From: Chrysoporthe austroafricana
Taxonomy: Eukaryota > Ascomycota > Sordariomycetes > Diaporthales > Cryphonectriaceae
Direction: 5' to 3'
NCBI GenBank assembly: GCA_001051155.2
Contig: JYIP02000003.1
Location: forward strand, 1,054,001-1,118,000
Length of the DNA stretch: 64,000 nucleotides
The position numbers were made by a program, and so were the translations under genes. Positions 1 to 64,000 of the stretch are shown piece by piece. The notes under the pieces were generated by a model. The model made no database searches. It was not told the DNA's origin and saw nothing but the letters and a program-made list of their open reading frames with translations. Position 1 is the stretch's first letter, and every line of letters starts with the position of its first letter.

Positions 1-2016
1 GTGTCCTCACGCGACCGCAAACGTGGCCTCCTCGGCCCTGGGACTCTGGGGCGTTGCATCGGGTTTCTGAATGCGCTTGCGGATTGGCGGAGTACCTCCG
101 TGGATTTCGGTAGGAATAATTTTCGACACTCTGCAGCATGCTCACGCGACACCTGCAGTCGCACTGGGCTACCAGGTGTTTTGTCCAAAGATCTGACAAG
201 ATCCACGAATAGTTGTGTGGTAGTGAGCGGGTAGGGCGGATCTGTATTTAGATCTTGCTCTTTTTCTTTTCCGGAGAGCTGCGAGGCAATGCGGTAGGGC
301 ACAGGTGGATTTGCCGGTCTTGTTTCATGCTTGAGCGCGACGAAGCCAAAGTCAGCTCATGTCTCGTCGATCGCGTCGCCTTAGTGACCGTCAGAGACGA
401 CTCAGAGAAGTAGGGACTGACTATGGCGGATTAAGGCATCTGTGGAATACGAGTATCGAACTTTTTCACCTTGCCTGTGATGTATGTGGCTGCCAAACAG
501 CCTTTTACCGGCTGATCCGGGGACTTGGGACTCGGCCAGGTCGGCCTCGGCCTCAATAGCGCTTTTCTCCAGCTAATTCCGAATCGCGCCCGCTAAGTAA
601 GTTTGCACCATTGTGGCCAGATAGGCCTGGCCAGCCCACCGGGCGGCACCGTGGGCACCAAGCTCTTCTCTTTTCTTCAGCGATGACTGCTCGAGACCCT
701 TAGGATCTGCACATCAATTGCGCCGGAAACAATGGCGTCGTCGAGACATTGTCAGCTAATACCTAGTGCATCGGTGTTGCTAAGGTGAGTTGCTTCAGCG
801 ACAAGATGCCTGCATAATAGCACGAGACTTGCTATGAGATTGAAGATAGGAGATAAGACGCGCGAGTGGTGTGTGTTGTCAATATGCTACTCAGTACGGT
901 GAATTGTGAGGTGTGGGGTGAGGCAAGCGCATGATCTGCTCTATGAGACAGCGACTCCGTCACCCTGTCCAGTGAGGTCACAGCGAACCAAGCTGCTGTG
1001 CACGGTCTGCACTAGGGTACCTAGCGATGGTTACTCCCCCACACTAGCTCTACCAATCTTGCTGAGGGGCCCACCAAGGCCGCCCCACGTCTACCACATT
1101 TCCCCTTTTCCTGTGGTGCTTGTGGTGCTGCAGTCTTGCGCCGCCAGTCTTGCCCTGCTTTTCAGCCCACCGTCGCGCCTTACATCAACCTCCCTCCACA
1201 ATCCTGCACCACCACCCTCACGCAACCTTAAACCTTCCTCGACGCGCAAACCCATCCTGACCTCAAAATCTGCATCTTCTTGTTGAATCCCTCTGCGCAC
1301 CTCGATCCTGCAAACCTTGTGGGCACCGATAAGAGTGCTCGCTCCTGCTCACAATCCCCAGGCTGTCACGACTGGTTGCCTGCGGTCGCGTGTGTGGTCC
1401 ACCACAACGGCCCATTCTGACACGGCTGTCCACCAACCCTTCTATACACCAAAAGCTTGTCAATATGGACATTCAGATCATGCGCGATCGTAATACCTCC
1501 GCTCTTTGATCCAGAGCCCCAGAGCGGTGAGGCTAGATACTAGCCTCAAGAAGTTGCTCGCACACCCTCCCATCCTACACAACCAACGCTCACCAGAACA
1601 AATCCCTTCGGTCCGCACCTAAAACTCCCTCACGAACCCGACAAACTCGACAAACTCCTTACACTCATCCTCTCAACCACGATTCCCCGAGGTTACTGAT
1701 ATTGCAACTGCAACTGCAACTGCAATACCGAAGTTTCCAGATCAAGTCTGAAGACCCAGAACCAACCTCGACTGCGCCCACGAGCAGGCTTCTACCAACC
1801 GAAGTTCTTGAGAGCACACACCTGGAACACTACGGCCTCTGCCAACAGAGCATGAACTTCGTGCTCATACAATTCTTGGCAAGATCGGGCCTGGAGATTG
1901 TATTGGTACTAGTGCATATCGTGGTGCTGCACGTTTCGAGAGAGCCGCAACAGACACAGAAAAAGAAGTTGGACGGATTCAGCTTTTCATTCGGCACGCT
2001 CAACGGAATCAGGACC
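1..2016. other. Left flank and 5' leader; no gene supported
   Basis: Short open frames here lack fungal codon structure, splice context or recognisable domains. From about 1000 the sequence becomes C/T-rich, as is usual for promoter and 5' leader of the phosphatase gene that follows. The frame of that gene stays open upstream to 1702, but it opens with TTG and carries one in-frame ATG at 1852. I treat 1852-2016 as probable leader. Confidence 0.5.
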
Positions 2017-2954
2017 ATGGACAAGGTTGAGGACAAGCAGCCTGCAGAGGCCCGTGAGGGACTTCAGCAGCGCAGATCCTACTACAACGTTGTTGAGCAC
2101 GAGCGGGTTAAAGACTTTCAGAGTGTTGAGATGCGGCGCGAGATCTCCAGCGGCCAGTCTTCCCTCAAATCTCAGAGCTCATACGCATCCCTGAGAACGG
2201 AGAGCAGTTGGTCGAAGGAGTCTTTTGAGGATGAGGCTGTTCCCGGCCAACCCATCAACTTTGGAACGGTGGTCCCTGGAGTCTATCGAAGCAGCTATCC
2301 CCAGGAGGCCGACTACCCTTTCATCCAGAAGTTGGGCCTGAAGACCATCATGTAAGTGCTACACCCAGGCCATACGACGCAACGTGAGACTGATTTGAAA
2401 TTAGCACACTTGTGGACAAGGCCATTCCCGAGACGTTCCTGCCTTTCATGAAGACCAACAACATCAGACACTGTCACATTACCATGGAAGGCACAAAGAA
2501 GCAGGCAATTCCTGTTGAGACCATGTCTGCCATTCTGGAGGTGATTCATGACAAGCGCAATCACCCTGTCTTGATTCACTGCAACCAGGGAAGAGTAAGT
2601 CCTCGTTCTGTCCTGTCCTGTCCTCCCGCACCTCCTCTTCGACTGTTGCTAATCTCGATACAGCACCGCACTGGCTGCGTCGTGGCCATCACTCGCAAGC
2701 TTCAGAAGTGGAATGCCGAACGCATCCTGGACGAGTACAAATCGTATGCCCACCCCAAAATCAGGGATGGCGATGTCGAGTACATCAGCGGGTTTCAGGT
2801 CACCGACATCCAGCATCTTGGCCTGGTTCCTCTTGGCGAGACTATGCCCGTTCAGAACATTCAGCCTCGACCCCGCCCAGTCCGCCTCTATGCTGTGGCA
2901 GCCCTAATCATCCTGGTGTTTGTTTCCCTGAGAAAGGCTGTACCTGTTGCTTAG
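2017..2954 (+). CDS. SIW14: Siw14/Oca1-type tyrosine-phosphatase-fold protein with C-terminal membrane anchor
   Basis: Three exons: 2017-2351, 2405-2594, 2664-2954, giving 271 residues in frame. The fold begins near NFGTVVPGVYRSSYPQ, the classic N-terminal block of Siw14/Oca phosphatases. The P-loop HCNQGRHRTGC gives a CX5R signature (Cys171, Arg177) and spans the second splice junction. The family removes the 5-beta-phosphate from inositol pyrophosphates and acts in nutrient and stress signalling. Unusually, residues about 248-268 (RLYAVAALIILVFVSL) form a hydrophobic segment followed by a few residues, like a tail anchor, so the enzyme may sit on a membrane. The start ATG at 2017 has a good context (ggaccATGg); ATG 1852 would add 55 residues. 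Family assignment is firm; the membrane location is inference. Confidence 0.9.
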
Positions 2955-3793
2955 TCGACATGCTGAGGCTACCCTTCGGGTTTCCTAGTCTTACCTGTCG
3001 GCACTTCACGTCGTTGACAAGAGACTTCTCACCCGCCGACTAGTCAACAGAACAAAGGCCCTTGGCTTGGGCACCCGGTGATGGAATGACTGCGACCAGA
3101 ACCAGGTTTTACTGGCAGGTCGTGTCTTATTTCCTATGTTTTTCGTTTGTGACCTTGCATACAACTGGTCGGAATTCTGTCCTCTGGGTATAGACAGGGT
3201 ACTATGGAGGCTATCAAGAGCTGAGACGACCTCCTGGCGTTCGGAAAACGGTAAAGTGCCGAGACCAGGTGGCACTTTTGATTTGATTGGACGGATTTCC
3301 TTTTGTCTGACAGGTCTTGTACAAAATAGAAGAGACGAGAGAGGGTTTGTTAGGGAAGAACTTCGCGCAGCGGCTCACAGTCCAGAGAGCGATGTACATT
3401 ATCATGCAGACGGTGGCGGAAGCAGCAAGACGAGCTTATCGTTAGAGCACAAAGTTGACCCCGTTAGACAGACCAGAACTGCACAGCAACACACTAGCAA
3501 ATGACGCGGACGTTCAAAATTTGAATTGGCTGTCTTTGCATGATGCCTATGTTCCACGTGTTATGACGGTTGTGAGAAGCTTTATGAATGGGCCGCTGCC
3601 AAGCTGAGAGGCTTATCAACACCCTGTTGGTGTTGCTATGGGCGCTCGTCTCTAAAGCATGATGCACCCTCGAGGCCCTCTGGACTCTGGCCTTTAGAGC
3701 CAACTATGAAGGCTACCAACCGTTCTCGGCCCTCCGCCCATCGACACCGTTACTTCTCGTCCACAACCAGCCAGCCAGCCATCCAGCCTCACC
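2955..3793. other. Convergent intergenic region
   Basis: This holds the 3' ends of the converging phosphatase and Aim19-like genes. Short open frames are present on both strands but none has splice or domain support. I see no repeat or RNA gene. Confidence 0.5.
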
Positions 3794-4365
3794 TCACTTC
3801 CTCGCCTCCCGCGCGCTCTCGATCCCCCACCGATCCCGCTCCCTCCTCTCCTCCGTCTCCGCCTTACGGTCCCCCGTCGCGTACACGTACCCGCCCGCGA
3901 CAGCATTGATGCCGCCCAGCCCCATGGCCACGCCACGGACAGCGCCCCGGGCCGTGAACCTCTGGCGGAGGCTCGCGGGGCGCCGGCGGGCCGCGAGCAG
4001 GACGTACAGTCCGGACCAGGCGGCGGACAGGCCGGCGGCGTCGATTTTGAAGCCCGCGACATTGAGGTAGGAGGACAGGAGGAGCATGGGCGTGAAGAGG
4101 AGCATGGGGAGGCGGGCGAAGGGGCGGAAGTGCAGGGAGGTGATGAGGGTGGCGAGCCCCATCGGGGGGAGGGAGGATTCTGGGGAGGGTGTGAGCAGGG
4201 AGGCCACGAACCGAAATTTCGTCTTCTCGTGATGGGAGGGTGGGCGCGCGGGGGTGAGCACGCGAGCAGGGCATGGATGAGGAGGGAGGGAGAGCACTTA
4301 CGACCCCAGCCCCGTAGGGTTGAGAGGGGTGTTCTTGTCGGGACTGGCTCGTCTGCGTCGGCCAT
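3794..4365 (-). CDS. Aim19-like small mitochondrial membrane protein
   Basis: Two exons on the minus strand: 4302-4365 and 3794-4179, about 149 residues. Exon 1 reads MADADEPVPTRTPLSTLRGW and ends at a perfect GTAAGT donor (4301-4296). The acceptor is a pyrimidine-rich ...CCCCAG ending at 4180. The core (LHFRPFARLPMLLFTPMLLL, SYLNVAGFKIDAAGLSAAWS, and a Gly-rich GLGGINAVAGGYVYATGDRK) looks like the fungal 'altered inheritance of mitochondria 19' family, with hydrophobic helices and a charged tail. The function of that family is not established. A longer open frame on the same strand (3694-4605) is an overlapping shadow. The name is a judgement from remembered family features; the gene model itself is stronger. 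Confidence 0.62.
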
Positions 4366-5277
4366 CGCGTGTCCCTGGGGCGGCAGATAGAAGGGCAATA
4401 TCGATTGGCGAAATGGTGCCTTAGATCTGTATCTGGTGTCTCGGTAACACTTTTTTCTCTCGCTCTCTCTGCGTCTGCTCACTGACGTCGTGAAAATATC
4501 CTGGGGTCCTAATCGACAGGGGTCCGGCAGGGGCCCTGGCATGATGACTAAGCTGGCCATCCGACCGGTGCCAACTGCCCTCGCCGGCCGCAAGACGGTG
4601 GGCACGCGGCCCGTCGATGGCAGACCGTTTCTTTTGCCAGTTTGCCAAGGCTGCGTCAGCAGTCTTCATTCAACCAACATCTCCTCCAGACAGCGGGGAT
4701 ATCTTTCCTCTGCAGGCCTTCTTGTTGCCCATCGGCAGCGTCCCCCTTTTTTTCCGGGTTTTCTGCAATTGCCCGCCGCTCTGTAGGCTGTCTGACTCTT
4801 GACGACGCTTCTCGGCAAGAAGAAGCCACCTACACGCCCCAGAGGCCAGGGCATCAATCCCCTTCAGGACTCAATACCGCCGGGGCTACCGCTGGGGCCA
4901 TCGTCGCATCTTGAAAGGGAACATCGCCAGAGCGATCTTGACCTGTCAGCTGAGCCTCGAGCCACGAGCCCCGAGCCCCGAGCCTGCAGAGCCTCCTCCC
5001 AGGGCCAGGGTTCCCACGCGACTGCGACTGCGACATTACAGTCCCTTCCACATCCCAACCCTCCAGACCAGGCTGTCACCGCTGGCTCCGTCCACCTACC
5101 CTCGTTCCATCCCCACCGAGCTAACACACGCCAACCGACGACGACACATCCGATCTTGCCGCCTCCCCAGCTGTAGATCAGGCCACGTTGTCTTAATCGC
5201 CCTCGCTTTCCCCCAACCCCTCCGGGTCATCTGCCGCCCGAGCCGACGTCCTATCGATCTGAGCAGGGCCCGGCACC
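4366..5277. other. Divergent promoter region, Aim19-like / J-protein
   Basis: About 900 bp between two divergent starts. Near 4958-4986 there is a short CCGAGCC-type tandem repeat. The 3' part is C-rich and probably forms the leader of the J-protein transcript. No gene seen. Confidence 0.5.
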
Positions 5278-6434
5278 ATGCCGCCCAGCGCAGCCGCCTC
5301 CGGAGCGGACGCGTCAAATTCTAATGGCGCCGCCCGCAGCCGCGATCACAACCAGGGCAACCAGGAGCGAAAGTACACAGTCGAGCAAAAGGCCGCCGTC
5401 CTGCGCATCCGCAAGTGCAAGCCGACCGCGTTCTACGACATCCTCGGGCTGGAGACCGTGCGCACGACGTGCACTGAGGCCGACATCAAGAAGGCCTACC
5501 GCAAGCAGTCCCTCCTGACCCACCCGGATAAGAATGGCCACGAGCATGCCGACGAGGCGTTCAAGATGGTCGCGAGGGCGTTCAGCGTCCTGGGAGATAA
5601 GGAGAAGAGGGACAGGTATGACAAGTTCGGCGGCGACCCGGATAGTCGGTTCGGCCAGGCCCAGGCGCAGAACCCGTTTGGGAACTTCGCGGGGAGGCAG
5701 GCTGCGGCAGGAGGCGGAGGTGGTGGCGGCATGGGCGGCGGCATGTGGGAAGATGATATAAGTCCCGAGGAGATGTTTCAGCGGTTCTTTGGAGGCGGTG
5801 GGTTTGGTGGTGGGCCGTTCGGCGGTGAGTACATGTGCCCACGCAGGAACCCGTGCCGTAACGGACGGGGAGGGCAGACATGTTGACTGACGAACAAGGT
5901 TTCGACACAGGTCCCCAGTTTGTCTTTAACTTCGGCGGCGGGCCGGGCATACGCGTCCACCAATTCGGCGGTGGTCGCCCGCGCAGACGACCCCGCGAGA
6001 ACGAGGACGCCCAGGACAACGGCTTCAACACCCTCATGGGCCTGCTGCCTATCATCTTCCTGTTCTTGTTCCCACTGCTCTCCTCCTTGTTCTCGGGCGG
6101 CTCGGCGCCGTCCGGCCCCCGCATGGTCTTCGACGAGCCCGAATACCCCTACATGCACGAGCGCGTCACCCCGAAACTCAACGTCAAGTACTACGTCAAC
6201 CCGCAGGACGTCAAGGGCTACTCCAAGTCGCAGCTGTCACGGCTGGACAGCAACGCCGAGATCGGGCTGGTCAAGCACCTGAGAGTCGAATGTGAGGCCG
6301 AGATGATGTACAGGCAGAGGTTGTATGACGCCGCACAGGGGTGGTTCACGCAGGACGCCGAGAAATTGGATATCGCGAACCGATACGAGCCGGCGAGCTG
6401 TCGGCGGCTGGAGAAGCTGGGCGTGCCGAAGTGA
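5278..6434 (+). CDS. J-domain protein of the DNAJB12/Hlj1 type (ER membrane co-chaperone)
   Basis: Two exons, 5278-5824 and 5911-6434, 356 residues. Residues about 57-130 form a J-domain with the essential HPD tripeptide (His82-Asp84), which stimulates Hsp70 ATPase. A Gly/Phe-rich linker follows (GGGGGGGMGGGM, GGGFGGGPFGG). A hydrophobic segment near residue 226 (LLPIIFLFLFPLLSSLF) precedes a C-terminal domain with PEYPYMHERVTPKLNVKYYV, like the DUF1977 part of DNAJB12/B14. Family knowledge places such proteins in the ER membrane, J-domain facing the cytosol, in membrane-protein quality control. The intron has donor GTGAGT, branch GACTGAC and acceptor ACACAG; an upstream AAG acceptor (5898) would add four residues in the same phase. 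Confidence 0.9.
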
Positions 6435-9400
6435 CGAGCGGGCCGGATGTGATCCCGTCGTGGACTGCACAGGGAGAGTCTGCAGCGTGCGGTGTGAGGA
6501 GTGCCTGCTCGGCTGCGGGCATGGATCATAGACTGAGCAGGGCATAAGATATCCTGGCTGTAATGAACAAGCACCTTTCTCCCAAATGTATTATGTGGGC
6601 CCCATCTCATCTGTCTCGGGCGCGGCGTTCGGCGGGTTTTGGGAGAGAACATAAAAGGGAGAGGGGGGTGGGGATTAGGGATATAGCGGTTAACATCAAT
6701 TCTTAAGCAACGATGGTTTGCCTTTCGTAGAAGCGAATGGGCCATATGCGCGCCCTCGCTAGCCATCTGATCAGAAGACATCGATGTAGCAGGGCAGGAA
6801 TAGGTTTGGGTTGCCTCGCCCAGCAGGAAGAACCGGCTCTTTGAGTTTTCGGCCATTCGCGCGTCAGTGGGCGCTGAAGCCAATCACCATCAAACTCATG
6901 GCAGCCTCTCGCCACTCTGTTCCGACGTCCATAAGCAGGGAGTACGAATAGATCTCCGGGCCTTGGGGTTTTGAAGGAGGGGAGCGTAGTGGCTGGCACG
7001 ATATTGACCGTGAGAGCAGCGCGACTGATTGGTAATGCTGTCGTCTTTCAGAAATTACTTCTAAATAGCCGCACAACAACACCCTATAATCTTCGGGGAA
7101 GCTTTTTCCCATGGGCTTATCCTCTTTCTATCAGGTCCTAGTGAAACTACTACTTCAGCTGGGAAGATTCGGCCTGGCTAGCTACAGCGCCCAGCCTGGG
7201 CTGGGCGTACGTATCAGCAGCCATGTATTTCATCTCGGTTGAAGTTGCCTCAGACTGACAGAGATTGTGTAGCTGCTGACGAGGCCAAAAAGCCAGCATG
7301 GTAAATCCCTGACCAGGTTAGAATACTCTCGAAAAGGGGGGCAATAAAAAGAAGACGTCGGCGGTGTGCCTGTCCCGGCCTACAGATCTGCTCGGACATT
7401 GTCCAGTTACTGAATAAACCGGACACCACAATCCTTCAGGACAGGAGAGAGCACCCTGTCGGACCACGAGATCGGATTGGACTTTGAGGGGCTAGTGAAA
7501 AAGCCGTCCGAAGTCGGGCTCTTACGAGAGGCCCACAAGCAACCTGCACCCAGGATAGTGACGGTGCCGAGTTCTACGATGACATGAGGAAACCCAATGG
7601 AACAGGGTTGATCACTCGTTGAATTAGGCATCAGAGGATTGGTATCTCGTGTGGGAGCGAGGATGTCTGCATTGTCCCGTAGACGTGTCAATATTGCTCC
7701 GAAACTTGAAGTATCTGGAGCAGGCCAGGACGACGCGGTATCCTAAGAGGGCAGGGCGATCAAGATGCTGGTATGAGTAGGTCTCACCATGATGCTCGAA
7801 TCCCATAATTGGCAATACAAAGTCGTTGTTTGTTTAAACACCTTCACCCTCGGGCATATGTCTAGATTAAACATCAAAAAGGAAAGATAATTCTCAAATC
7901 TGATATGTGGTAGAAAGCAATGACTAACCTACAGTTGCGGAAGATGAATGCCTTTGCGAGGAGACGAAGGAACTCACAACAGCCTTTATGGTGTACTGGA
8001 CGCCATCTATAGTTGTAAACTGGAAATGATTTAGCACTTAATGTCGGATGGTTTGAGTAAACAGAATCGTTGATTGTAGAATCTAGAAGTCTGAGAAGTG
8101 GACTCAACAGCCAGTAGAGCCCCGAAGAAAAGCGTAATTACTATCTATGAGATTTTGAATTTTGCTGTGAAACGTTTCACCGAGGCATATGTTTCTTTTG
8201 GTGTCGTTCAACCATATCTTCTTTCCTCGCATTTGGCTAAATGACGTTCTCAGACTTGAAAAAACGGGTAGCTTCTTTGGCTGTCTGAGGCTTCGAAGAA
8301 CGAAGATGATTTCGGCTCTCTTTTGGCATTTAGCTCCGTATTCATCCCTGAGTCCCACAAGGTCATTTCTTTCTCTATACATAACCTTGTGATGATGTTT
8401 AGTATAGAGAAAGGCATCCGTGTCAAAAGAGAAGCATCCGGATCCGCGTACAGCAAGCGAAAAGTCTGGTTCTGCTACGGCTTATGAAGAGCCCTCGCCA
8501 ATTTGGGGAATATCAGTGTTTAGGGTCCTGCGAAACACCAAAGGATACTCCACCGGATTTCGGCGACAGCTGTTGGTAAGGACAACGCATAAAGAAGGAA
8601 ATTATCTAGCGGTGGGATCCAGGGGCACGGGCTAAGATTACTGGGAGGATTGGTACCGACAGCCAAGCCAATTTCTGCGATGCGATCGTTATTATCTAGA
8701 ATGAAGTGAAATGGGAAATGACTTAGAAGAAGGATCGGCCCGGCCGGGCAAATCGTCAGGCTATGTCAAAGCTGCAAGCTGTGGATGGGCTCCGTCGTCA
8801 GTGCGAGCTCGGACTTGAGGGGTCTATTTGTAGGCCGCTCGATTCATGTTGTGATGGTGGTCTGGTTTCACCTGGCCCTGTTGCTTACATGCATGGAGAT
8901 AGCCTTCATTCCCTGACCAAGGCGTTTTTTGGTTAGGATTCTGGCCCGCTGTGCTTACCTGTATTACTTATCACGGTGACATTATAGTCCGCAACAGCAA
9001 CTCTATGTGAGCTGGTGGTTCTATGTTACGTCGTGGGTACGGGCTAATTCCTACTTTTACTAGGAAGCGCGACAGCGGAGCTAGCACCGCGGACATAGCA
9101 GGAATTGCTCGATCCCGTTTTGGGCGTTTGTGATGTCGTATTAACTATACCTAGCTAGGTGTTATCTTGAGCTGAAAGGTCTTTTCAGCTACACCACCAT
9201 ATTAGGAGACCATATGTTGTTTGAATTGTGGTGGGCTTTGCGGGCGCCGAAGCGGTCCTTCTCATCTCGGCCTATGCACCTCCCTGCAACTTGTTGCACA
9301 TCATGTTCAGCCTCGAGGGCTGACAGCATGGTCTACGATAGTGGCTACCTACGTATTTGGGGGGGGGGGTAACTTGCTCCTGGTAGCTTATATAATTACT

Positions 9401-9496
9401 GTCGCTTGCCATTGCCATCTTTTTCTTGTCCTCTCAGAGTAGCTTTCTAATGCCGAGTGCCATCATTGTTTTTGACGGCTAACTTCTACGATAACA
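6435..9496. other. 3-kb gene-poor, comparatively AT-rich stretch
   Basis: All open frames here are short and none shows a domain, signal peptide or convincing intron. The stretch from about 7800 to 9200 is visibly richer in A/T than the flanking coding DNA. A run of about eleven G lies near 9359-9369. A decayed mobile element would be possible, but I cannot identify terminal repeats or transposase motifs. Confidence 0.5.
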
Positions 9497-10768
9497 ATGT
9501 ATCTTCTCATGATCTCCTTCGCCGTGGGCGCACTTGCTGGGTATTGATACTTCAACCATTAGCCGTAGTCCATACTGTTCTTGCTAACTCTCTTATAGAC
9601 CTGTCGCCAACGCTGATATCCCTCACGAAGCCGAGGTTGGCGCGGTACAGACAGTCCCTTCCGCTGCGAAGATAACGCCGGCACCTGAAATTTTCCCTCA
9701 CGAGCTCGAGAGGCGCGACTCTCTGACCACTATTGCTGTCAGCAGCTGCTATAACTACGCCGACCCATCTGTTGGCGATGCGAATGGCTGCGAGTGCGAG
9801 GGTTTCGATGGCGTTATACCTCACACTACCGTCACTTCTGGTGGCAGCACTTCAGTTGGGTGTTCTGGCATCAGTACTGTGGTCACTATTGCCACGTCAG
9901 CGAATCCATACCCCTATACAAGTACTTTCTCGAATTCGGCTGTCATCGCCGTAGGTCACCAAAGGCATAGAAGCTCATAGAGGCAGGCGTCTTGCTGACA
10001 TGGGCCTCATCTGGCGAAATACAGTATGCGACCACGAATCAATATCCGGACGGCGGTTGGGCGGGCGCTGGCGCCTCCACCACCATCAAATCCGGCAAAT
10101 CGCTCTCCCTGGAGCTGAATCCGAGCGCGTCCCAGAATATCGGGACCCTGACAGGCAGCGCGCTGTTCACGTCGATCTCAAGCGCCCTGAGCGCAGGATG
10201 CGGGACCGTCGCCGCGAGCTCCACGATGGTCACCTGTGACGTGCCCAAGATCACAGGCATCAACTACGTCGAGAGCGGCGTGCCCATAGCCTGGCACGAC
10301 GGCAGCGTCTCGCTCAGCATCCCGTTCATGTCCGTCACCGACAACACCGTGCTGCAGGCGCTCATCTCGTCCGTGGCCGGCGCCTTCATGGCCAGCTCGG
10401 TGATCCCGAACAACTCGCACCAGTACAACGGCTTGGAGGTGATCGGCTCCGCCAACATGACGAACGTGGCCGCGCTCGCGCAGAGCATATGGACCGATGA
10501 CACGGGCGACACGCACTCGCCGCAGAGCCTGGGTGTCGACCTCGTCTTCAGCGGCAACACAGGCAACGACTACATATGCGACGCGGACTCGCTCGGTTCG
10601 GCGATTGGAACCATCGGGGGTATCATTACGGGAGCGTTGTCCGCTCTGCCCGGCTTTGAATGGGTGGGTGCTCTAGGGGAGAGCATCTCGGTGATCTCTC
10701 AGGGTGTCGGGGATGCCAACGACGCTGTAAGCTTGGCGTGCGAACTCCAGTCACTAGAAGGCAGCTAG
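9497..10768 (+). CDS. Candidate secreted Cys-containing protein, unknown family
   Basis: I do not recognise the family. Three exons (9497-9540, 9599-9950, 10025-10768) join in frame to 379 residues. Exon 1 encodes a signal peptide (MYLLMISFAVGALAG), which a single-frame reading misses because of the first intron. The propeptide-like region contains ELERRD, a possible Kex2 dibasic site. The mature part has eight cysteines (SSCYN, GCECE, VGCSG, AGCGT, VTCDV, YICDA, LACEL) and is rich in Ser, Thr and Gly. There is no transmembrane helix after the signal, and no obvious catalytic motif. It stands alone in a gene-poor region, a setting often seen for fungal secreted or effector-like proteins. Secretion is inferred from sequence; function is unknown. 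Confidence 0.72.
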
Positions 10769-12343
10769 GATATTGCGTGGCGTGAAAAGCTTCAAATATT
10801 TGTGGTTTTTACATTTTGTGATTTCCGGGGAAATCTTGCGGTCTGTAATTACTTATGTATAATTCGGTCATGAGGCTGGAAACTGCAACCGAGAATTTTG
10901 TTGCATAGTGAACAGAGGCTTCTACAGCTCTGAGAGGATGTTTATATCTCGTAATAGATATTGACATAGGTGAATCTCAACCTGAGGTTGGGAGGCTGAC
11001 GCAGTATTCCATTCTCCGGGGTTTCACTCTTGGTTCGGACCAAAGGTCCTCCACTTGTCTTTGTGGTGTAGAGTGCACTAGTATCATGCTCATTAGAAGG
11101 AAGGAAGGGGGAGGAGGACGATAAGGTCGGGAGAAAAAGAAGAAAGAAAGAAAGAAAGACAGAGCTCAATATGTGTGATAAGACGGATAATATTTTGATC
11201 CGACCAGGCGTGCTGATGTGCTTACCCTTCTCTTGTTTCTGTGAAGCTCCAAATGCCAATTCTCGAATTAGACTCAGCAGGAGTACAATGCTCTAAGCAT
11301 CGACCAAGCCTCTGGATAGGACACCGAAGACGCGACACAGGAGTCCATGATCGCCAGTGACAACCCCAGACTCCAGTATCACACTACCCTCACAAATCAG
11401 CCTGCACATTCTGCCCAATGCAAGGAGTTCTCAACAGTCCGGAAGGCCGCTCCGGAATCTTAGGCAGCAGCTTCTCGAGATATTTGGATATGGCCTGGAA
11501 GTACTGAAGGCGGTACTCGTATTCGGGTAGGCTACTGAGGCACTTGCACTGCCGCACATCCGTCGCCACTGGACAGGCCAAATGGGGCGCAACACTGACG
11601 GGCTAGGCCTCACCAATACTCTGGGTCTTTTGCTGTCAGAATTGGTGAGAAATTGACAACAGAAATGGGGAAAACATTACTCACAGCCAGATTGTTTCAA
11701 TTTCACAAAGAAGAGCACTTGATGATACATATGTTCCTGTCCTGGACTGTCCTGGACTGTCCTGGGCTGTTGTGAGATGTATTCAGGTACGGATAGGACT
11801 GTGGCTGGTGTTCAACTAGCTAGCTCAGGGACCCCTGCTCACAGTGACCCATCACCCCTCACAGTGCCCGCAAGTACGTACTCCGTAGTGCGTCAGCCCA
11901 CCCGCATGGCTGGGAACTGGGGCTCGGCCTCCATAGTACGACGACATCTCGCATCTGCTCTGCGCCTTGAGCCGGCCTTGTTTTCTGACCTACTTGTCTT
12001 GCTGGTGTTTAGAACCGGCAACGATCATACTTTTCTGCCCTTTACCACATCTTCTCCCCTCAATCGACCGCATATTGCTATCCAATACCTACCTGGCACT
12101 CGAAGCTTTTCGTCGAATCGCGCGAAACGCCAACGTCATCCTGCGCCGATTATCCACGCCGCTCAGGCACCTGCGTTTAAAGAGCAGTTGCACAGACGCG
12201 ACTGGTTAAACGTTCCATCCACTGGACTCCTCGCCTCCTCTGCATACTGACCTGAAGACGAGACCCTCGTGGTATCATTGTGGGCTCCAGAAACTCTGAC
12301 ACCCCATGGCCCTGGCGTCGACTCGAGAGCGTCCCTTCTCTAA
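10769..12343. other. Intergenic region with small repeats, then MINDY leader
   Basis: There is a GAAA-type microsatellite around 11137-11160 and a 10-bp minisatellite at 11741-11770. The final 400 bp is pyrimidine-rich with an apparently open frame (11777-12250), most likely promoter and 5' leader of the next gene. I see no other gene. Confidence 0.5.
11741..11770. repeat. 10-bp minisatellite, three units
   Basis: The unit cctggactgt occurs twice exactly and a third time with one change (cctgggctgt). A partial unit precedes it. It is noncoding. Confidence 0.85.
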
Positions 12344-15130
12344 ATGATTACACGAAAGCCGTTGCCGGGGGACGCTATGGTCGACCCGAATTCTGCTTCA
12401 CAATCGAACATGCAGGGCTCGCGCGAGAGCGCGACCGCCACTCCGGCTGTCACCGAGGTGGAACAGACGCAGCAGACCGAAGCCTCAGATTCGGATGTTG
12501 AGAGCTGGGAGCTGTCGAGTGCTAGCGGGGACGAGGACGAAGACGAGGAACAAGACACATTAGGGTCATCGCCCCGCAGAAAAGAGCAGGAAGACCAGCT
12601 GCCAGTCGCCGAAGGTGGTGACGCAGCGGTACATGTGGTTGATCATGGCGAGGATCCCAGCACACTGCCGCCAACCGTCACTACAGACCGGGAAGAGAGG
12701 GCCAGGAGCAAAACACCAGACTCAAATTTGCCTGCGCCCGGAATCGAAGGTCTCACTGAGACGAACCCTTTCAGGAGGAAGATGTCACTATCAAGGCAGC
12801 ATAGTGCAACCGTACTACCGACCTCTTCCGAGACACCCCCAATGCCCCCGTCTGAGAATTTTGCCAAGCTGAGTCTTAATGACCCAAGCAACAACCCGTG
12901 GCAGCCCGCGCTCGACGATCAGCAGAAAACAACCGTGCCATCATTACTGTCTACAGGAGCAGACCAAGAGCCTGCGGATAATATCTGGGCTTCTCAGGTC
13001 CCCTCGCGGGCAACATCCACGGGACCGCCCCCGCCGCCGGCCTTTCCGCCTGAACAGTTCGTGCCACAGGACGAAAAGGCCGGCTGGGGCGACGAGCTTC
13101 CCGAACCCGAAAGTTCTCCCATCGCTGTGCCTCCTTCATTCCGCAAGCCATTGGAAGGCGAGGCGCTGGAAGAGGATAGCCATGCTTGGGACGACGTTGC
13201 GACGCAGGATAAAGGCAAAGCACCCATGACTGCGCCTCCTATATCAGGCCCCCAGACAGAGGGCGCGCGCGGAGATGAGTGGAATTTGATTGACAATGAG
13301 CCGACGCCTGGTGCATCTGGAACCGAGGGGCCATCTCAACCCACGATACAGGCGCCGAACCTGACTCCATGCAACGGCGAGAAGGCTCCCGCGGCGCCGC
13401 CAAGGGCACAAATATCTGCGAAGGCGGAAACATATCAAGTCAAGAACATCAACTGGCACGACGCGGTCACCGCGAAAGACCTGCGGAAATCACCGATATT
13501 GGTCCAGAATGCGAACGGTCCCTGTCCGCTGATGGCGCTCGTCAACGCGCTGACATTGTCGACGCCCGCGAGCGCGGAAGATGCTGTTTTGGTGAACACT
13601 CTTAAGACGAGAGAACAAATCAGCCTCGACCTGCTTCTCAACGCCGTCTTCGATGAACTGATGTCTGAGAGGAGGATGACTCCAGATGTGTCGCTACCGG
13701 ACGTCACGGAGCTATATGACTTTTTGAAGGGCTTGCATACTGGAATGAACGTCAATCCTCGATTCGTCCCAACGGAGGAGATCGAGATGGCTTTCAAGCG
13801 AACCTCCCTCACACACATTCACCCATCCCAAAGGGGGAATCTGATTCCTGGCACGTTTGAAGACACGAAGGAGATGGCATTCTATAGGACATTCAAGATA
13901 CCGCTGATCCATGGTTGGCTGCCCTCGAAGGACGACCCGGCCTATGGCGCATTCAAACGCCGAGCGGAATCATACGAAGATGCCCAGAACATCTTGTTTA
14001 GGGAGGAAGAGTTAGAAGACAAGCTCAGCACTCCTAACGGCGAGGGCCTCTCAGCAGAGGAGCAAGGCATCTATCAGGATGTTCTGACCATCAAGGCCTT
14101 CCTGTACTCAGCCGCCACGCAGTTGACGCCGTACGGTCTTGAGGTCATTACTAGGGCTATGCGACCTGGTTCCGTGGCGATCTTGTTCAGAAACGACCAC
14201 TTCTCTACCCTCTATCGCCACCCGCAAACTGAACAAATATTTGCTCTCGTCACCGATGCGGGCTACGCAGGGCACCAAGAGGTCGTCTGGGAGTCGTTAG
14301 TCGACGTCAATGGTGAACGTTCTGAATTTTTTTCAGGCGACTTCAGAGTGGTCGGGGGACCATCTCAAGCCGAACAATACGTGGCATCAGGGAGCGCTTC
14401 TGCATCCAACAGCCAACAGGGGTGGACAACGGTATCCGCAAAGAAAGGGAAGGGGAAGAAGCAGCCCGAGGAACCACCCCTGTCACCAAAGGAACAAGAA
14501 GATCATGACCTCGCCCTCGCCCTTCAACTTCAAGAGGAAGAAGACCAGCGCCATCGTACCGAGCAAGCCCAGCGACGCCGCGAAGCCCAACTCTCCGAGG
14601 AATTTATTGAGCAGCAAGCGGTGCGGCGCGGTCCCGTCGGGCTGCGACAGGGGAGTACCAACAACGTTGGTCAGCAGCCAGCACAAACACCAGATAGCCG
14701 ACGCGGTTCTTCTACCAGCGTAGCACGGAGCAGTACAAACAGTGTCGCAGCGCGCGGTGGTCGACCCGCGCAGCAGCATGTCAGGCCCCTGGTGCCACCA
14801 GTCCTCCGTTCACAAGGGGTAAATCGACCCGCCGATGCGGAGGATGACGATGCGCCGCCGTCCTACGAAGACGCTGCCAAGGATAGACCATATGTCCCGC
14901 CTGCAGGTCACCCAAGCCACCCGAACTCGAGCTTCAGCCCGTCGGTAGGCAGCCCTGTGCCGTCGAGCAGCACGCCTAGATTGCTGCCGTCGCGGGCTCC
15001 GGGAGTTGCAGGTGTTCCGCATGGTCCGCCGACTGGTGGATTCCGGAGGGGCAGTAGTGCGTATCGACAGGGTGTCGCGCCGACTGCTGCGAGTGGGGGT
15101 GGAAGGGATAAGGACTGTATTGTCATGTAG
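12344..15130 (+). CDS. MINDY-family K48-linkage deubiquitinase with C-terminal CaaX box
   Basis: A single uninterrupted exon encodes 928 residues. Residues about 370-690 are a MINDY catalytic domain (FAM63 family). The catalytic Cys394 is in NANGPCPLMALVN, and the catalytic His619 is in RNDHFSTLYRH. MINDY enzymes trim long Lys48-linked polyubiquitin chains. An acidic, Ala/Leu-rich helix at about 722-738 (DLALALQLQEEED) matches an MIU-type ubiquitin-binding motif just after the catalytic domain. The N-terminal 360 residues are acidic, Pro/Ser-rich and probably disordered. The last four residues are CIVM, a prenylation-type CaaX box, suggesting membrane attachment. Start ATG 12344 was chosen as the first in frame; ATG 12377 is an alternative. 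Enzyme class is firm; prenylation is inferred. Confidence 0.92.
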   Translation: MITRKPLPGDAMVDPNSASQSNMQGSRESATATPAVTEVEQTQQTEASDSDVESWELSSASGDEDEDEEQDTLGSSPRRKEQEDQLPVAEGGDAAVHVVDHGEDPSTLPPTVTTDREERARSKTPDSNLPAPGIEGLTETNPFRRKMSLSRQHSATVLPTSSETPPMPPSENFAKLSLNDPSNNPWQPALDDQQKTTVPSLLSTGADQEPADNIWASQVPSRATSTGPPPPPAFPPEQFVPQDEKAGWGDELPEPESSPIAVPPSFRKPLEGEALEEDSHAWDDVATQDKGKAPMTAPPISGPQTEGARGDEWNLIDNEPTPGASGTEGPSQPTIQAPNLTPCNGEKAPAAPPRAQISAKAETYQVKNINWHDAVTAKDLRKSPILVQNANGPCPLMALVNALTLSTPASAEDAVLVNTLKTREQISLDLLLNAVFDELMSERRMTPDVSLPDVTELYDFLKGLHTGMNVNPRFVPTEEIEMAFKRTSLTHIHPSQRGNLIPGTFEDTKEMAFYRTFKIPLIHGWLPSKDDPAYGAFKRRAESYEDAQNILFREEELEDKLSTPNGEGLSAEEQGIYQDVLTIKAFLYSAATQLTPYGLEVITRAMRPGSVAILFRNDHFSTLYRHPQTEQIFALVTDAGYAGHQEVVWESLVDVNGERSEFFSGDFRVVGGPSQAEQYVASGSASASNSQQGWTTVSAKKGKGKKQPEEPPLSPKEQEDHDLALALQLQEEEDQRHRTEQAQRRREAQLSEEFIEQQAVRRGPVGLRQGSTNNVGQQPAQTPDSRRGSSTSVARSSTNSVAARGGRPAQQHVRPLVPPVLRSQGVNRPADAEDDDAPPSYEDAAKDRPYVPPAGHPSHPNSSFSPSVGSPVPSSSTPRLLPSRAPGVAGVPHGPPTGGFRRGSSAYRQGVAPTAASGGGRDKDCIVM

Positions 15131-16244
15131 GTACATGACGGGGAGACATTACATGGAGGCGGAAGAGAACGCTTGTAACTCATGATCCCAATGGATACTT
15201 CGATTCCATTCTTGGCACTCCGTGAGTGCAATGCTATTGAGACAACCACGAGCGGCATCGTTTACTTCGACCTACGACCCAGATATAAACTTGATGATGC
15301 TGATGATGGACTTTTGGTGGATTGGGACGCATGTGGGCTCATTTCATGCGTGGAGTTCTGGATTGGAATGGCATTCATTGGCACCGAGCCAGCCACTTTC
15401 TTATGTGGGCGAGTGATGAAGACCATCGCTATTCGATATTGACTTAGGCCCAGACTGTTCTTCTAGATGAGCTAGCCTGGCGAAGTAGACTCATTAAAGA
15501 CTAAGATCAATGAATATCCTCCACTATGGCCGGGCCTAACCACCTGCTTGCAAGATTTGCTGCCTCTGATGTTGGTGCGGCCGGTCTACTTGAAAGGTGG
15601 CAAGCCTTTGGTCTGACTGGGTCGAGATCTTCAAAGACATCGGGCCGCCTAGGCGATCGTGTGCATTTCGGAGTTCATGAAGTAAGCTTTCACCTGGGTG
15701 GACTTCAGGATGATCTATGTCCGAAAAGGACCTCCTCATCTTCAGCTACGCCGAAGCGAAGGGGTGCCGACAAAGCCCCTTCAAGAATCTGGACACCACC
15801 ATAGACGGTCTGTCACTAGTGCCTGCTTGATAGCTATCCAGCCACAGGCCACGCGAGGCAGTGTACGCTCGGGTCACGAGATCACGAACGACGGACGCTA
15901 GAGCCTGTCAAGTCTTCTGGTGCTGGCCCAGCGGGGCCCGCTTCGTCTGTAGAGAGGAGACGGTGTCTCTCATTTTCTGATGGAGGTTAGAAATGGCTTC
16001 ATCGTTCCGGCGGACCTGGGCCCCCACGGTCATAGGGCGGGCATGACGTCTTGGGCCGCGGAAGTCCCCCAGTGGGCTACTGGAGGGTGGCATGAAGTTA
16101 TTGACAAAAGGTGGATTGAGTGCCCAGGTCTGGAGAGTTTGAATTGAACTCCTCGTCATCTATGAATACCAGGCCGTTACTCTAATAGGCCTTAAAGATA
16201 TGTGGACATTAACGATTAACAGTAGCGCAAGACTGAACGGCAGC
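15131..16244. other. Intergenic region; one doubtful minus-strand frame
   Basis: A minus-strand frame at 16159-15908 begins with ATG and reads 83 residues with a helical stretch (NDEAISNLHQKMRDTVSSL), but I cannot extend it with convincing splice sites. A second minus frame (15739-15536) is equally weak. I do not call either a gene. Confidence 0.4.
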
Positions 16245-17011
16245 ATGTACACCTGGTCTGCTCTCATCACACTTCTCGTGCCCGTCGCAGCAGCTCTACC
16301 TACTCCGGTAGGCAACGGTGGGAGCGACTCCTCCTTGACGGCCGGAACGTCCACCGGGTACCTCGGCGGGGTGTGGGTTGGCCACGGGCCTTTCTACGGC
16401 GGCGCTGACGGGCGCCATCACTCCGAGGAGCCCCCTGCCGACTGTGTTGTCGTGAGGGCGCTGACCAAAGAGCTGAGCCCGGTCGTGGACTGTTTCTATA
16501 CGTGGGAGCACTGGCATGAGGACAACTTCCTGTACTATGTCATCCGCATCACACCTACGGGGCAGCAGGTGGAGGGTTGGGCTCAAGGGATCATCGATAA
16601 TATCCGTGGCGAGGTGAGTCTCGTACATGCATATTCAGCGGACCTCTTTCTGAACAGACGCTGGAAATCACCTACTCCTGTGTGTTTTTGGCAGATGGCT
16701 GACGTTAGAAAACACCATCGAAGTGCGGCCACGACCACCCAATTGACCCTGGGAGCATCTTCTCGGATCGCAACGTGCACTGGTACTGGCACACCAACGA
16801 AGACTGGTCGCTGGCCCGCCAGGTCAACCAGAGCATATTCCACGGCCTCGAGATGACCGTCCCTCTGGGCGGGTGGACGGCCGGCGAGGATGAGAAAAGC
16901 TGCGTCGCGGAGGCCATCAGGAAAGGAAGCTGTGGCGTGGACATGGACTTCGTGAATGGGACTTGCTACCGCAAGCCGGGCACGAGCAAGGCCTGGACGT
17001 TCAAGGAGTAA
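16245..17011 (+). CDS. Small secreted protein, unknown family
   Basis: The family is not recognised. Two exons: 16245-16613 and 16724-17011, 218 residues. A signal peptide is clear (MYTWSALITLLVPVAAALP). An in-frame ATG at 16200 would place 15 residues before it, so 16245 is preferred. The intron has donor GTGAGT and branch GCTGAC; the acceptor is AAG at 16723, giving GECGHDHPIDPG across the junction. A TAG acceptor at 16708 is in the same phase but lies only about 5 nt after the branch. The mature protein is Trp-rich (FYTWEHWHEDNF, VHWYWHTNEDW) with six cysteines, suggesting a compact disulfide-bonded fold. No catalytic motif is evident. The 3' end faces the dioxygenase gene 240 bp away. Confidence 0.65.
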
Positions 17012-17251
17012 GGGCACTGCTGAAGATGGACAGAGAGGATTTTGTCCGCTTGATTTGATCTCCGACGGGTAGCAGACTTGGTCTATGGGAAATTAGATTG
17101 TTGGCGTAGGACATTTGGGAGCGACTCTATGCGCGATCTTGCATCCTCGGCAGCCTGTATGTAAGGCTTACGTATTTCTAGGGCGGAAGCACGTCTTGTC
17201 AATATACAGCACGTTTATTTTTTAGTTGAGCAATCTAGGTGTCAGACTACA

Positions 17252-18360
17252 TTAGCTCCTGGGTGCCTCTATATCCTTCGTCACCGGTCTCGAAGTCGTG
17301 TCAAACCCCGGCATCTCTTCCCCCACCCTGTTCAGGCCCCACGCCTGGGCCCCGTCATCATGAACCGTCGTCCGCCTCATGTCCCTCTTGTATTTCTCCT
17401 CGAACGGCCCGCCGGTAGCTCTATGCAGGACCGCACGATTGTCCCAGATGATGAGGTCCCCTTCTCCGTGCCAGTCGACGCTGGTCACATACTTGGCCTG
17501 CGTGGCGTGGCCGTTCAGCTTCTTGATCAGCGCAGCAGACTGACCAGGCTCCATCCCCTCGATACGGTGCAGGTGCGCGCCGACATACAGGTTCATCCTG
17601 CCGCTGGGCTCGTGGACCTGGGCGATCCTGTGCAGGGCCATGGGCGCGGTGGACATGTCCAGGTCTTTGAAGAACTCCGGGGACCCCATCTTTCGACTGT
17701 GGGAGATGGAGAACGCGCCGACGGGCCCGCCGTCCCGGGCGAGCAGGCTTCTGGTCTCCTCGTCCAGGTCGTCGAACGCGCCGCGCGAGTCCGCGAACTC
17801 CGTCTCGCCGCCCTGGCCCGGGGGCGGGATGGCCACGGCGCGGAGGAGGGAGAAGGACGCGCGGCGCGGGTTGAAGGAGCTGTCGGTGTGGAACAGGGCG
17901 TTCCCCTTGTTGTAGTGCGCACGCGGACTGTCGCCGGGGACGATCTCGCCCTCGCCGTCTAGGTTGGACGCGTCGAAGAGCTCGAGGGGCCGGTAGCGCA
18001 GCTTCCGGCCGGGCGCCATGTACCGCGCGATATTGTCCAGCTCGCCCAGCCGCTGGGAGAAAGAGACGTGGCTGTCATCCGTGAGGTTTGTGTTGCGGAA
18101 GACGGCGAAGCCGTACTGAGACCGTGGTCAGCAAGATTCGCTAGGTGTGTGTGGTAGAGAGATGCGATCGCCAGAGCGGGTAGGAGCCGGAGCCTGTTGG
18201 TGTGTCTGCTTCTTACCTTTGCCAGTGCTGTCTTAATCTCACCAAATTGCTCATCGCTCATGTCGGCGAAGTCGGCCCCCTCGATCTCGGCGCCGAAGGT
18301 GGGATGGAGCTCCCTGACCGTGATGGTTCGGAACGGCGTTTCTTGAATGAGGCCGGGCAT
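17252..18360 (-). CDS. TauD/TfdA-family Fe(II)/2-oxoglutarate dioxygenase
   Basis: Two exons on the minus strand: 18217-18360 and 17252-18115, 335 residues. The start is the first in-frame ATG (MPGLIQETPFRTITVREL). The facial triad is visible: His124 and Asp126 in FHTDSSF, and His279 in AVLHRATGG. Arg295/296 of MRRTTV fits the 2-oxoglutarate anchor. The family hydroxylates small substrates such as taurine, 2,4-D-like ethers or, in fungi, xanthine. The substrate cannot be read from sequence. The closest overall feel is the fungal 2,4-D/xanthine dioxygenase branch. No pathway partner lies next to it. Length and motif spacing are normal for the family. Confidence 0.88.
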
Positions 18361-19150
18361 ATTGGGCTTTTCCTCTCCAGATAACTCACACGATGTACAC
18401 TTTGGCTCAGATTTCAAAAGACAGTGAGGGTGTTTGAAGGCCGCTGTGAAATGGCCGGGCTGCCATTTTTATGAACCAATATATTTATTTTGTTCTGCCG
18501 ATCCGGAGACAGCTCGAAGTGCCGTGTGACTTGTGAGCGCGGGGTGCGGGGGTTGACAGGACTGTTCGTCCGGCTAGTCCCAAGCAAGGGACCTGGGGAT
18601 AACTCTTCTCCTGTATTCCGTAGACAGGAGAGAGAGGCTTATGAAACTAGATCTGGGCGAGCAATTCTACCAGGAATGGATGCAGTGTGGATAGGGAGCC
18701 CTAGTCGGCTGAAATCAGCGTAGGCCTAGCAGGTAAGAATATCTATCCGTGTTTTCTCTCAGAAACACCGAGCTCTTCCGAATTTGTCCCACCATGAAAG
18801 GAATTTCGTTCCGTCATGACATGGGAATCCATGGTGGCCCGCAGTTCGCGCCGCCAGTGTGGGAATGTAGGTAAGGCTGCTGTGTGGACGATGTTGTTGG
18901 AGCTCGGAGTGGCTTGAAGTCGCCCAGCCATATTCCAAGAGCGCCAGCCAAGATAGCCGGTGCGATACAAGTCCAGAGACGGATATCTGCTCTTCATGGC
19001 AATGATGCATGAACTGTGCCCTCGAGCTCGTTGGTCCGGCCACCAGGCGCTTCCTAACCCGCTCTGCGACCTCTGGTTCGTCTTCTGGACCCAGGCTTCG
19101 CACAAGATCCGCCCTGTAACTTTCTCCTGCATAGTCTGTCACAGGGTGTC
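18361..19150. other. Intergenic region, no gene seen
   Basis: This is the promoter side of the dioxygenase gene and the 3' side of cyclin C; both genes are on the minus strand. Open frames on the minus strand (for example 19154-18759) lack domain or splice support. Confidence 0.5.
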
Positions 19151-20339
19151 TCATCCCTTATCCAGACCCCTCGCCTTGATGAACCGCACGATCTGCTCCC
19201 GCGTCAGCTTGTCATTATATGACTCCTGACAGTCATAGAATGAGATGAGCTCTTGGGTGCAGTCCACCATAGCCTCGAGATCAACATTGCTCTCCGAGAG
19301 CCAGTGTCCGAAACGCTGTACCTTGGTATAGCGCTCGGCCTTGTGCGCATTGCTAGCGCCGTCCGCACCCTGCTGGCCTGATTGTTGCCCCGGCACGGCG
19401 CCAGGGGTCATCGGCTGGCGGCTCTGCTGCAGCTGGGTGAGTGCGGCGGTCATAGCACTCACGCCCGCCACGTTCGGCGTGCCCAGCCCGGCCGACCCAC
19501 TGCCCGACCCCTGGCCCTGCCCCTGCGCGGCGCCGCTGTTCTGGGAGGGCCGGAAGACGATGGCCAGCAGGATTGCGGTGAGGGCAATGGTGTGTGGTGG
19601 GTAGATGAGCGGGAGGTCGGTCATGTAGTGGTCGTTGATAATCGACCAGGCCAGGGCCACCTCGTCGTTGGTCAGGTTCAGGTTGGACTGGAGGCCGGTC
19701 AAGGTGCGGTAAGGCTGGTGGACGATGAGGTGGGAGTTCATCTCGGAGATGAGCCAGAATTCGCATTCGCCGATCTTGGAGGGCTCGTGGAAGACTTGCA
19801 TATCTAAAGATGTAAGCTTCTGGTTATGATGGGGAGGTCGCGCCCGGAACGGGAGAACTTGGTTGGAGAGGGGGGCGCAGAGGGTTCCGTTGTCATACCA
19901 GTCCAGAGGCTTCGAGCCTCCTGTGTCATGAGCCTGATGTGTTGTGGACACTCCTCCATCTTGCATGCGAGGTATAGAGCGGTCGTAATGACGAGGAAAG
20001 GGTTCGTCCTCCTGATCTCGACCTTGGTGTAGAAGCGTTTGATGTAGACCTGGGCGGTGGCCATGGCCTGCTGCCGGGTGCCCAATCGCTTTCCGAGGCG
20101 GTTGATCTCTAGAGAAGGCCAAACAGTGCTGTTAGTGTCTGTCATGAAAGGACCACAGAGTGCTGGACAGAATACTCACGCTGATTGAAGAATATGTTCA
20201 GATGCCGGAGCTGTGGTAAGCCGAAGCTCTGGACCAGATTCGGGTCTTCATCCTCGAGCTTCTGGCGCATCGAGGCCAGCTGTTCTTTGGTGAACTGCCA
20301 GTGCTTCCGCTGGGTGGACTCCCAGTAGTTGGCCGCCAT
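19151..20339 (-). CDS. SSN8: Cyclin C, CDK8-module subunit of Mediator
   Basis: Three exons on the minus strand: 20180-20339, 19899-20108, 19151-19803, 340 residues. The start [20 protein letters not shown] is the conserved cyclin C N-terminus. The junction residues [20 protein letters not shown] restore the cyclin box, followed by [19 protein letters not shown] and [13 protein letters not shown]. The second fold contains [20 protein letters not shown]. Cyclin C partners Cdk8 (Ssn3) in the Mediator kinase module, regulating RNA polymerase II transcription. A Gly/Gln/Ser-rich insert (about residues 215-270) lies in the second half, before a conserved end ([18 protein letters not shown]). Introns are 71 and 95 nt. 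It shares a divergent 856-bp promoter with the calcium-regulated carrier. Confidence 0.93.
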
Positions 20340-21195
20340 GGCATCCAGGCATTGGTGAGTCCGGAGATGTCCAGCACGGCGGCTGCAACATGCTTGTTGT
20401 GGTCAGGATGAGCGCCACCACTCCAATGGTACTTAGTGATGCGAGGTGGCTAAGGTGGGACGTCAGAGGATCGGAGCCGGCATCGGCGACCGGAGAGGCC
20501 GGCATCGCGGTGGTCTGGCGGGGTTCGTTAGTGACTGCAGGGCAGCCCACTTACTATGAACACCCTGTGATTGGGGAATTGGGGACCCCACTAAAGCGAG
20601 ACACCCAGTGACGCGAGCGCCTCGGCCCGAGTAAGGAGAGACCCTCTGGGCAAGGTCGAAAACCAGGATGGAGCTTAGAAAGTGGGGAGACAGGCACCAC
20701 AGGCCTGGCTCTCGCTATCGCTACCGTAGTACCAGTAAGCCCTTGACAGGTTCGAGAGCAGTTGATGATCCTCATTCTCCAACAACAAAAGAGCTCCTCC
20801 AGTTGAGGTCACCTCATGCTCCGCCGATACCACCACGGCCAGCCCGACTGGAACACCCATCGCGTGGAAAAGATACCCAATTGAGCTTGGCGACATCATC
20901 ACACAGCTCGAGCATCGCAGCCTGCATCTAGCTACCACAGGCTCTGGTGTGGCGCCACCCCTGATCGCCGACTGTCAAAGGCCTCTCATCTTGCGATTGC
21001 GACAAGCCAAATCCAACTCGCACGAGCCATGATAGGACCATAGCAACCTCGCGCGACGCAACGCACCCCGGAAGAGCGCAACCCATTGTCCTGGGTTCGA
21101 CATTGCGCTCTGCTCCACATCGCCTTCCGACCCCCCTTCCCCCGAACCTTGACGACAACACTGGTTCCCCGTGCCATGATCTACTAGTAGCAGAG
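20340..21195. other. Divergent promoter, cyclin C / mitochondrial carrier
   Basis: 856 bp between divergent starts. Short open frames only. No repeat or RNA gene seen. Confidence 0.5.
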
Positions 21196-23893
21196 ATGCA
21201 GATCGCAAAGGTGGTCAAGGAGCTCGAGATGGAGCTCGCAGAGTCTCAGAACCAGCGTGATAAGAGGGTCGAGGAGCTGTGGAAGAAGCTGGACCCCCAA
21301 GGGACGAATGAGCTGGATCTGAAGGGCCTGCAGAAGGGTCTGAGGAGGATAGACCACCGTGAGCTGCATTGCAGACCATTGCGCTCGGGGCAGCTGCTGA
21401 TGGAAACATAGCCCTGAAGAATGCCGACGACATGATGAAGGAAATTATACAGATGGTCGACAGCAATCATGATGGCAAGATCCAATACGAAGGTATGGCG
21501 ATCCTGACTGGGGATGGAGTCTGGTGTCTCGAGGGCAGTTGCTGATAATCGACGGATGCTGTGCAGAGTTTCGCGTCTTCGTTGAGGCTGCTGAGCGTCA
21601 GCTGCTTCTGCTCTTCACGTCCATAGACCGAAACCATGACGGCCGGGTCGGGCGTGACGAGCTGGCAGCAGCCTTTCAGAAAGCAGGCCTAGCTGTGCCC
21701 AGGCGAAGGTTAGCTGGGTTTTTTGACGAGATCGACATGAATCACGATGGCTATATCAGTTTTGATGAGTGGCGGTAAGCAGGCTCCATTTCCATCTCCC
21801 AGCCCTAACTCCCACTGCACATTATGTCCTTCTATCTAAACCTCTGTCCTATCATGTTGTGACCTTCACGTTTCGAAAAGCTGCCTGGGAAGCTGGAATG
21901 TCTGCTCCAGCCTCGAGGTGCGCCCAGACAATCTCATGACCACCTGAGGTCCTAGTGAGGGCCGATTAAGAGCGCACACAGAGTAGACACTATTTAGATG
22001 GCCGCACGTACCAAGTGAGGGTGTTTTCTTGCTAATGATCAAAACCTGCAAAGTGATTTTTTGCTGTTCATGCCAACCACCCACGGCTCTCCATTGGAGG
22101 CAGCGCTGTCGTATTACAACTCAGTTGTTATGCTCAACGCCGAGGGAGATTCTATGGTTACAGAAGAAACACTCGAAGGTCTAGGTACGACGGGCTTTCT
22201 TCTTCAAGCACTTTTTGGGTCGATTCTCAGGCTCGCACAACCCACCCCTCCTGAACAGTCTCCTTACTTGAACCCACCTCCAACCTCTGAACTTTTACGT
22301 GGACCTGGGCCTGGACCTGGACCTGGACCTGGACCCACGACGACAACGACGACAACGACGACAGCCTCATCTCCCTCTCAGCCAGACCCCGCCATGCAAC
22401 AACGACAACCTTCCGCGTCCCCACAGGCCAACGCGCCACCCCGGCCGCGCGAGAACGAGACCACGAAACAAGACAGAATGGCCGCAGCCTATGCATCTTA
22501 TCCGCAAGCCGCCGCCAGCAGCATCTCAGACCTGGCAACCACTCCCAACAGCGTGGTCCAGCAGGCAACTGGGATCGCAGCCGGGGATGCCCAACCCATG
22601 AGCTCATCAGGTACTTCAAACGAGCAAGACGGCGGAGATGTCGACTTTTGGGACATCCACGATCACGGCCCCGATCCCGATCCCCAGCTGCATTTCCGCG
22701 AGATTGGTGTCGATGGAGGAGAATATGAGGATGAGCTTTCAAAAACAGGACTAACACAATACCTCCCCGAACCAGGTTACTTCGTCGCCGGTGCTCTCGC
22801 AGGTGGTGTCTCCCGTACCGCGACGGCGCCCCTTGACCGTGTGAAGGTCGCCCTTCTCGTCGCCACAGGTGCTTCGAATGGCGGAGGCGGAGTCAAGTCA
22901 ATCGGCGCAGCTGTCCGTGAGTTGTACAAGGCTGGCGGGTTTCGTACCTTCTTCGCCGGTAAGTTGATGTGCATCGTCCCCTGCGCACTCCCAATGGCTG
23001 CGTTTGCGCTATTAGACCTATGATCCGATTAGTCTTGGAGGTAGACCTGATAAGGACGATAGGTAACGGACTGAACGTCCTCAAAATCATGCCGGAGACC
23101 GCCATCAAGGTAGGCTTTCTCTACCGGCAAGCGCCATGACAACTGCTGACCTTCGGCCTACAGTTTGGTTCGTATGAGGCAGCAAAGCGCACACTTGCCA
23201 CACTCGAGGGACATGGCGATCCAACAAAGATCAATCCATACTCGAAATTTGCAGCTGGTGGTCTCGCAGGCATGGCGGCACAGTAAGTCGACACTGCAGG
23301 CCTCCCATCTCCCACAACACATTCTAACGACGGCTTCTAGGGCCTGCGTCTACCCGGTTGATACCCTCAAGTTCCGTCTGCAATGCGAGACTGTTCAAGG
23401 CGGCCTTACCGGTAATGCCTTGCTCGTACAGACGGCTCGCAAGATGGTGGTCGAGGGCGGCATCCGTTCCGCTTATCGTGGTCTCACCATGGGACTTCTC
23501 GGCATGTTCCCTTATAGCGCCATCGATATGGGAACCTTTGAGTTCTTAAAGAAATCCTATACGAGCCAGAAGGCGCGCTATTACGGGATCCATGAGGAAG
23601 ACGCAGCACCAGGCAACATGGTCACCGGCTTCATGGGCGCCTGCTCGGGAGCCTTTGGTGCAACTGCTGTGTACCCTATCAACGTATTGCGCACCCGCCT
23701 CCAGACTCAGGGCACCCGCATGCACCCGCCGACTTATACCGGCATTTGGGACGTGACGCTGAAGACCTGGAAGAACGAGGGCTTTCGCGGCATGTACAAG
23801 GGCCTGACGCCGAATCTGCTCAAGGTTGCCCCGGCGCTGAGTATCACCTGGGTCGTTTACGAGAGTTCGAAGAGGACGATGGGCCTGCACTGA
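21196..23893 (+). CDS. SAL1: Ca2+-regulated mitochondrial ATP-Mg/phosphate carrier (SCaMC/Sal1 type)
   Basis: Seven exons: 21196-21358, 21412-21492, 21567-21774, 22054-22958, 23063-23109, 23164-23282, 23341-23893; 691 residues in frame. The N-terminal half has four EF-hand loops. The first is degenerate (DPQGTNELDLKG); the others are DSNHDGKIQYEE, DRNHDGRVGRDE and DMNHDGYISFDE. The C-terminal third is a mitochondrial carrier with signatures APLDRVK, YPVDTLK and YPINVLR; the Asn in the third is usual for this subfamily. Such carriers exchange ATP-Mg for phosphate across the inner membrane, with the EF-hands sensing cytosolic Ca2+. Between the two parts lies a roughly 200-residue linker containing a Gly-Pro run and a Thr run. 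The third intron is long (279 nt) and uses an AAG acceptor. Confidence 0.92.
22299..22365 (+). repeat. Coding microsatellites: Gly-Pro hexanucleotide and Thr triplet runs
   Basis: A ggacct/gggcct hexamer repeat encodes alternating Gly-Pro, immediately followed by acg/aca triplets encoding nine Thr. Both lie in the linker of the carrier gene and keep the frame. Confidence 0.85.
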
Positions 23894-25373
23894 AAAGAGC
23901 TACTGGTACAAGGGCAGTTGGCCCTCAATCACAGCACAAGAGAACGCAATATCGGATCCCGAAGCTCAGCCAGCGGCTTCGGGCAAAAGAGTCGGCGTGC
24001 AATAGAAGTCGGACAGCATCTCTCAAGCAATGAGGGCAAGACAGCAGTGGCCATCGGACATCACATGAAGATAGCAGGCAAATTAGCCAGCATAAAAGGA
24101 CGAAGCATCTGCATTGGCGTTTGGTGGAAATGGGCGACGTGGGCTCTGATTGAATTTGGATTCGTTACTGGCCATATGCCACAGGCGTTGGAGACACGAC
24201 GTGAGGCAGTTATACACACGATAAAGGAGGGAGATGATACCACAGAAGACCCAAATATGGAAGACCGGGAGGGTTTCTCACATGAAGTCCTCGATAGATC
24301 AGGATTGGGGGCAAGCATAGACAACGAGTTATGCGTCCGTCTCAATCGATACCAACAGTGCTTGAACGGTTTCCACGCCCGTCGACTAAGCGTTACGTAG
24401 AGCGCGTGCAGGCGAGCAGTCGTCACGACGTACCCAGATGGTCTGATCTGCCTATCTATCCCGCCTTGGCCTCTCCAGGCGAGTCGTCATCGCACGCGTC
24501 CCCCCGCGAAGGCATTCGTAAGTCTGGATCCTCCTACCGAATGCTGACCAATAGGCAGATGTCCACGGCCCTTGCGACCCCTCTCGATTTAAGCTTACGT
24601 GCATATGCGTTAAGCTTGATGTGGCCTGGAATGTTGCGGCTACGAACGAATTCTGGGAGGGGGAACCACTCGGTCGGATTTTGTTCCTTGCTGACGGACG
24701 CTGCGCCTCACCGTTTGGCTGCTACGTTCTTACGCCGCATGGCGAACAAGGTCCTTTTACCAGCTTCCTATCCGGGAGCATGATAGCGGCGCCGGAGTTC
24801 GGCATGGCCTGCGCACGATCGGAGCTGGGCGAGATACCCACAGTGCCATACACGCCATACTACGGAGCAGAGGACACGATCGTCACGGTCCGACACAGGC
24901 GCCAGACCTGTCCGTTATCCAGGAAGATGATCACGCTGACGAAGCTTGAGTCAACTATGCAGCTCTAGCCTCACAAAAGGTACCGGGGAGTGAGGGACCT
25001 CTGAACCTTGTCCTGCAGGCTGGATGTCGTAGGCTGGAGTACATGTTAACTAGGACGGCGCCTTTCCTGCGCAGACCTTCACGGCGCCTCAACTTTCGTC
25101 CGTCTTTCTTACCTGCTCCTTGCTACTAGCTACCTTACTATCGTGGACCTCGTCGTCCTCACCCGCGGGGGCCTTCGTAATTCTACCGATCCGGCTACTA
25201 ATTCGAGAGGAGAGACATCATCAATTGCGTCCTCAAGTAAGCAGCCTCACGCCAAGCGGGACAGACGGGTCTACGTCCCTGCGCACCACGATACCTCTTG
25301 GCCATAGTTTCAAAGCAGGCCGCCAAGGTGTTTCGGGTAGTCGACCAGGGCACGTCCCTGCTTATACGATACC
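23894..25373. other. Intergenic region, 1.5 kb
   Basis: Open frames such as 24621-24968 (116 codons) have no recognisable domain and no conserved-looking start. I do not call a gene. The 3' part is probably the promoter and leader of the membrane-protein gene at 25374. Confidence 0.45.
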
Positions 25374-28300
25374 ATGTCTGGCTTCCCTTATTCAGACAAC
25401 ATGTACAGCGGCGTCGACGACTCAGATGTCGACGAGGACCTGTACGCCGCGTTGACGGGGGACGGTGGGAACAACGGGTGGCGTGGTGTTAATGACCAAT
25501 ACGGTCAACCTGGGGATCACCAGCCGGACGGGGATGAGGCACTGTCGCCATCCGATGGCTATTTCGGTCGAGGGCCTGGATCAGGCCGGTCTGGATCTGG
25601 AGTGGGATCTGGACTTGGACCTCGAGCCAGAGGCTCGGGGCCCAGCAATGATGACCCGAGCCATCCCTCCCTGTCCATCTACTCTCCTCCACAGCAGCCG
25701 ACAGAGGCTCGTGAGGTACCCGGCGCCACGTCGTCCTCTGCGCTGTCACCTCAATCATCCCAAGTGCCCCATGTTCCGGACGTCTGGGTGTCAGACCCTT
25801 CGCTGGAGCCAGGGTCCACCGCCGAGAGCAAGGCGAGAGAGGCCCAGGAGGAGCGCGACCGAAACAGACGTCTGTCCGCCAGGGGCCGTCATCAACCTGC
25901 CTACCCAGACCTTGCCACCCGCCCTCATAACAATCCACCCTTAACCTCAACCTCCACCCAGCCCGCAGCCCTCTCTTCCGCCTTCTCGCTGCTGAACCCG
26001 GAACCGCCCTCCGCCGCAGGACCTGCACGCGCCTCGTCATCGACGTCGGACTCGGCCTATCATAGGTACACGCCGTCCGCATCCTCATCTGCAGGGCTGA
26101 CGCCGCATATCGCCCCTTCCCAGTCGTCCCGCCGGTCCCGCCGCAGCAACACGATATATTCGGAGCGCTCGTCGCTGTTCAGCGAGGCCCCGCCTGCCTA
26201 TACGCCGTCGCCCACGTCACCTACGGGCAGCTCGAGCAGTCCTCCAGCCAACTACCGGACCATCTCTCCGCCGTCGACAAGCGCCGGTGGCTACAGCAGA
26301 AGTATGGGTCGCCCGTCGGAGTCGGAGGCGCATGGCCTCCTGGCGGGCCAGACGTACCACTCCATCCCGCAGAGCATGGGAGGGGAACCAGATGAGAACG
26401 GGCACTATGACTACCTGCAACCCAGGGGCTGGAGGGAGCGACTACGTGAGTTCAGCTGGAGGAGGCACTGGAAGATGGTTGTGTTGGGGGTGGTGCTATT
26501 GTTCATCACGATTGGGTTCCTGGTCAGCTCGATCAAGGGTGTCAAGAATGAAGTAAGTTGCTTACGATTCGCTAAGTTGATCCTGCGTCACGGGTTACGT
26601 AGCTATGCAGCTGTGCCGTCGCTGAGGCGGTGCACAGCTGTCACCACTACATGAATACCACCAGACCTCCCCCCTCCCCCCTTCTCTCACTCTCCTTCGT
26701 TATAACGCTAGATCCTTCAACCGCTGACAACTATGCAGAGAACCGTCACAGTCCCAGGAGGCAACTCCGGAAGCGAACCAGTCACCAGACCAGAGGAGGG
26801 CAATGTGGGTATCCCCGATCAAGACGACGATGGTACCAGACTGCGGTACCCTCCCTTTGATGGGCCTCTGAGGGGGGAAAATCATCGCATGTGTGTTCCA
26901 AATATGACCAGATCCCACGAGACTCGACTCGAGCTCGACTTCTCTGCCTCGCGCAACGTGTCGCTCTTCCAGCACGTCAAGGAAGAGCACTCGCACGAAG
27001 GCCAAGACATCCACATCAGCGGCGACGTGATCGTCCGGCGCTCCGGCTCCGGGACCCCGGAGTCGGTGGTCGTGTTGAAGACGTTCAGCAATGACGCCCG
27101 GGTCGAGGTGAGCATCGACTGGGACGACACCGAGCAGCGGCTCCGCATCCTGACGCCGCGGTCTGTCCCGTGGACGGACAGCGTCTCCTCGCCCTGCCTG
27201 CTGGTCCAGGCTACCATCTGGGTGCCGGCCAACAGCGTCCTCGACAGCCTCAACGTCGAGACCGTCCATCTCGACGTGTCGCTACTGGACAACCTCTCCC
27301 TGCAGCTCGGCAGTTTTGCCCGGCTGGCCAGCACGGTCGGCTCCATCGTGGCCGCGACAGACGGCATGAAGGACAAGACTGACCTCATGTACAACGCGCC
27401 CCCGAGCACCTTCAAGCTGGACACGCGGTACGTCGAGGTCAAGACCATGTCGGCGTCTATCTCGGGCTCCTGGCCGCTGTACGACTACCTCGGCCTGGAG
27501 ACCATCTCCGGCTCGATCAGCGCGGGCGTCCAGCCGAAGGAGGTGCTGAAGGAGAGGCCGCGCCCGGCGATTCTCTACGCCAAGTCTGTCTCTGGCAACA
27601 TCGAGGCCTACGAGCCCGTCACCGAGGCTGCCGTCGCCTGGGGGCTGGCGCAGTCGCAGGCCGGAATCGCCAAGGGCCCGGAGGACCTCATCCCGCCGCG
27701 GTCATACGGCGTCGACCTGCAGAGCATGTCGGGCACGGTCAAGGCCAGCGTGGCGTTCGGGACCTCCTGCAAGGTGCACACCACATCCGGCAAAATGGAC
27801 CTGACCTTGCTGCCAGTCCTGGACCAGTCGCAGGCCAACTCCAACGATGGGGATGCTGCTGCGAGGGGCTCTTTCCTGGAGACCTCTTCCACGAGCGGCA
27901 CGACGATCATTCATGTGCTCGACGCAATGTGGACTGATATGAGCGCTGGCTCATACGTGAGCCCGCCGGCCGCACCAGCTCCTCCTGCTGCACTAGCTCC
28001 TCCAGCTCCTCCTGCTCCGCCAGCTCCGCCTGCTCCTCCTGCTCCTCCTGCTGCACCGGCTCCTCCTGCTCCACCAGCTCCTGCTGTGCCGGTCCCGCCT
28101 TTCGTCCCTGCGCTTCCTAGGGGCGATGTCATCACCCCCATCGGTGAACAAGACCCATACGACCTCCCGCTCCCGCACCGGGCCGTTGCCCCGCCAGCCC
28201 TCCGCGTCCTCTCCGGCCGGCACTCCACGACCAGCGCCACGATCCGCGCGACCTACCCGCAGGCCTGGGAGGGCTACATCAATGCGGACAGCCTGAGCGG

Positions 28301-28469
28301 GAAGATCAGCGTCGGAGGGGAGGGCGTCGAGATCATCCGCCGGCAGGACGACGGCTTCTTAGGCATCAAGAGGCTTGTGCTCGCGCACAAGGGCCCGAGC
28401 GAGAAGGGTGGGAACATCAGGGCGCATACCACGAGCGGGAACATCGGCGTGCAGATCGGGTCTTCGTGA
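25374..28469 (+). CDS. Type II membrane protein with DUF4097-like repeat ectodomain
   Basis: Two exons, 25374-26552 and 26739-28469, 969 residues; the 186-nt intron is phase 0 (GTAAGT ... ATGCAG). The first 365 residues are Ser/Pro/Gly-rich and probably disordered in the cytosol. A single membrane helix follows at about 367-388 (KMVVLGVVLLFITIGFLVSS). The exterior part contains repeated short beta-strand units such as VKTMSASISGSWPLYD, LETISGSISAGV and AKSVSGNIEAY, ending with TTSGNIGVQIGSS. This pattern resembles the DUF4097 putative adhesin/beta-helix family common in filamentous fungi, whose function is unknown. A Pro-Ala tract (about residues 801-850) interrupts the domain. Start context taccATGtc. 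The function is not known; the topology is inferred. Confidence 0.82.
27961..28090 (+). repeat. Coding Pro-Ala minisatellite
   Basis: Imperfect tandem copies of a cctcctgctccgccagct-like unit encode a PPAPPAPPAPP tract, with Ala-Ala and Leu variants. It lies inside the exterior domain of the membrane protein. On the opposite strand it makes a spurious Gly/Ala-rich open frame (28240-27911). Confidence 0.9.
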
Positions 28470-29387
28470 ACCCGTGCGAGGAGCCTGAGGGAGGGGACGT
28501 GACGGAAGAAACCCTTTGCAGATCTAGCCTATGTGTGCTGGTACTGGAAAGGCATGAGGTTGTGCAAATACCTGCAGAGAGAACACGCTGGATAGGCTCA
28601 GCTTTAGATTCTGGTGGCGAATATTGATCGAAGTCGAGCAAAGGGCGCTTGGTTACACACAAGCATGAACATGATACCAACGAGCAGTCTTAAGGTTCTG
28701 GGAACCACGAAATACCGCATCATTTTGCATCGAGTATCTTATCACTGGGCCACATTGTAACTTGCCACAGGCACGAACGGGCACGAGCTCAGTCCTTGAG
28801 CAGACTTTCCACATCTAGCATTCCTTTCCCCGGTATCTTCAGGCTTGCTGGCTTTACATCGTCTTCGGCCTCTAAGTTTAATGGGAATGTGATGCTCCTC
28901 AGGTTCATGGAACGACCCCGCGATCTTGCGAAAACTGACTTTGGACGTCTCATCATCTTTGAGAGACCAACTACTTCGTTAAGCGTAGCGACTCAGCGGG
29001 CCACGATGCATGAAAACACAACACCATGCCAGCAATGAACAGGAACAGGCAGAAGCCGACGGGCGAGAAAATGCTGATTAGTGCTGTGGACAATCCCAGG
29101 GACGACGTGTGATCAACGACCATACATCGAACAACCTCCTCCCCAGGACCACATTCTCACTGCCTACTGCTGTTACTCTAACATTCTAGTGCTGTCTGTT
29201 ATTGTTGTGCTCAACAAGGCCCAACAAAGACAAGACGGAGGCCAACCAGACGCTGTTGACTTACCTCTCTGTATAGTGACGATGACAGCTTCTCAACTCG
29301 CGCTGAAACTGGGAGCACCTCTAACAGACCCTTTATCATCATACTAGCCTGGGACATCCAGTCACGTCAGCAGGACCACCCATGATT
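28470..29387. other. Convergent intergenic region
   Basis: This contains the 3' ends of the membrane-protein gene (+) and the AMA1 homologue (-). Small open frames only; no repeat or RNA gene seen. Confidence 0.5.
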
Positions 29388-32269
29388 TCAGCGGATGACA
29401 TCGCCTTCCTTCTCAATTCCCTCCAGCTCCTCCAGGATGTCACTCCCGCCGAGTAGTCCTGCTCCACCAACTGTTGCCTTCTTCCCACCTGACCACACCT
29501 CGTGAAACTTGATGCTCTCGTCACTGGCAGCGACAACGATGCATCCCTCCATAGCAGTGCGGTTCCGTCTTTTCTCCCTAACGCATCTGTCTCGATCCCG
29601 ATCCCTGGGATTGCCCCTCGCATCCCTCGCAGCCCGGTAGTCTGGCGGCCCCTGCGGGTAGGATATCGCATACAGTGCCCGGTGCTCCCCTTCCCATGGG
29701 ATGGCCGCCACCTGCTGACACTCAGGCCAAGAGAACACAGCTATTCGATAAGGATGATCCGGCTGGGCGTACCCGAATGTCGCAGCGATCTCTCGCCGTG
29801 TGGTGCTCCATATCAAGCTCGTCACCTGCGCATGCACCGCGATGGTAGCCAGCGCTACCCCCGACGTCGTATGGTAGAAGTGAATGCACTTGTCATGAGA
29901 CCCACCGCTAGTGGCGACGAGGCCATCCCGCCAGGGGCAGAACGCGATGGCTTTGACGGCAGCCGTGTGCTCCCATCGATGCTTGGCTTGCCGCTCGCCG
30001 ATGTTGCGTGGATCACCGGATGTATCGGAGACGGGGTTCCGGAAGGAATCTGATGCAGCGGATATGTTTGCAGGTAGGGACGGTGGGTAGCGGGGCTCGG
30101 CACGCTCAGCGAGAATGCGGTTGAGGTCCCAGAAGCGCGTATTGGTGTCAGCGCGGAAGAAACGAGCAAAGGGTGATACTATGGGCATGCTGGAGAGGCG
30201 ATCGTCGATCGACCCGATGGCCGCAGAGTTGTTGATGCTACCAGACGAAGCAGGTCTCTGTCGTTGGCTTGATAAGGAAACCCCAGGGAGCGAGGACGAA
30301 ATCATACTTATCGAAACACCAGCCGCTCGGGCAGCATCCTCGATGCGACGTTGCAGCTCAAGCCGTGGTCTATCAGTGGTCTGAGGCGGAATCGGCTCTC
30401 GATACGCAGCCCAAGCATTTTCGGCATCTTGGTCCTCATCGAGTTCCGCGGGCGGATCAGTGATTTTCTGAGCCTCAAAAAGAAAACAGATATTGTCATT
30501 CCCCCCTGTGGCAAACAAATTGCCACTTGGAGACCACGAAAGGCCGCATATCTGCTGCGTATGAGCCGTGATATAAGCGAGGCACTGCACACTTCCTCGC
30601 CAGTTGTGGCGATATGTCTCCTACGACCGAGGCCACTCAACGGCATAGTAGAAGACATTGCCATGCTCGTCGCCAACGAGGAGATCTTCGTTCTCGACAA
30701 GGGGCCCGGGATTGTAAGGGCTGATCGATGGACGCAGAGTGACGGTGGGTTTCTAGCTGACACAGGCAACAGGTGCTTCTTCGACATGTGGAGCGAATCT
30801 GAATCGGGGATATTGGCGGTCGTAAAGTGTCGGAGCGTCCCAGAGCGACATTAGATTTAAGATCCCGTTTGATCGACCATACGCGAGGATGCACTTCTTG
30901 CCTTGGGCGGATGAGAAATCGAGTGTGGTCAGCCACGAGATGTCACCGAGCCCGTTGTCCTCGAGCGTCTGGACCCCTGTGAGCTCAGACCAGCTATAGA
31001 GCCTCGTACCAAGACCGACAGCCAGAGTCTGGCAAATGGGGTCGAAGGCCAGGATGGAGCAGTAGTAATCGTCTCTGAGGTTTGGTGCATCGAGGACCTT
31101 GAAAGGAGCAACTGGCAGCGTCCGCAGCTCGGGCGCGTGTTTGGGTGACTTCCTTGTAGGATGATCTTCTCTGACCAACTGCGTTCCATTCCAGTACGTC
31201 TTGCGCCCCGATTGACGGTTGAACGCCTTCGGTTGCCTCTCCAACATGGTCGATAAGCGATCAGCACCAAGTATTTTCGACGACTAGTCGATCTCGAAAG
31301 CTGACGCGAGCCGGGCCTCGTGCTTCTCGACATCTTCTTGAGCTTTGGGTCTCGAAGGAGGAAACTGTGTATTGAACATGGGAGCATTGGTGCCGCTGGT
31401 GAAAAGACCGCCTCGACCGTCCTCAATGGCTCCGTGACTGGGGGCCGTGGCCCCGAGAGACGAGACACTACCGCTTCCCTAGGTTCAATGTTAGCTGTAG
31501 GCATCACAACAAAGGCCCTCAATCTAGGGTAACCTCGTCATGGGTATTCTGATATTGTAGTAGGCGCGCGTGCCATCTCATGAGCAGGGAGACGAAGACT
31601 CACCGCCTCCCTCTCTGTCTGGCTGTCCGAGGCTGAATCGAGGACTGTCCTACTCTGACTCGACCTTCTTGCCTTTCGGGATTCTGTCGGAGAGGGTGGC
31701 AAAGCCCGCCGCCTAAAGCAGAAAGGATCAGGAGCATCTTGGTTGTGACGCACAAGTCGTTCGCAGGGCGAGAGATCTTGCAAGGGCCTGGTTGTACGCA
31801 GTTTCTCCGATCCAGGTGTTCCGTGGTCCCTCATAGGCACAAAACGATCCGGAGCTCGCAGTGAGCTGGCTCTAGATCCATTGATGGCGGTATTGTCAGA
31901 TCCATGCCGACAGTGAGCGGGTTTCGGTTGCGGGATCGTTGGGTACGAATCTGTCCGTGAGACGCGCCTCCTGGATACCCGAGGAAGAGTTGCGAACTTC
32001 TCGCGCCCAACACTTGGCGTGGATGAGGTTCCGTGACCTGGCGCGTTGTGCCCAGATGTTTCCGAGTCCGACTCTTCAGAGCTAGCCCCGTCGTATGAAC
32101 TCAGACCGACGGACAGAAACGTCCGGTCCAGACGATATTTGGGAAGGGACCTTGTTGGAGAGGTCTCGAGAGAGCCATATCCGGAGTCCGCAGAACGGCC
32201 AGTGCGGCATGGTGGGTCAAGACACAGCTGTTGCATGCGCAGAGTGACAGGCGTGCTAGGTGCGGCCAT
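29388..32269 (-). CDS. AMA1: AMA1-type meiosis-specific APC/C activator with three in-frame TAG codons
   Basis: Two exons on the minus strand: 31604-32269 (222 codons) and 29388-31478 (697 codons including stop), joined in phase 0. If all internal TAGs are read through, the protein has 918 residues. Exon 1 carries the C-box DRFVPMRD (141-148) that contacts the APC/C, and a family block LSPCERLVRHNQDAPD. Exon 2 holds a WD40 propeller (ICGLSWSPSGNLFATGG, KAIAFCPWRDGLVATSGG, LIWSTTRREIAATFGYAQP, GCIVVAASDESIKFHEVW). It ends in Ile-Arg, the tail by which Cdc20/Cdh1/Ama1 dock on the APC/C. TAG interrupts codons 287, 464 and 508. The latter two fall in PVACVS-x-KP and EWPRS-x-E, where I expect Trp. 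No TAA, TGA or frameshift occurs. Unedited mRNA would yield only 286 residues. Sexual-stage A-to-I editing (UAG to UGG) is the favoured explanation; a nonsense-bearing pseudogene is the alternative. Confidence 0.88.
30621..30623 (-). other. In-frame TAG 3 (codon 508), candidate A-to-I editing site
   Basis: The middle A is at + position 30622. The reading is FYYAVEWPRS-x-ETYRHNW; Trp is expected at x. The TAG lies in the 8-nt loop of CTC/GAG nested inside a GTGGC/GCCAC stem (30606-30636). Confidence 0.6.
30753..30755 (-). other. In-frame TAG 2 (codon 464), candidate A-to-I editing site
   Basis: The middle A is at + position 30754. The reading is EEAPVACVS-x-KPTVTLRPS; homologues as I recall them have Trp at x. 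I found no strong hairpin here by eye. Confidence 0.6.
31284..31286 (-). other. In-frame TAG 1 (codon 287), candidate A-to-I editing site
   Basis: The middle A is at + position 31285. The reading around it is ASAFEID-x-SSKILGADR. It sits in the CUAG loop of a hairpin at 31275-31299: stem TTTCGA/TCGAAA, a 3-nt bulge, then CGA/TCG. The base before the A is U, the context preferred by fungal editing. Confidence 0.6.
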
Positions 32270-33346
32270 CTTGAGCCAAAGATGGCTCAGGTGAATCGCA
32301 GATCTCGACGAGGCCCCCAGGCTTAGGAGGGCTATGTACGAATCAGGTCGTCGAGGAGCAGACGGACAAGCGCAGTGGTCTGGGAGAAGGCGAGTGACGA
32401 TGGGGAAGCGTGCTCGGCAAGCAACCCGGAAGAAGATGAGCTCCTTTCGACAGGGCGAGAGAGCGGGTAGGCAGGCCGCAGGCGAGATAGAAAGGACTGT
32501 CCCAACTGGTTCTCCAGCCGGAGGGCAGCAGCTTAAATTGCTGTAGCCAGGAGGGCACGACCAGCTGGAACAGTGTTCAGATCATCTGTGAGAACATGTG
32601 TGGTCCTGTAAGATGTGGTCGTTGAGAGTGTCATAACACTGTTCAGCACATGATAGGAGGAAGAAGTCATCGTAGGTGTGTGGGAAAATAGGCTCAGGGA
32701 GTAGGTCGCGAAAGGGATGTGGAAGAGGACGGGAGAAAGGGAAAGAGGAGGGGAGAAGTGACACTTCATTTATGAGCACATAAAAGACGGTTCAAGAGGA
32801 AAGAGAGACCCCCCTCACTTAATAGTCATTCATCATCACATTCAGTCTATCGTGAGTTTATCGGGACACCTCATCCGGTAGGGTGTTCGCCAGAGGAACA
32901 CCGCCGTCAGAGAGAGCGCCATTAACACGTCTTAATGTTGGACTTCAAAGAGACTCTCATAGTGAGAATCCAAGTTGTAGAGATACATAGCACACACCAG
33001 AAAGGCCATGCCTTCTGCAGGGGCGTCGACACTCACGGTGCTGAAGCTAAATCGAAGTGTCCTATATTGTTGTTGCAGTTAACGGTTGACAAACCTTTGG
33101 GGGGGTTTCTCATTGGGAGGGGGGGCGGTTGCAAGGGAGCTCCCTGGCGAACAAGGTGCTGGGTGTGGCACGCGGCAGAGACCCCTGCCTTCCGCCGAGG
33201 TTCCTCTGCCTTGTGAACAGAAACTCCAAGCCTGGACTGCAAACGTCATCTCGACCGCGACTACACCCGCGACAGTCACGTGTGTTTTCTGAAGACGCTT
33301 CGCCGAGACTCGCGTTCTTCTTCTCAGGAGACCCAACGACCTCGAG
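32270..33346. other. Divergent promoter, AMA1 / BET4
   Basis: 1077 bp between divergent starts. Short frames on both strands lack support. I see no repeat or RNA gene. Confidence 0.5.
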
Positions 33347-34796
33347 ATGGCCAGTGTATGGCACCTCTATCCAGCAGAACTTAAACGAAGAGGAGTTGAC
33401 TGATAGCAAGGACACCAGCATGGCGTAACCCGAATAACCCGGTCACGCACTGAAGAGCAGAAACAACAAGAGCTTGACAAGATCAGCAAGTACCGCGACC
33501 TCGAAGGCCAGCTCCGGACTCACGTGCGTACCGCCCTCCCCCTGCACTCGCCCGGCACTCCAGGCTGACGGCGTATCTCAAAACAGATCGCGAGCGGCGA
33601 CGGCTATACCCCTGAGGCCTTCCAGCTCACCACAAAGCTCCTGCGCCTGAACCCGGAATACTACACGATATGGAACGTCCGCAGACGCTTACTAATATCT
33701 GGATCATTGTCCAAACCGTCGCCTGGGTCTTCGCTCTCGAAGGTGTCGCCGAGTTCTTCTCGGATCGACACTACCACAACGTCTTCCGCCGACTCATCCT
33801 CCTCTTCCTCGACCACGATCCAGCAAAGCCCCGGGTCCCAGACAACTGGGAAGAGTGGTACTATAGCTGACAATCTCAGCGGTGAGGATGGCTCTACGGC
33901 AGTGGAGGGCCATGCGGGTGCGAAGGCAAGGGATCAGCAGAACGACCTGGAGGTGCTCAAATCCGAGCTGGGCTTTACAGTACCGCTCTTGATGGGGTTT
34001 CCGAAGTGCTACTGGATATGGGAATACCGATCTTGGCTGCTGCAACAGGCCATACAGCGGCTGGAGCCGTCCGGTGCGCGGCGCATATGGGAGGAGGAAC
34101 TGGGCCTGGACACCAAGATGTTGACCAAGGACCGCCGGAATTTTCACGCGTGGGGGTATCGCCGGAACGTCGTCAGGCACCTAGAGAGTGCGGCATTGAA
34201 CGGCAAGAGCATGGTGGAACCGGAGTTCGAGTTCACGACTAAAATGATCCGTGTCGATCTCTCAAACTTCTCTGCATGGCATAATCGGAGCAAGCTGATC
34301 CCTAGGTTGTTGGACGAGCGTAGCGCAGATGATGTTGCTAGGAAGAAATTCTTTGACAGTGGTAAGCAGGTTGCGCCTTCGATCAAATTAGGCCTAGACT
34401 GACGTGCAGAAAGAACTGGCCTTGATACGAGAGGCATTGAATGTGGGACCCGATGACCAGTCCTTGTGGTATTACCACCAGTTCCTAATACTCGATCTGG
34501 TCGCGCATGTCGGCCGGCCGACCATCACTGCGAGCCTGACCAACGAGGAGAGAGTGGCATATATCACTCGAGAAATTACGGATATCAAGGATTTACTCGA
34601 GGACTACGACGACTGCAAGTTGATCTACGAGAGGCTCATGGACTACACATTGGCATTAGCGGCACTGGAGCAGAGGCCGCCACGTGGCGACGAGAAAGCC
34701 GACCTGAAGGCCTGGCTGTCCAAAGTTCGGGAGCTGGACCCCATGAGGAGGGGCCGCTGGGAAGATCTCGAAGGAGAGTTAGGACTTGGCAAGTAG
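33347..34796 (+). CDS. BET4: Rab geranylgeranyltransferase alpha subunit
   Basis: Four exons: 33347-33355, 33419-33523, 33587-34361, 34414-34796; 423 residues. The first exon codes only Met-Ala-Ser before a GTATGG donor, restoring the conserved MASHGVTRITRSRTEEQK start. PPTA repeats characteristic of prenyltransferase alpha subunits are visible: RLNPEYYTIWNVRRRLL, FPKCYWIWEYRSWLL, DRRNFHAWGYRRNVV, DLSNFSAWHNRSKLI and DDQSLWYYHQFLI. With Bet2 and the Rab escort protein the enzyme attaches geranylgeranyl groups to Rab GTPases. A Ser/Thr-rich insert of about 85 residues follows the first repeat. The last acceptor is AAG at 34413, 4 nt after a CAG that would break the frame. Confidence 0.93.
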
Positions 34797-35724
34797 GTGT
34801 CGACTGTCATATCTCAAGGACTTGATGCCTAGAATTTATCTTGCACAATCTATCTGACTCGCAGATAAGCTCCGTGAGAATCACATCCCCGTTCAATCAT
34901 CCAGCTGTGGTACTGTTCTAGGTCGAAATACTGTGCTTGTTTAGTTTCTATCCGCCAGTGCTCAACGCAGTCCAAGTTTCCGCGGACGCTGAGGCAGGTT
35001 GTATCCATGACGTTCTTGTGTGTGTCAACGCAGGGTTGCATGCGGCGGCCAATACTTCCGTTCCTACCGATCTGGAGATCAGATGAATCTAAATGTTCTA
35101 CATAATTAGATCTCATGACTTGTGGATCTAGGTTTCGAATAAATGACAAAGGGAAGAATTCACCAGCCACATCATGATGAAAGCGAAAGCTGCACAATGC
35201 GGCACATCATATCACCACTGCCTATCTCTATTATGAGCGCTGCTTCACTATTACTCTGTCCTTTCTAGTGTCCTACACTCAGATGAACAATGGGCTGCGG
35301 CATCTATTCTGGTCTCGCTTGGACAATCAACAAAGGAGAACCCACGACTGCTTGAAAGGAGTTTTCACAACTTCAATGGCTCCTGTGGCGTGCTATTGTC
35401 GTCGAAGCTCGAAACACCATGATTCACACTGGGGCTTTTCACTTTTCACTACCAAGTAACTTCGAGAACCGACACCTTTAAGCTTCTTCCCTCCCCTTTG
35501 GTCTGTTCGTCTGCATGCTTGCATCTGGCCTAGCATTTAGTTCCGCACAACACGGTTCTGACTTCACGAAACATGTCGGATTTGGAGACAGCAGCGAACG
35601 ACAGGAGAACACAAACTTCGGGCAACTTCTTTTCGAGCCTCGTAGCAGCAGAGAATCTCATCTTCACCTCCGCAGTCACCCTCCGCTTCTCACCACAGCC
35701 TCACCAGGCCACCCCGCCCCCAAG
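34797..35724. other. Intergenic region, no gene seen
   Basis: This covers the 3' end of BET4 and the promoter/leader of the next gene. The frame of that gene stays open upstream to 35515, but the translation is not protein-like and I treat it as leader. Confidence 0.5.
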
Positions 35725-36289
35725 ATGTGTCTGTTCGTCTACACCCTCTCCGCCTGCAACCACACGCACTTCCAGAACGTCGCCGAGTGCCCCGTGGCGC
35801 GCGGCCTCGCCGACAGTCCCCAGGCCCGGCTCGACCTGACCCTCCCCAGGCCCAAGTTCCTGTTCGACACCGCGCGGTCGACGTCGCGTACGCCTGAGTT
35901 CTACGCGGCGACGTTCGGCTGCAAGAAGCGCAAGGCAGTCCGGCCGGTGCAGGGGTTCTGCGACCGGTGCGCCGAGGAGCAGAGGCTTGCTTCCGCCGAG
36001 TCGCGGAGGGTGCCATCGGCCGTGATGGGCGGCGGCGTGGCGAGCAGTGGCAGCTCGAGCAGCTCGGCTGCGCTCGTGACGGCGAGTAGTTCGGTCAGTG
36101 ACGTGGGCACTTCAGGTACGTCTTCTGCTTCGGGGCCAGAGAGACGCAAGCAGTTTTGCTTATTACAGGCCGGGCCGAGAGGCAGGCGGGATGAGAGGCG
36201 AGACCTTGCGAGCTGACTCGATGCGGTATACAGGCATGTCGACGCCGAGGTCGCTTTGGAAACTGGTGCATCCAAGCGAGATCCTCTGA
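35725..36289 (+). CDS. Small Cys/Ser-rich protein, function unknown
   Basis: Two exons, 35725-36115 and 36234-36289, 148 residues; donor GTACGT, branch GCTGACT, acceptor ATACAG. The start MCLFVYTLSACNHTHFQNVAECPVA has the look of a common small ascomycete family that begins Met-Cys with spaced Cys and His. Further cysteines lie in FGCKKRK and GFCDRCAEEQRL, and together they could bind zinc. A Ser-rich stretch follows, and the second exon adds GMSTPRSLWKLVHPSEIL. There is no signal peptide or membrane helix. The function is not known, and the zinc suggestion is inference. Confidence 0.7.
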
Positions 36290-38131
36290 GGAGGCAGACC
36301 AAGTTTGAGGCCCTCGGAGACAGGGGCTTTTAGTTTATATGACTAAATCCTTCCCAGACTTGGGTGGGCGGTGGCGTTCATGTTGGCATAGGCGAGCAAC
36401 GGCGCATGGAGTTTGGAAACGGCCACGGAATTAAGGGGGTTCTTTGCAGTGGGACCAGAACTCGTGATGAAACGCATCTGTAAATAATTCAAAGTTCTCA
36501 CTCTTTCGTGGCGACAGCTGGGGTACATGGGCCCTCGCATCGACATGTGGCCGTTGGCCTGCTGATTCGGTGTTCCACATATCCAGACGAATCGAGCTGT
36601 TGAGACCAACTCAGCTAGAACTGATGTCTATGGAGGGAAATGGACGCTACAGTGCAAGGACTATATCCAGAAGTTTCTTATAAACACCTTCACGCATATG
36701 AGTTATTCCTTCCCCTGCACTATAGGGTCTGTCTGGACCCCCACAAGAGAAAATCGGGAGCAGGATCAAGCCGTGACATAAGTGAGTCGCGACGGTGGGT
36801 CCAGAGTACTGGGATCGTTCTTGAAATCAAGATGCAGTGCCGGAATCTTGCCCTCTGACGTCCGCATCAGCCATGCTCCAACAGCCCATATCAGACGACC
36901 AACTGTTCTCGCTTGCACTTATCAGGTATTCGCTACTTCGCTAGCGAGCTCAGTCTTATGATCCTACTAAATAATTTTGAGATCTAGGCAGTGGAGAATT
37001 CTCGAGGGCTCATGCATTCCATGGAGTCCATGCAGGACCACGGAAGCTGGGATTGGGCAGAATCAAAGCGAAGGAAAACTAGTGAAGGATCAGGATGAGA
37101 ACCCTGACACGACCCGGTTGGCCCGTGGGGACACTTATCATGACGGTCGCTCTTTCATTGGAGGCTCCCTTAGCAAAGATCATTCTACCTACGAGATGTG
37201 GCGTCGCTGTTATAGCGTTCCAATCCCATTATAGCGGAGACTAGATAGCCCCGAGATTGGGCATAGCCACCTGAGAGAATTGAAGGTGTCCCGCGTGAAG
37301 ACAGATGTACAAGTGATTTGTATATGATTAAGTGGCCACGAGACAAGGTCCTCGATATGAGCAACGGGGACATGGGTCTCAGCCCGAAAGGTCACCTATT
37401 GCGCCGACAGATCAATGGACGCTAGAGGGTACCATGAATAGAAGACGGAGAACTGGTGTGAGCATGTATCAATCCCTGCTGGTCACGAACGATGGTCGGG
37501 TCGACTGTAAACGGAACTCAGTCTAAGGCCCACAACACAACAGATTCCCTACGCCGGGGCCCCTACGAAAAATAATTTCTATATATATCTGTACATCCCG
37601 GTGCTATGTTACTTGGGGGCGAAGACTAGTCAAGCCAACAGCCAGAGGGAAGTTTGCCGTCGCCTATCTGATAAACTACGACTGGTGGTAGCAATGGGCA
37701 TTTTCAGCCAATCCTCGCCGTAGCCCTCACTCTTTGTGCTACCACTATGTGCAGTATACTTCCTCTAAAATAATATTCAGGTGGGGACTTACGCAAGTAA
37801 GCCAAGGCTACGGGACCGTTACGGGACCGAACTCTTAACGGCTGGGTACAAGTATTGAAATAATGAGAGGAATCCACTCCACTGTTGAAATTCGAGATAA
37901 CCCCCTGCTCAACACCGACAACTGAAAGGCGCACCCTGTCTCCCCATTCTCCAGATACAAAGGTTTTATATTCGCCACAGGTGTGTGGGAGGAATCTATT
38001 TCTGGTACCGTGTTCCGGAACTTAGGTAAGTGCATTCTCAGCTCGGTCAACCCTGATGGAATCCATCTTGAAGCAGTCAGTTAATTTAAGCCACCCGACC
38101 AAGCCCTTAAAACCTCCAGCATATTGTAGCA
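36290..38131. other. 1.8-kb gene-poor region
   Basis: No frame longer than about 85 codons and none with domain or splice support. It separates the housekeeping genes from the accessory block that follows. Confidence 0.5.
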
Positions 38132-39495
38132 ATGGACTGTCAGAAGTGGCTGGCTCTTGACGCCCTCTCCACCAACCAAAACGACCTCAACCGAGTGATC
38201 AATCGGCAAGACCCAGTCAAGTCCAAATGGAGAGACCTGCCTACGCACTTGATCACAATTCGACGGAGCGATTTCTTGGGCTCAAGCTGTGATCATAACA
38301 TTGCAGTCCTCTCCTGGAGGTGGGATGACAGCACCGTGGTGGCCGACGGACCTCGGAACCTCCGCTGTGCTCTTCTCTATGCGAAGCAAAAAAACATCCA
38401 ATACCTTCTCATTGACGCGGTTTCCGTTGATCAGACCCTCGATGAAATAGAGAAGAGCGAACAGATTGCTCGATTTCAGCAGTTGTACTCATTTGTACCG
38501 GTCATCACCGCGTACGATATCAAGGGCGTCGAGCTGCTGGATACCTTGCGCCGGCCCTGGATCTCCAGCGAGATCAGGTCCTTGGCTTTCAATCCGACTA
38601 AGATCATCAATCTAAGACACGACATCGGTCCTCAGCCAGGGAGTGCAGTCCCGCTATCATGCCCGGTGAGGCACTGCGAGGCAGATGATGGTATTTACGG
38701 CGCCGATGAGGGAATGCTTGGCAATGACACGACGTACGGCTTCACGGGCAAGGCCGCAATCATTTGGACGAGTAGCTTTGTCACGAGCATTCTCAGCGTA
38801 TTGATGGGATCCGCTGGTTTGAAACACGTTACTGATCTTAAGTACATTCTGCCGGAGCACGCACCCGTCCTCATGCACATACAAAAGCAATACGACTTGC
38901 AGGCTATGTCCCGAGATGACTACCTCTTGACGGCTGCAATTCTTATCAACCAAACAGAGGCCCACCATGAGGGGTGCGAGCTGGTAACGAAAGAGGATAT
39001 TCTCAGCTCCAAGGTGTCTCGGCAGCACTTCACATGGTATCAGCTCCGGCCGGTCATCGACACGGACTTGACTAAGGTGTATCAAGTCTCGAAAGACGAA
39101 GTTATAGTAGCGGCATTCTCTGTAGAAAAGGCACATGATAGATGGGTAAGTAGTCCTAAATGGACATCATGTCCCTGTCTTCGTCCTCACCTAAATGGTC
39201 TTTCCCTGCATCCTCTTACTGAACCGCTTACACCAAGGTCACGCAGTTCTACCCGGAAGACAACAGCAAACTGTGCAAGACGTTGCCGATGAGCCACGAC
39301 GATCAGGTGGAGTGGCACGATCTCCAAACAAATTTGACTTCACGACGAGTGGATGAACTACGTCGGGAGTTGCGCTTGATGGAATCCCCTACAGGTCTCC
39401 CGGCCCCCGAGATTGAAGTCTACTTTGTGGACTTGGCTTCCGAGAGCGATCAGTGCAGATTCGTGCGACGATTTGTCTCGATTGGGAGCACCTAA
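38132..39495 (+). CDS. Divergent HET-like domain protein
   Basis: Two exons, 38132-39145 and 39238-39495 (donor GTAAGT, acceptor AAG), 423 residues. Motifs resemble a diverged heterokaryon-incompatibility (HET) domain: AVLSWRWDD (58-66) in place of the usual LSYxWG, and YLLIDAVSVDQ (91-101) in place of WIDxLCINQ. RRPWISSEIRSLAF then parallels the RxWTxQE block. No membrane segment is visible. HET domains act as cell-death effectors in fungal non-self recognition, often controlled by NLRs; an NLR gene lies 3.4 kb downstream. The similarity is at motif level only, so the family call is tentative. The gene model itself closes well. Confidence 0.68.
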
Positions 39496-39661
39496 CATAA
39501 CCAGTGAACAAATTAAAGAAACAAGTCGTTAAATCTAAGTACAGAGGTCATCGGACTCTCTGGAAGCCTTTACGCTGAAAATCTGTCCAACAAGAGTTAC
39601 AAATGACTCGAGGCAACCGTTCACAGGCCAAAGCCTGCTTCTGGAGGAGGACATCCAATCC

Positions 39662-40803
39662 TTAGTAAACAAACGGGATGAGCCTGTATGGCACCTGCTG
39701 GCAATACTCCTCCCACAGTGGCCCATACTTCTCCCTGCACCGCTTATTATCGTCCCGCTCCCGCGTGACCAGAAGGCCTAAATAATACAGCGGGTAAAGC
39801 CACGGAATCCATGCAGTCGTAGGATGTCCGACCGCCAGGGCGATCCCCACGGCCTCGAGGATCTCACCAGCGTAATTCACATGCCTCGCGACACCCCATA
39901 GGCCTCCACAAAGCAACTCATTTTTGCCGTCCTCGGACCGGATCGATCTACCGCCCCTGGCTCTGCGCACCGCTGAGGCCTGCTTGAACCAGAACTTCTG
40001 CAGGTTCGCTCCTCGGCTCAGGCCCCAGCCGAAGAAGGACAGCGCCGCAGCAAAAGCATAGTAGGCCGTGCCGCGGTGTGGATTAGGCAGCGTGACGGCT
40101 GCGGCAATACTAATTGGATAAAAGAAGGGGTAGAAGCATGTACAGCCCCATAAGAGCTTGAACCCAACGCGCTCGGCAAACAGATCATAAGTGTAGAGTT
40201 GGACGTTTTCCCAAAAGAGGTAGTCGCAGGCGAACCAGGTGAGGATGCCGGCGGCGAGGGCGACGCCGGGGTTCGGATCGGGCGACGATACATAGTGCGC
40301 CGCGGCGTAGGACAGGACGTTCAGCTCCAGATGCACGGCGCCAATGATGTAGAGAGCCATCTTGACGTCGAGGAGGCGTCCTGCGATTGTCAGACGCGGG
40401 TTGAGCGTACGGCCGAGGAAGATCTCCGCGATGACATTCTGCGAGGTGACCTGTCGAGCCCCCGTGGTATGGAAATATGCGGTACAGATCAGTCCCGTGA
40501 TGCAGGCCGATGCACACATCTCCCAGATGTGCGCATGGAGATAGTCCCAGGACATGATGTCAAGGGCACAGAGCCCGGCCCAGGATAGCACCGTCACTGC
40601 GAGGACCAGAAGACCATTTCTGAAGAGTGATCAGCCAGAAGGAGTTGCCATACAGTAAGTGAAACTTACAAGCGGTATTTCAGGGGCTTGCCCTTGGGAT
40701 CGCGAACGTAGCCGTCTACTGTCTGTGCTGGTAGGATAAGATGAGCAGTGAGAATGAAGAGCTCAACCAGCGGCGCGAACAACAGAGCCCGCGTGTCCAG
40801 CAT
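39662..40803 (-). CDS. ERG4/ERG24-family sterol-reductase-like membrane protein
   Basis: Two exons on the minus strand: 40670-40803 and 39662-40619, 363 residues. The junction restores the family block GKPLKYRLNGLLVL. The C-terminus carries the signature of sterol delta-14/C-24(28) reductases: LWGVARHVNYAGEIL, RERDDNKRCREKYGPLWEEY and VPYRLIPFVY. Several hydrophobic helices fit an ER membrane enzyme using NADPH to reduce a sterol or related double bond. It is shorter than typical Erg24 (about 430-500), so it may be a specialised paralogue. I chose ATG 40803 (MLDTRALLFAPLVELFIL). An upstream open frame with ATG 41054 could supply extra N-terminal residues through a GTTAGT intron, but its sequence is not convincing. 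Confidence 0.8.
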
Positions 40804-41723
40804 GATCGTCTCCTGAAGCCGGTCTTCACGGATCTTGAGCGTACAGTAACAAAAAATCTTGAGAGAAGCAACGAGGCAAATAGACTTGGGGAACTAACGC
40901 GTGGTGGCAGTTTCAGACTCGTCTGCGGAGCGCTCCAGGGGATGCGGTCCAGATGCAACGTCGGCCGCAGCCACAGCAACGCCATCACACAACCGCCTGT
41001 CTTGGCTCTACGGCATAAACTTATGACGCCGATCAGAGTGCTACCAGCTACCATAGTATTGCGCCCATAGTTGCAACGCCACGGCGAGACTAGCGCCTGA
41101 CATCCGAGCCCACGAGTCTACTTATCCGACAGCTGGACTAAGGCCATTTCCAATTCATTTTTGACCCAAATACACGTAGTAATAATGCCATCCGTGTATC
41201 GAACTCCGGAAATGTAGTGATATTCAGATTGAAACGTCTCAAACTTGTACGATGATGGCTGCGTTGGTCACATAATGCCGAGTCCGAGCAAGAAAAGAGA
41301 TAGATCCTTTTCCAACACCCTCCTGTCTTTGCTGACTGAATCCTCCCAGTCACGACTGTTGTCCAATTGCTCCTGCTCTCGCAGATTCTCTACCGCACAT
41401 GTAGCCAAACAAAGATCATTAGTCTAGGCGCAAACGAGCTAAGAAAGACTGAAGCTATGCGAGTATAGGATAAAGAACCTCGTCGCAAGGTTCTCCTTCA
41501 AGCAATTTCAGTCCCGATTTACAATGCTGCAGTAATAAGAGGTCTATGGATCTCCTTGATTTCCTTGGATGTAGTGCTACGGCTTGACAATGCTATTGTA
41601 TTTCGTTCTGTCTATTAATTTATAGTTAAATGATTTTCAACAGCGAGCGAATGAAGATGTAACTTGGCGCGTGATCACAAAACGGCCACTAGGGCGGGCA
41701 GACTCGAGAACAAATCTGTCAAC
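40804..41723. other. Divergent region between reductase-like and orphan genes
   Basis: Short frames only. A possible extra first exon of the reductase gene (minus strand, 41054 to about 40900) cannot be excluded. Confidence 0.45.
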
Positions 41724-42392
41724 ATGTCCGAAGCCAAGTCGATGGCTGATTTCGGACTCGTCCGCTCGAAAGGGGATGAGGGTAGCAAAGTAGTGGAGGA
41801 CGACCTCAAAAGGCTCACATTCCTGACATACCTCACTGGGGTCGCGGAGGACTGGGAGTATCGATACATCGAGCCAAAGGACCAGAATCAATACATTGGT
41901 TTCGGATTCATCTACGCCACCTCAGTCTCTAAATGCGCAATGGTTGTATTTGGTGCGTTTCTTGAGGAAGACATCACGCGCAGACGCTTGATTGACATCC
42001 GCCTCTGGCAACTGGTTGTGGACAGTTGGCTCGCTGAAGGCGGCAAGCCCGACGCATTGAGATACCTAGCTTTCCACGACATCATCAACGACACCGCGAA
42101 AGCTGCCATGGAGAATCAGTTTCGCACCTGTCGGGTAGATTCTTCCGAGACTGAAGTCATTCTGACGCCTGATTCGCCCGCGTGGGAGGACAATCTCTTC
42201 CTCCTCAGCGCTGAGCATGTCGCGGAGGCACTTGGCCAATCGATCACGGTGAGCAAAGCTCATTTGGTCCGGAACCATTAGGAATGGAGAGACCGCGAGA
42301 TGTTTCACGTGATTGTGGAGTTCAGCGGAGCGGAAGAGGGAGCCACAGATCAAACCGTTCCCAAGGGCGATTCCTTCATGTCGAAGATATAG
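41724..42392 (+). CDS. Orphan protein with one in-frame TAG near its end
   Basis: The family is not recognised. From ATG 41724 (MSEAKSMADFGLVRSKGDEG) a continuous frame runs to TAG at 42279-42281 (185 residues). It then continues in the same frame through EWRDREMFHVIVEFSG to a second TAG at 42390-42392. Reading the first TAG as Trp gives RNHWEWRDREMFHVIVEFSG and 222 residues. The 33-nt piece between a GTGAGC-like donor and the TAG is too short to be an intron. The protein has no signal peptide; the central part (RLWQLVVDSWLAEGG) looks helical. It lies between the reductase-like gene and the NLR gene. It may simply end at the first TAG. Confidence 0.55.
42279..42281 (+). other. TAG in a perfect 3-nt-loop hairpin, weaker editing candidate
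   Basis: The stop sits in CCATT-AGG-AATGG (42275-42287): a 5-bp stem with the A of TAG (42280) as the first loop base. U precedes it, matching the known preference of fungal A-to-I editing. There is no family alignment to show that Trp is expected. Confidence 0.4.
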
Positions 42393-42927
42393 CTATGAAC
42401 AACAACGACAATCGCCTTAGATGGCTGATGATATTGTCCGTTATGAAGAACATTCCTACAGGTAGCGTTTCCTGCTGATTACATGGCTTTGCCATCTTTT
42501 CTTCTTGCGTTTTGCTCTTGAGAACTTGTCAACTTGATCGGAACCTTAGTACTTTGCTGCCAAGTGTGAAAGTAAGCTTAATAGCCTTTCCTTTTCGCAG
42601 AAAGATAATATTAATTCCCAAATACCAAAGTTCTAGTCATAGGCTAGGGACTTGTGGTGCACATTGATATTTGTTGACAATTGTCCATATGTCAATAACT
42701 CGGCGTTTCGAGACATTCAGGACAGTAGACACACTGCGAGGAGTATATCCGTACGTACGCAAGTCTGCAGGTGAAATGGGGGATCTTGTTATCTCATTAT
42801 GCATCGAATTGTCATAACTTTAACCGCTACCCCCCCCCCCCAAACAAAATATTACACTCTATCTAGGTAGACGGCCCTTGAAACCACGGATCTAGGATGC
42901 TATATCCCTCGCAGAATTCTCTCGTAC
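42393..42927. other. Intergenic region with poly-C run
   Basis: 535 bp between the orphan gene and the 3' end of the NLR gene. A run of about a dozen C lies around 42830-42841. No gene seen. Confidence 0.5.
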
Positions 42928-45900
42928 TTACCATTCAGAGGCAGCGGTACTATCAATCATCGCCATGCCATCTCGAAGCGGACAGAAAATCGTCCCAGCA
43001 GCATTGATATTCAGTAGCTTCATACTTCGATATGGCAACCAGTCTCTGGGTATGGAGAAGTGTCGCGTGATATCCTCCAGCCCTTTCGAGGACCTAAGAT
43101 GCCACGTACATAGCCTCAATGATTTATCGAAGAAGACTAACTTCTCGTTTGAAAGAACATTGAGTGGTATCTCGGCCTCGGCTATGACTTCTGGTGGTAT
43201 GCTCATTGTATAGACACCGTCGCTAGGATAGTCGGCCCTGTGATCAAACTTGGTCGTATCTAGCACTTCGAATCGAGAAGATAGAATTCGTGAAGCTGTT
43301 CGTCTGGAGATTGTAACCAGGACATATCCAGGAAAGTGGGTGTTCCTGATCTGTTGAACTTCTTCATGGTCATTTTCATTGTTGTCAATGGTAATATCTG
43401 GTACAGGTCTATGAGTCAGGAACCCTCCAATGGCCTTTGAGCTGTGTTTAAGGCTGTCTTGTGGTCGTGAATAGGTCCTCATCTCTGCAAAGTCTTGCGC
43501 GATCCAGCTATAGATGCCAATGTGGGAAGGACTGACGGAGATCAATTGATCGGGGGACCAGGGATGACTCGTCCATAGTTGTGATGCCACGCTAGTTGGA
43601 CGTGTATGTTCGAGTGAACTCGATTCAAGAGACCATATCTGAGCAGAGCCTCGAAAAGCCACCAACAGCTTGCTAGATTCAGCCGAAAAGAGTAGTTGCA
43701 GTATACCGCCTTCTGAAATTTGTGGCTTGAAACGCTTAAGGCGACGATGAGTCCAGCGATTTTCAGACAGACATATCTCAAGAAGAGTCAGACGCCCGCT
43801 GATTTCTGAGTAGATCAAGCGATCTCCTTGATTGTTCCATGCAACATGCTCGATGCTCATCCCTGTTGCCGTTCTGCCAACTTCAAGCTTTGACCCCGTC
43901 CTAGAATCAAATAGCCAGATGAGGCCATCTTCATCTCCAACGCATAGTAATGGGCCTTTGGGCGCAGGATTCACCACAGTGATTGGCGGACAGTCGTCTA
44001 CAAACGATTCCGATGCGATGTTAGACTGTTCAACACTCTCATCGGGGGAAGACTGGCTGTTCACGGCTTGGTCGTCTGCTGCCGACAGTCGTATAAGGCT
44101 GTTAGGCTCCCACACAGTGCAAGAGTCTCCTCGAAGCTGAAAGAAACGGCGTCCATCTTGGCTGAATGAAAAGGCGCCAGTCATATCACCAGTGGAGGTG
44201 ATCTGGTAAATCAGTGTTGAGCTCTGGTAATCAAAGAGCTTAATATTGCCCCCCACGCCTTGAATCGCGTAGACTTCTCCGTCAGGGCTGCAGTGTATGT
44301 CGGCTGGCATTCGCCCTGGGTCTGGTGGTTGTTCCTGAAGCGTGCCGTCAAGAACACAGAATTTGAAGGCGTAGCCATCCAGAAACAGCCCTGTGAGCTC
44401 CTCGCCAAGTGGATGCCAGGATAATTTATCAGCAAATGGAAGCGGTGCAGATGGACGATCGCGTTGTCTTTTTCGACTTATTCGCTTGATAATCCTGGGC
44501 GGATTGATAGACCATATCGTCAATGGGAATCTTCTGTATGCCGCAGCTATCATAGATCCATCAGGACTAATGGCCAGTGCTGATGGGGAATTCAGATTTG
44601 TGCCGTTAATAGGATCAACGTCGTTCAGTATCGAAGAGTCAAGGGGGGCCCAAGCTGTATCAGGATCTTCGAAGTCGTATTTGAGTAGACACCGGCGGTT
44701 AGAGCCCATCAAAAGTGTCCTGTCGTTGTTAATAAAGCTTAGACATAACCCTGCCATGTCAGGGAGATTGATGACTCGATGAAGGACTTGTCCGGTTTGG
44801 GGTGCCCATATTTTCGTCGTGTATGATCCGTAAGTTGCAAGTCGGTCTCCGCCAGTATCAAAGCACATGGTTGACACTCTTTCAGAATGTTGGAGCTCTC
44901 GAGCCATTTGAAATGTCGTGGAGTCCCACAGTGTGACAGTCCCAACCTCATTAGTCACCGCCAGATAGCGACCGGAACATGTGACGATAGACGCCTGATG
45001 GCCGCTGCCCACAGAGACACTTGCAAGGCAATCATCCCATTCGGAAAGCTGACCGCGAACTGAGATACTTGAGAATACAGATCTCGCGAACAATCGGTGA
45101 ATAGCGGAGGTGATAGGACAGAATGGAGGGATTGAGGTAAATATGGACGATGGGTCTCTGGACAGGATGCCTCCAAACTTGCCCGGAATTTTCAAAAGGT
45201 CTCGAGTCCAGGATTCTAGCAATTCTAGGTCCTCAAATCTGCGCATCGCAGGGTCTCTTGCGACATCCAGGCGGCGTTTTCGATGAATGTACGAAGTCAG
45301 TGCATGCGATGCTTCAATGAGGACCTTCAGTTGACCCATTGTAGCAAGGGTCTGGACCCAAACGAGCACATTAGAGTGGGTGAAGAACTGAACGAGCATA
45401 TCCAAGTGCTCATCAGAGTCGCTATCATATCTAATGGCCTGGAGATGATGTGGCCAAGATGTCGCACGATATTCAAGCAATTTCAGAGTCGTGGGCGTGA
45501 GTTTGGCTCGTAGGCTTCTGTCCATGAAAGCGCTCATACACTTCTCAAAAAGCTCACGGTGAGCACCAGTGGCCTCCAAAGAGAATGGTAGTGTTGATGT
45601 AGTAGCGAGATATTCGCGAGCTGACTGATGAAGCAGCGCAATCTTGTGGCCGCCTTCAACGACGACAAAGTGTCCGCAGAGTCTGTCGATGGTGTGCGAA
45701 ATAGCGAGTAGTTGGCCATGTTCAGGCTGGAGAAGAGCCCCGAGCTCGTCCACTGAAATAGCCCGTCGTGTGTACATGGCCCAGAGTAATAGTTGGCGGC
45801 AGAGACTTTTGTCGGAGGGTCTTCGAATTCGGCATATGGTATCTTCCATACGCTTGTAAAGATCTTCCATGCCCGGAGGCAGCTCTTCAAGGCGCGCTCT

Positions 45901-48157
45901 TACATCGCCTTCGGTATGACAGTCCTTGATCTCTTCGAGGACCAAATATAACCACAAAAAGTTGTCATTCGCGCTTTCCAGGATTGTGCTCATGATTTCT
46001 TGCTTGATGACGGGACTCCAGCTAAGATAATCCAACTGCTCTGACGTGTAAAGCTGAATGTCTGTCGTATCATGGTCTATGGACAATGCCGAAGAGCACA
46101 CTCTTGATTGTACCCTCTCATGAGCTGCCGAAAGAGTTGGATTCCAACGGCTTGTCACAAGACATTTGATTGGGCTGTTCGAGGTGCTAATGTCTGCGAG
46201 CATTTCGAACATGTGCTGCGGCGAGCCGCACTCGTCAAGGCCATCTATGACCCAATACAGAGTTGGCAGAAATTCCATCTGGAAAAGTAGGCCGACAAAA
46301 AGCTTCTTCCACGTGGCTCTCCAGTCAGATTCTTTCAACTTATACCCGCCATCGGAAAGCTTTCGAAGTGAGCGTCGATACGCAGGAATCTGGACGGCTG
46401 CTTGGTATGCTAAGGACCGGAGAAGCGCTGACATCGAGCGTTTGGTCTCATCCCCACTTCTGAAGAAAAATTGCTGTACTGCTGCGCCTTCTTCTCGGAG
46501 ATGATTGACCAAGAAAGATGACAAGACTGACTTGCCACGACCAGGTCGACCGTAGATCCACTGCAACTCAGATGTCGAGTTGGATGAGACCCACGACTCG
46601 ATCTCCGGGCGGTTCAAGATCCACGTGCACGTCGAATCCGCCCTTCGATTCCAAAAGAGATTAAGATCATGATCCATTGACTCAGGGACAGAAAGCAGAG
46701 TTTGAAGGGTCTCTAGCTCGTTGCTCGGACGTTGGGAGCCTGCACATGTCAGAATTCTTGTTACCCTGTACTGTATTCTCTAATGGAGAACCAGAGATAC
46801 AAGATGGCGCTGAAGGGCAAGGGCCGGAAGAAAGGAATAGCTTACCGTCGGCGGTATAGGATGACACCAGAGATTTCAATGCCGATAATACGACCCTGTA
46901 GTTGCTGTCCTCTGGACTATCGAATTTGCACACTCCATGATGATCAGCGTTTAGAGATCTCGATATCTCTCCAGGATAGCCTAGTTTAGCTGTTTCCTGG
47001 TCGAGTATCAACTGAAAATCGATGGTTAACTAACAGAAGACAGGGTAATGATCTCAGTTGGACATCTTACAGTAGAGGCGAAGCCGATTGATGTTTGTAG
47101 TGTCTCATAGAACGAGAATATCTGCAGCTTTGGTGCACTGTGTCGGAACTGCTCGTTGATGTTCTTTAGAAATGGCCCATTTCTGACCAGTTCTGCGATA
47201 TACTGCTTCTGCGAGCTGAGTGGCGTTGTCGACAAGACCTTGTTTAAAACATTTGCCAAGTCTGCACCTCGATGAGGCGTAGATAAGAATATCACAGCTT
47301 TGACAGCTTCAGCAATCCTTCTATAATGTTTGTCTATTGATCCTTCCAGGAACGCCTTCTTGAATACAAGACCACCCATAGAATGGGTGATAAATATGAG
47401 TGGGACCTGAGAATGCACGAGTCAGTAAAGTAGGTCTATAATACGATTGCTTTGCAGGACATCAGGGCTGGAATTTTGAACTGACGCTACCGATGTGAAA
47501 GCTGCTTCCTGAAGGGCTTCTGCCGTACAAAAGGTCATACAAAAGGTTCTTTGCAAAGTCTGCCACTCCCATGGCGCTCGTCTGGGAGGCCGAGTGAAAG
47601 AACGCGTTGTATCCAAAGGTGAAAATCCTGGCTTTTCCCACATCATGGTCCGATGGGAGCCACTCTTGCGGCCAAAACAGCCTTGAATCTTTGTTCTTTG
47701 ACCATGAGAGCCTACTCGAGCCACCCAAACCGTGCACAAATATTATATCAGCGACTGGTGGCGCCTCAGGCTCGTGGAGGAGAGTGAGTCCCTGTGGGTC
47801 GGAAGCTCTATCAAGTGAGCCATGCTTAGCGTGACTCGGAAGTGCCGCAGGTGTACTGTAGCTGCGATCCGCGGTTGCGCGTATATCATTCGTGTTTGTG
47901 TTGCTGATTTGCGCTAGACTCTTCTGTCCCTCGGATGGAAACAACGTTACTTCACTTCCCACAAAACTGTTTGCTTCGGCAGACTCTACGGACTCGGAGT
48001 TATGGGCTCGATTGTCGCTTGGTTTTCGAATGTGCTTTGAGGACGAGAAAAGCTTCCGCGGCGAGAACTGCAGATACCATCTCTACATTAGCAATTTGTG
48101 ACCGTTGACTGTGACTGGTTTTAGATCCTTTCCTCCAAAATGCTAGGACCTTACCAT
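42928..48157 (-). CDS. Fungal NLR: alpha/beta hydrolase (SesB-like) - NACHT - WD40 repeats
   Basis: Five exons on the minus strand (48155-48157, 47486-48082, 47071-47406, 46846-47011, 42928-46739) join in frame to 1637 residues. The first exon codes only Met. Residues about 110-350 are a lipase/esterase-like hydrolase: oxyanion-hole IFVHGLGG (116-122), nucleophile elbow THSMGGL with Ser209, and a C-terminal His in NADHHGVCKF (336/337). This is the SesB-like effector domain. The NACHT ATPase follows: Walker A GRPGRGKS (431-438), Walker B YWVIDGLDEC (529-538), sensor LVTSRW. From about residue 950 degenerate WD40-like repeats form the ligand-sensing end (TVTLWDSTTFQMARELQH, TTKIWAPQTGQVLH). Such STAND proteins act in non-self recognition and programmed cell death. 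The stop lies inside a perfect GTAAGT motif, which is probably incidental. Confidence 0.93.
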
Positions 48158-48644
48158 CGTAACGGCCTTAAGATTATTGGAATTTCATTCACTCCCTGTA
48201 GCGAATCTGTAGGGCGGCGGTCGTCCTCATGCCAAGTAATGGCCAAACTCTACGCACAGGAAGGGCCTGGTGTGAGCCTGAAGATATCGCATACTTGGGA
48301 GACAGAGTTCCTAGGCATTTAAGCCATGGAGTCTGTCAAGGCGCCGAAATGAGGGGCTAGATCCCTGTACCAGCGCTTGCGCAGATGACGACGGCCACCC
48401 TGGCTTGGACATGCACTTTCACGTCTCAATCCTTCAGCTGAAGGGGACCGAGATGACAGATCAACTGGCCACGCCGGAGCCAATTTCGGGGTCTTCAAAT
48501 CGTGGAACCAGGCTCGAGATCTCTAGGAGGACCACCTAGCTAGCGTGATATATGTCTCAAAACAGTCCAGTCTTACGTTTGAATCGTGTATCTACTCTAT
48601 GGCCAGCTGTCATTTAATTATCATAATTGGTGTCAAGCTTGCTG
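48158..48644. other. NLR promoter region
   Basis: 487 bp between the NLR start and the 3' end of the upstream kinase-like gene, both on the minus strand. No gene seen. Confidence 0.5.
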
Positions 48645-49953
48645 CTAATTGACCTGGTGCGATCCTGCCATCTCCTTCTGAATATGCCTCCAATCTTGAG
48701 ATTCATCTTCAAATGGAACATACTTCTGAATCAAGTAAACAAAGTCGTCGAAAGCACTGCGACAACTATTGATTAGTTGGGCCGGTTGAAGTTATGGTGG
48801 ACTCGGCTGACTTACAGTTGCCGCGCTGGAGACCCTGCATAACAAGCCGAATGCATGAAGTTGGTCTTCGCGCTGTAGAGGCGATTTCTGTCGTCCCACT
48901 CTTCCTCCGGCTCACTTGGTTCCATGTGGCGCAGATACTCTCGTCGAAATACCTTTTCCCGAAGTCTATGCCGTTCTGCACGCCATATGCCCAGCTCCAT
49001 CTCGTTGTGTGCGTAATAGACACCGCAATCGAAGATGATGGGATCTCCAGAGTCAATATCTGTCGCAATATTGCCATCCCATAGGTCCCCATGTATCAGG
49101 CAGGGTTTGACTACGTTGCCATCCCTCTCAAGGGCTCCGATCAGTCGCGGGATGAGATGTGATTGGACTCTCGCGAAGACGAGATCCATCGCCGGCCAGG
49201 CCCCGTTCGTCTCGGTGTCTTGACGCTTCGCCTCAGCCAAGAGCTTAGAGAAGAAAGATGTCCAGCTTGGATCCCAAGCGACGGATTGCAGTCGTGCCCC
49301 ATCGTAAGTCTGTATGCCAAACCCGAACATGCCCGTTGGAGACTCGCTTCTTTTGTGCATTTCGGCGAGCCTCATCCCCAGTTTGGCAGGATCCGGGAGC
49401 CCTGTAGTGAGGTTCCTAAATTCGACGAGAAGAAAGTAGCTCGCCATTTCGACGTTTTTCAGCTTGCCCCATGCAATGGGTCTAACTACCAGCTTTGGGG
49501 CCAGTTTGTAAAGCTCCACCAAGCCGGTGAACTCCCCTTCCAGTTGACGTTTGCCGAGATCGCCGGCGACATACTGTAACAGCGAACCTATGTTCAGCCT
49601 TGCGGTGCCAAATAGGGGTAACGCGTAAACGAAGACTACCACCACCGGAGACGCATTCCTTACCTTGGCGAAGAACGCCTCTGGCTCTCCATTCTGCTTG
49701 ATAGTCTCAATCTTGAGAGTGAATGACCAAGCTGAGAGGCCATGGCTGTAGACAGACTTCACAGAGCTGCCATCTGGAAGTACTAAAGAGCACAAAGGAA
49801 CTCAGCTTCTGCGGCCCTTCATGGGTTTGATGAAACTCCAGGGCTATGAGACCTGCCTTCGCGAATCGCATCGTCCAGAGGCAGAGTTCCGCCAAGAGAA
49901 TTACTAAGTGTAGTAAGCTGGTCCTTGAGAACGTTCTGAAGTTTGTCCGTCAT
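48645..49953 (-). CDS. Fructosamine/ketosamine-3-kinase-like protein
   Basis: Four exons on the minus strand: 49857-49953, 49664-49773, 48816-49573, 48645-48765; 361 residues. The phosphotransferase catalytic motif is CLIHGDLWDGN, followed by the metal-binding IFDCGVYYAHNEMELGIWR. The N-lobe reads DGSSVKSVYSHGLSAWSFT and AGDLGKRQLEGEF. The family phosphorylates sugar adducts on proteins (deglycation repair); relatives phosphorylate small aminoglycoside-like molecules. The first intron is unusual: only a GC donor (GAAG|GCAGGT) with acceptor TTCCAG gives the right phase. The second intron is 90 nt and happens to be open in frame. The gene is divergent from the transporter gene (726 bp apart). 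Substrate unknown. Confidence 0.85.
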
Positions 49954-50679
49954 CTTGAGACCTTCTGTGGGATTGGACGCAAGACACCTCGTACTGAGGT
50001 GCGAGACGGGTCTCTACAAGAGTGCTTATATAGATCGCGGATCATTCACAATCAGCCGGAAGAGCTTGCCCCTTTTTAGAGCTGCGACAGCTGAGCTTTC
50101 GTTGGAGGATTTCATGCCACTAGAGGGCTGCCTGTGCGGCTGATTGCAGGAGGGACAAGATGATGAGCAGTACTTTTGTGCATGGGTGCATACCAGGCTC
50201 GGGGTTCTGGCTCTGGACTTGTTGTGTGGATGGCTGTGGATTCAGACTTACCCAGTACAGATACTCCTCTCAACATCGCGGGCAAAAAGTGACAGTCACT
50301 AATGACATGGGGTTGAATATTTCGGCCTGACACGGTAGTAATCTTCAGTGGCGGGGTGCTGATCATGCCATCTACAGACTTATCATACTGCAAGGATGAC
50401 TAAAAATGCTGTGCTTTTGTACTAAGCTGTACCACAGTACGCATTCACCCCAGCTTTCCGTGGGACAAAGCCGCCCTGCGGATTATCTTGACACCACATT
50501 TTCTGGGGCTGGTAGAAAACGGAGTACGTAGTGAACTCTTCTTTGAGGCCCATACTTCATTTTGTTCGGTAAATGTTGAAGAACCCTCGTTCTTTTACTC
50601 CAGCAAGTGATATCTCTACTAGGTGGCTTCGCAACGGACGGAGCCTCGACCACTGCATTTATTTTCTCCTTCGAGCGTG
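49954..50679. other. Divergent promoter, kinase-like / MFS transporter
   Basis: 726 bp between divergent starts. No gene seen. Confidence 0.5.
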
Positions 50680-52610
50680 ATGGTGGGCCCCGCAAAGCCT
50701 CTCCAAGATGCTGAAGCTGCCGCCGCCCCAGAGCCATATACCATTTTCAAAATATGGGAGAAGCGATATATCATCTTCCTCGCTGCCTTTGCCGGCATGT
50801 TCTCCCCTATGAGCAGCTTTGTTTTTTATCCGGCCATAACACCAATATCTCAAAGCTTGGGGGTCACTGTTGGGCTTGTCAATCTCGCCATCAGTACGTG
50901 TAACCCGTGTCATACTGTAACTTATGGAGAATTTCAACTCACGGTGGGGTTGGATGAGACTTCTTTAAAAGAGACATTTTTCTTCCTCTTTTTTTTTTTC
51001 CTCTTCTTTTTTCAAAGCACCGCTGTTTCCGCAATCGCACTTGCGTATATGGGGAATCTTCTCAAAAGGCATACAATAACGGCTCTTGTTGGTAGCCACT
51101 TACATGATTGTCTCTGGGATCGTTCCATCCTTGATCGGCAACGCTGCAGATACTCTCGGGAGGCGGCCTGTCTATATACTGGCCCTTTCGATCTATCTTG
51201 TGGCAAATATTGGGCTTGCACTTCAGAGTAGCTTTCCAGCATTGCTCGCGCTGAGAATGCTACAGAGCGCTGGGAGCTCAGGTCAGTATCTGTCAAACAG
51301 GACCACATTAAAAGAACGGACTAACGAACCAAGGTACTATCTCTCTGGGCTATGGCATTATCTCGGATGTCACAACGCCTGCTGAGAGGGGGTCCTATGT
51401 TGGCATTATGCTGCTGGGGTTAGTACTCCTTCCCTGTTAATCATAGTTCTATCCGATGTGCTTACGTCTTTAGACCCAATGTCGCTCCACCGGTCGGACC
51501 CGTCATAGGGGGTGCGCTCGCCGCAAGGCTGGGCTGGAAATGGATCTTCTGGTTCTTATGCATTTCCGGGGGTACATGTCTTCTACTGATTCTCTTCACA
51601 TTACCAGAAACAGCACGTGCTCTTGTGGGAAATGGCAGCATCCTACCCCCAAACATCAACCGCACGTTGATCCCTCTGCCAATGCGAAGGTCTAGTCGAT
51701 CATCAGGATCGAAGACAGATCGGTCAAAAATATCCTTGCCGAATCCACTATCCTCACTACGGCTGCTTTTGCTAAAAGATGTCTTTATTGTTCTACTCTG
51801 CAATGGCATATATTACATGATATACTGCTGTGCGCAGGCGTCTCTGTCGTCTTTATTCGTCGAGGTGTACGACTATACTGAGCTGGAGGCCGGCCTCATT
51901 TACATTCCTTTCGGGGTAGGGTGCTTCATCAGCCTACTTGCCTGGGGAAAGTCTTACTCAGACTCATTTCAGTTAATCAATCTTTTACTAACACATTTTC
52001 CTGTAGGTAAAGTGTTGGATTATGACTATGCACGAACAGCTAAGATCCATGGTTTCTCCACGGATAAAAAGAGAAACCATGGAGTTGAGGATTTTCCCAT
52101 AGAAGCAGCCAGACTCAGAAGCTCTCTGTACCTTGTTGTGGTGACTACTGCTGCCACCATAGGCTACGGTTGGGCCGTGGCAACGCGCGTGGTAAGCCCA
52201 TCTAGGCGAAGTAATGCCCTTCTGCCACCACTAACGACGCGAGTAGCATGTCTCGGTTCCTTTAATACTTCAAGGCATCATGGGCTTCTCGATTACAGGC
52301 CTGTTCTCAGTAAGTTCAACCCAATGCAGAATCGATCCCGCGAATTCTAATCATCCTGTAGGCACTGGGCACCCTTTTGACGGATTTGAATCCGGGGCGA
52401 CCGTCAGCGGCAGCCGCTTCAGCTAACCTTGTTCGCTGTGCGCTTGCCGCGACGTTTCTGGCAATACTTGAAATCATAGTTGATAGCATGGGTATCGGCT
52501 GGTGTTTCACATTCTTGGGGCTGTTGAGTGCAGTCTGCGGCCCTCTACTGCTGTTAGAGATGCAGAAAGGACAGAACTGGCGTAGGCAAAGAGCAAGGAC
52601 CGAGGCGTAA
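50680..52610 (+). CDS. MFS transporter, DHA1/Qdr-type drug:H+ antiporter
   Basis: Six exons: 50680-50893, 51096-51281, 51334-51418, 51474-52191, 52247-52309, 52362-52610; 504 residues. Start MVGPAKPLQDAEAAAA. The first helix pair reads FAGMFSPMSSFVFYP. The MFS loop-2/3 motif is GNAADTLGRRPVYIL and the antiporter motif is PNVAPPVGPVIGGALA. The second half begins after a central loop (LLLLKDVFIVLLCNGIYYM), with DYDYARTAKIHGF typical of the Qdr family. Family knowledge: plasma-membrane efflux of drugs or metabolites. Intron 1 is long (202 nt) and contains a T-rich tract. Within exon 4, 51947-52006 looks like a former intron whose donor has changed to GA; reading it adds 20 residues, without it the protein has 484. 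The gene converges with an FAD monooxygenase. Confidence 0.85.
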
Positions 52611-52797
52611 ACTTTCTGTACAGGATAGGGCCATATCCACATATGCGACGTTTTAATTTTGGCATCTGACCATATGATTTAATTATCTAAGTGGTGAATG
52701 GGGCCTATTATGAGAATGAAGCGGAGAGTATCATGCACTTGCACAACGTCAACGATACCATTTATACCAGTTTGACTTGTGTTAGGCAGGAACAAAT

Positions 52798-54060
52798 TTA
52801 ATATGTACGCTGTTCAAACTCCGCAAACTTGGGGTATTTTGGCGGCTTGTAACCCTCGACCTCGTCGCTCTTATCATACCCCAGCCAGCTGACTAGCCAC
52901 GACACTTTGACCAGCTGAGACAATACCCAGAGGAAGCCGTGTAGTAGCCAGAGCTGGAACCGTGTCTCAGGATGCGCAGCCCCAGGAAAAATGGACCAGA
53001 ACTTCTGCTGTCTGTCAACCCAAGGACGGAAGTTGTTGTCATAGGACTCGAGGGCTTTGATGGGGTGCTCGCCATCCTTGAGGTTGCTCAGCTCGCCTGC
53101 GAGGACATAGGCCCCTTCGATGGCCAGGGTGGCGCCCATGCCCGTGAGCGGCGACGGACAATATGCGGCATCTCCGACGAGGACGATGCGGTTGTTGTAC
53201 CACTTAGACATCCTGATCTGCTGAATGGTCTGGAAGTAGAAGTCTGGGGCCTGGCTCATGGCGTCCAGGAGTCTTGGTGTCTGCCAGCCCACGTCGGCGA
53301 AGTCCCTCCGGAGGAGTTCCTGCTGCATTTTCTTGTCGCCTCTGGACGCCTCTTGCCACTCCCGTTTCTGGGCGGCATTGAGGGGCATGCGCGTGAACAT
53401 TCCCCGGTATGTCCCATGTGGATCGGGTCTAGTGGTGACGATTCTTGACCCTGTGGCAAAGTGGCAGTTCCACCACCCGTCGTCGTCGGGCTGGCGGGGC
53501 ATGGTGAAGTATACAACGTACATGCTTAAGTCAACCACCTCGAGGGCCTCTGCAGGGAAGTTGTGCTTGCGGATTTGGGACCATTGCCCATCTGCCGCGA
53601 CCAACAGGTCGAACTCCTCCACAGTCCCATCACTCAATTCCACCTTGACTGATTTGTCGTCGTTGGAGAGGACCTCTTTGATGGTAGTACCGAACAGGTA
53701 TTCGATATTTGGGTCGTTCTGCGTCGGCTCATAGAGTATCTTCGCCAGATCACCGCGCAGAATCTCGAACTCTGCTGTCACGCTGATACCCTGGCCTGGT
53801 ACGAGCGGAAAGGATGCCAATTTGCGCCCTCTCGTGTCGACAATGCGTGTCCCCTTCTCCGTGGTGTTGTATCTTCTGAGCTGGCTCATCAGACCCATCT
53901 TCTTGATTATTGCGATGGCGGTGCCCCCGACATCGATGTTCTGTCCATGGGGGAGTAGAGTCGGTGCCTTCTCGACTACGGTGATGCGTGCGCCAGCCTT
54001 GGCCAGCCAGAACGCGACCGCAGGGCCGGCGACACCCACTCCGCTGATTAGGACGCGCAT
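52798..54060 (-). CDS. FAD-dependent monooxygenase (class A flavoprotein hydroxylase)
   Basis: A single exon encodes 420 residues. The N-terminus has the Rossmann FAD motif MRVLISGVGVAGPAVAFWL (GxGxxG at 7-12) and Glu30 of VVEKAP for ribose binding. The DG motif appears as LLVAADGQWSQIRK, and the second FAD motif as VLVGDAAYCPSPLTGMGA near residue 300. These define PHBH-like aromatic/polyketide hydroxylases using NADPH and O2. The hydrophobic C-terminus (LWLLHGFLWVLSQL) may associate with membranes. It lies 188 bp from the converging transporter gene. Such pairs often serve secondary metabolism or detoxification, but no polyketide or peptide synthase gene lies in the window, so the substrate is unknown. 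Confidence 0.92.
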   Translation of the reverse strand: MRVLISGVGVAGPAVAFWLAKAGARITVVEKAPTLLPHGQNIDVGGTAIAIIKKMGLMSQLRRYNTTEKGTRIVDTRGRKLASFPLVPGQGISVTAEFEILRGDLAKILYEPTQNDPNIEYLFGTTIKEVLSNDDKSVKVELSDGTVEEFDLLVAADGQWSQIRKHNFPAEALEVVDLSMYVVYFTMPRQPDDDGWWNCHFATGSRIVTTRPDPHGTYRGMFTRMPLNAAQKREWQEASRGDKKMQQELLRRDFADVGWQTPRLLDAMSQAPDFYFQTIQQIRMSKWYNNRIVLVGDAAYCPSPLTGMGATLAIEGAYVLAGELSNLKDGEHPIKALESYDNNFRPWVDRQQKFWSIFPGAAHPETRFQLWLLHGFLWVLSQLVKVSWLVSWLGYDKSDEVEGYKPPKYPKFAEFEQRTY

Positions 54061-55853
54061 TGCAGTTGTTTGGGGTGGCTACAAATGTAGACAAAAAGTA
54101 GTTGAGGAGAACTTTTCAAGTAGGTGCACTGTTTGACGGGCTAATAGAATACATCCTCAGTTTATGGATGTGGAATAGTAGGCAAATCGATGTATAAATA
54201 TGTAGTTATAGACATTCCTATCGGTAACCCTGAGACCGGCCAGTTATGCATCAACAAAGATACCGAGAGTCCGGATGTAGCGTAATAGCTGTCATGCCAC
54301 TGGACATGCTTGTTAAAGCCATGCTTGTTAAAGCCGTACCTGTAAAGGATGCGTGCATTGATATCGGACGCGCTGTGTGAGATCATGTGCAGGCTTCTAG
54401 AGTAACACGGAGTAATTCGGCCTCTCGAGAGCACCCGTTGCAGTGGGCTGACCAATTTGAAGCAGTCATCGAAACACTTCGGTTCCTGGGAGAGCATTTC
54501 ACCCGCAACAACGTGCCTACAAACACTAGTGCGCAGCGTCGGCCTTGCCTTGATATTCATCTAGTGGATAATATACCTGCAGTGTCTATGATGACGACAA
54601 GTAGCCACTGGGACTGGTGTTGAGTTCCGAAGCAGGGCCACAGATCATTCAGCTCGTTGAAGGGAAATCAAAGCTAGTCGATTTGACATTAACCCTAGGC
54701 CAAGGGCCTTGGAACATCCTATTGCGTACTTCATCTGACACTAGTGTCAAGGACTGATTGTGAGGAATCGTTTGAGAGGGCCTTCTGTAACTATTTCATA
54801 CTGAGAATACCCCAAAGTCACAATCTACTTGCGCCTGTTTGGTGATGTATCTGCGGATTCAATTGCACGTGCCAGCTGTAACTCCCAATCTTGAATGCAG
54901 GTGGAGACGTTATGCGATGAATGTCCATGTGTGAGTGCCATATCCCTCAGTGTGTGATATGAGGAGGATTCTTTCTGCACTTTGCAGACCTTGCTTACAT
55001 AGACTATTGAGGACTTTGGAGAATGACTTGTCGAGGACTACAGTACCTCGATTGATTAGTTGAAGGACAGCCTTGAGCCGAGGCTTGATACCATGCCCAT
55101 GTCCCTGTTATCCCATGTTCGGTAGGGTGCAAGGTAAACTCTGCCGTGCTGGGGAGTCCTTACTGCACTGCAAGACCCCTTGCCAGAGGGGATGGGAGTA
55201 AATTTGCTTAGCATCAGGAACACGAATTTCGTAGCTCGGTTTGCGAGACAGAACATACCATAGTAATAACAATTTTTGGCAATCTGAGACCCCTGATCGC
55301 CAGATCTCCACGCATGACGTCCATCTTCCAGGCAGTCGGGTCTAGCAGGTGAGACCACTATACGAATGGTAGCCAGTACCCCTCACCAGCTCCAGTTCGG
55401 GTGCAACTGTCCCAGCTGTGCCCCCATGGCCCCCCAATGGCCCCCATGAGGAGATCCAGTAGCGGGCCAGGTGCGGAGTACCCTACTCCTCCCTACCATA
55501 CCACGTGCGTACTTAGTACCGCCTGCACGTTTGGGGTGCTGCTGATCTCATATGGATCGCTTCCCCGTACGCACAAGTGACGTCCCCATCGCCGACAGTC
55601 AGTCCACCGTCCTGCCTGTCGACGTGCGCTCATATACACAGCCATAACTCGCTCATCTTCAGATCCCGTCGCAGCTTGTCAGTTGGTCTTCGCGACACAC
55701 GTGTGTTCGTAGCCTCTCAGGGCCGAGATCCACGCCGCCACAGCGCAACCACTCGCTTGGAGGCCCTACTTTCTCGAAGCTTCTCCAGTACACGCGCAGG
55801 CCTACCCCTCCACAACGCCAGCGCATGACCACGTCCGCTCCATCCCCTCCGTC
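54061..55853. other. 1.8-kb divergent intergenic region
   Basis: It separates the accessory block from the WDR48-type gene. It includes a perfect 15-bp tandem duplication (54306-54335). No gene supported. Confidence 0.5.
54306..54335. repeat. Perfect 15-bp tandem duplication
   Basis: Two adjacent copies of atgcttgttaaagcc. Noncoding. Confidence 0.85.
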
Positions 55854-58800
55854 ATGGCCAAGAAGGCACGGCAAAGGATCAGCTATGGTGCGCATATCTT
55901 CATATTTCGTGTTCTTGTCCCTGGTGATGACGCCCCGCATGCGCGCATATGTCGATATCGCGAGGCACCGCGGGCACTCCCACCCGTGCATGAGTCTCTT
56001 TCTAACCTGTGCTCTCCGCCTCTATAGTTCTCGAACGGGCTGATAAGCAGGTCGGCGGCCACATAAAGGGTGTCAATGGCCTTGCTGTCGACCGCAAGAG
56101 GTCTATCCTGTAAGCCCCCCCCCCTCCCGCTGTTGCCGACCACGAGAACCGGCGCATCCCAGCCAATCTTTGGTAAATGCTGACCAGGCTCGCGCGGCAG
56201 CTACTCTGGGGGTCGCGATGGCATCCTGTGTGCGTGGGATCTGAACCTCGACTTCTCCGAGCATCCAACCTCTCCCGTGACCGATCCCGCGTCCGACGCG
56301 ACCCCTGACTCCTCCAAGACCCAGAACACCACCAAGTTCCGCACTCAACACCTTGCGCATACGAACTGGATCTGCGATCTTGCACTGGTACAGGGCAATG
56401 ACGCGGTGGTTACCGCCTCTCAGGACCAGCTGGTCAAGTTGTGGCGGCCACATGCGAGCCATGCCGAGGAGCCATACAAGATCGGGGAGCACGCGGACTA
56501 CGCTAAATGCGTCGCATCACCAAATTCAAATTCTACATGGGTTGCCACTGGCGGTTTGGACCGCAAGGTCTACATGTGGGATCTGAATGGCGGCGGTAAG
56601 ACACAAGAAATCGATACACAGGGCGAGGAGATTTCGGAGAAGGGATCCATCTACTCCCTCAGTACGACCGAGAACGTCTTGGCCTATGGCGGGCCCGAGT
56701 CCATATTACATCTTTGGGACCCCAGGTCAGGAAAGCGCATCACAAAGTTCCGCGGCCATACCGGCCTGGTGCGATCGATCCTGCTCAGTGAATCCGGCGA
56801 CACGGTGATGACGGGCAGCCAGGACCAGACGGTCAAGATTTGGAGCGTCACCGCGGGTCGCTGCATGCACACTCTGACTATGCACAACGAATCCGTCTTT
56901 TCTCTGTATTCAGAGGCCCCCGACCTGTCTGTCTTCTACAGCGCGGACCGATCCGGATTGGTTGTGAAGACCGACATCCGTGGAGCCGAGGTGGACGACG
57001 GGCTTGCTCTCGCAGTGGCACATGAGCACGACATCGTCAACAAAGTCATCGCTGCCGGCGACTACATATGGACTGCCACCCAGAGGTCATCCATCAACAG
57101 GTGGCACAATGTTGACACCACCGCCGACATCCAGCTGCCCGAGTCCTTCAGGCAACATCGCGCCTCTGTGTCGAGCAGTATACCACCTTCTACGTCCGCG
57201 GACACTACGAACACAAAACCCAAGGAGATACCGACCAGATCAATCCTCCGCATATCAAACACGGCAAGATTCCCCATTATTGACACCGAGGCCGACCCGC
57301 ATGCGAATGAGCCTGTCAATGTCGTAGAGCCAATACAGCACGTACCGCAGGAGACGATCGAGGGCCAGTTCGGTTTGGTTAAGCATCGGCTGCTGGCTGA
57401 TAAGCGGCGGGTTCTGACACTGGATACCGCCGGTGACGTCCTGCTCTGGGACCTGATACAGGTGAGGTCAGCAGGAATCGTTGCAAGCACCAGTTACTTA
57501 TGGCTTTGATCGCAGTGCAAACCCATCCAGAGCTTCGGAAAGAAGCATCTTGAGGACGTCGAGCCCCTGGTTAATACTCTCGAGAATGTGTCACCATGGT
57601 GCTCAGTTGACACAAGCTCTGGCAATCTGACAGTTGTTCTGGAGCCGTTCAACTGCTTCGATGCTGAGATGTATGCTGATGAGCTCGAGCTGGACGAACC
57701 GGTTGAATTTCGAGACGACCAGAGAAGTGAGTTTAGTGATTATCGTCGACATGGCTCGATGAATGTACTAATTGCAATTGGTAGTCAATTATGGCAAATG
57801 GATCCTGCGATACCTTTTTGCCAGTTTGCTAGATGAAGAGATCAAGCGTGACGAGACCCATCGTCACAAGCTAAACGAAGCAGTTGAATCGCGCATTGCA
57901 GCAGCAAAAGCGAGCCCGATCAAACTCCAGCTTCCCACCAATGTCAGCTGGGAACAAGCCGTTGAAACACCAACCACCCCCAGAGCTAATGGCCCTCAAT
58001 ACGTGCCGATGACACCGGGTGGAATGGGCATTGGACTTGCGACGCCGATCCTGCCAGGTCTGAAGGAGGAGGGTGCACTACCAGGGAGTCCTTTGGATGC
58101 GCGAGCTCCTGCAACCGGCCAGCAGACACAGGACCGAGACGACTACTTCGCCAATGCGATCAATGCTATCAACAGTAATCAGAATGCGAAGCCGGCTGCC
58201 ACAGCCGCCCCTGACCAAGCCGAGGACAAGACCAATAAATCCGAGGATGGGAAAGATGGCAAAGAGAAGGAGAAGGAGAAGGACAAGGGAGACGCCAAGT
58301 CACCTTTCGGCAAGAAGTTCCGCATGGGCATGTCCTTTGGAACGAAGAAATTGGGCAGATCAGGCTCAGCATCGGTAGCAGAGAAACCTGCAGTCGTGGA
58401 CGAGAAGGCGGCAGAGTCCGAATCGTCATCTAATCATGATCTGGAGAAAGAGTTTGAAGATAACTTCCTGGGTGTCGTCCAGAAGATCCAGAACGAGTAC
58501 GAGAAGCAAATTGCGGAAACCCCAGAGAAGCATGTCGAGACCAAGATCACGCCTAGCTTGCCCAACGAGACCCCGGTTCTTAAGCTGCCTCCCGGAACCA
58601 AGGTAATCATCCAGGAGGAGACCTCCGGTGGGAGTGCCGAGCTCTACCGTGGAACAGTGGATTCTGTCGGTGTCGACGCAGACGAAATCGAGAAGTGCGC
58701 GCCGCAGTGGCTCGGTGACGTGCTGCTTCTCAACACGACTCCGCAGAAAGAACCGGTCAAGGTCTCATTTGTCTTGCATCCCTGGCCAGACTCTGGACTC

Positions 58801-59268
58801 CCCGTCCTTGCGTCGACCGATGGAAACAACCGCCTCAATGCTAATAAAATGTTGCGGGTGAAGAAAATCCTGGCGTATGTGGCGGAGCGGATTGACCCGA
58901 CCCTGGAAGAGGCGGAGAGTAAAGACGAGAAGGACCCAGCGGCGCTGAAGCCGGAGGAGTACCTCGAGCTATACTGCAATGACCAGGTAAGTCTGAGGAC
59001 TGTTGGAGATGAGTCTAGTGTTTACTGACATCAATTCTAGCTACTCCCCGTCAATATGACTCTCGCAACTATGCGGGCCTATATTTGGAAAGGCGGTAAC
59101 GACGTCGTTCTATACTACAAGGCCAACGGCAAGAAAGAGATTCCTCTCCCTGCTCCTGAAGCCCCAGCAGCGTCGGAGGGGGCTGCGCCAAGTGATGCAC
59201 CCACGTCAGGCGATGAGGCCACTGATGCGCAGTCACCACAAGCTGCCCCGTCAATAGCGGCTGTGTAG
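55854..59268 (+). CDS. WDR48/UAF1-type WD40 protein (Bun107 family)
   Basis: Six exons: 55854-55887, 56028-56109, 56201-57461, 57516-57726, 57785-58986, 59041-59268; 1005 residues in frame. The N-terminal third is a WD40 propeller: [64 protein letters not shown]. The middle has the invariant WDR48 block [12 protein letters not shown]. The C-terminal part ends with SUMO-like-domain features ([39 protein letters not shown]), as in UAF1. Family knowledge: these proteins bind and activate USP1/USP12/USP46-class deubiquitinases (Ubp9-Bun107 in fission yeast), affecting endocytosis or DNA repair. A Lys/Glu-rich, low-complexity stretch lies at about residues 685-715. The length is typical for filamentous fungi. 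Confidence 0.92.
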
Positions 59269-59901
59269 TTTCGCGGGCATTTTGGGCGGGAGTCTCGAAT
59301 GCGGACAGCATTGAGAAGGGGCTGACGAAGGGTTGCGGACTGGGCGAGGACATACAGGCGGTTGGATGATGCCTGGAAGAAACTCGACGATTTCACTTAC
59401 CGCTTGAAGAGATCCTTTTAGCACGGATCTGCTCCTGGTATAGAGCACCAGCTCTCGAGAGTTGGTGCTTGGTATCCCCCCCCCCCTGATTACAGCAGTA
59501 ATATCCAGACATGCTCAGCGGAAAGCGTAGCGATATTGGACAGGCACAGCGTGGCTTCGGCGGATATGCAGCTGGCATAATGTTGAGTATTCTTGCTATG
59601 ACTTGTCTAATGGGTATTGTTTTTATGACAAGACCTCGCGGTCTCTGTTCTCATGTACATAATGTACGCAGCGAGGTAGCTGCCTCGCGATGACAAGCTG
59701 GAGATGCTCCATGCTGATGCTCTTGAAGCTGGGTCATCTTGTACGGTATTTAGTACAGGGACGTCATGTCCAGAGCGGAATGTGCATCTCAGCGTCACAG
59801 CAAACTCTTTCTGCCCAGATGAGCTCCAGGCGGGAGGCTCTCACCACTCAGGGGCTGACCACGACCCACGTCGTCCTGGTGTCCGTCGGCTCTCTTGCAC
59901 A
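59269..59901. other. Convergent intergenic region
   Basis: 633 bp between the 3' ends of the WDR48-type gene and the SAM carrier. A C run of about 12 lies near 59468-59479. No gene seen. Confidence 0.5.
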
Positions 59902-60795
59902 TCAGGGCAGCCCCATATCGGCTCCTCTCCTTGCACGGCTCCTCTCAAGCGCGTTCACGGCCCACTGATAGCTCCCCAAGAAGACCGCGCCGCCCACGCT
60001 GATCCACGTGACCCTGGGCCCGATCCCGGCGAAGAACGGCCGTATCCCATGCTGCCTCAGAATGGACACGACGATCTCGCCGACCCCGGTCCGCTGGCTG
60101 CTCAGCATCACGCGGGTCTTGAGCACGTCCAGCGGGGTGGTGATGCCGGCGGCGACGGCGCCGGCGACGCTGCCGTAGAGGGCGCTCTCCACGGCGGATA
60201 CGTCCTCCCCGCGCCGGGGGTCGAGCTGCTGGCGGCGGCGCGAGTAGTCCTTGAGGGCCTCCCAGATGGGGAACTGGATGATGGTGAAGGGCACCTCGCG
60301 CAGCACGGTGATGCCCCAGCCGCGGTATAGCTCGCGGAGGACGCCGGGCAGGCCGGCGGAGGCGCGCAGGGCGAGGATCGCGCGCAGCGACGACAGCGAC
60401 GACCCGCCGTGCCGGCCCGCCTGCGCGCGCTGCTTGACCACCTCGGTGGGGACGCGCACCGCGCACGCGGCGACCTCGCCCAGGGATGCCGCGAGCATGT
60501 GGTCCACGGCGTGACCACCCCCGCCCTCGCCGGCCGCCCCCCGCAGGTCCGCACAGAACGCCTTGGCCGCCTCGTACGTGCAGAAGAACAGCGCCGCACC
60601 GGGCGCGGACCCTAGCGCCGCGGAGCCGACGCCCCTGTAGATGCCGCGGAAGCCGCCCGAGGCGAAGAAGCCCTCGGAGGACTGCAGGCGGGTCTTGAGC
60701 GTGTCGAGGGGGAAGAGGGTCAGGTCGACGGTGGTGCCGGCTATGCCGCCGGCGAGGAGGGCGGAGGTGAAGGGCGGGTTGGCCGGGGTAGACAT
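59902..60795 (-). CDS. PET8: Mitochondrial S-adenosylmethionine carrier (Pet8/SAMC type)
   Basis: A single exon encodes 297 residues, the usual length. Three mitochondrial-carrier repeats are present with signatures FPLDTLKTRLQ, VPTEVVKQRAQ and TPLDVLKTRVM. The first repeat (ALLAGGIAGTTVDLTLFPLD) and REVPFTIIQFPIWEALK are characteristic of SAM carriers. Such proteins import SAM into mitochondria in exchange for S-adenosylhomocysteine, supplying methylation and lipoate/biotin synthesis. The coding sequence is very GC-rich in its middle, more than its neighbours. Start MSTPANPPFTSALLAGG is conserved-looking. It is divergent from the lysidine-synthetase gene with 490 bp between. Confidence 0.92.
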   Translation of the reverse strand: MSTPANPPFTSALLAGGIAGTTVDLTLFPLDTLKTRLQSSEGFFASGGFRGIYRGVGSAALGSAPGAALFFCTYEAAKAFCADLRGAAGEGGGGHAVDHMLAASLGEVAACAVRVPTEVVKQRAQAGRHGGSSLSSLRAILALRASAGLPGVLRELYRGWGITVLREVPFTIIQFPIWEALKDYSRRRQQLDPRRGEDVSAVESALYGSVAGAVAAGITTPLDVLKTRVMLSSQRTGVGEIVVSILRQHGIRPFFAGIGPRVTWISVGGAVFLGSYQWAVNALERSRARRGADMGLP

Positions 60796-61285
60796 CTCGT
60801 GGTTTGCGCCGTTCGCAGGAGGGAGGAGGGTCGAAGGCGTGGGGAGGCTCGAGAGAGACTATATCGTGAGGAGCATCTCGAGGGAGCGGAGGAGGAGGGT
60901 TGGAGCGGTGTTGGCTGTAAATGTTGCGAGGTTGTGCTGGTGTCGAGGCGGGTTCGTCGAAAAGAAGTTGAAATTCGAGAACAGCCTCCGACTTCGCCGT
61001 CCAGGGGGTGCTCGGCACTGTAGCACCCCCTGTCGTCGAGGCCCTGTGGCTTGGGCTCCAGTGGCTCCAGTGGCTCAAGCTCCCGATCTCGTGGGGCTCC
61101 TTAGCACCCCACCCCACTACGCAGCATGGTTTACAGGGGGCACCCGCTGAGCCTTACTTATGTAAGTAGTCCGTCCCACCTCGACGAGCACGGCTCTGCT
61201 CGTGAAGCTAAGCTCTTCACACCCGAGCTGCTTCCGACCCAGCAGGACTGACTGCTCGAGATGCGCCGCCATATATAATGGCGAG
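60796..61285. other. Divergent promoter, SAM carrier / lysidine synthetase
   Basis: 490 bp shared upstream region of two genes with mitochondrial roles. A short repeated phrase (ggctccagt) occurs twice around 61053-61071. No gene seen. Confidence 0.5.
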
Positions 61286-63675
61286 ATGAACCCCGTACCA
61301 CGAGTGCTTCACCGCACCGCGAGACCCATCTCTGTCGACGAGTTCGTCGACGCCCTGGTGGCGACATGCCCTCCACGGTTTCCGGGGGCTCGTGCCTGTC
61401 AGCCGCGGCCCGTGGGTGAGTTTTAGACTGCTGCGCGCTCTCGACTCCTCCTCCTCCTCGTCGTAATCGTCGTAGTGAACTCGGCTGACGCTTCGCCCCA
61501 GCTCTGGCCATCAGCGGCGGGGTGGACTCCATGGCCCTGGCCTACCTGTGCTGGCGCGCCCACCGCGCCCACCTGCGCATGCCGGTCGCCGATAACCCCG
61601 TCTCCACGTACTACTCCATCACCGTCGACCACCGGCTGCGCGAGGGCAGCGACCGGGAGGCCCGCGCCGTCACCCAGGCCCTCCAGGAGCGCTTCGGCCT
61701 GCGCGCCTGGCAGCTGGCCATCCACTGGCGTGACGCCCTCGAGGCCGCGGGCGTGTCGCACCCCAGGGACCTGCCCAACTTCGAGACCGTCGCCCGGCGC
61801 CTGCGCTACCGCCGGATGGCCGCCCTGTGCGCCCAGTGCCGCATCGCCAGCATGTTCCTGGCGCACCACCAGGACGACCAGTACGAGACCGTGCTCATGC
61901 GGCTGATGTCGGGCCACGGCAGGGCCGGGCTGCTGGGCATGCGCGCCGCCACGGACATCCCCGAGTGCCACGACATCCACGGCGCGTACCAGAGCGGCTT
62001 TGTGGACGACCAGATGTCCATCCGCCCGATGATCAACTACCGCCCTACCAAGTACGAGCTGAAGAGCATCCGCGCGCAGATCATGGCCGAGATGGACCCG
62101 GACGTGGTCGCGCGGGAGGTCCTCGAGGGGGCGAGGGCCGACGCGGTCGCAGAGAACGAGTTCGACGCGTACGTGCCGCGGACGCAATGGATGCTGCGCG
62201 CCGCGCCTCTCGACGTGGAGGATGGCGGGATCATGATCTACCGCCCGCTGTTGGAGTTCGCCAAGGACCGGCTGGTGGCGACGTGTGAGGCGAACGGTGT
62301 CCCGTGGTTCGAGGATGCCACGAATAGTGACAAGACGCTTACGGTGAGGAATGCTATAAGGCATCTCTATGTAAATCACACCTTACCTACCGCGCTGCAG
62401 AAGCCCGCCGTCCTCAAAATGTCCAACCGGCTCAGGAGGCAGGTGGCATCCGAGGAGGCGGAAGTAGACAGGCTGCTCAAGCGCACGGTAGTCAAGAATT
62501 TCGAGTCCACAGCGGGGACGGTGGTGGTACAGCTTCCGTCCTTCCGGCCGCCTCGCCTGCGGAGGGGCCAGGATAACAGAGCTCGGCGCCGGAAGCGTCT
62601 CGAGCATTATCGCCAGATTGCGATTCTGCTGGTCAAGAGGCTTATCGCCATGGTGACACCCGAGCCGCTGGGGTCATTCTCGAGCAATCTGCCAAACTCA
62701 GTCCCTCGCCTGTTCCCCTCGCTCAACGACAACCCGTCTGCGTACCCGAAACATCCGAAGGCCTTCAACATGTCGGGCGTCCACTTCATTCCCGTCAAGG
62801 CGCCATCCAGACCGAACGCGCCTTTGCAGTGGTTTCTCTCCCGCCAGCCGTATGTGTCGGGACAGGCCCTCCCGCAGAGCAACTTCGGCCGCCTCCGGCT
62901 CTGCCACCGCTGGCGCAGACGGCCCGACCAGTGGCGGTGGCCCGCTCACCACGGGGGCTGGAAGCTCTGGGACGGGCGGTTCTGGGTGACCATCCGCAAC
63001 CGCAGCCCCGTGCACGCGGCCGTCGCGCCCTTCGACCTCAAGCACGCCAAGGCCTTCCGCGACTCGCTCCCCGACGACCGGAGCCGCGACGAGCTGATGG
63101 CCCTGCTCAAGATCCACGCGCCCGGCAAGGTGCGGTACACGCTCCCCGCCATCTACACGGCGGGGGACTTTGCCGAGGCCGTGGGGAGGTACCAGAGCTT
63201 CGCGGAGCGCCAAAAGGCCGAGATGCTGAGCGAGGCCGAAGCGCAGCGGCACTGGAGGGAGCTGACGACCGCCCACCGGAGGGCGGCGTACCTCGCCGCG
63301 CTCGAGTGGGAACGGGCCAGGGGGAACGACAGTGAGAAGAGCTGGTCGCCCGAGAACTGGGCCAGGGACGACAAGAGGGTGCTGGTCGCGCTGCCCACGC
63401 TAGGGATCGCCAGGCCGGGGCTGCACAATTGGATCCGGTATGACATCAGGTACAGGCGGGTGGATAGGCGGATGCTGGCGAGTACGATGAAGACCGAGGA
63501 GGAGCTGGCACGGGCTGAGCGGGCAAGGAGGCGGGCGAGGTCGAGCGGAACGAGAAGATGGATCGCGAGATGTGCCATGGCGAGGAGGCGGCCAGCCCTG
63601 AGGTCGAAGCCGAAGGCCAAGAAGACTGTGCAACTGAGGCCATTTGAGAGCACCGGCGACAGCAACGAGGTCTGA
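61286..63675 (+). CDS. tilS: tRNA(Ile)-lysidine synthetase (TilS-like, probably mitochondrial)
   Basis: Two exons, 61286-61415 and 61502-63675, 767 residues; donor GTGAGT, branch GCTGACG, acceptor CCCCAG. The junction restores the PP-loop LAISGGVDSMALAYLCWRA (residues about 45-63), which binds ATP. Family blocks follow: YYSITVDHRLREGSDREA, MFLAHHQDDQYETVLMRL and WFEDATNSDKTLTVRNAIR. The enzyme converts C34 of the CAU-anticodon tRNA(Ile) to lysidine so that it reads AUA; in fungi this serves mitochondrial tRNA. The N-terminus (MNPVPRVLHRTARPISV) is Arg-containing and lacks acidic residues at first, which would suit mitochondrial import. A C-terminal region of about 400 residues after the catalytic core is long compared with bacterial TilS and is Arg/Trp-rich. 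Confidence 0.9.
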
Positions 63676-64000
63676 TAGGCGCCGCTCACAGCGTCCAGCA
63701 GAGGACTTGATTCTCCTTATCTGCCTCTAGTGATACCCTACCTAGTTCATCATGCTATGCTTGGTACAAAGATCTTCTGGAGACGCACACACTCCATGTC
63801 AGTACGACTTACTAGGTTTACTATCTCCAGGGGTGGGCTCCGGGTGTTCATCCGAAGACATCAGGCTCGATTCATCATGCATCTCATCCCACCAGTCGGG
63901 AGTTGCCTTCCGGCACGTGTGCCGTAGCGCTGACCAGGCATGCCAGGGATCTCGGCGGGGACGAACGAACCTCACCCACCTCACCTCACCATGCTCACCT
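63676..64000. other. Right edge, no gene seen
   Basis: 325 bp downstream of the lysidine-synthetase gene. Only short open frames are present. Confidence 0.5.

What the first reader, a model, noticed from the sequence alone, without database searches (positions are those of the whole stretch)
29388..32269. AMA1 homologue interrupted by exactly three in-frame TAG stops: likely obligate multi-site A-to-I stop editing
Seen: one 697-codon exon frame (29388-31478, minus strand) contains TAG at codons 287, 464 and 508 and no TAA, TGA, indel or frameshift. Conserved WD40 sequence lies between and after the stops, and the frame ends in Ile-Arg, the APC/C-docking tail. Two TAGs fall where I expect Trp (PVACVS-x-KP, EWPRS-x-E). 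Known: A-to-I mRNA editing without ADAR enzymes occurs in the sexual stage of Sordariomycetes and turns UAG into UGG, and meiosis-specific genes are among the reported targets; I recall an AMA1 orthologue in Fusarium being one, unverified here. Inference: full-length activator appears only when all three stops are edited, coupling a meiotic APC/C activator to the sexual stage. Needing three independent edits in one mRNA would make a stringent switch.
Basis: partly seen in the sequence, partly recalled or inferred. Interest (0 to 1): 0.95.

Follow-up and report, generated by a model that had tools for sequence, protein, structure and literature searches.

The report
AMA1 gene with three editable stops
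A fungal gene that helps run meiosis carries three stop codons exactly where its near relatives have the amino acid tryptophan, which fits a known system that rewrites such stops in the messenger RNA during sexual development, and in related fungi the same gene seems to carry stops at changing places.

Summary
A single-copy AMA1 orthologue (918 codons, two exons) has exactly three internal stops, all TAG, at codons 287, 464 and 508, with no frameshift, and ends in Ile-Arg-TGA. It groups with Diaporthales (nearest named: Cryphonectria parasitica). All three TAGs fall on Trp in close relatives: site 464 is Trp in 112 of 112 proteins with a residue there, 508 in 92 of 112; 287, Arg in most listed fungi, is Trp in 11 of 14 Diaporthales proteins with a residue. 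Related proteins break off exactly before codon 287 (2), 464 (11) and a fourth Trp codon, 817 (16); annotated relatives skip stretches over these sites. The two stretches matched wholly downstream of the stops are 94% identical to C. parasitica. Decay, RIP, reassignment or real introns explain this poorly. Best reading: UAG-to-UGG editing by the known sexual-stage A-to-I system; the Fusarium orthologue is a reported target. Editing itself was not observed: no RNA and no relative's DNA was available. New against the papers I could search: three sites in this gene and turnover of sites across an order. The "stringent switch" is inference; neutral accumulation of stops is a serious rival.

The parts
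31604..32269 (-). AMA1 exon 1 (codons 1-222), with ATG and C-box-like motif
   Evidence: homologous exon 1 proteins
31829..31849 (-). C-box-like motif DRFVPMR, codons 141-147 (APC/C-binding motif; motif meaning recalled)
   Evidence: PDRFxPxR in the alignment consensus
31479..31603 (-). intron, 125 bp, GTGAGT...AG
   Evidence: of the two donors printed (frame stop-free upstream) only this one keeps the frame and leaves just the three TAGs
29388..31478 (-). AMA1 exon 2 (codons 223-918 plus TGA), open apart from three TAGs
31284..31286 (-). in-frame TAG, codon 287 (site 1)
   Evidence: relatives P0121 and P0122 end here exactly
30753..30755 (-). in-frame TAG, codon 464 (site 2), Trp in 112 of 112 listed relatives with a residue (8 more have a gap)
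   Evidence: 11 relatives end here exactly
30621..30623 (-). in-frame TAG, codon 508 (site 3), Trp in 92 of 112 listed relatives with a residue (8 more have a gap)
   Evidence: skipped in Coniella and in or beside the skip of six Xylariales-type annotated proteins
29694..29696 (-). codon 817, TGG here; the fourth site, where 16 relatives' proteins end
   Evidence: codon read
29493..31055 (-). predicted WD40 propeller span (first to last strand of the model), with a low-confidence insertion
29388..29396 (-). C-terminal Ile-Arg tail and TGA terminator

Best explanation
The gene is a functional AMA1, the meiosis-specific activator of the APC/C ubiquitin ligase. Three of its Trp codons have mutated from TGG to TAG in the genome. 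In vegetative cells any transcript would stop at codon 287 and give a 286-residue fragment with the C-box but no WD40 propeller and no Ile-Arg tail. In sexual tissue the known Tad2-Tad3-Ame1 deaminase would turn UAG into UGG at all three sites, and full-length AMA1 is made. Shown here: gene structure, TAG-only stops, Trp at each site in relatives, the same sites interrupted in relatives, strong conservation downstream. Inferred: that editing happens in this species, at all three sites, only in sexual tissue, and that the product is then active.
For: Three stops, all TAG, none TAA or TGA. Trp at site 464 in 112 and at 508 in 92 of the 112 listed proteins with a residue there (120 listed, 8 gaps each); Trp at 287 in 11 of 14 Diaporthales proteins with a residue. 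Of 30 related proteins that end early within exon 2, 29 end exactly one residue before codon 287 (2), 464 (11) or 817 (16). All 11 that end at 464 fall in a clade of support 1.0 with six named Diaporthales proteins. Annotated relatives skip residues at these sites: C. parasitica 281-290 and the stretch from Trp 817 on (aligned gap 819-855); Coniella 490-508 and 806-822; Diaporthe helianthi 450-478; D. australafricana 462-530: the annotation artefact described for edited stops in PMC4817773 and PMC11169179. Deletions in conserved columns of 105 spanning proteins overlap 464, 508 or 817 in 17 of 27, expected 4.0, reached in 0 of 5000 simulations (caveats in the report). Identity to C. parasitica is 94% in the two stretches wholly downstream of the stops, 87% in the piece that holds the stops, 74% in exon 1. 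Single copy. FgAMA1 is a reported stop-correction target. Top folds are Slp1, Cdh1 and Cdc20 structures. Sites 287 and 464 fall in predicted hairpin loops (probability 1.0 and 0.88), the published preference.
Against: No transcript was seen. The stop codon type in relatives is unknown, since only proteins were available. Site 508 lies in a loop with probability only 0.38, and 4 of 13 out-of-frame TAGs of the same gene score above 0.5, so the RNA context does not discriminate. No relative's protein ends exactly at 508; that site rests on this window's DNA and on skips. About 157 codons downstream (561-717, the low-confidence insertion) have no match in the C. parasitica protein, though other Diaporthales proteins cover them (146-153 of 158 columns in four checked; Coniella only 32). 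The AME1 orthologue among four DUF726 genes was not identified.
Confidence: 0.86

Rival explanations
1. Recent pseudogene: AMA1 is dead or dying in this species (for example an asexual lineage) and the TAGs are ordinary nonsense mutations.
For: Three stops in a gene that could be dispensable without a sexual cycle; nothing in the window proves expression.
Against: No TAA, TGA, indel or frameshift in 918 codons; the same codons are interrupted in other species; 94% identity to C. parasitica in the two stretches downstream; all three on Trp.
Confidence: 0.06
2. RIP or other G-to-A mutation made the TAGs, without editing (TGG to TAG is CpA to TpA on the other strand).
For: The single-base change has the RIP direction and context (RIP context recalled).
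Against: AMA1 is single copy and its RIP indices are ordinary: TpA/ApT 0.52 against 0.66 for the window, 0.48-0.87 over slices; CA index 1.24, as the window. RIP would not be expected to hit the same Trp codons in other species. As the mutational origin of single sites it stays possible and does not compete with editing.
Confidence: 0.02
3. The stops lie in real introns that are spliced out.
For: Annotations of relatives place skips over the sites.
Against: The residues around the sites are present in most relatives (82 of 100 non-Diaporthales spanning proteins have a residue at all four sites); 27 relatives' proteins end at 464 or 817 with no tail, which an intron starting GT would not give; residue 464 lies in a confident propeller strand.
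Confidence: 0.03
4. UAG is read through by a suppressor tRNA or has been reassigned.
For: Only TAG is affected.
Against: TAG ends another conserved gene of the window (MINDY deubiquitinase, 15128-15130; 1 of 12 long ORFs whose stop codon I looked at). The tRNA genes of the genome were not scanned.
Confidence: 0.02
5. Editing is real but the extra stops are neutral: once AMA1 is needed only where editing runs, TGG and TAG are nearly equivalent and stops drift in and out (constructive neutral evolution), with no switch function. This competes with the switch reading, not with editing.
For: Sites differ between relatives; at site 508 Trp has moved on to Tyr, Gln or Phe in 23 of 34 Diaporthales tips with a residue, against 10 of 143 others not Trp.
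Against: None of 39 Diaporthales tips shows a residue at all four sites in one protein, against 82 of 100 other spanning proteins, which hints that at least one stop is kept; but only 5 of those 39 span codons 287-918 at all, so the contrast is weak.
Confidence: 0.45

Closest known systems
FgAMA1 of Fusarium graminearum (FGRRES_10728), a stop-corrected meiotic APC/C activator
   Same: Same gene; needs UAG-to-UGG editing in sexual reproduction to encode full length (PMC4817773, PMC11156358, PMC9499528: passages seen). A review says the mutant completes meiosis but makes abnormal ascospores (PMC12582100: passages seen; the primary paper, Hao 2019, is not held).
   Different: I did not learn how many sites FgAMA1 has or whether they are the same codons. 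Here three sites, in a different order of fungi.
PUK1 of F. graminearum and Neurospora crassa NCU03242
   Same: More than one UAG in one gene (tandem UAGUAG), with site differences between species: N. crassa has only the first, F. verticillioides only the second (PMC4817773, passages).
   Different: PUK1's two stops are adjacent; here the three are spread over 222 codons and relatives use a fourth 309 codons further on.
CHE1/zao stop-correction modules (edited in hyphae, OLD-ZAO)
   Same: UAG in a coding frame corrected by A-to-I editing; annotation fails in the same three ways: premature end, late start, false intron (PMC11169179 and PMC12754623: passages).
   Different: Edited in vegetative hyphae or on virus infection, not tied to meiosis.

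Membership tests
AMA1 (meiosis-specific APC/C activator, Cdc20/Cdh1 family) | WD40 propeller of the CDC20/Fizzy type | tested here: met
   PF24807 E 4e-53, 181 bits, below its curated cut-off of 200 (I take the long insertion to be the reason); best folds 4aez (Slp1 chain), 4bh6 (Cdh1), Cdc20
AMA1 (meiosis-specific APC/C activator, Cdc20/Cdh1 family) | C-box and C-terminal Ile-Arg tail | tested here: met
   DRFVPMR at codons 141-147, IR at 917-918; motif definitions recalled
AMA1 (meiosis-specific APC/C activator, Cdc20/Cdh1 family) | Related to named AMA1 proteins more closely than to other activators of the same genome | tested here: met
   relatives named AMA1 (P0041, P0080, P0097, P0105); the next-best loci of the own genome match at 41% and 35% identity, presumably Cdh1 and Cdc20 (not tested further)
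AMA1 (meiosis-specific APC/C activator, Cdc20/Cdh1 family) | Expressed and acting in meiosis or ascospore formation | not testable with these tools
   no RNA or genetics for this species
Stop-correcting (PSC) A-to-I edited fungal genes | In-frame UAG, not UAA or UGA, in an otherwise conserved frame | tested here: met
Stop-correcting (PSC) A-to-I edited fungal genes | UGG (Trp) restores the residue of relatives | tested here: met
   Trp at 464 and 508 in most relatives, at 287 in 11 of 14 Diaporthales proteins with a residue
Stop-correcting (PSC) A-to-I edited fungal genes | U at -1 and hairpin-loop context | tested here: inconclusive
   U at -1 is trivial for UAG; loop probability 1.0, 0.88, 0.38 against 4 of 13 out-of-frame TAGs above 0.5
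Stop-correcting (PSC) A-to-I edited fungal genes | A-to-G in sexual-stage transcripts, absent from hyphae | not testable with these tools
   no transcript data held
Stop-correcting (PSC) A-to-I edited fungal genes | Tad2-Tad3-Ame1 machinery in the genome | tested here: inconclusive
   seven DUF726 matches, none with stops inside, in what I count as four genes; which is AME1 was not settled; Tad2/Tad3 not searched

The most novel reading that the evidence does not exclude
In Diaporthales AMA1 is a permanently edit-gated gene: every species keeps at least one TAG, but the stop moves among a small set of editable Trp codons (287, 464, 508, 817), up to three at a time, and TAG acts as a bridge in codon space through which Trp 508 has become Tyr, Gln and then Phe.
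Probability: 0.4. Interest if true: 0.82.

Novelty: new variant of a known kind. Interest (0 to 1): 0.64.

Why it matters
Whether restorative stop editing in fungi is adaptive (it gates harmful vegetative expression) or neutral is argued in the literature (PMC12754623, passages). A gene whose stops recur at the same few Trp codons, in varying combinations across one order, makes it testable from existing genomes: the adaptive view predicts that at least one stop is always kept, the neutral view predicts fertile species with none. It also shows that automated annotation splits or trims AMA1 in several Diaporthales.

Tried and rejected
Other stop-corrected genes in this genome by Pfam scan (WD40, kinase 21, DNA methylase 23, MFS 43): mostly noise, because introns read through carry stops of all kinds; of seven stretches fetched and read by eye one kinase has TAG at a conserved Trp and the rest look like intron artefacts, decayed or AT-rich. 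Split-frame census of the window: seven cases, 4 TGA and 3 TAG, uninformative; the AMA1 sites themselves do not qualify at 120 open codons on both sides. AME1 by its reported MV residues: undecided without the Fusarium sequence. RNA context: weak. A first census of deletions over all columns (26 of 77 against 24.7 expected) showed no excess; it mixed in exon 1 and misaligned exon-1 read-through fragments. I then restricted it to 105 spanning proteins and columns 440-918, chose 464, 508 and 817 as the tested columns after seeing where proteins end, and got 17 of 27 against 4.0. Three of those 17 are from one Leotiomycete genus (Lachnellula), a class where editing was looked for in Botrytis and not found (PMC11156358, passage), and two are Pyricularia proteins at the edge of a variable region (gapped at 464 in both of my alignments); without these five it is 12 of 22. 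dN/dS: not possible, no relative's DNA.

An earlier count said 12 proteins end at site 464; the right number is 11.

Full report
What is there. The minus strand of 29388-32269 holds one gene of two exons: 32269-31604 and 31478-29388, split by a 125-bp GT-AG intron. It encodes 918 residues and ends in TGA. Three codons inside are stops, all TAG: 287, 464 and 508. There is no other stop and no frameshift.

What the gene is. Its nearest named relatives are proteins of Diaporthales: Cryphonectria parasitica, Diaporthe, Gnomoniopsis, Discula, Coniella; several more distant relatives are named AMA1. A tree of the region 509-816 puts the window's gene in a clade of 40 tips with support 1.0 (39 relatives plus the query) that contains seven named Diaporthales proteins. 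The genome (48.15 Mb, 22 contigs, unnamed) has one copy; weaker matches on other contigs (41% and 35% identity) are presumably Cdh1 and Cdc20. The gene carries the CDC20/Fizzy propeller (PF24807, E 4e-53 but below its curated cut-off), a C-box-like DRFVPMR and an Ile-Arg tail. An AlphaFold model of the second exon, read through (mean pLDDT 63; many propeller strands above 80), finds Slp1, Cdh1 and Cdc20 structures as its best solved matches (Slp1 named). Codon 464 lies in a propeller strand, 508 at the start of a short helix between strands, 287 in a low-confidence linker before the propeller. A transcript read as written would give 286 residues: C-box, no propeller, no tail.

The three stops sit on Trp. 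In an alignment of the 120 listed relatives (736 were found, from 7991 scored candidates; only the best 120 are shown), site 464 is Trp in 112 and a gap in 8; site 508 is Trp in 92, Tyr 14, Gln 4, Ser 1, Arg 1, gap 8; site 287 is Arg in 88, Gln 4, one each of Trp, Cys, Ile, Met, gap 24. A second search, with the 286-residue open part, returned 75 proteins. Over all three searches, 14 Diaporthales proteins have a residue at 287: 11 Trp, 2 Cys, 1 Arg. Eleven of these 14 are fragments; in a tree of codons 224-463 they fall, all 11, in a clade of support 1.0 with six named Diaporthales proteins.

The same codons are broken in relatives. I aligned the ends of all 262 proteins from the three searches. 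202 have a C-terminus that aligns within two residues; 60 do not and were set aside (52 of them align no further than codon 230, as exon-1 fragments that run on into the intron would). Of the 202, 169 end at codon 918 and 3 at the exon 1/2 border. The other 30 end early in exon 2: 2 exactly before codon 287, 11 exactly before 464, 16 exactly before 817 (TGG here), and one distant protein (29% identity) at 333. Most come from unnamed sequence collections; how their genes were called I do not know, but a run of identical ends is best explained by a stop in the DNA there. Three carry names: Diaporthe ilicicola P0017 and D. australafricana P0018 (both end before 817), and P0188, named AMA1 by its source, which ends before 464. 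Pieces that share the same longest-contig length appear to be parts of one gene: length 9647 gives P0122 (ends at 287) and P0010 (starts after it); length 19206 gives P0186 (Trp at 287, ends at 464) and P0196 (starts after 464, Trp at 508, ends at 817). That linkage is an inference from the printed lengths. D. ilicicola seems annotated as two neighbouring genes (diail_2559 and diail_2560).

Annotated relatives skip the sites. C. parasitica lacks residues 281-290, the stretch from Trp 817 on (its sequence jumps there; aligned gap 819-855) and also 561-717; Coniella lustricola lacks 490-508 and 806-822; D. helianthi lacks 450-478; D. australafricana lacks 462-530. Published work describes this artefact at edited stops: false introns, early ends, late starts (PMC4817773 and PMC11169179, passages). 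Across 105 proteins that span codons 287-915, 17 of 27 short deletions in conserved columns of 440-918 overlap or touch 464, 508 or 817; 4.0 are expected (sd 1.8; 0 of 5000 simulations reach 17). These three columns were chosen after seeing the ends, related species are not independent, 3 of the 17 are Lachnellula (Leotiomycetes) and 2 Pyricularia, and an earlier unrestricted census gave no excess. Six of the site-508 cases are Xylariales-type proteins, so that site may be used outside Diaporthales too.

Constraint. Against C. parasitica the window's gene is 94% identical in the two stretches wholly downstream of the three stops (query residues 550-655 and 650-714 of P0014), 87% in the piece that contains the stops and 74% in exon 1. 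The 561-717 insertion has no counterpart in that annotated protein; four other Diaporthales proteins checked cover it almost fully, Coniella only in part. A dying gene would not be best conserved after its stops. I could not compute dN/dS.

A possible footprint at 508. Among 34 Diaporthales tips with a residue there, 11 are Trp, 13 Tyr, 5 Gln, 5 Phe; among 143 other proteins 133 are Trp, the rest Arg 3, Tyr 2 and one each of Ser, Ala, Leu, Glu, Met. In Diaporthales the other Trp columns I checked (504, 515, 537, 724, 738, 779, 806, 884) are Trp wherever a residue is present. Tyr and Gln codons are one step from TAG and two from TGG; Cys, Arg and Gly, one step from TGG only, do not occur at 508 in that clade. 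Parsimony needs five changes (several nodes are weakly supported). This fits TAG as a tolerated intermediate; it is suggestive only, since paths through Cys or Arg exist.

Mechanism. Reported in papers: Sordariomycetes edit A to I in mRNA during sexual development with Tad2-Tad3 and the DUF726 protein Ame1 (PMC11087585, passages); UAG becomes UGG in PUK1 and another 70 genes of F. graminearum, FgAMA1 among them (PMC11156358, passages). The window's genome has DUF726 matches in what I count as four genes, without stops inside the matches. Inference: the same system reads this gene. The published preference for hairpin loops and flanking bases (PMC9600606, passages) is only loosely met.

Is it a stringent switch? 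Not shown. One unedited stop already blocks the protein in hyphae. Extra stops could lower read-through leak, or be neutral. In PUK1 90% of transcripts carry both of two edits, so three edits need not be limiting. None of 39 Diaporthales tips has a residue at all four sites in one protein, against 82 of 100 other spanning proteins, but only 5 of the 39 span the sites at all, so the claim that one stop is always kept is a hypothesis.

What is new. Stop editing of AMA1 is known. In my searches (open-licence full text only; search listings, and passages of the papers named here) I found no report of it in Diaporthales, of three sites in AMA1, or of site turnover in this gene; one search was a loose query. 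Two relevant primary papers (Hao 2019 on FgAMA1; Qi 2024 on restorative editing) are not held and were not read.

Noticed in passing
29694-29696 (codon 817, TGG here) and relatives P0017-P0021, P0023, P0196-P0201, P0203, P0205, P0206, P0208: A fourth Trp codon of AMA1 is the exact end point of 16 relatives' proteins; intact in the window's species.
   Followed up: yes
G000:C20:3601959-3602558 (L030): A protein-kinase domain with TAG in place of the Trp of a DIWSLG-type motif (motif recalled), 126 open codons before it and 127 after; a candidate second stop-edited gene or a young pseudogene.
   Followed up: partly
G000:C16:2901066-2901590 (L012): One of four DUF726 genes has GYGLG where the other three have GYSLG, i.e. 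Gly in place of the presumed catalytic Ser.
   Followed up: no
P0013 and P0124 (same longest contig length, 3874): The relative P0013 starts at residue 389, just after Trp 385; possibly a further stop site, or a mere start-codon choice.
   Followed up: no
P0052, P0055, P0119 (Lachnellula, Leotiomycetes): All three annotated proteins lack residues 812-817, ending at the same Trp 817, in a class where A-to-I editing was not found in Botrytis.
   Followed up: no
P0106, P0116 (Pyricularia): Both annotated proteins have a gap at site 464 (alignment) or up to it, next to a variable region; a possible further case outside Diaporthales.
   Followed up: no
G000:C20:3424500-3430500 (L027): Stop-riddled stretch with decayed WD40 repeats, by eye AT-rich and possibly RIP-mutated (not measured).
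   Followed up: no
42931-46779, minus strand: Intact 1283-residue NPHP3_N plus beta-propeller protein, a NACHT-like STAND protein of the kind linked to fungal self-recognition (link recalled).
   Followed up: no
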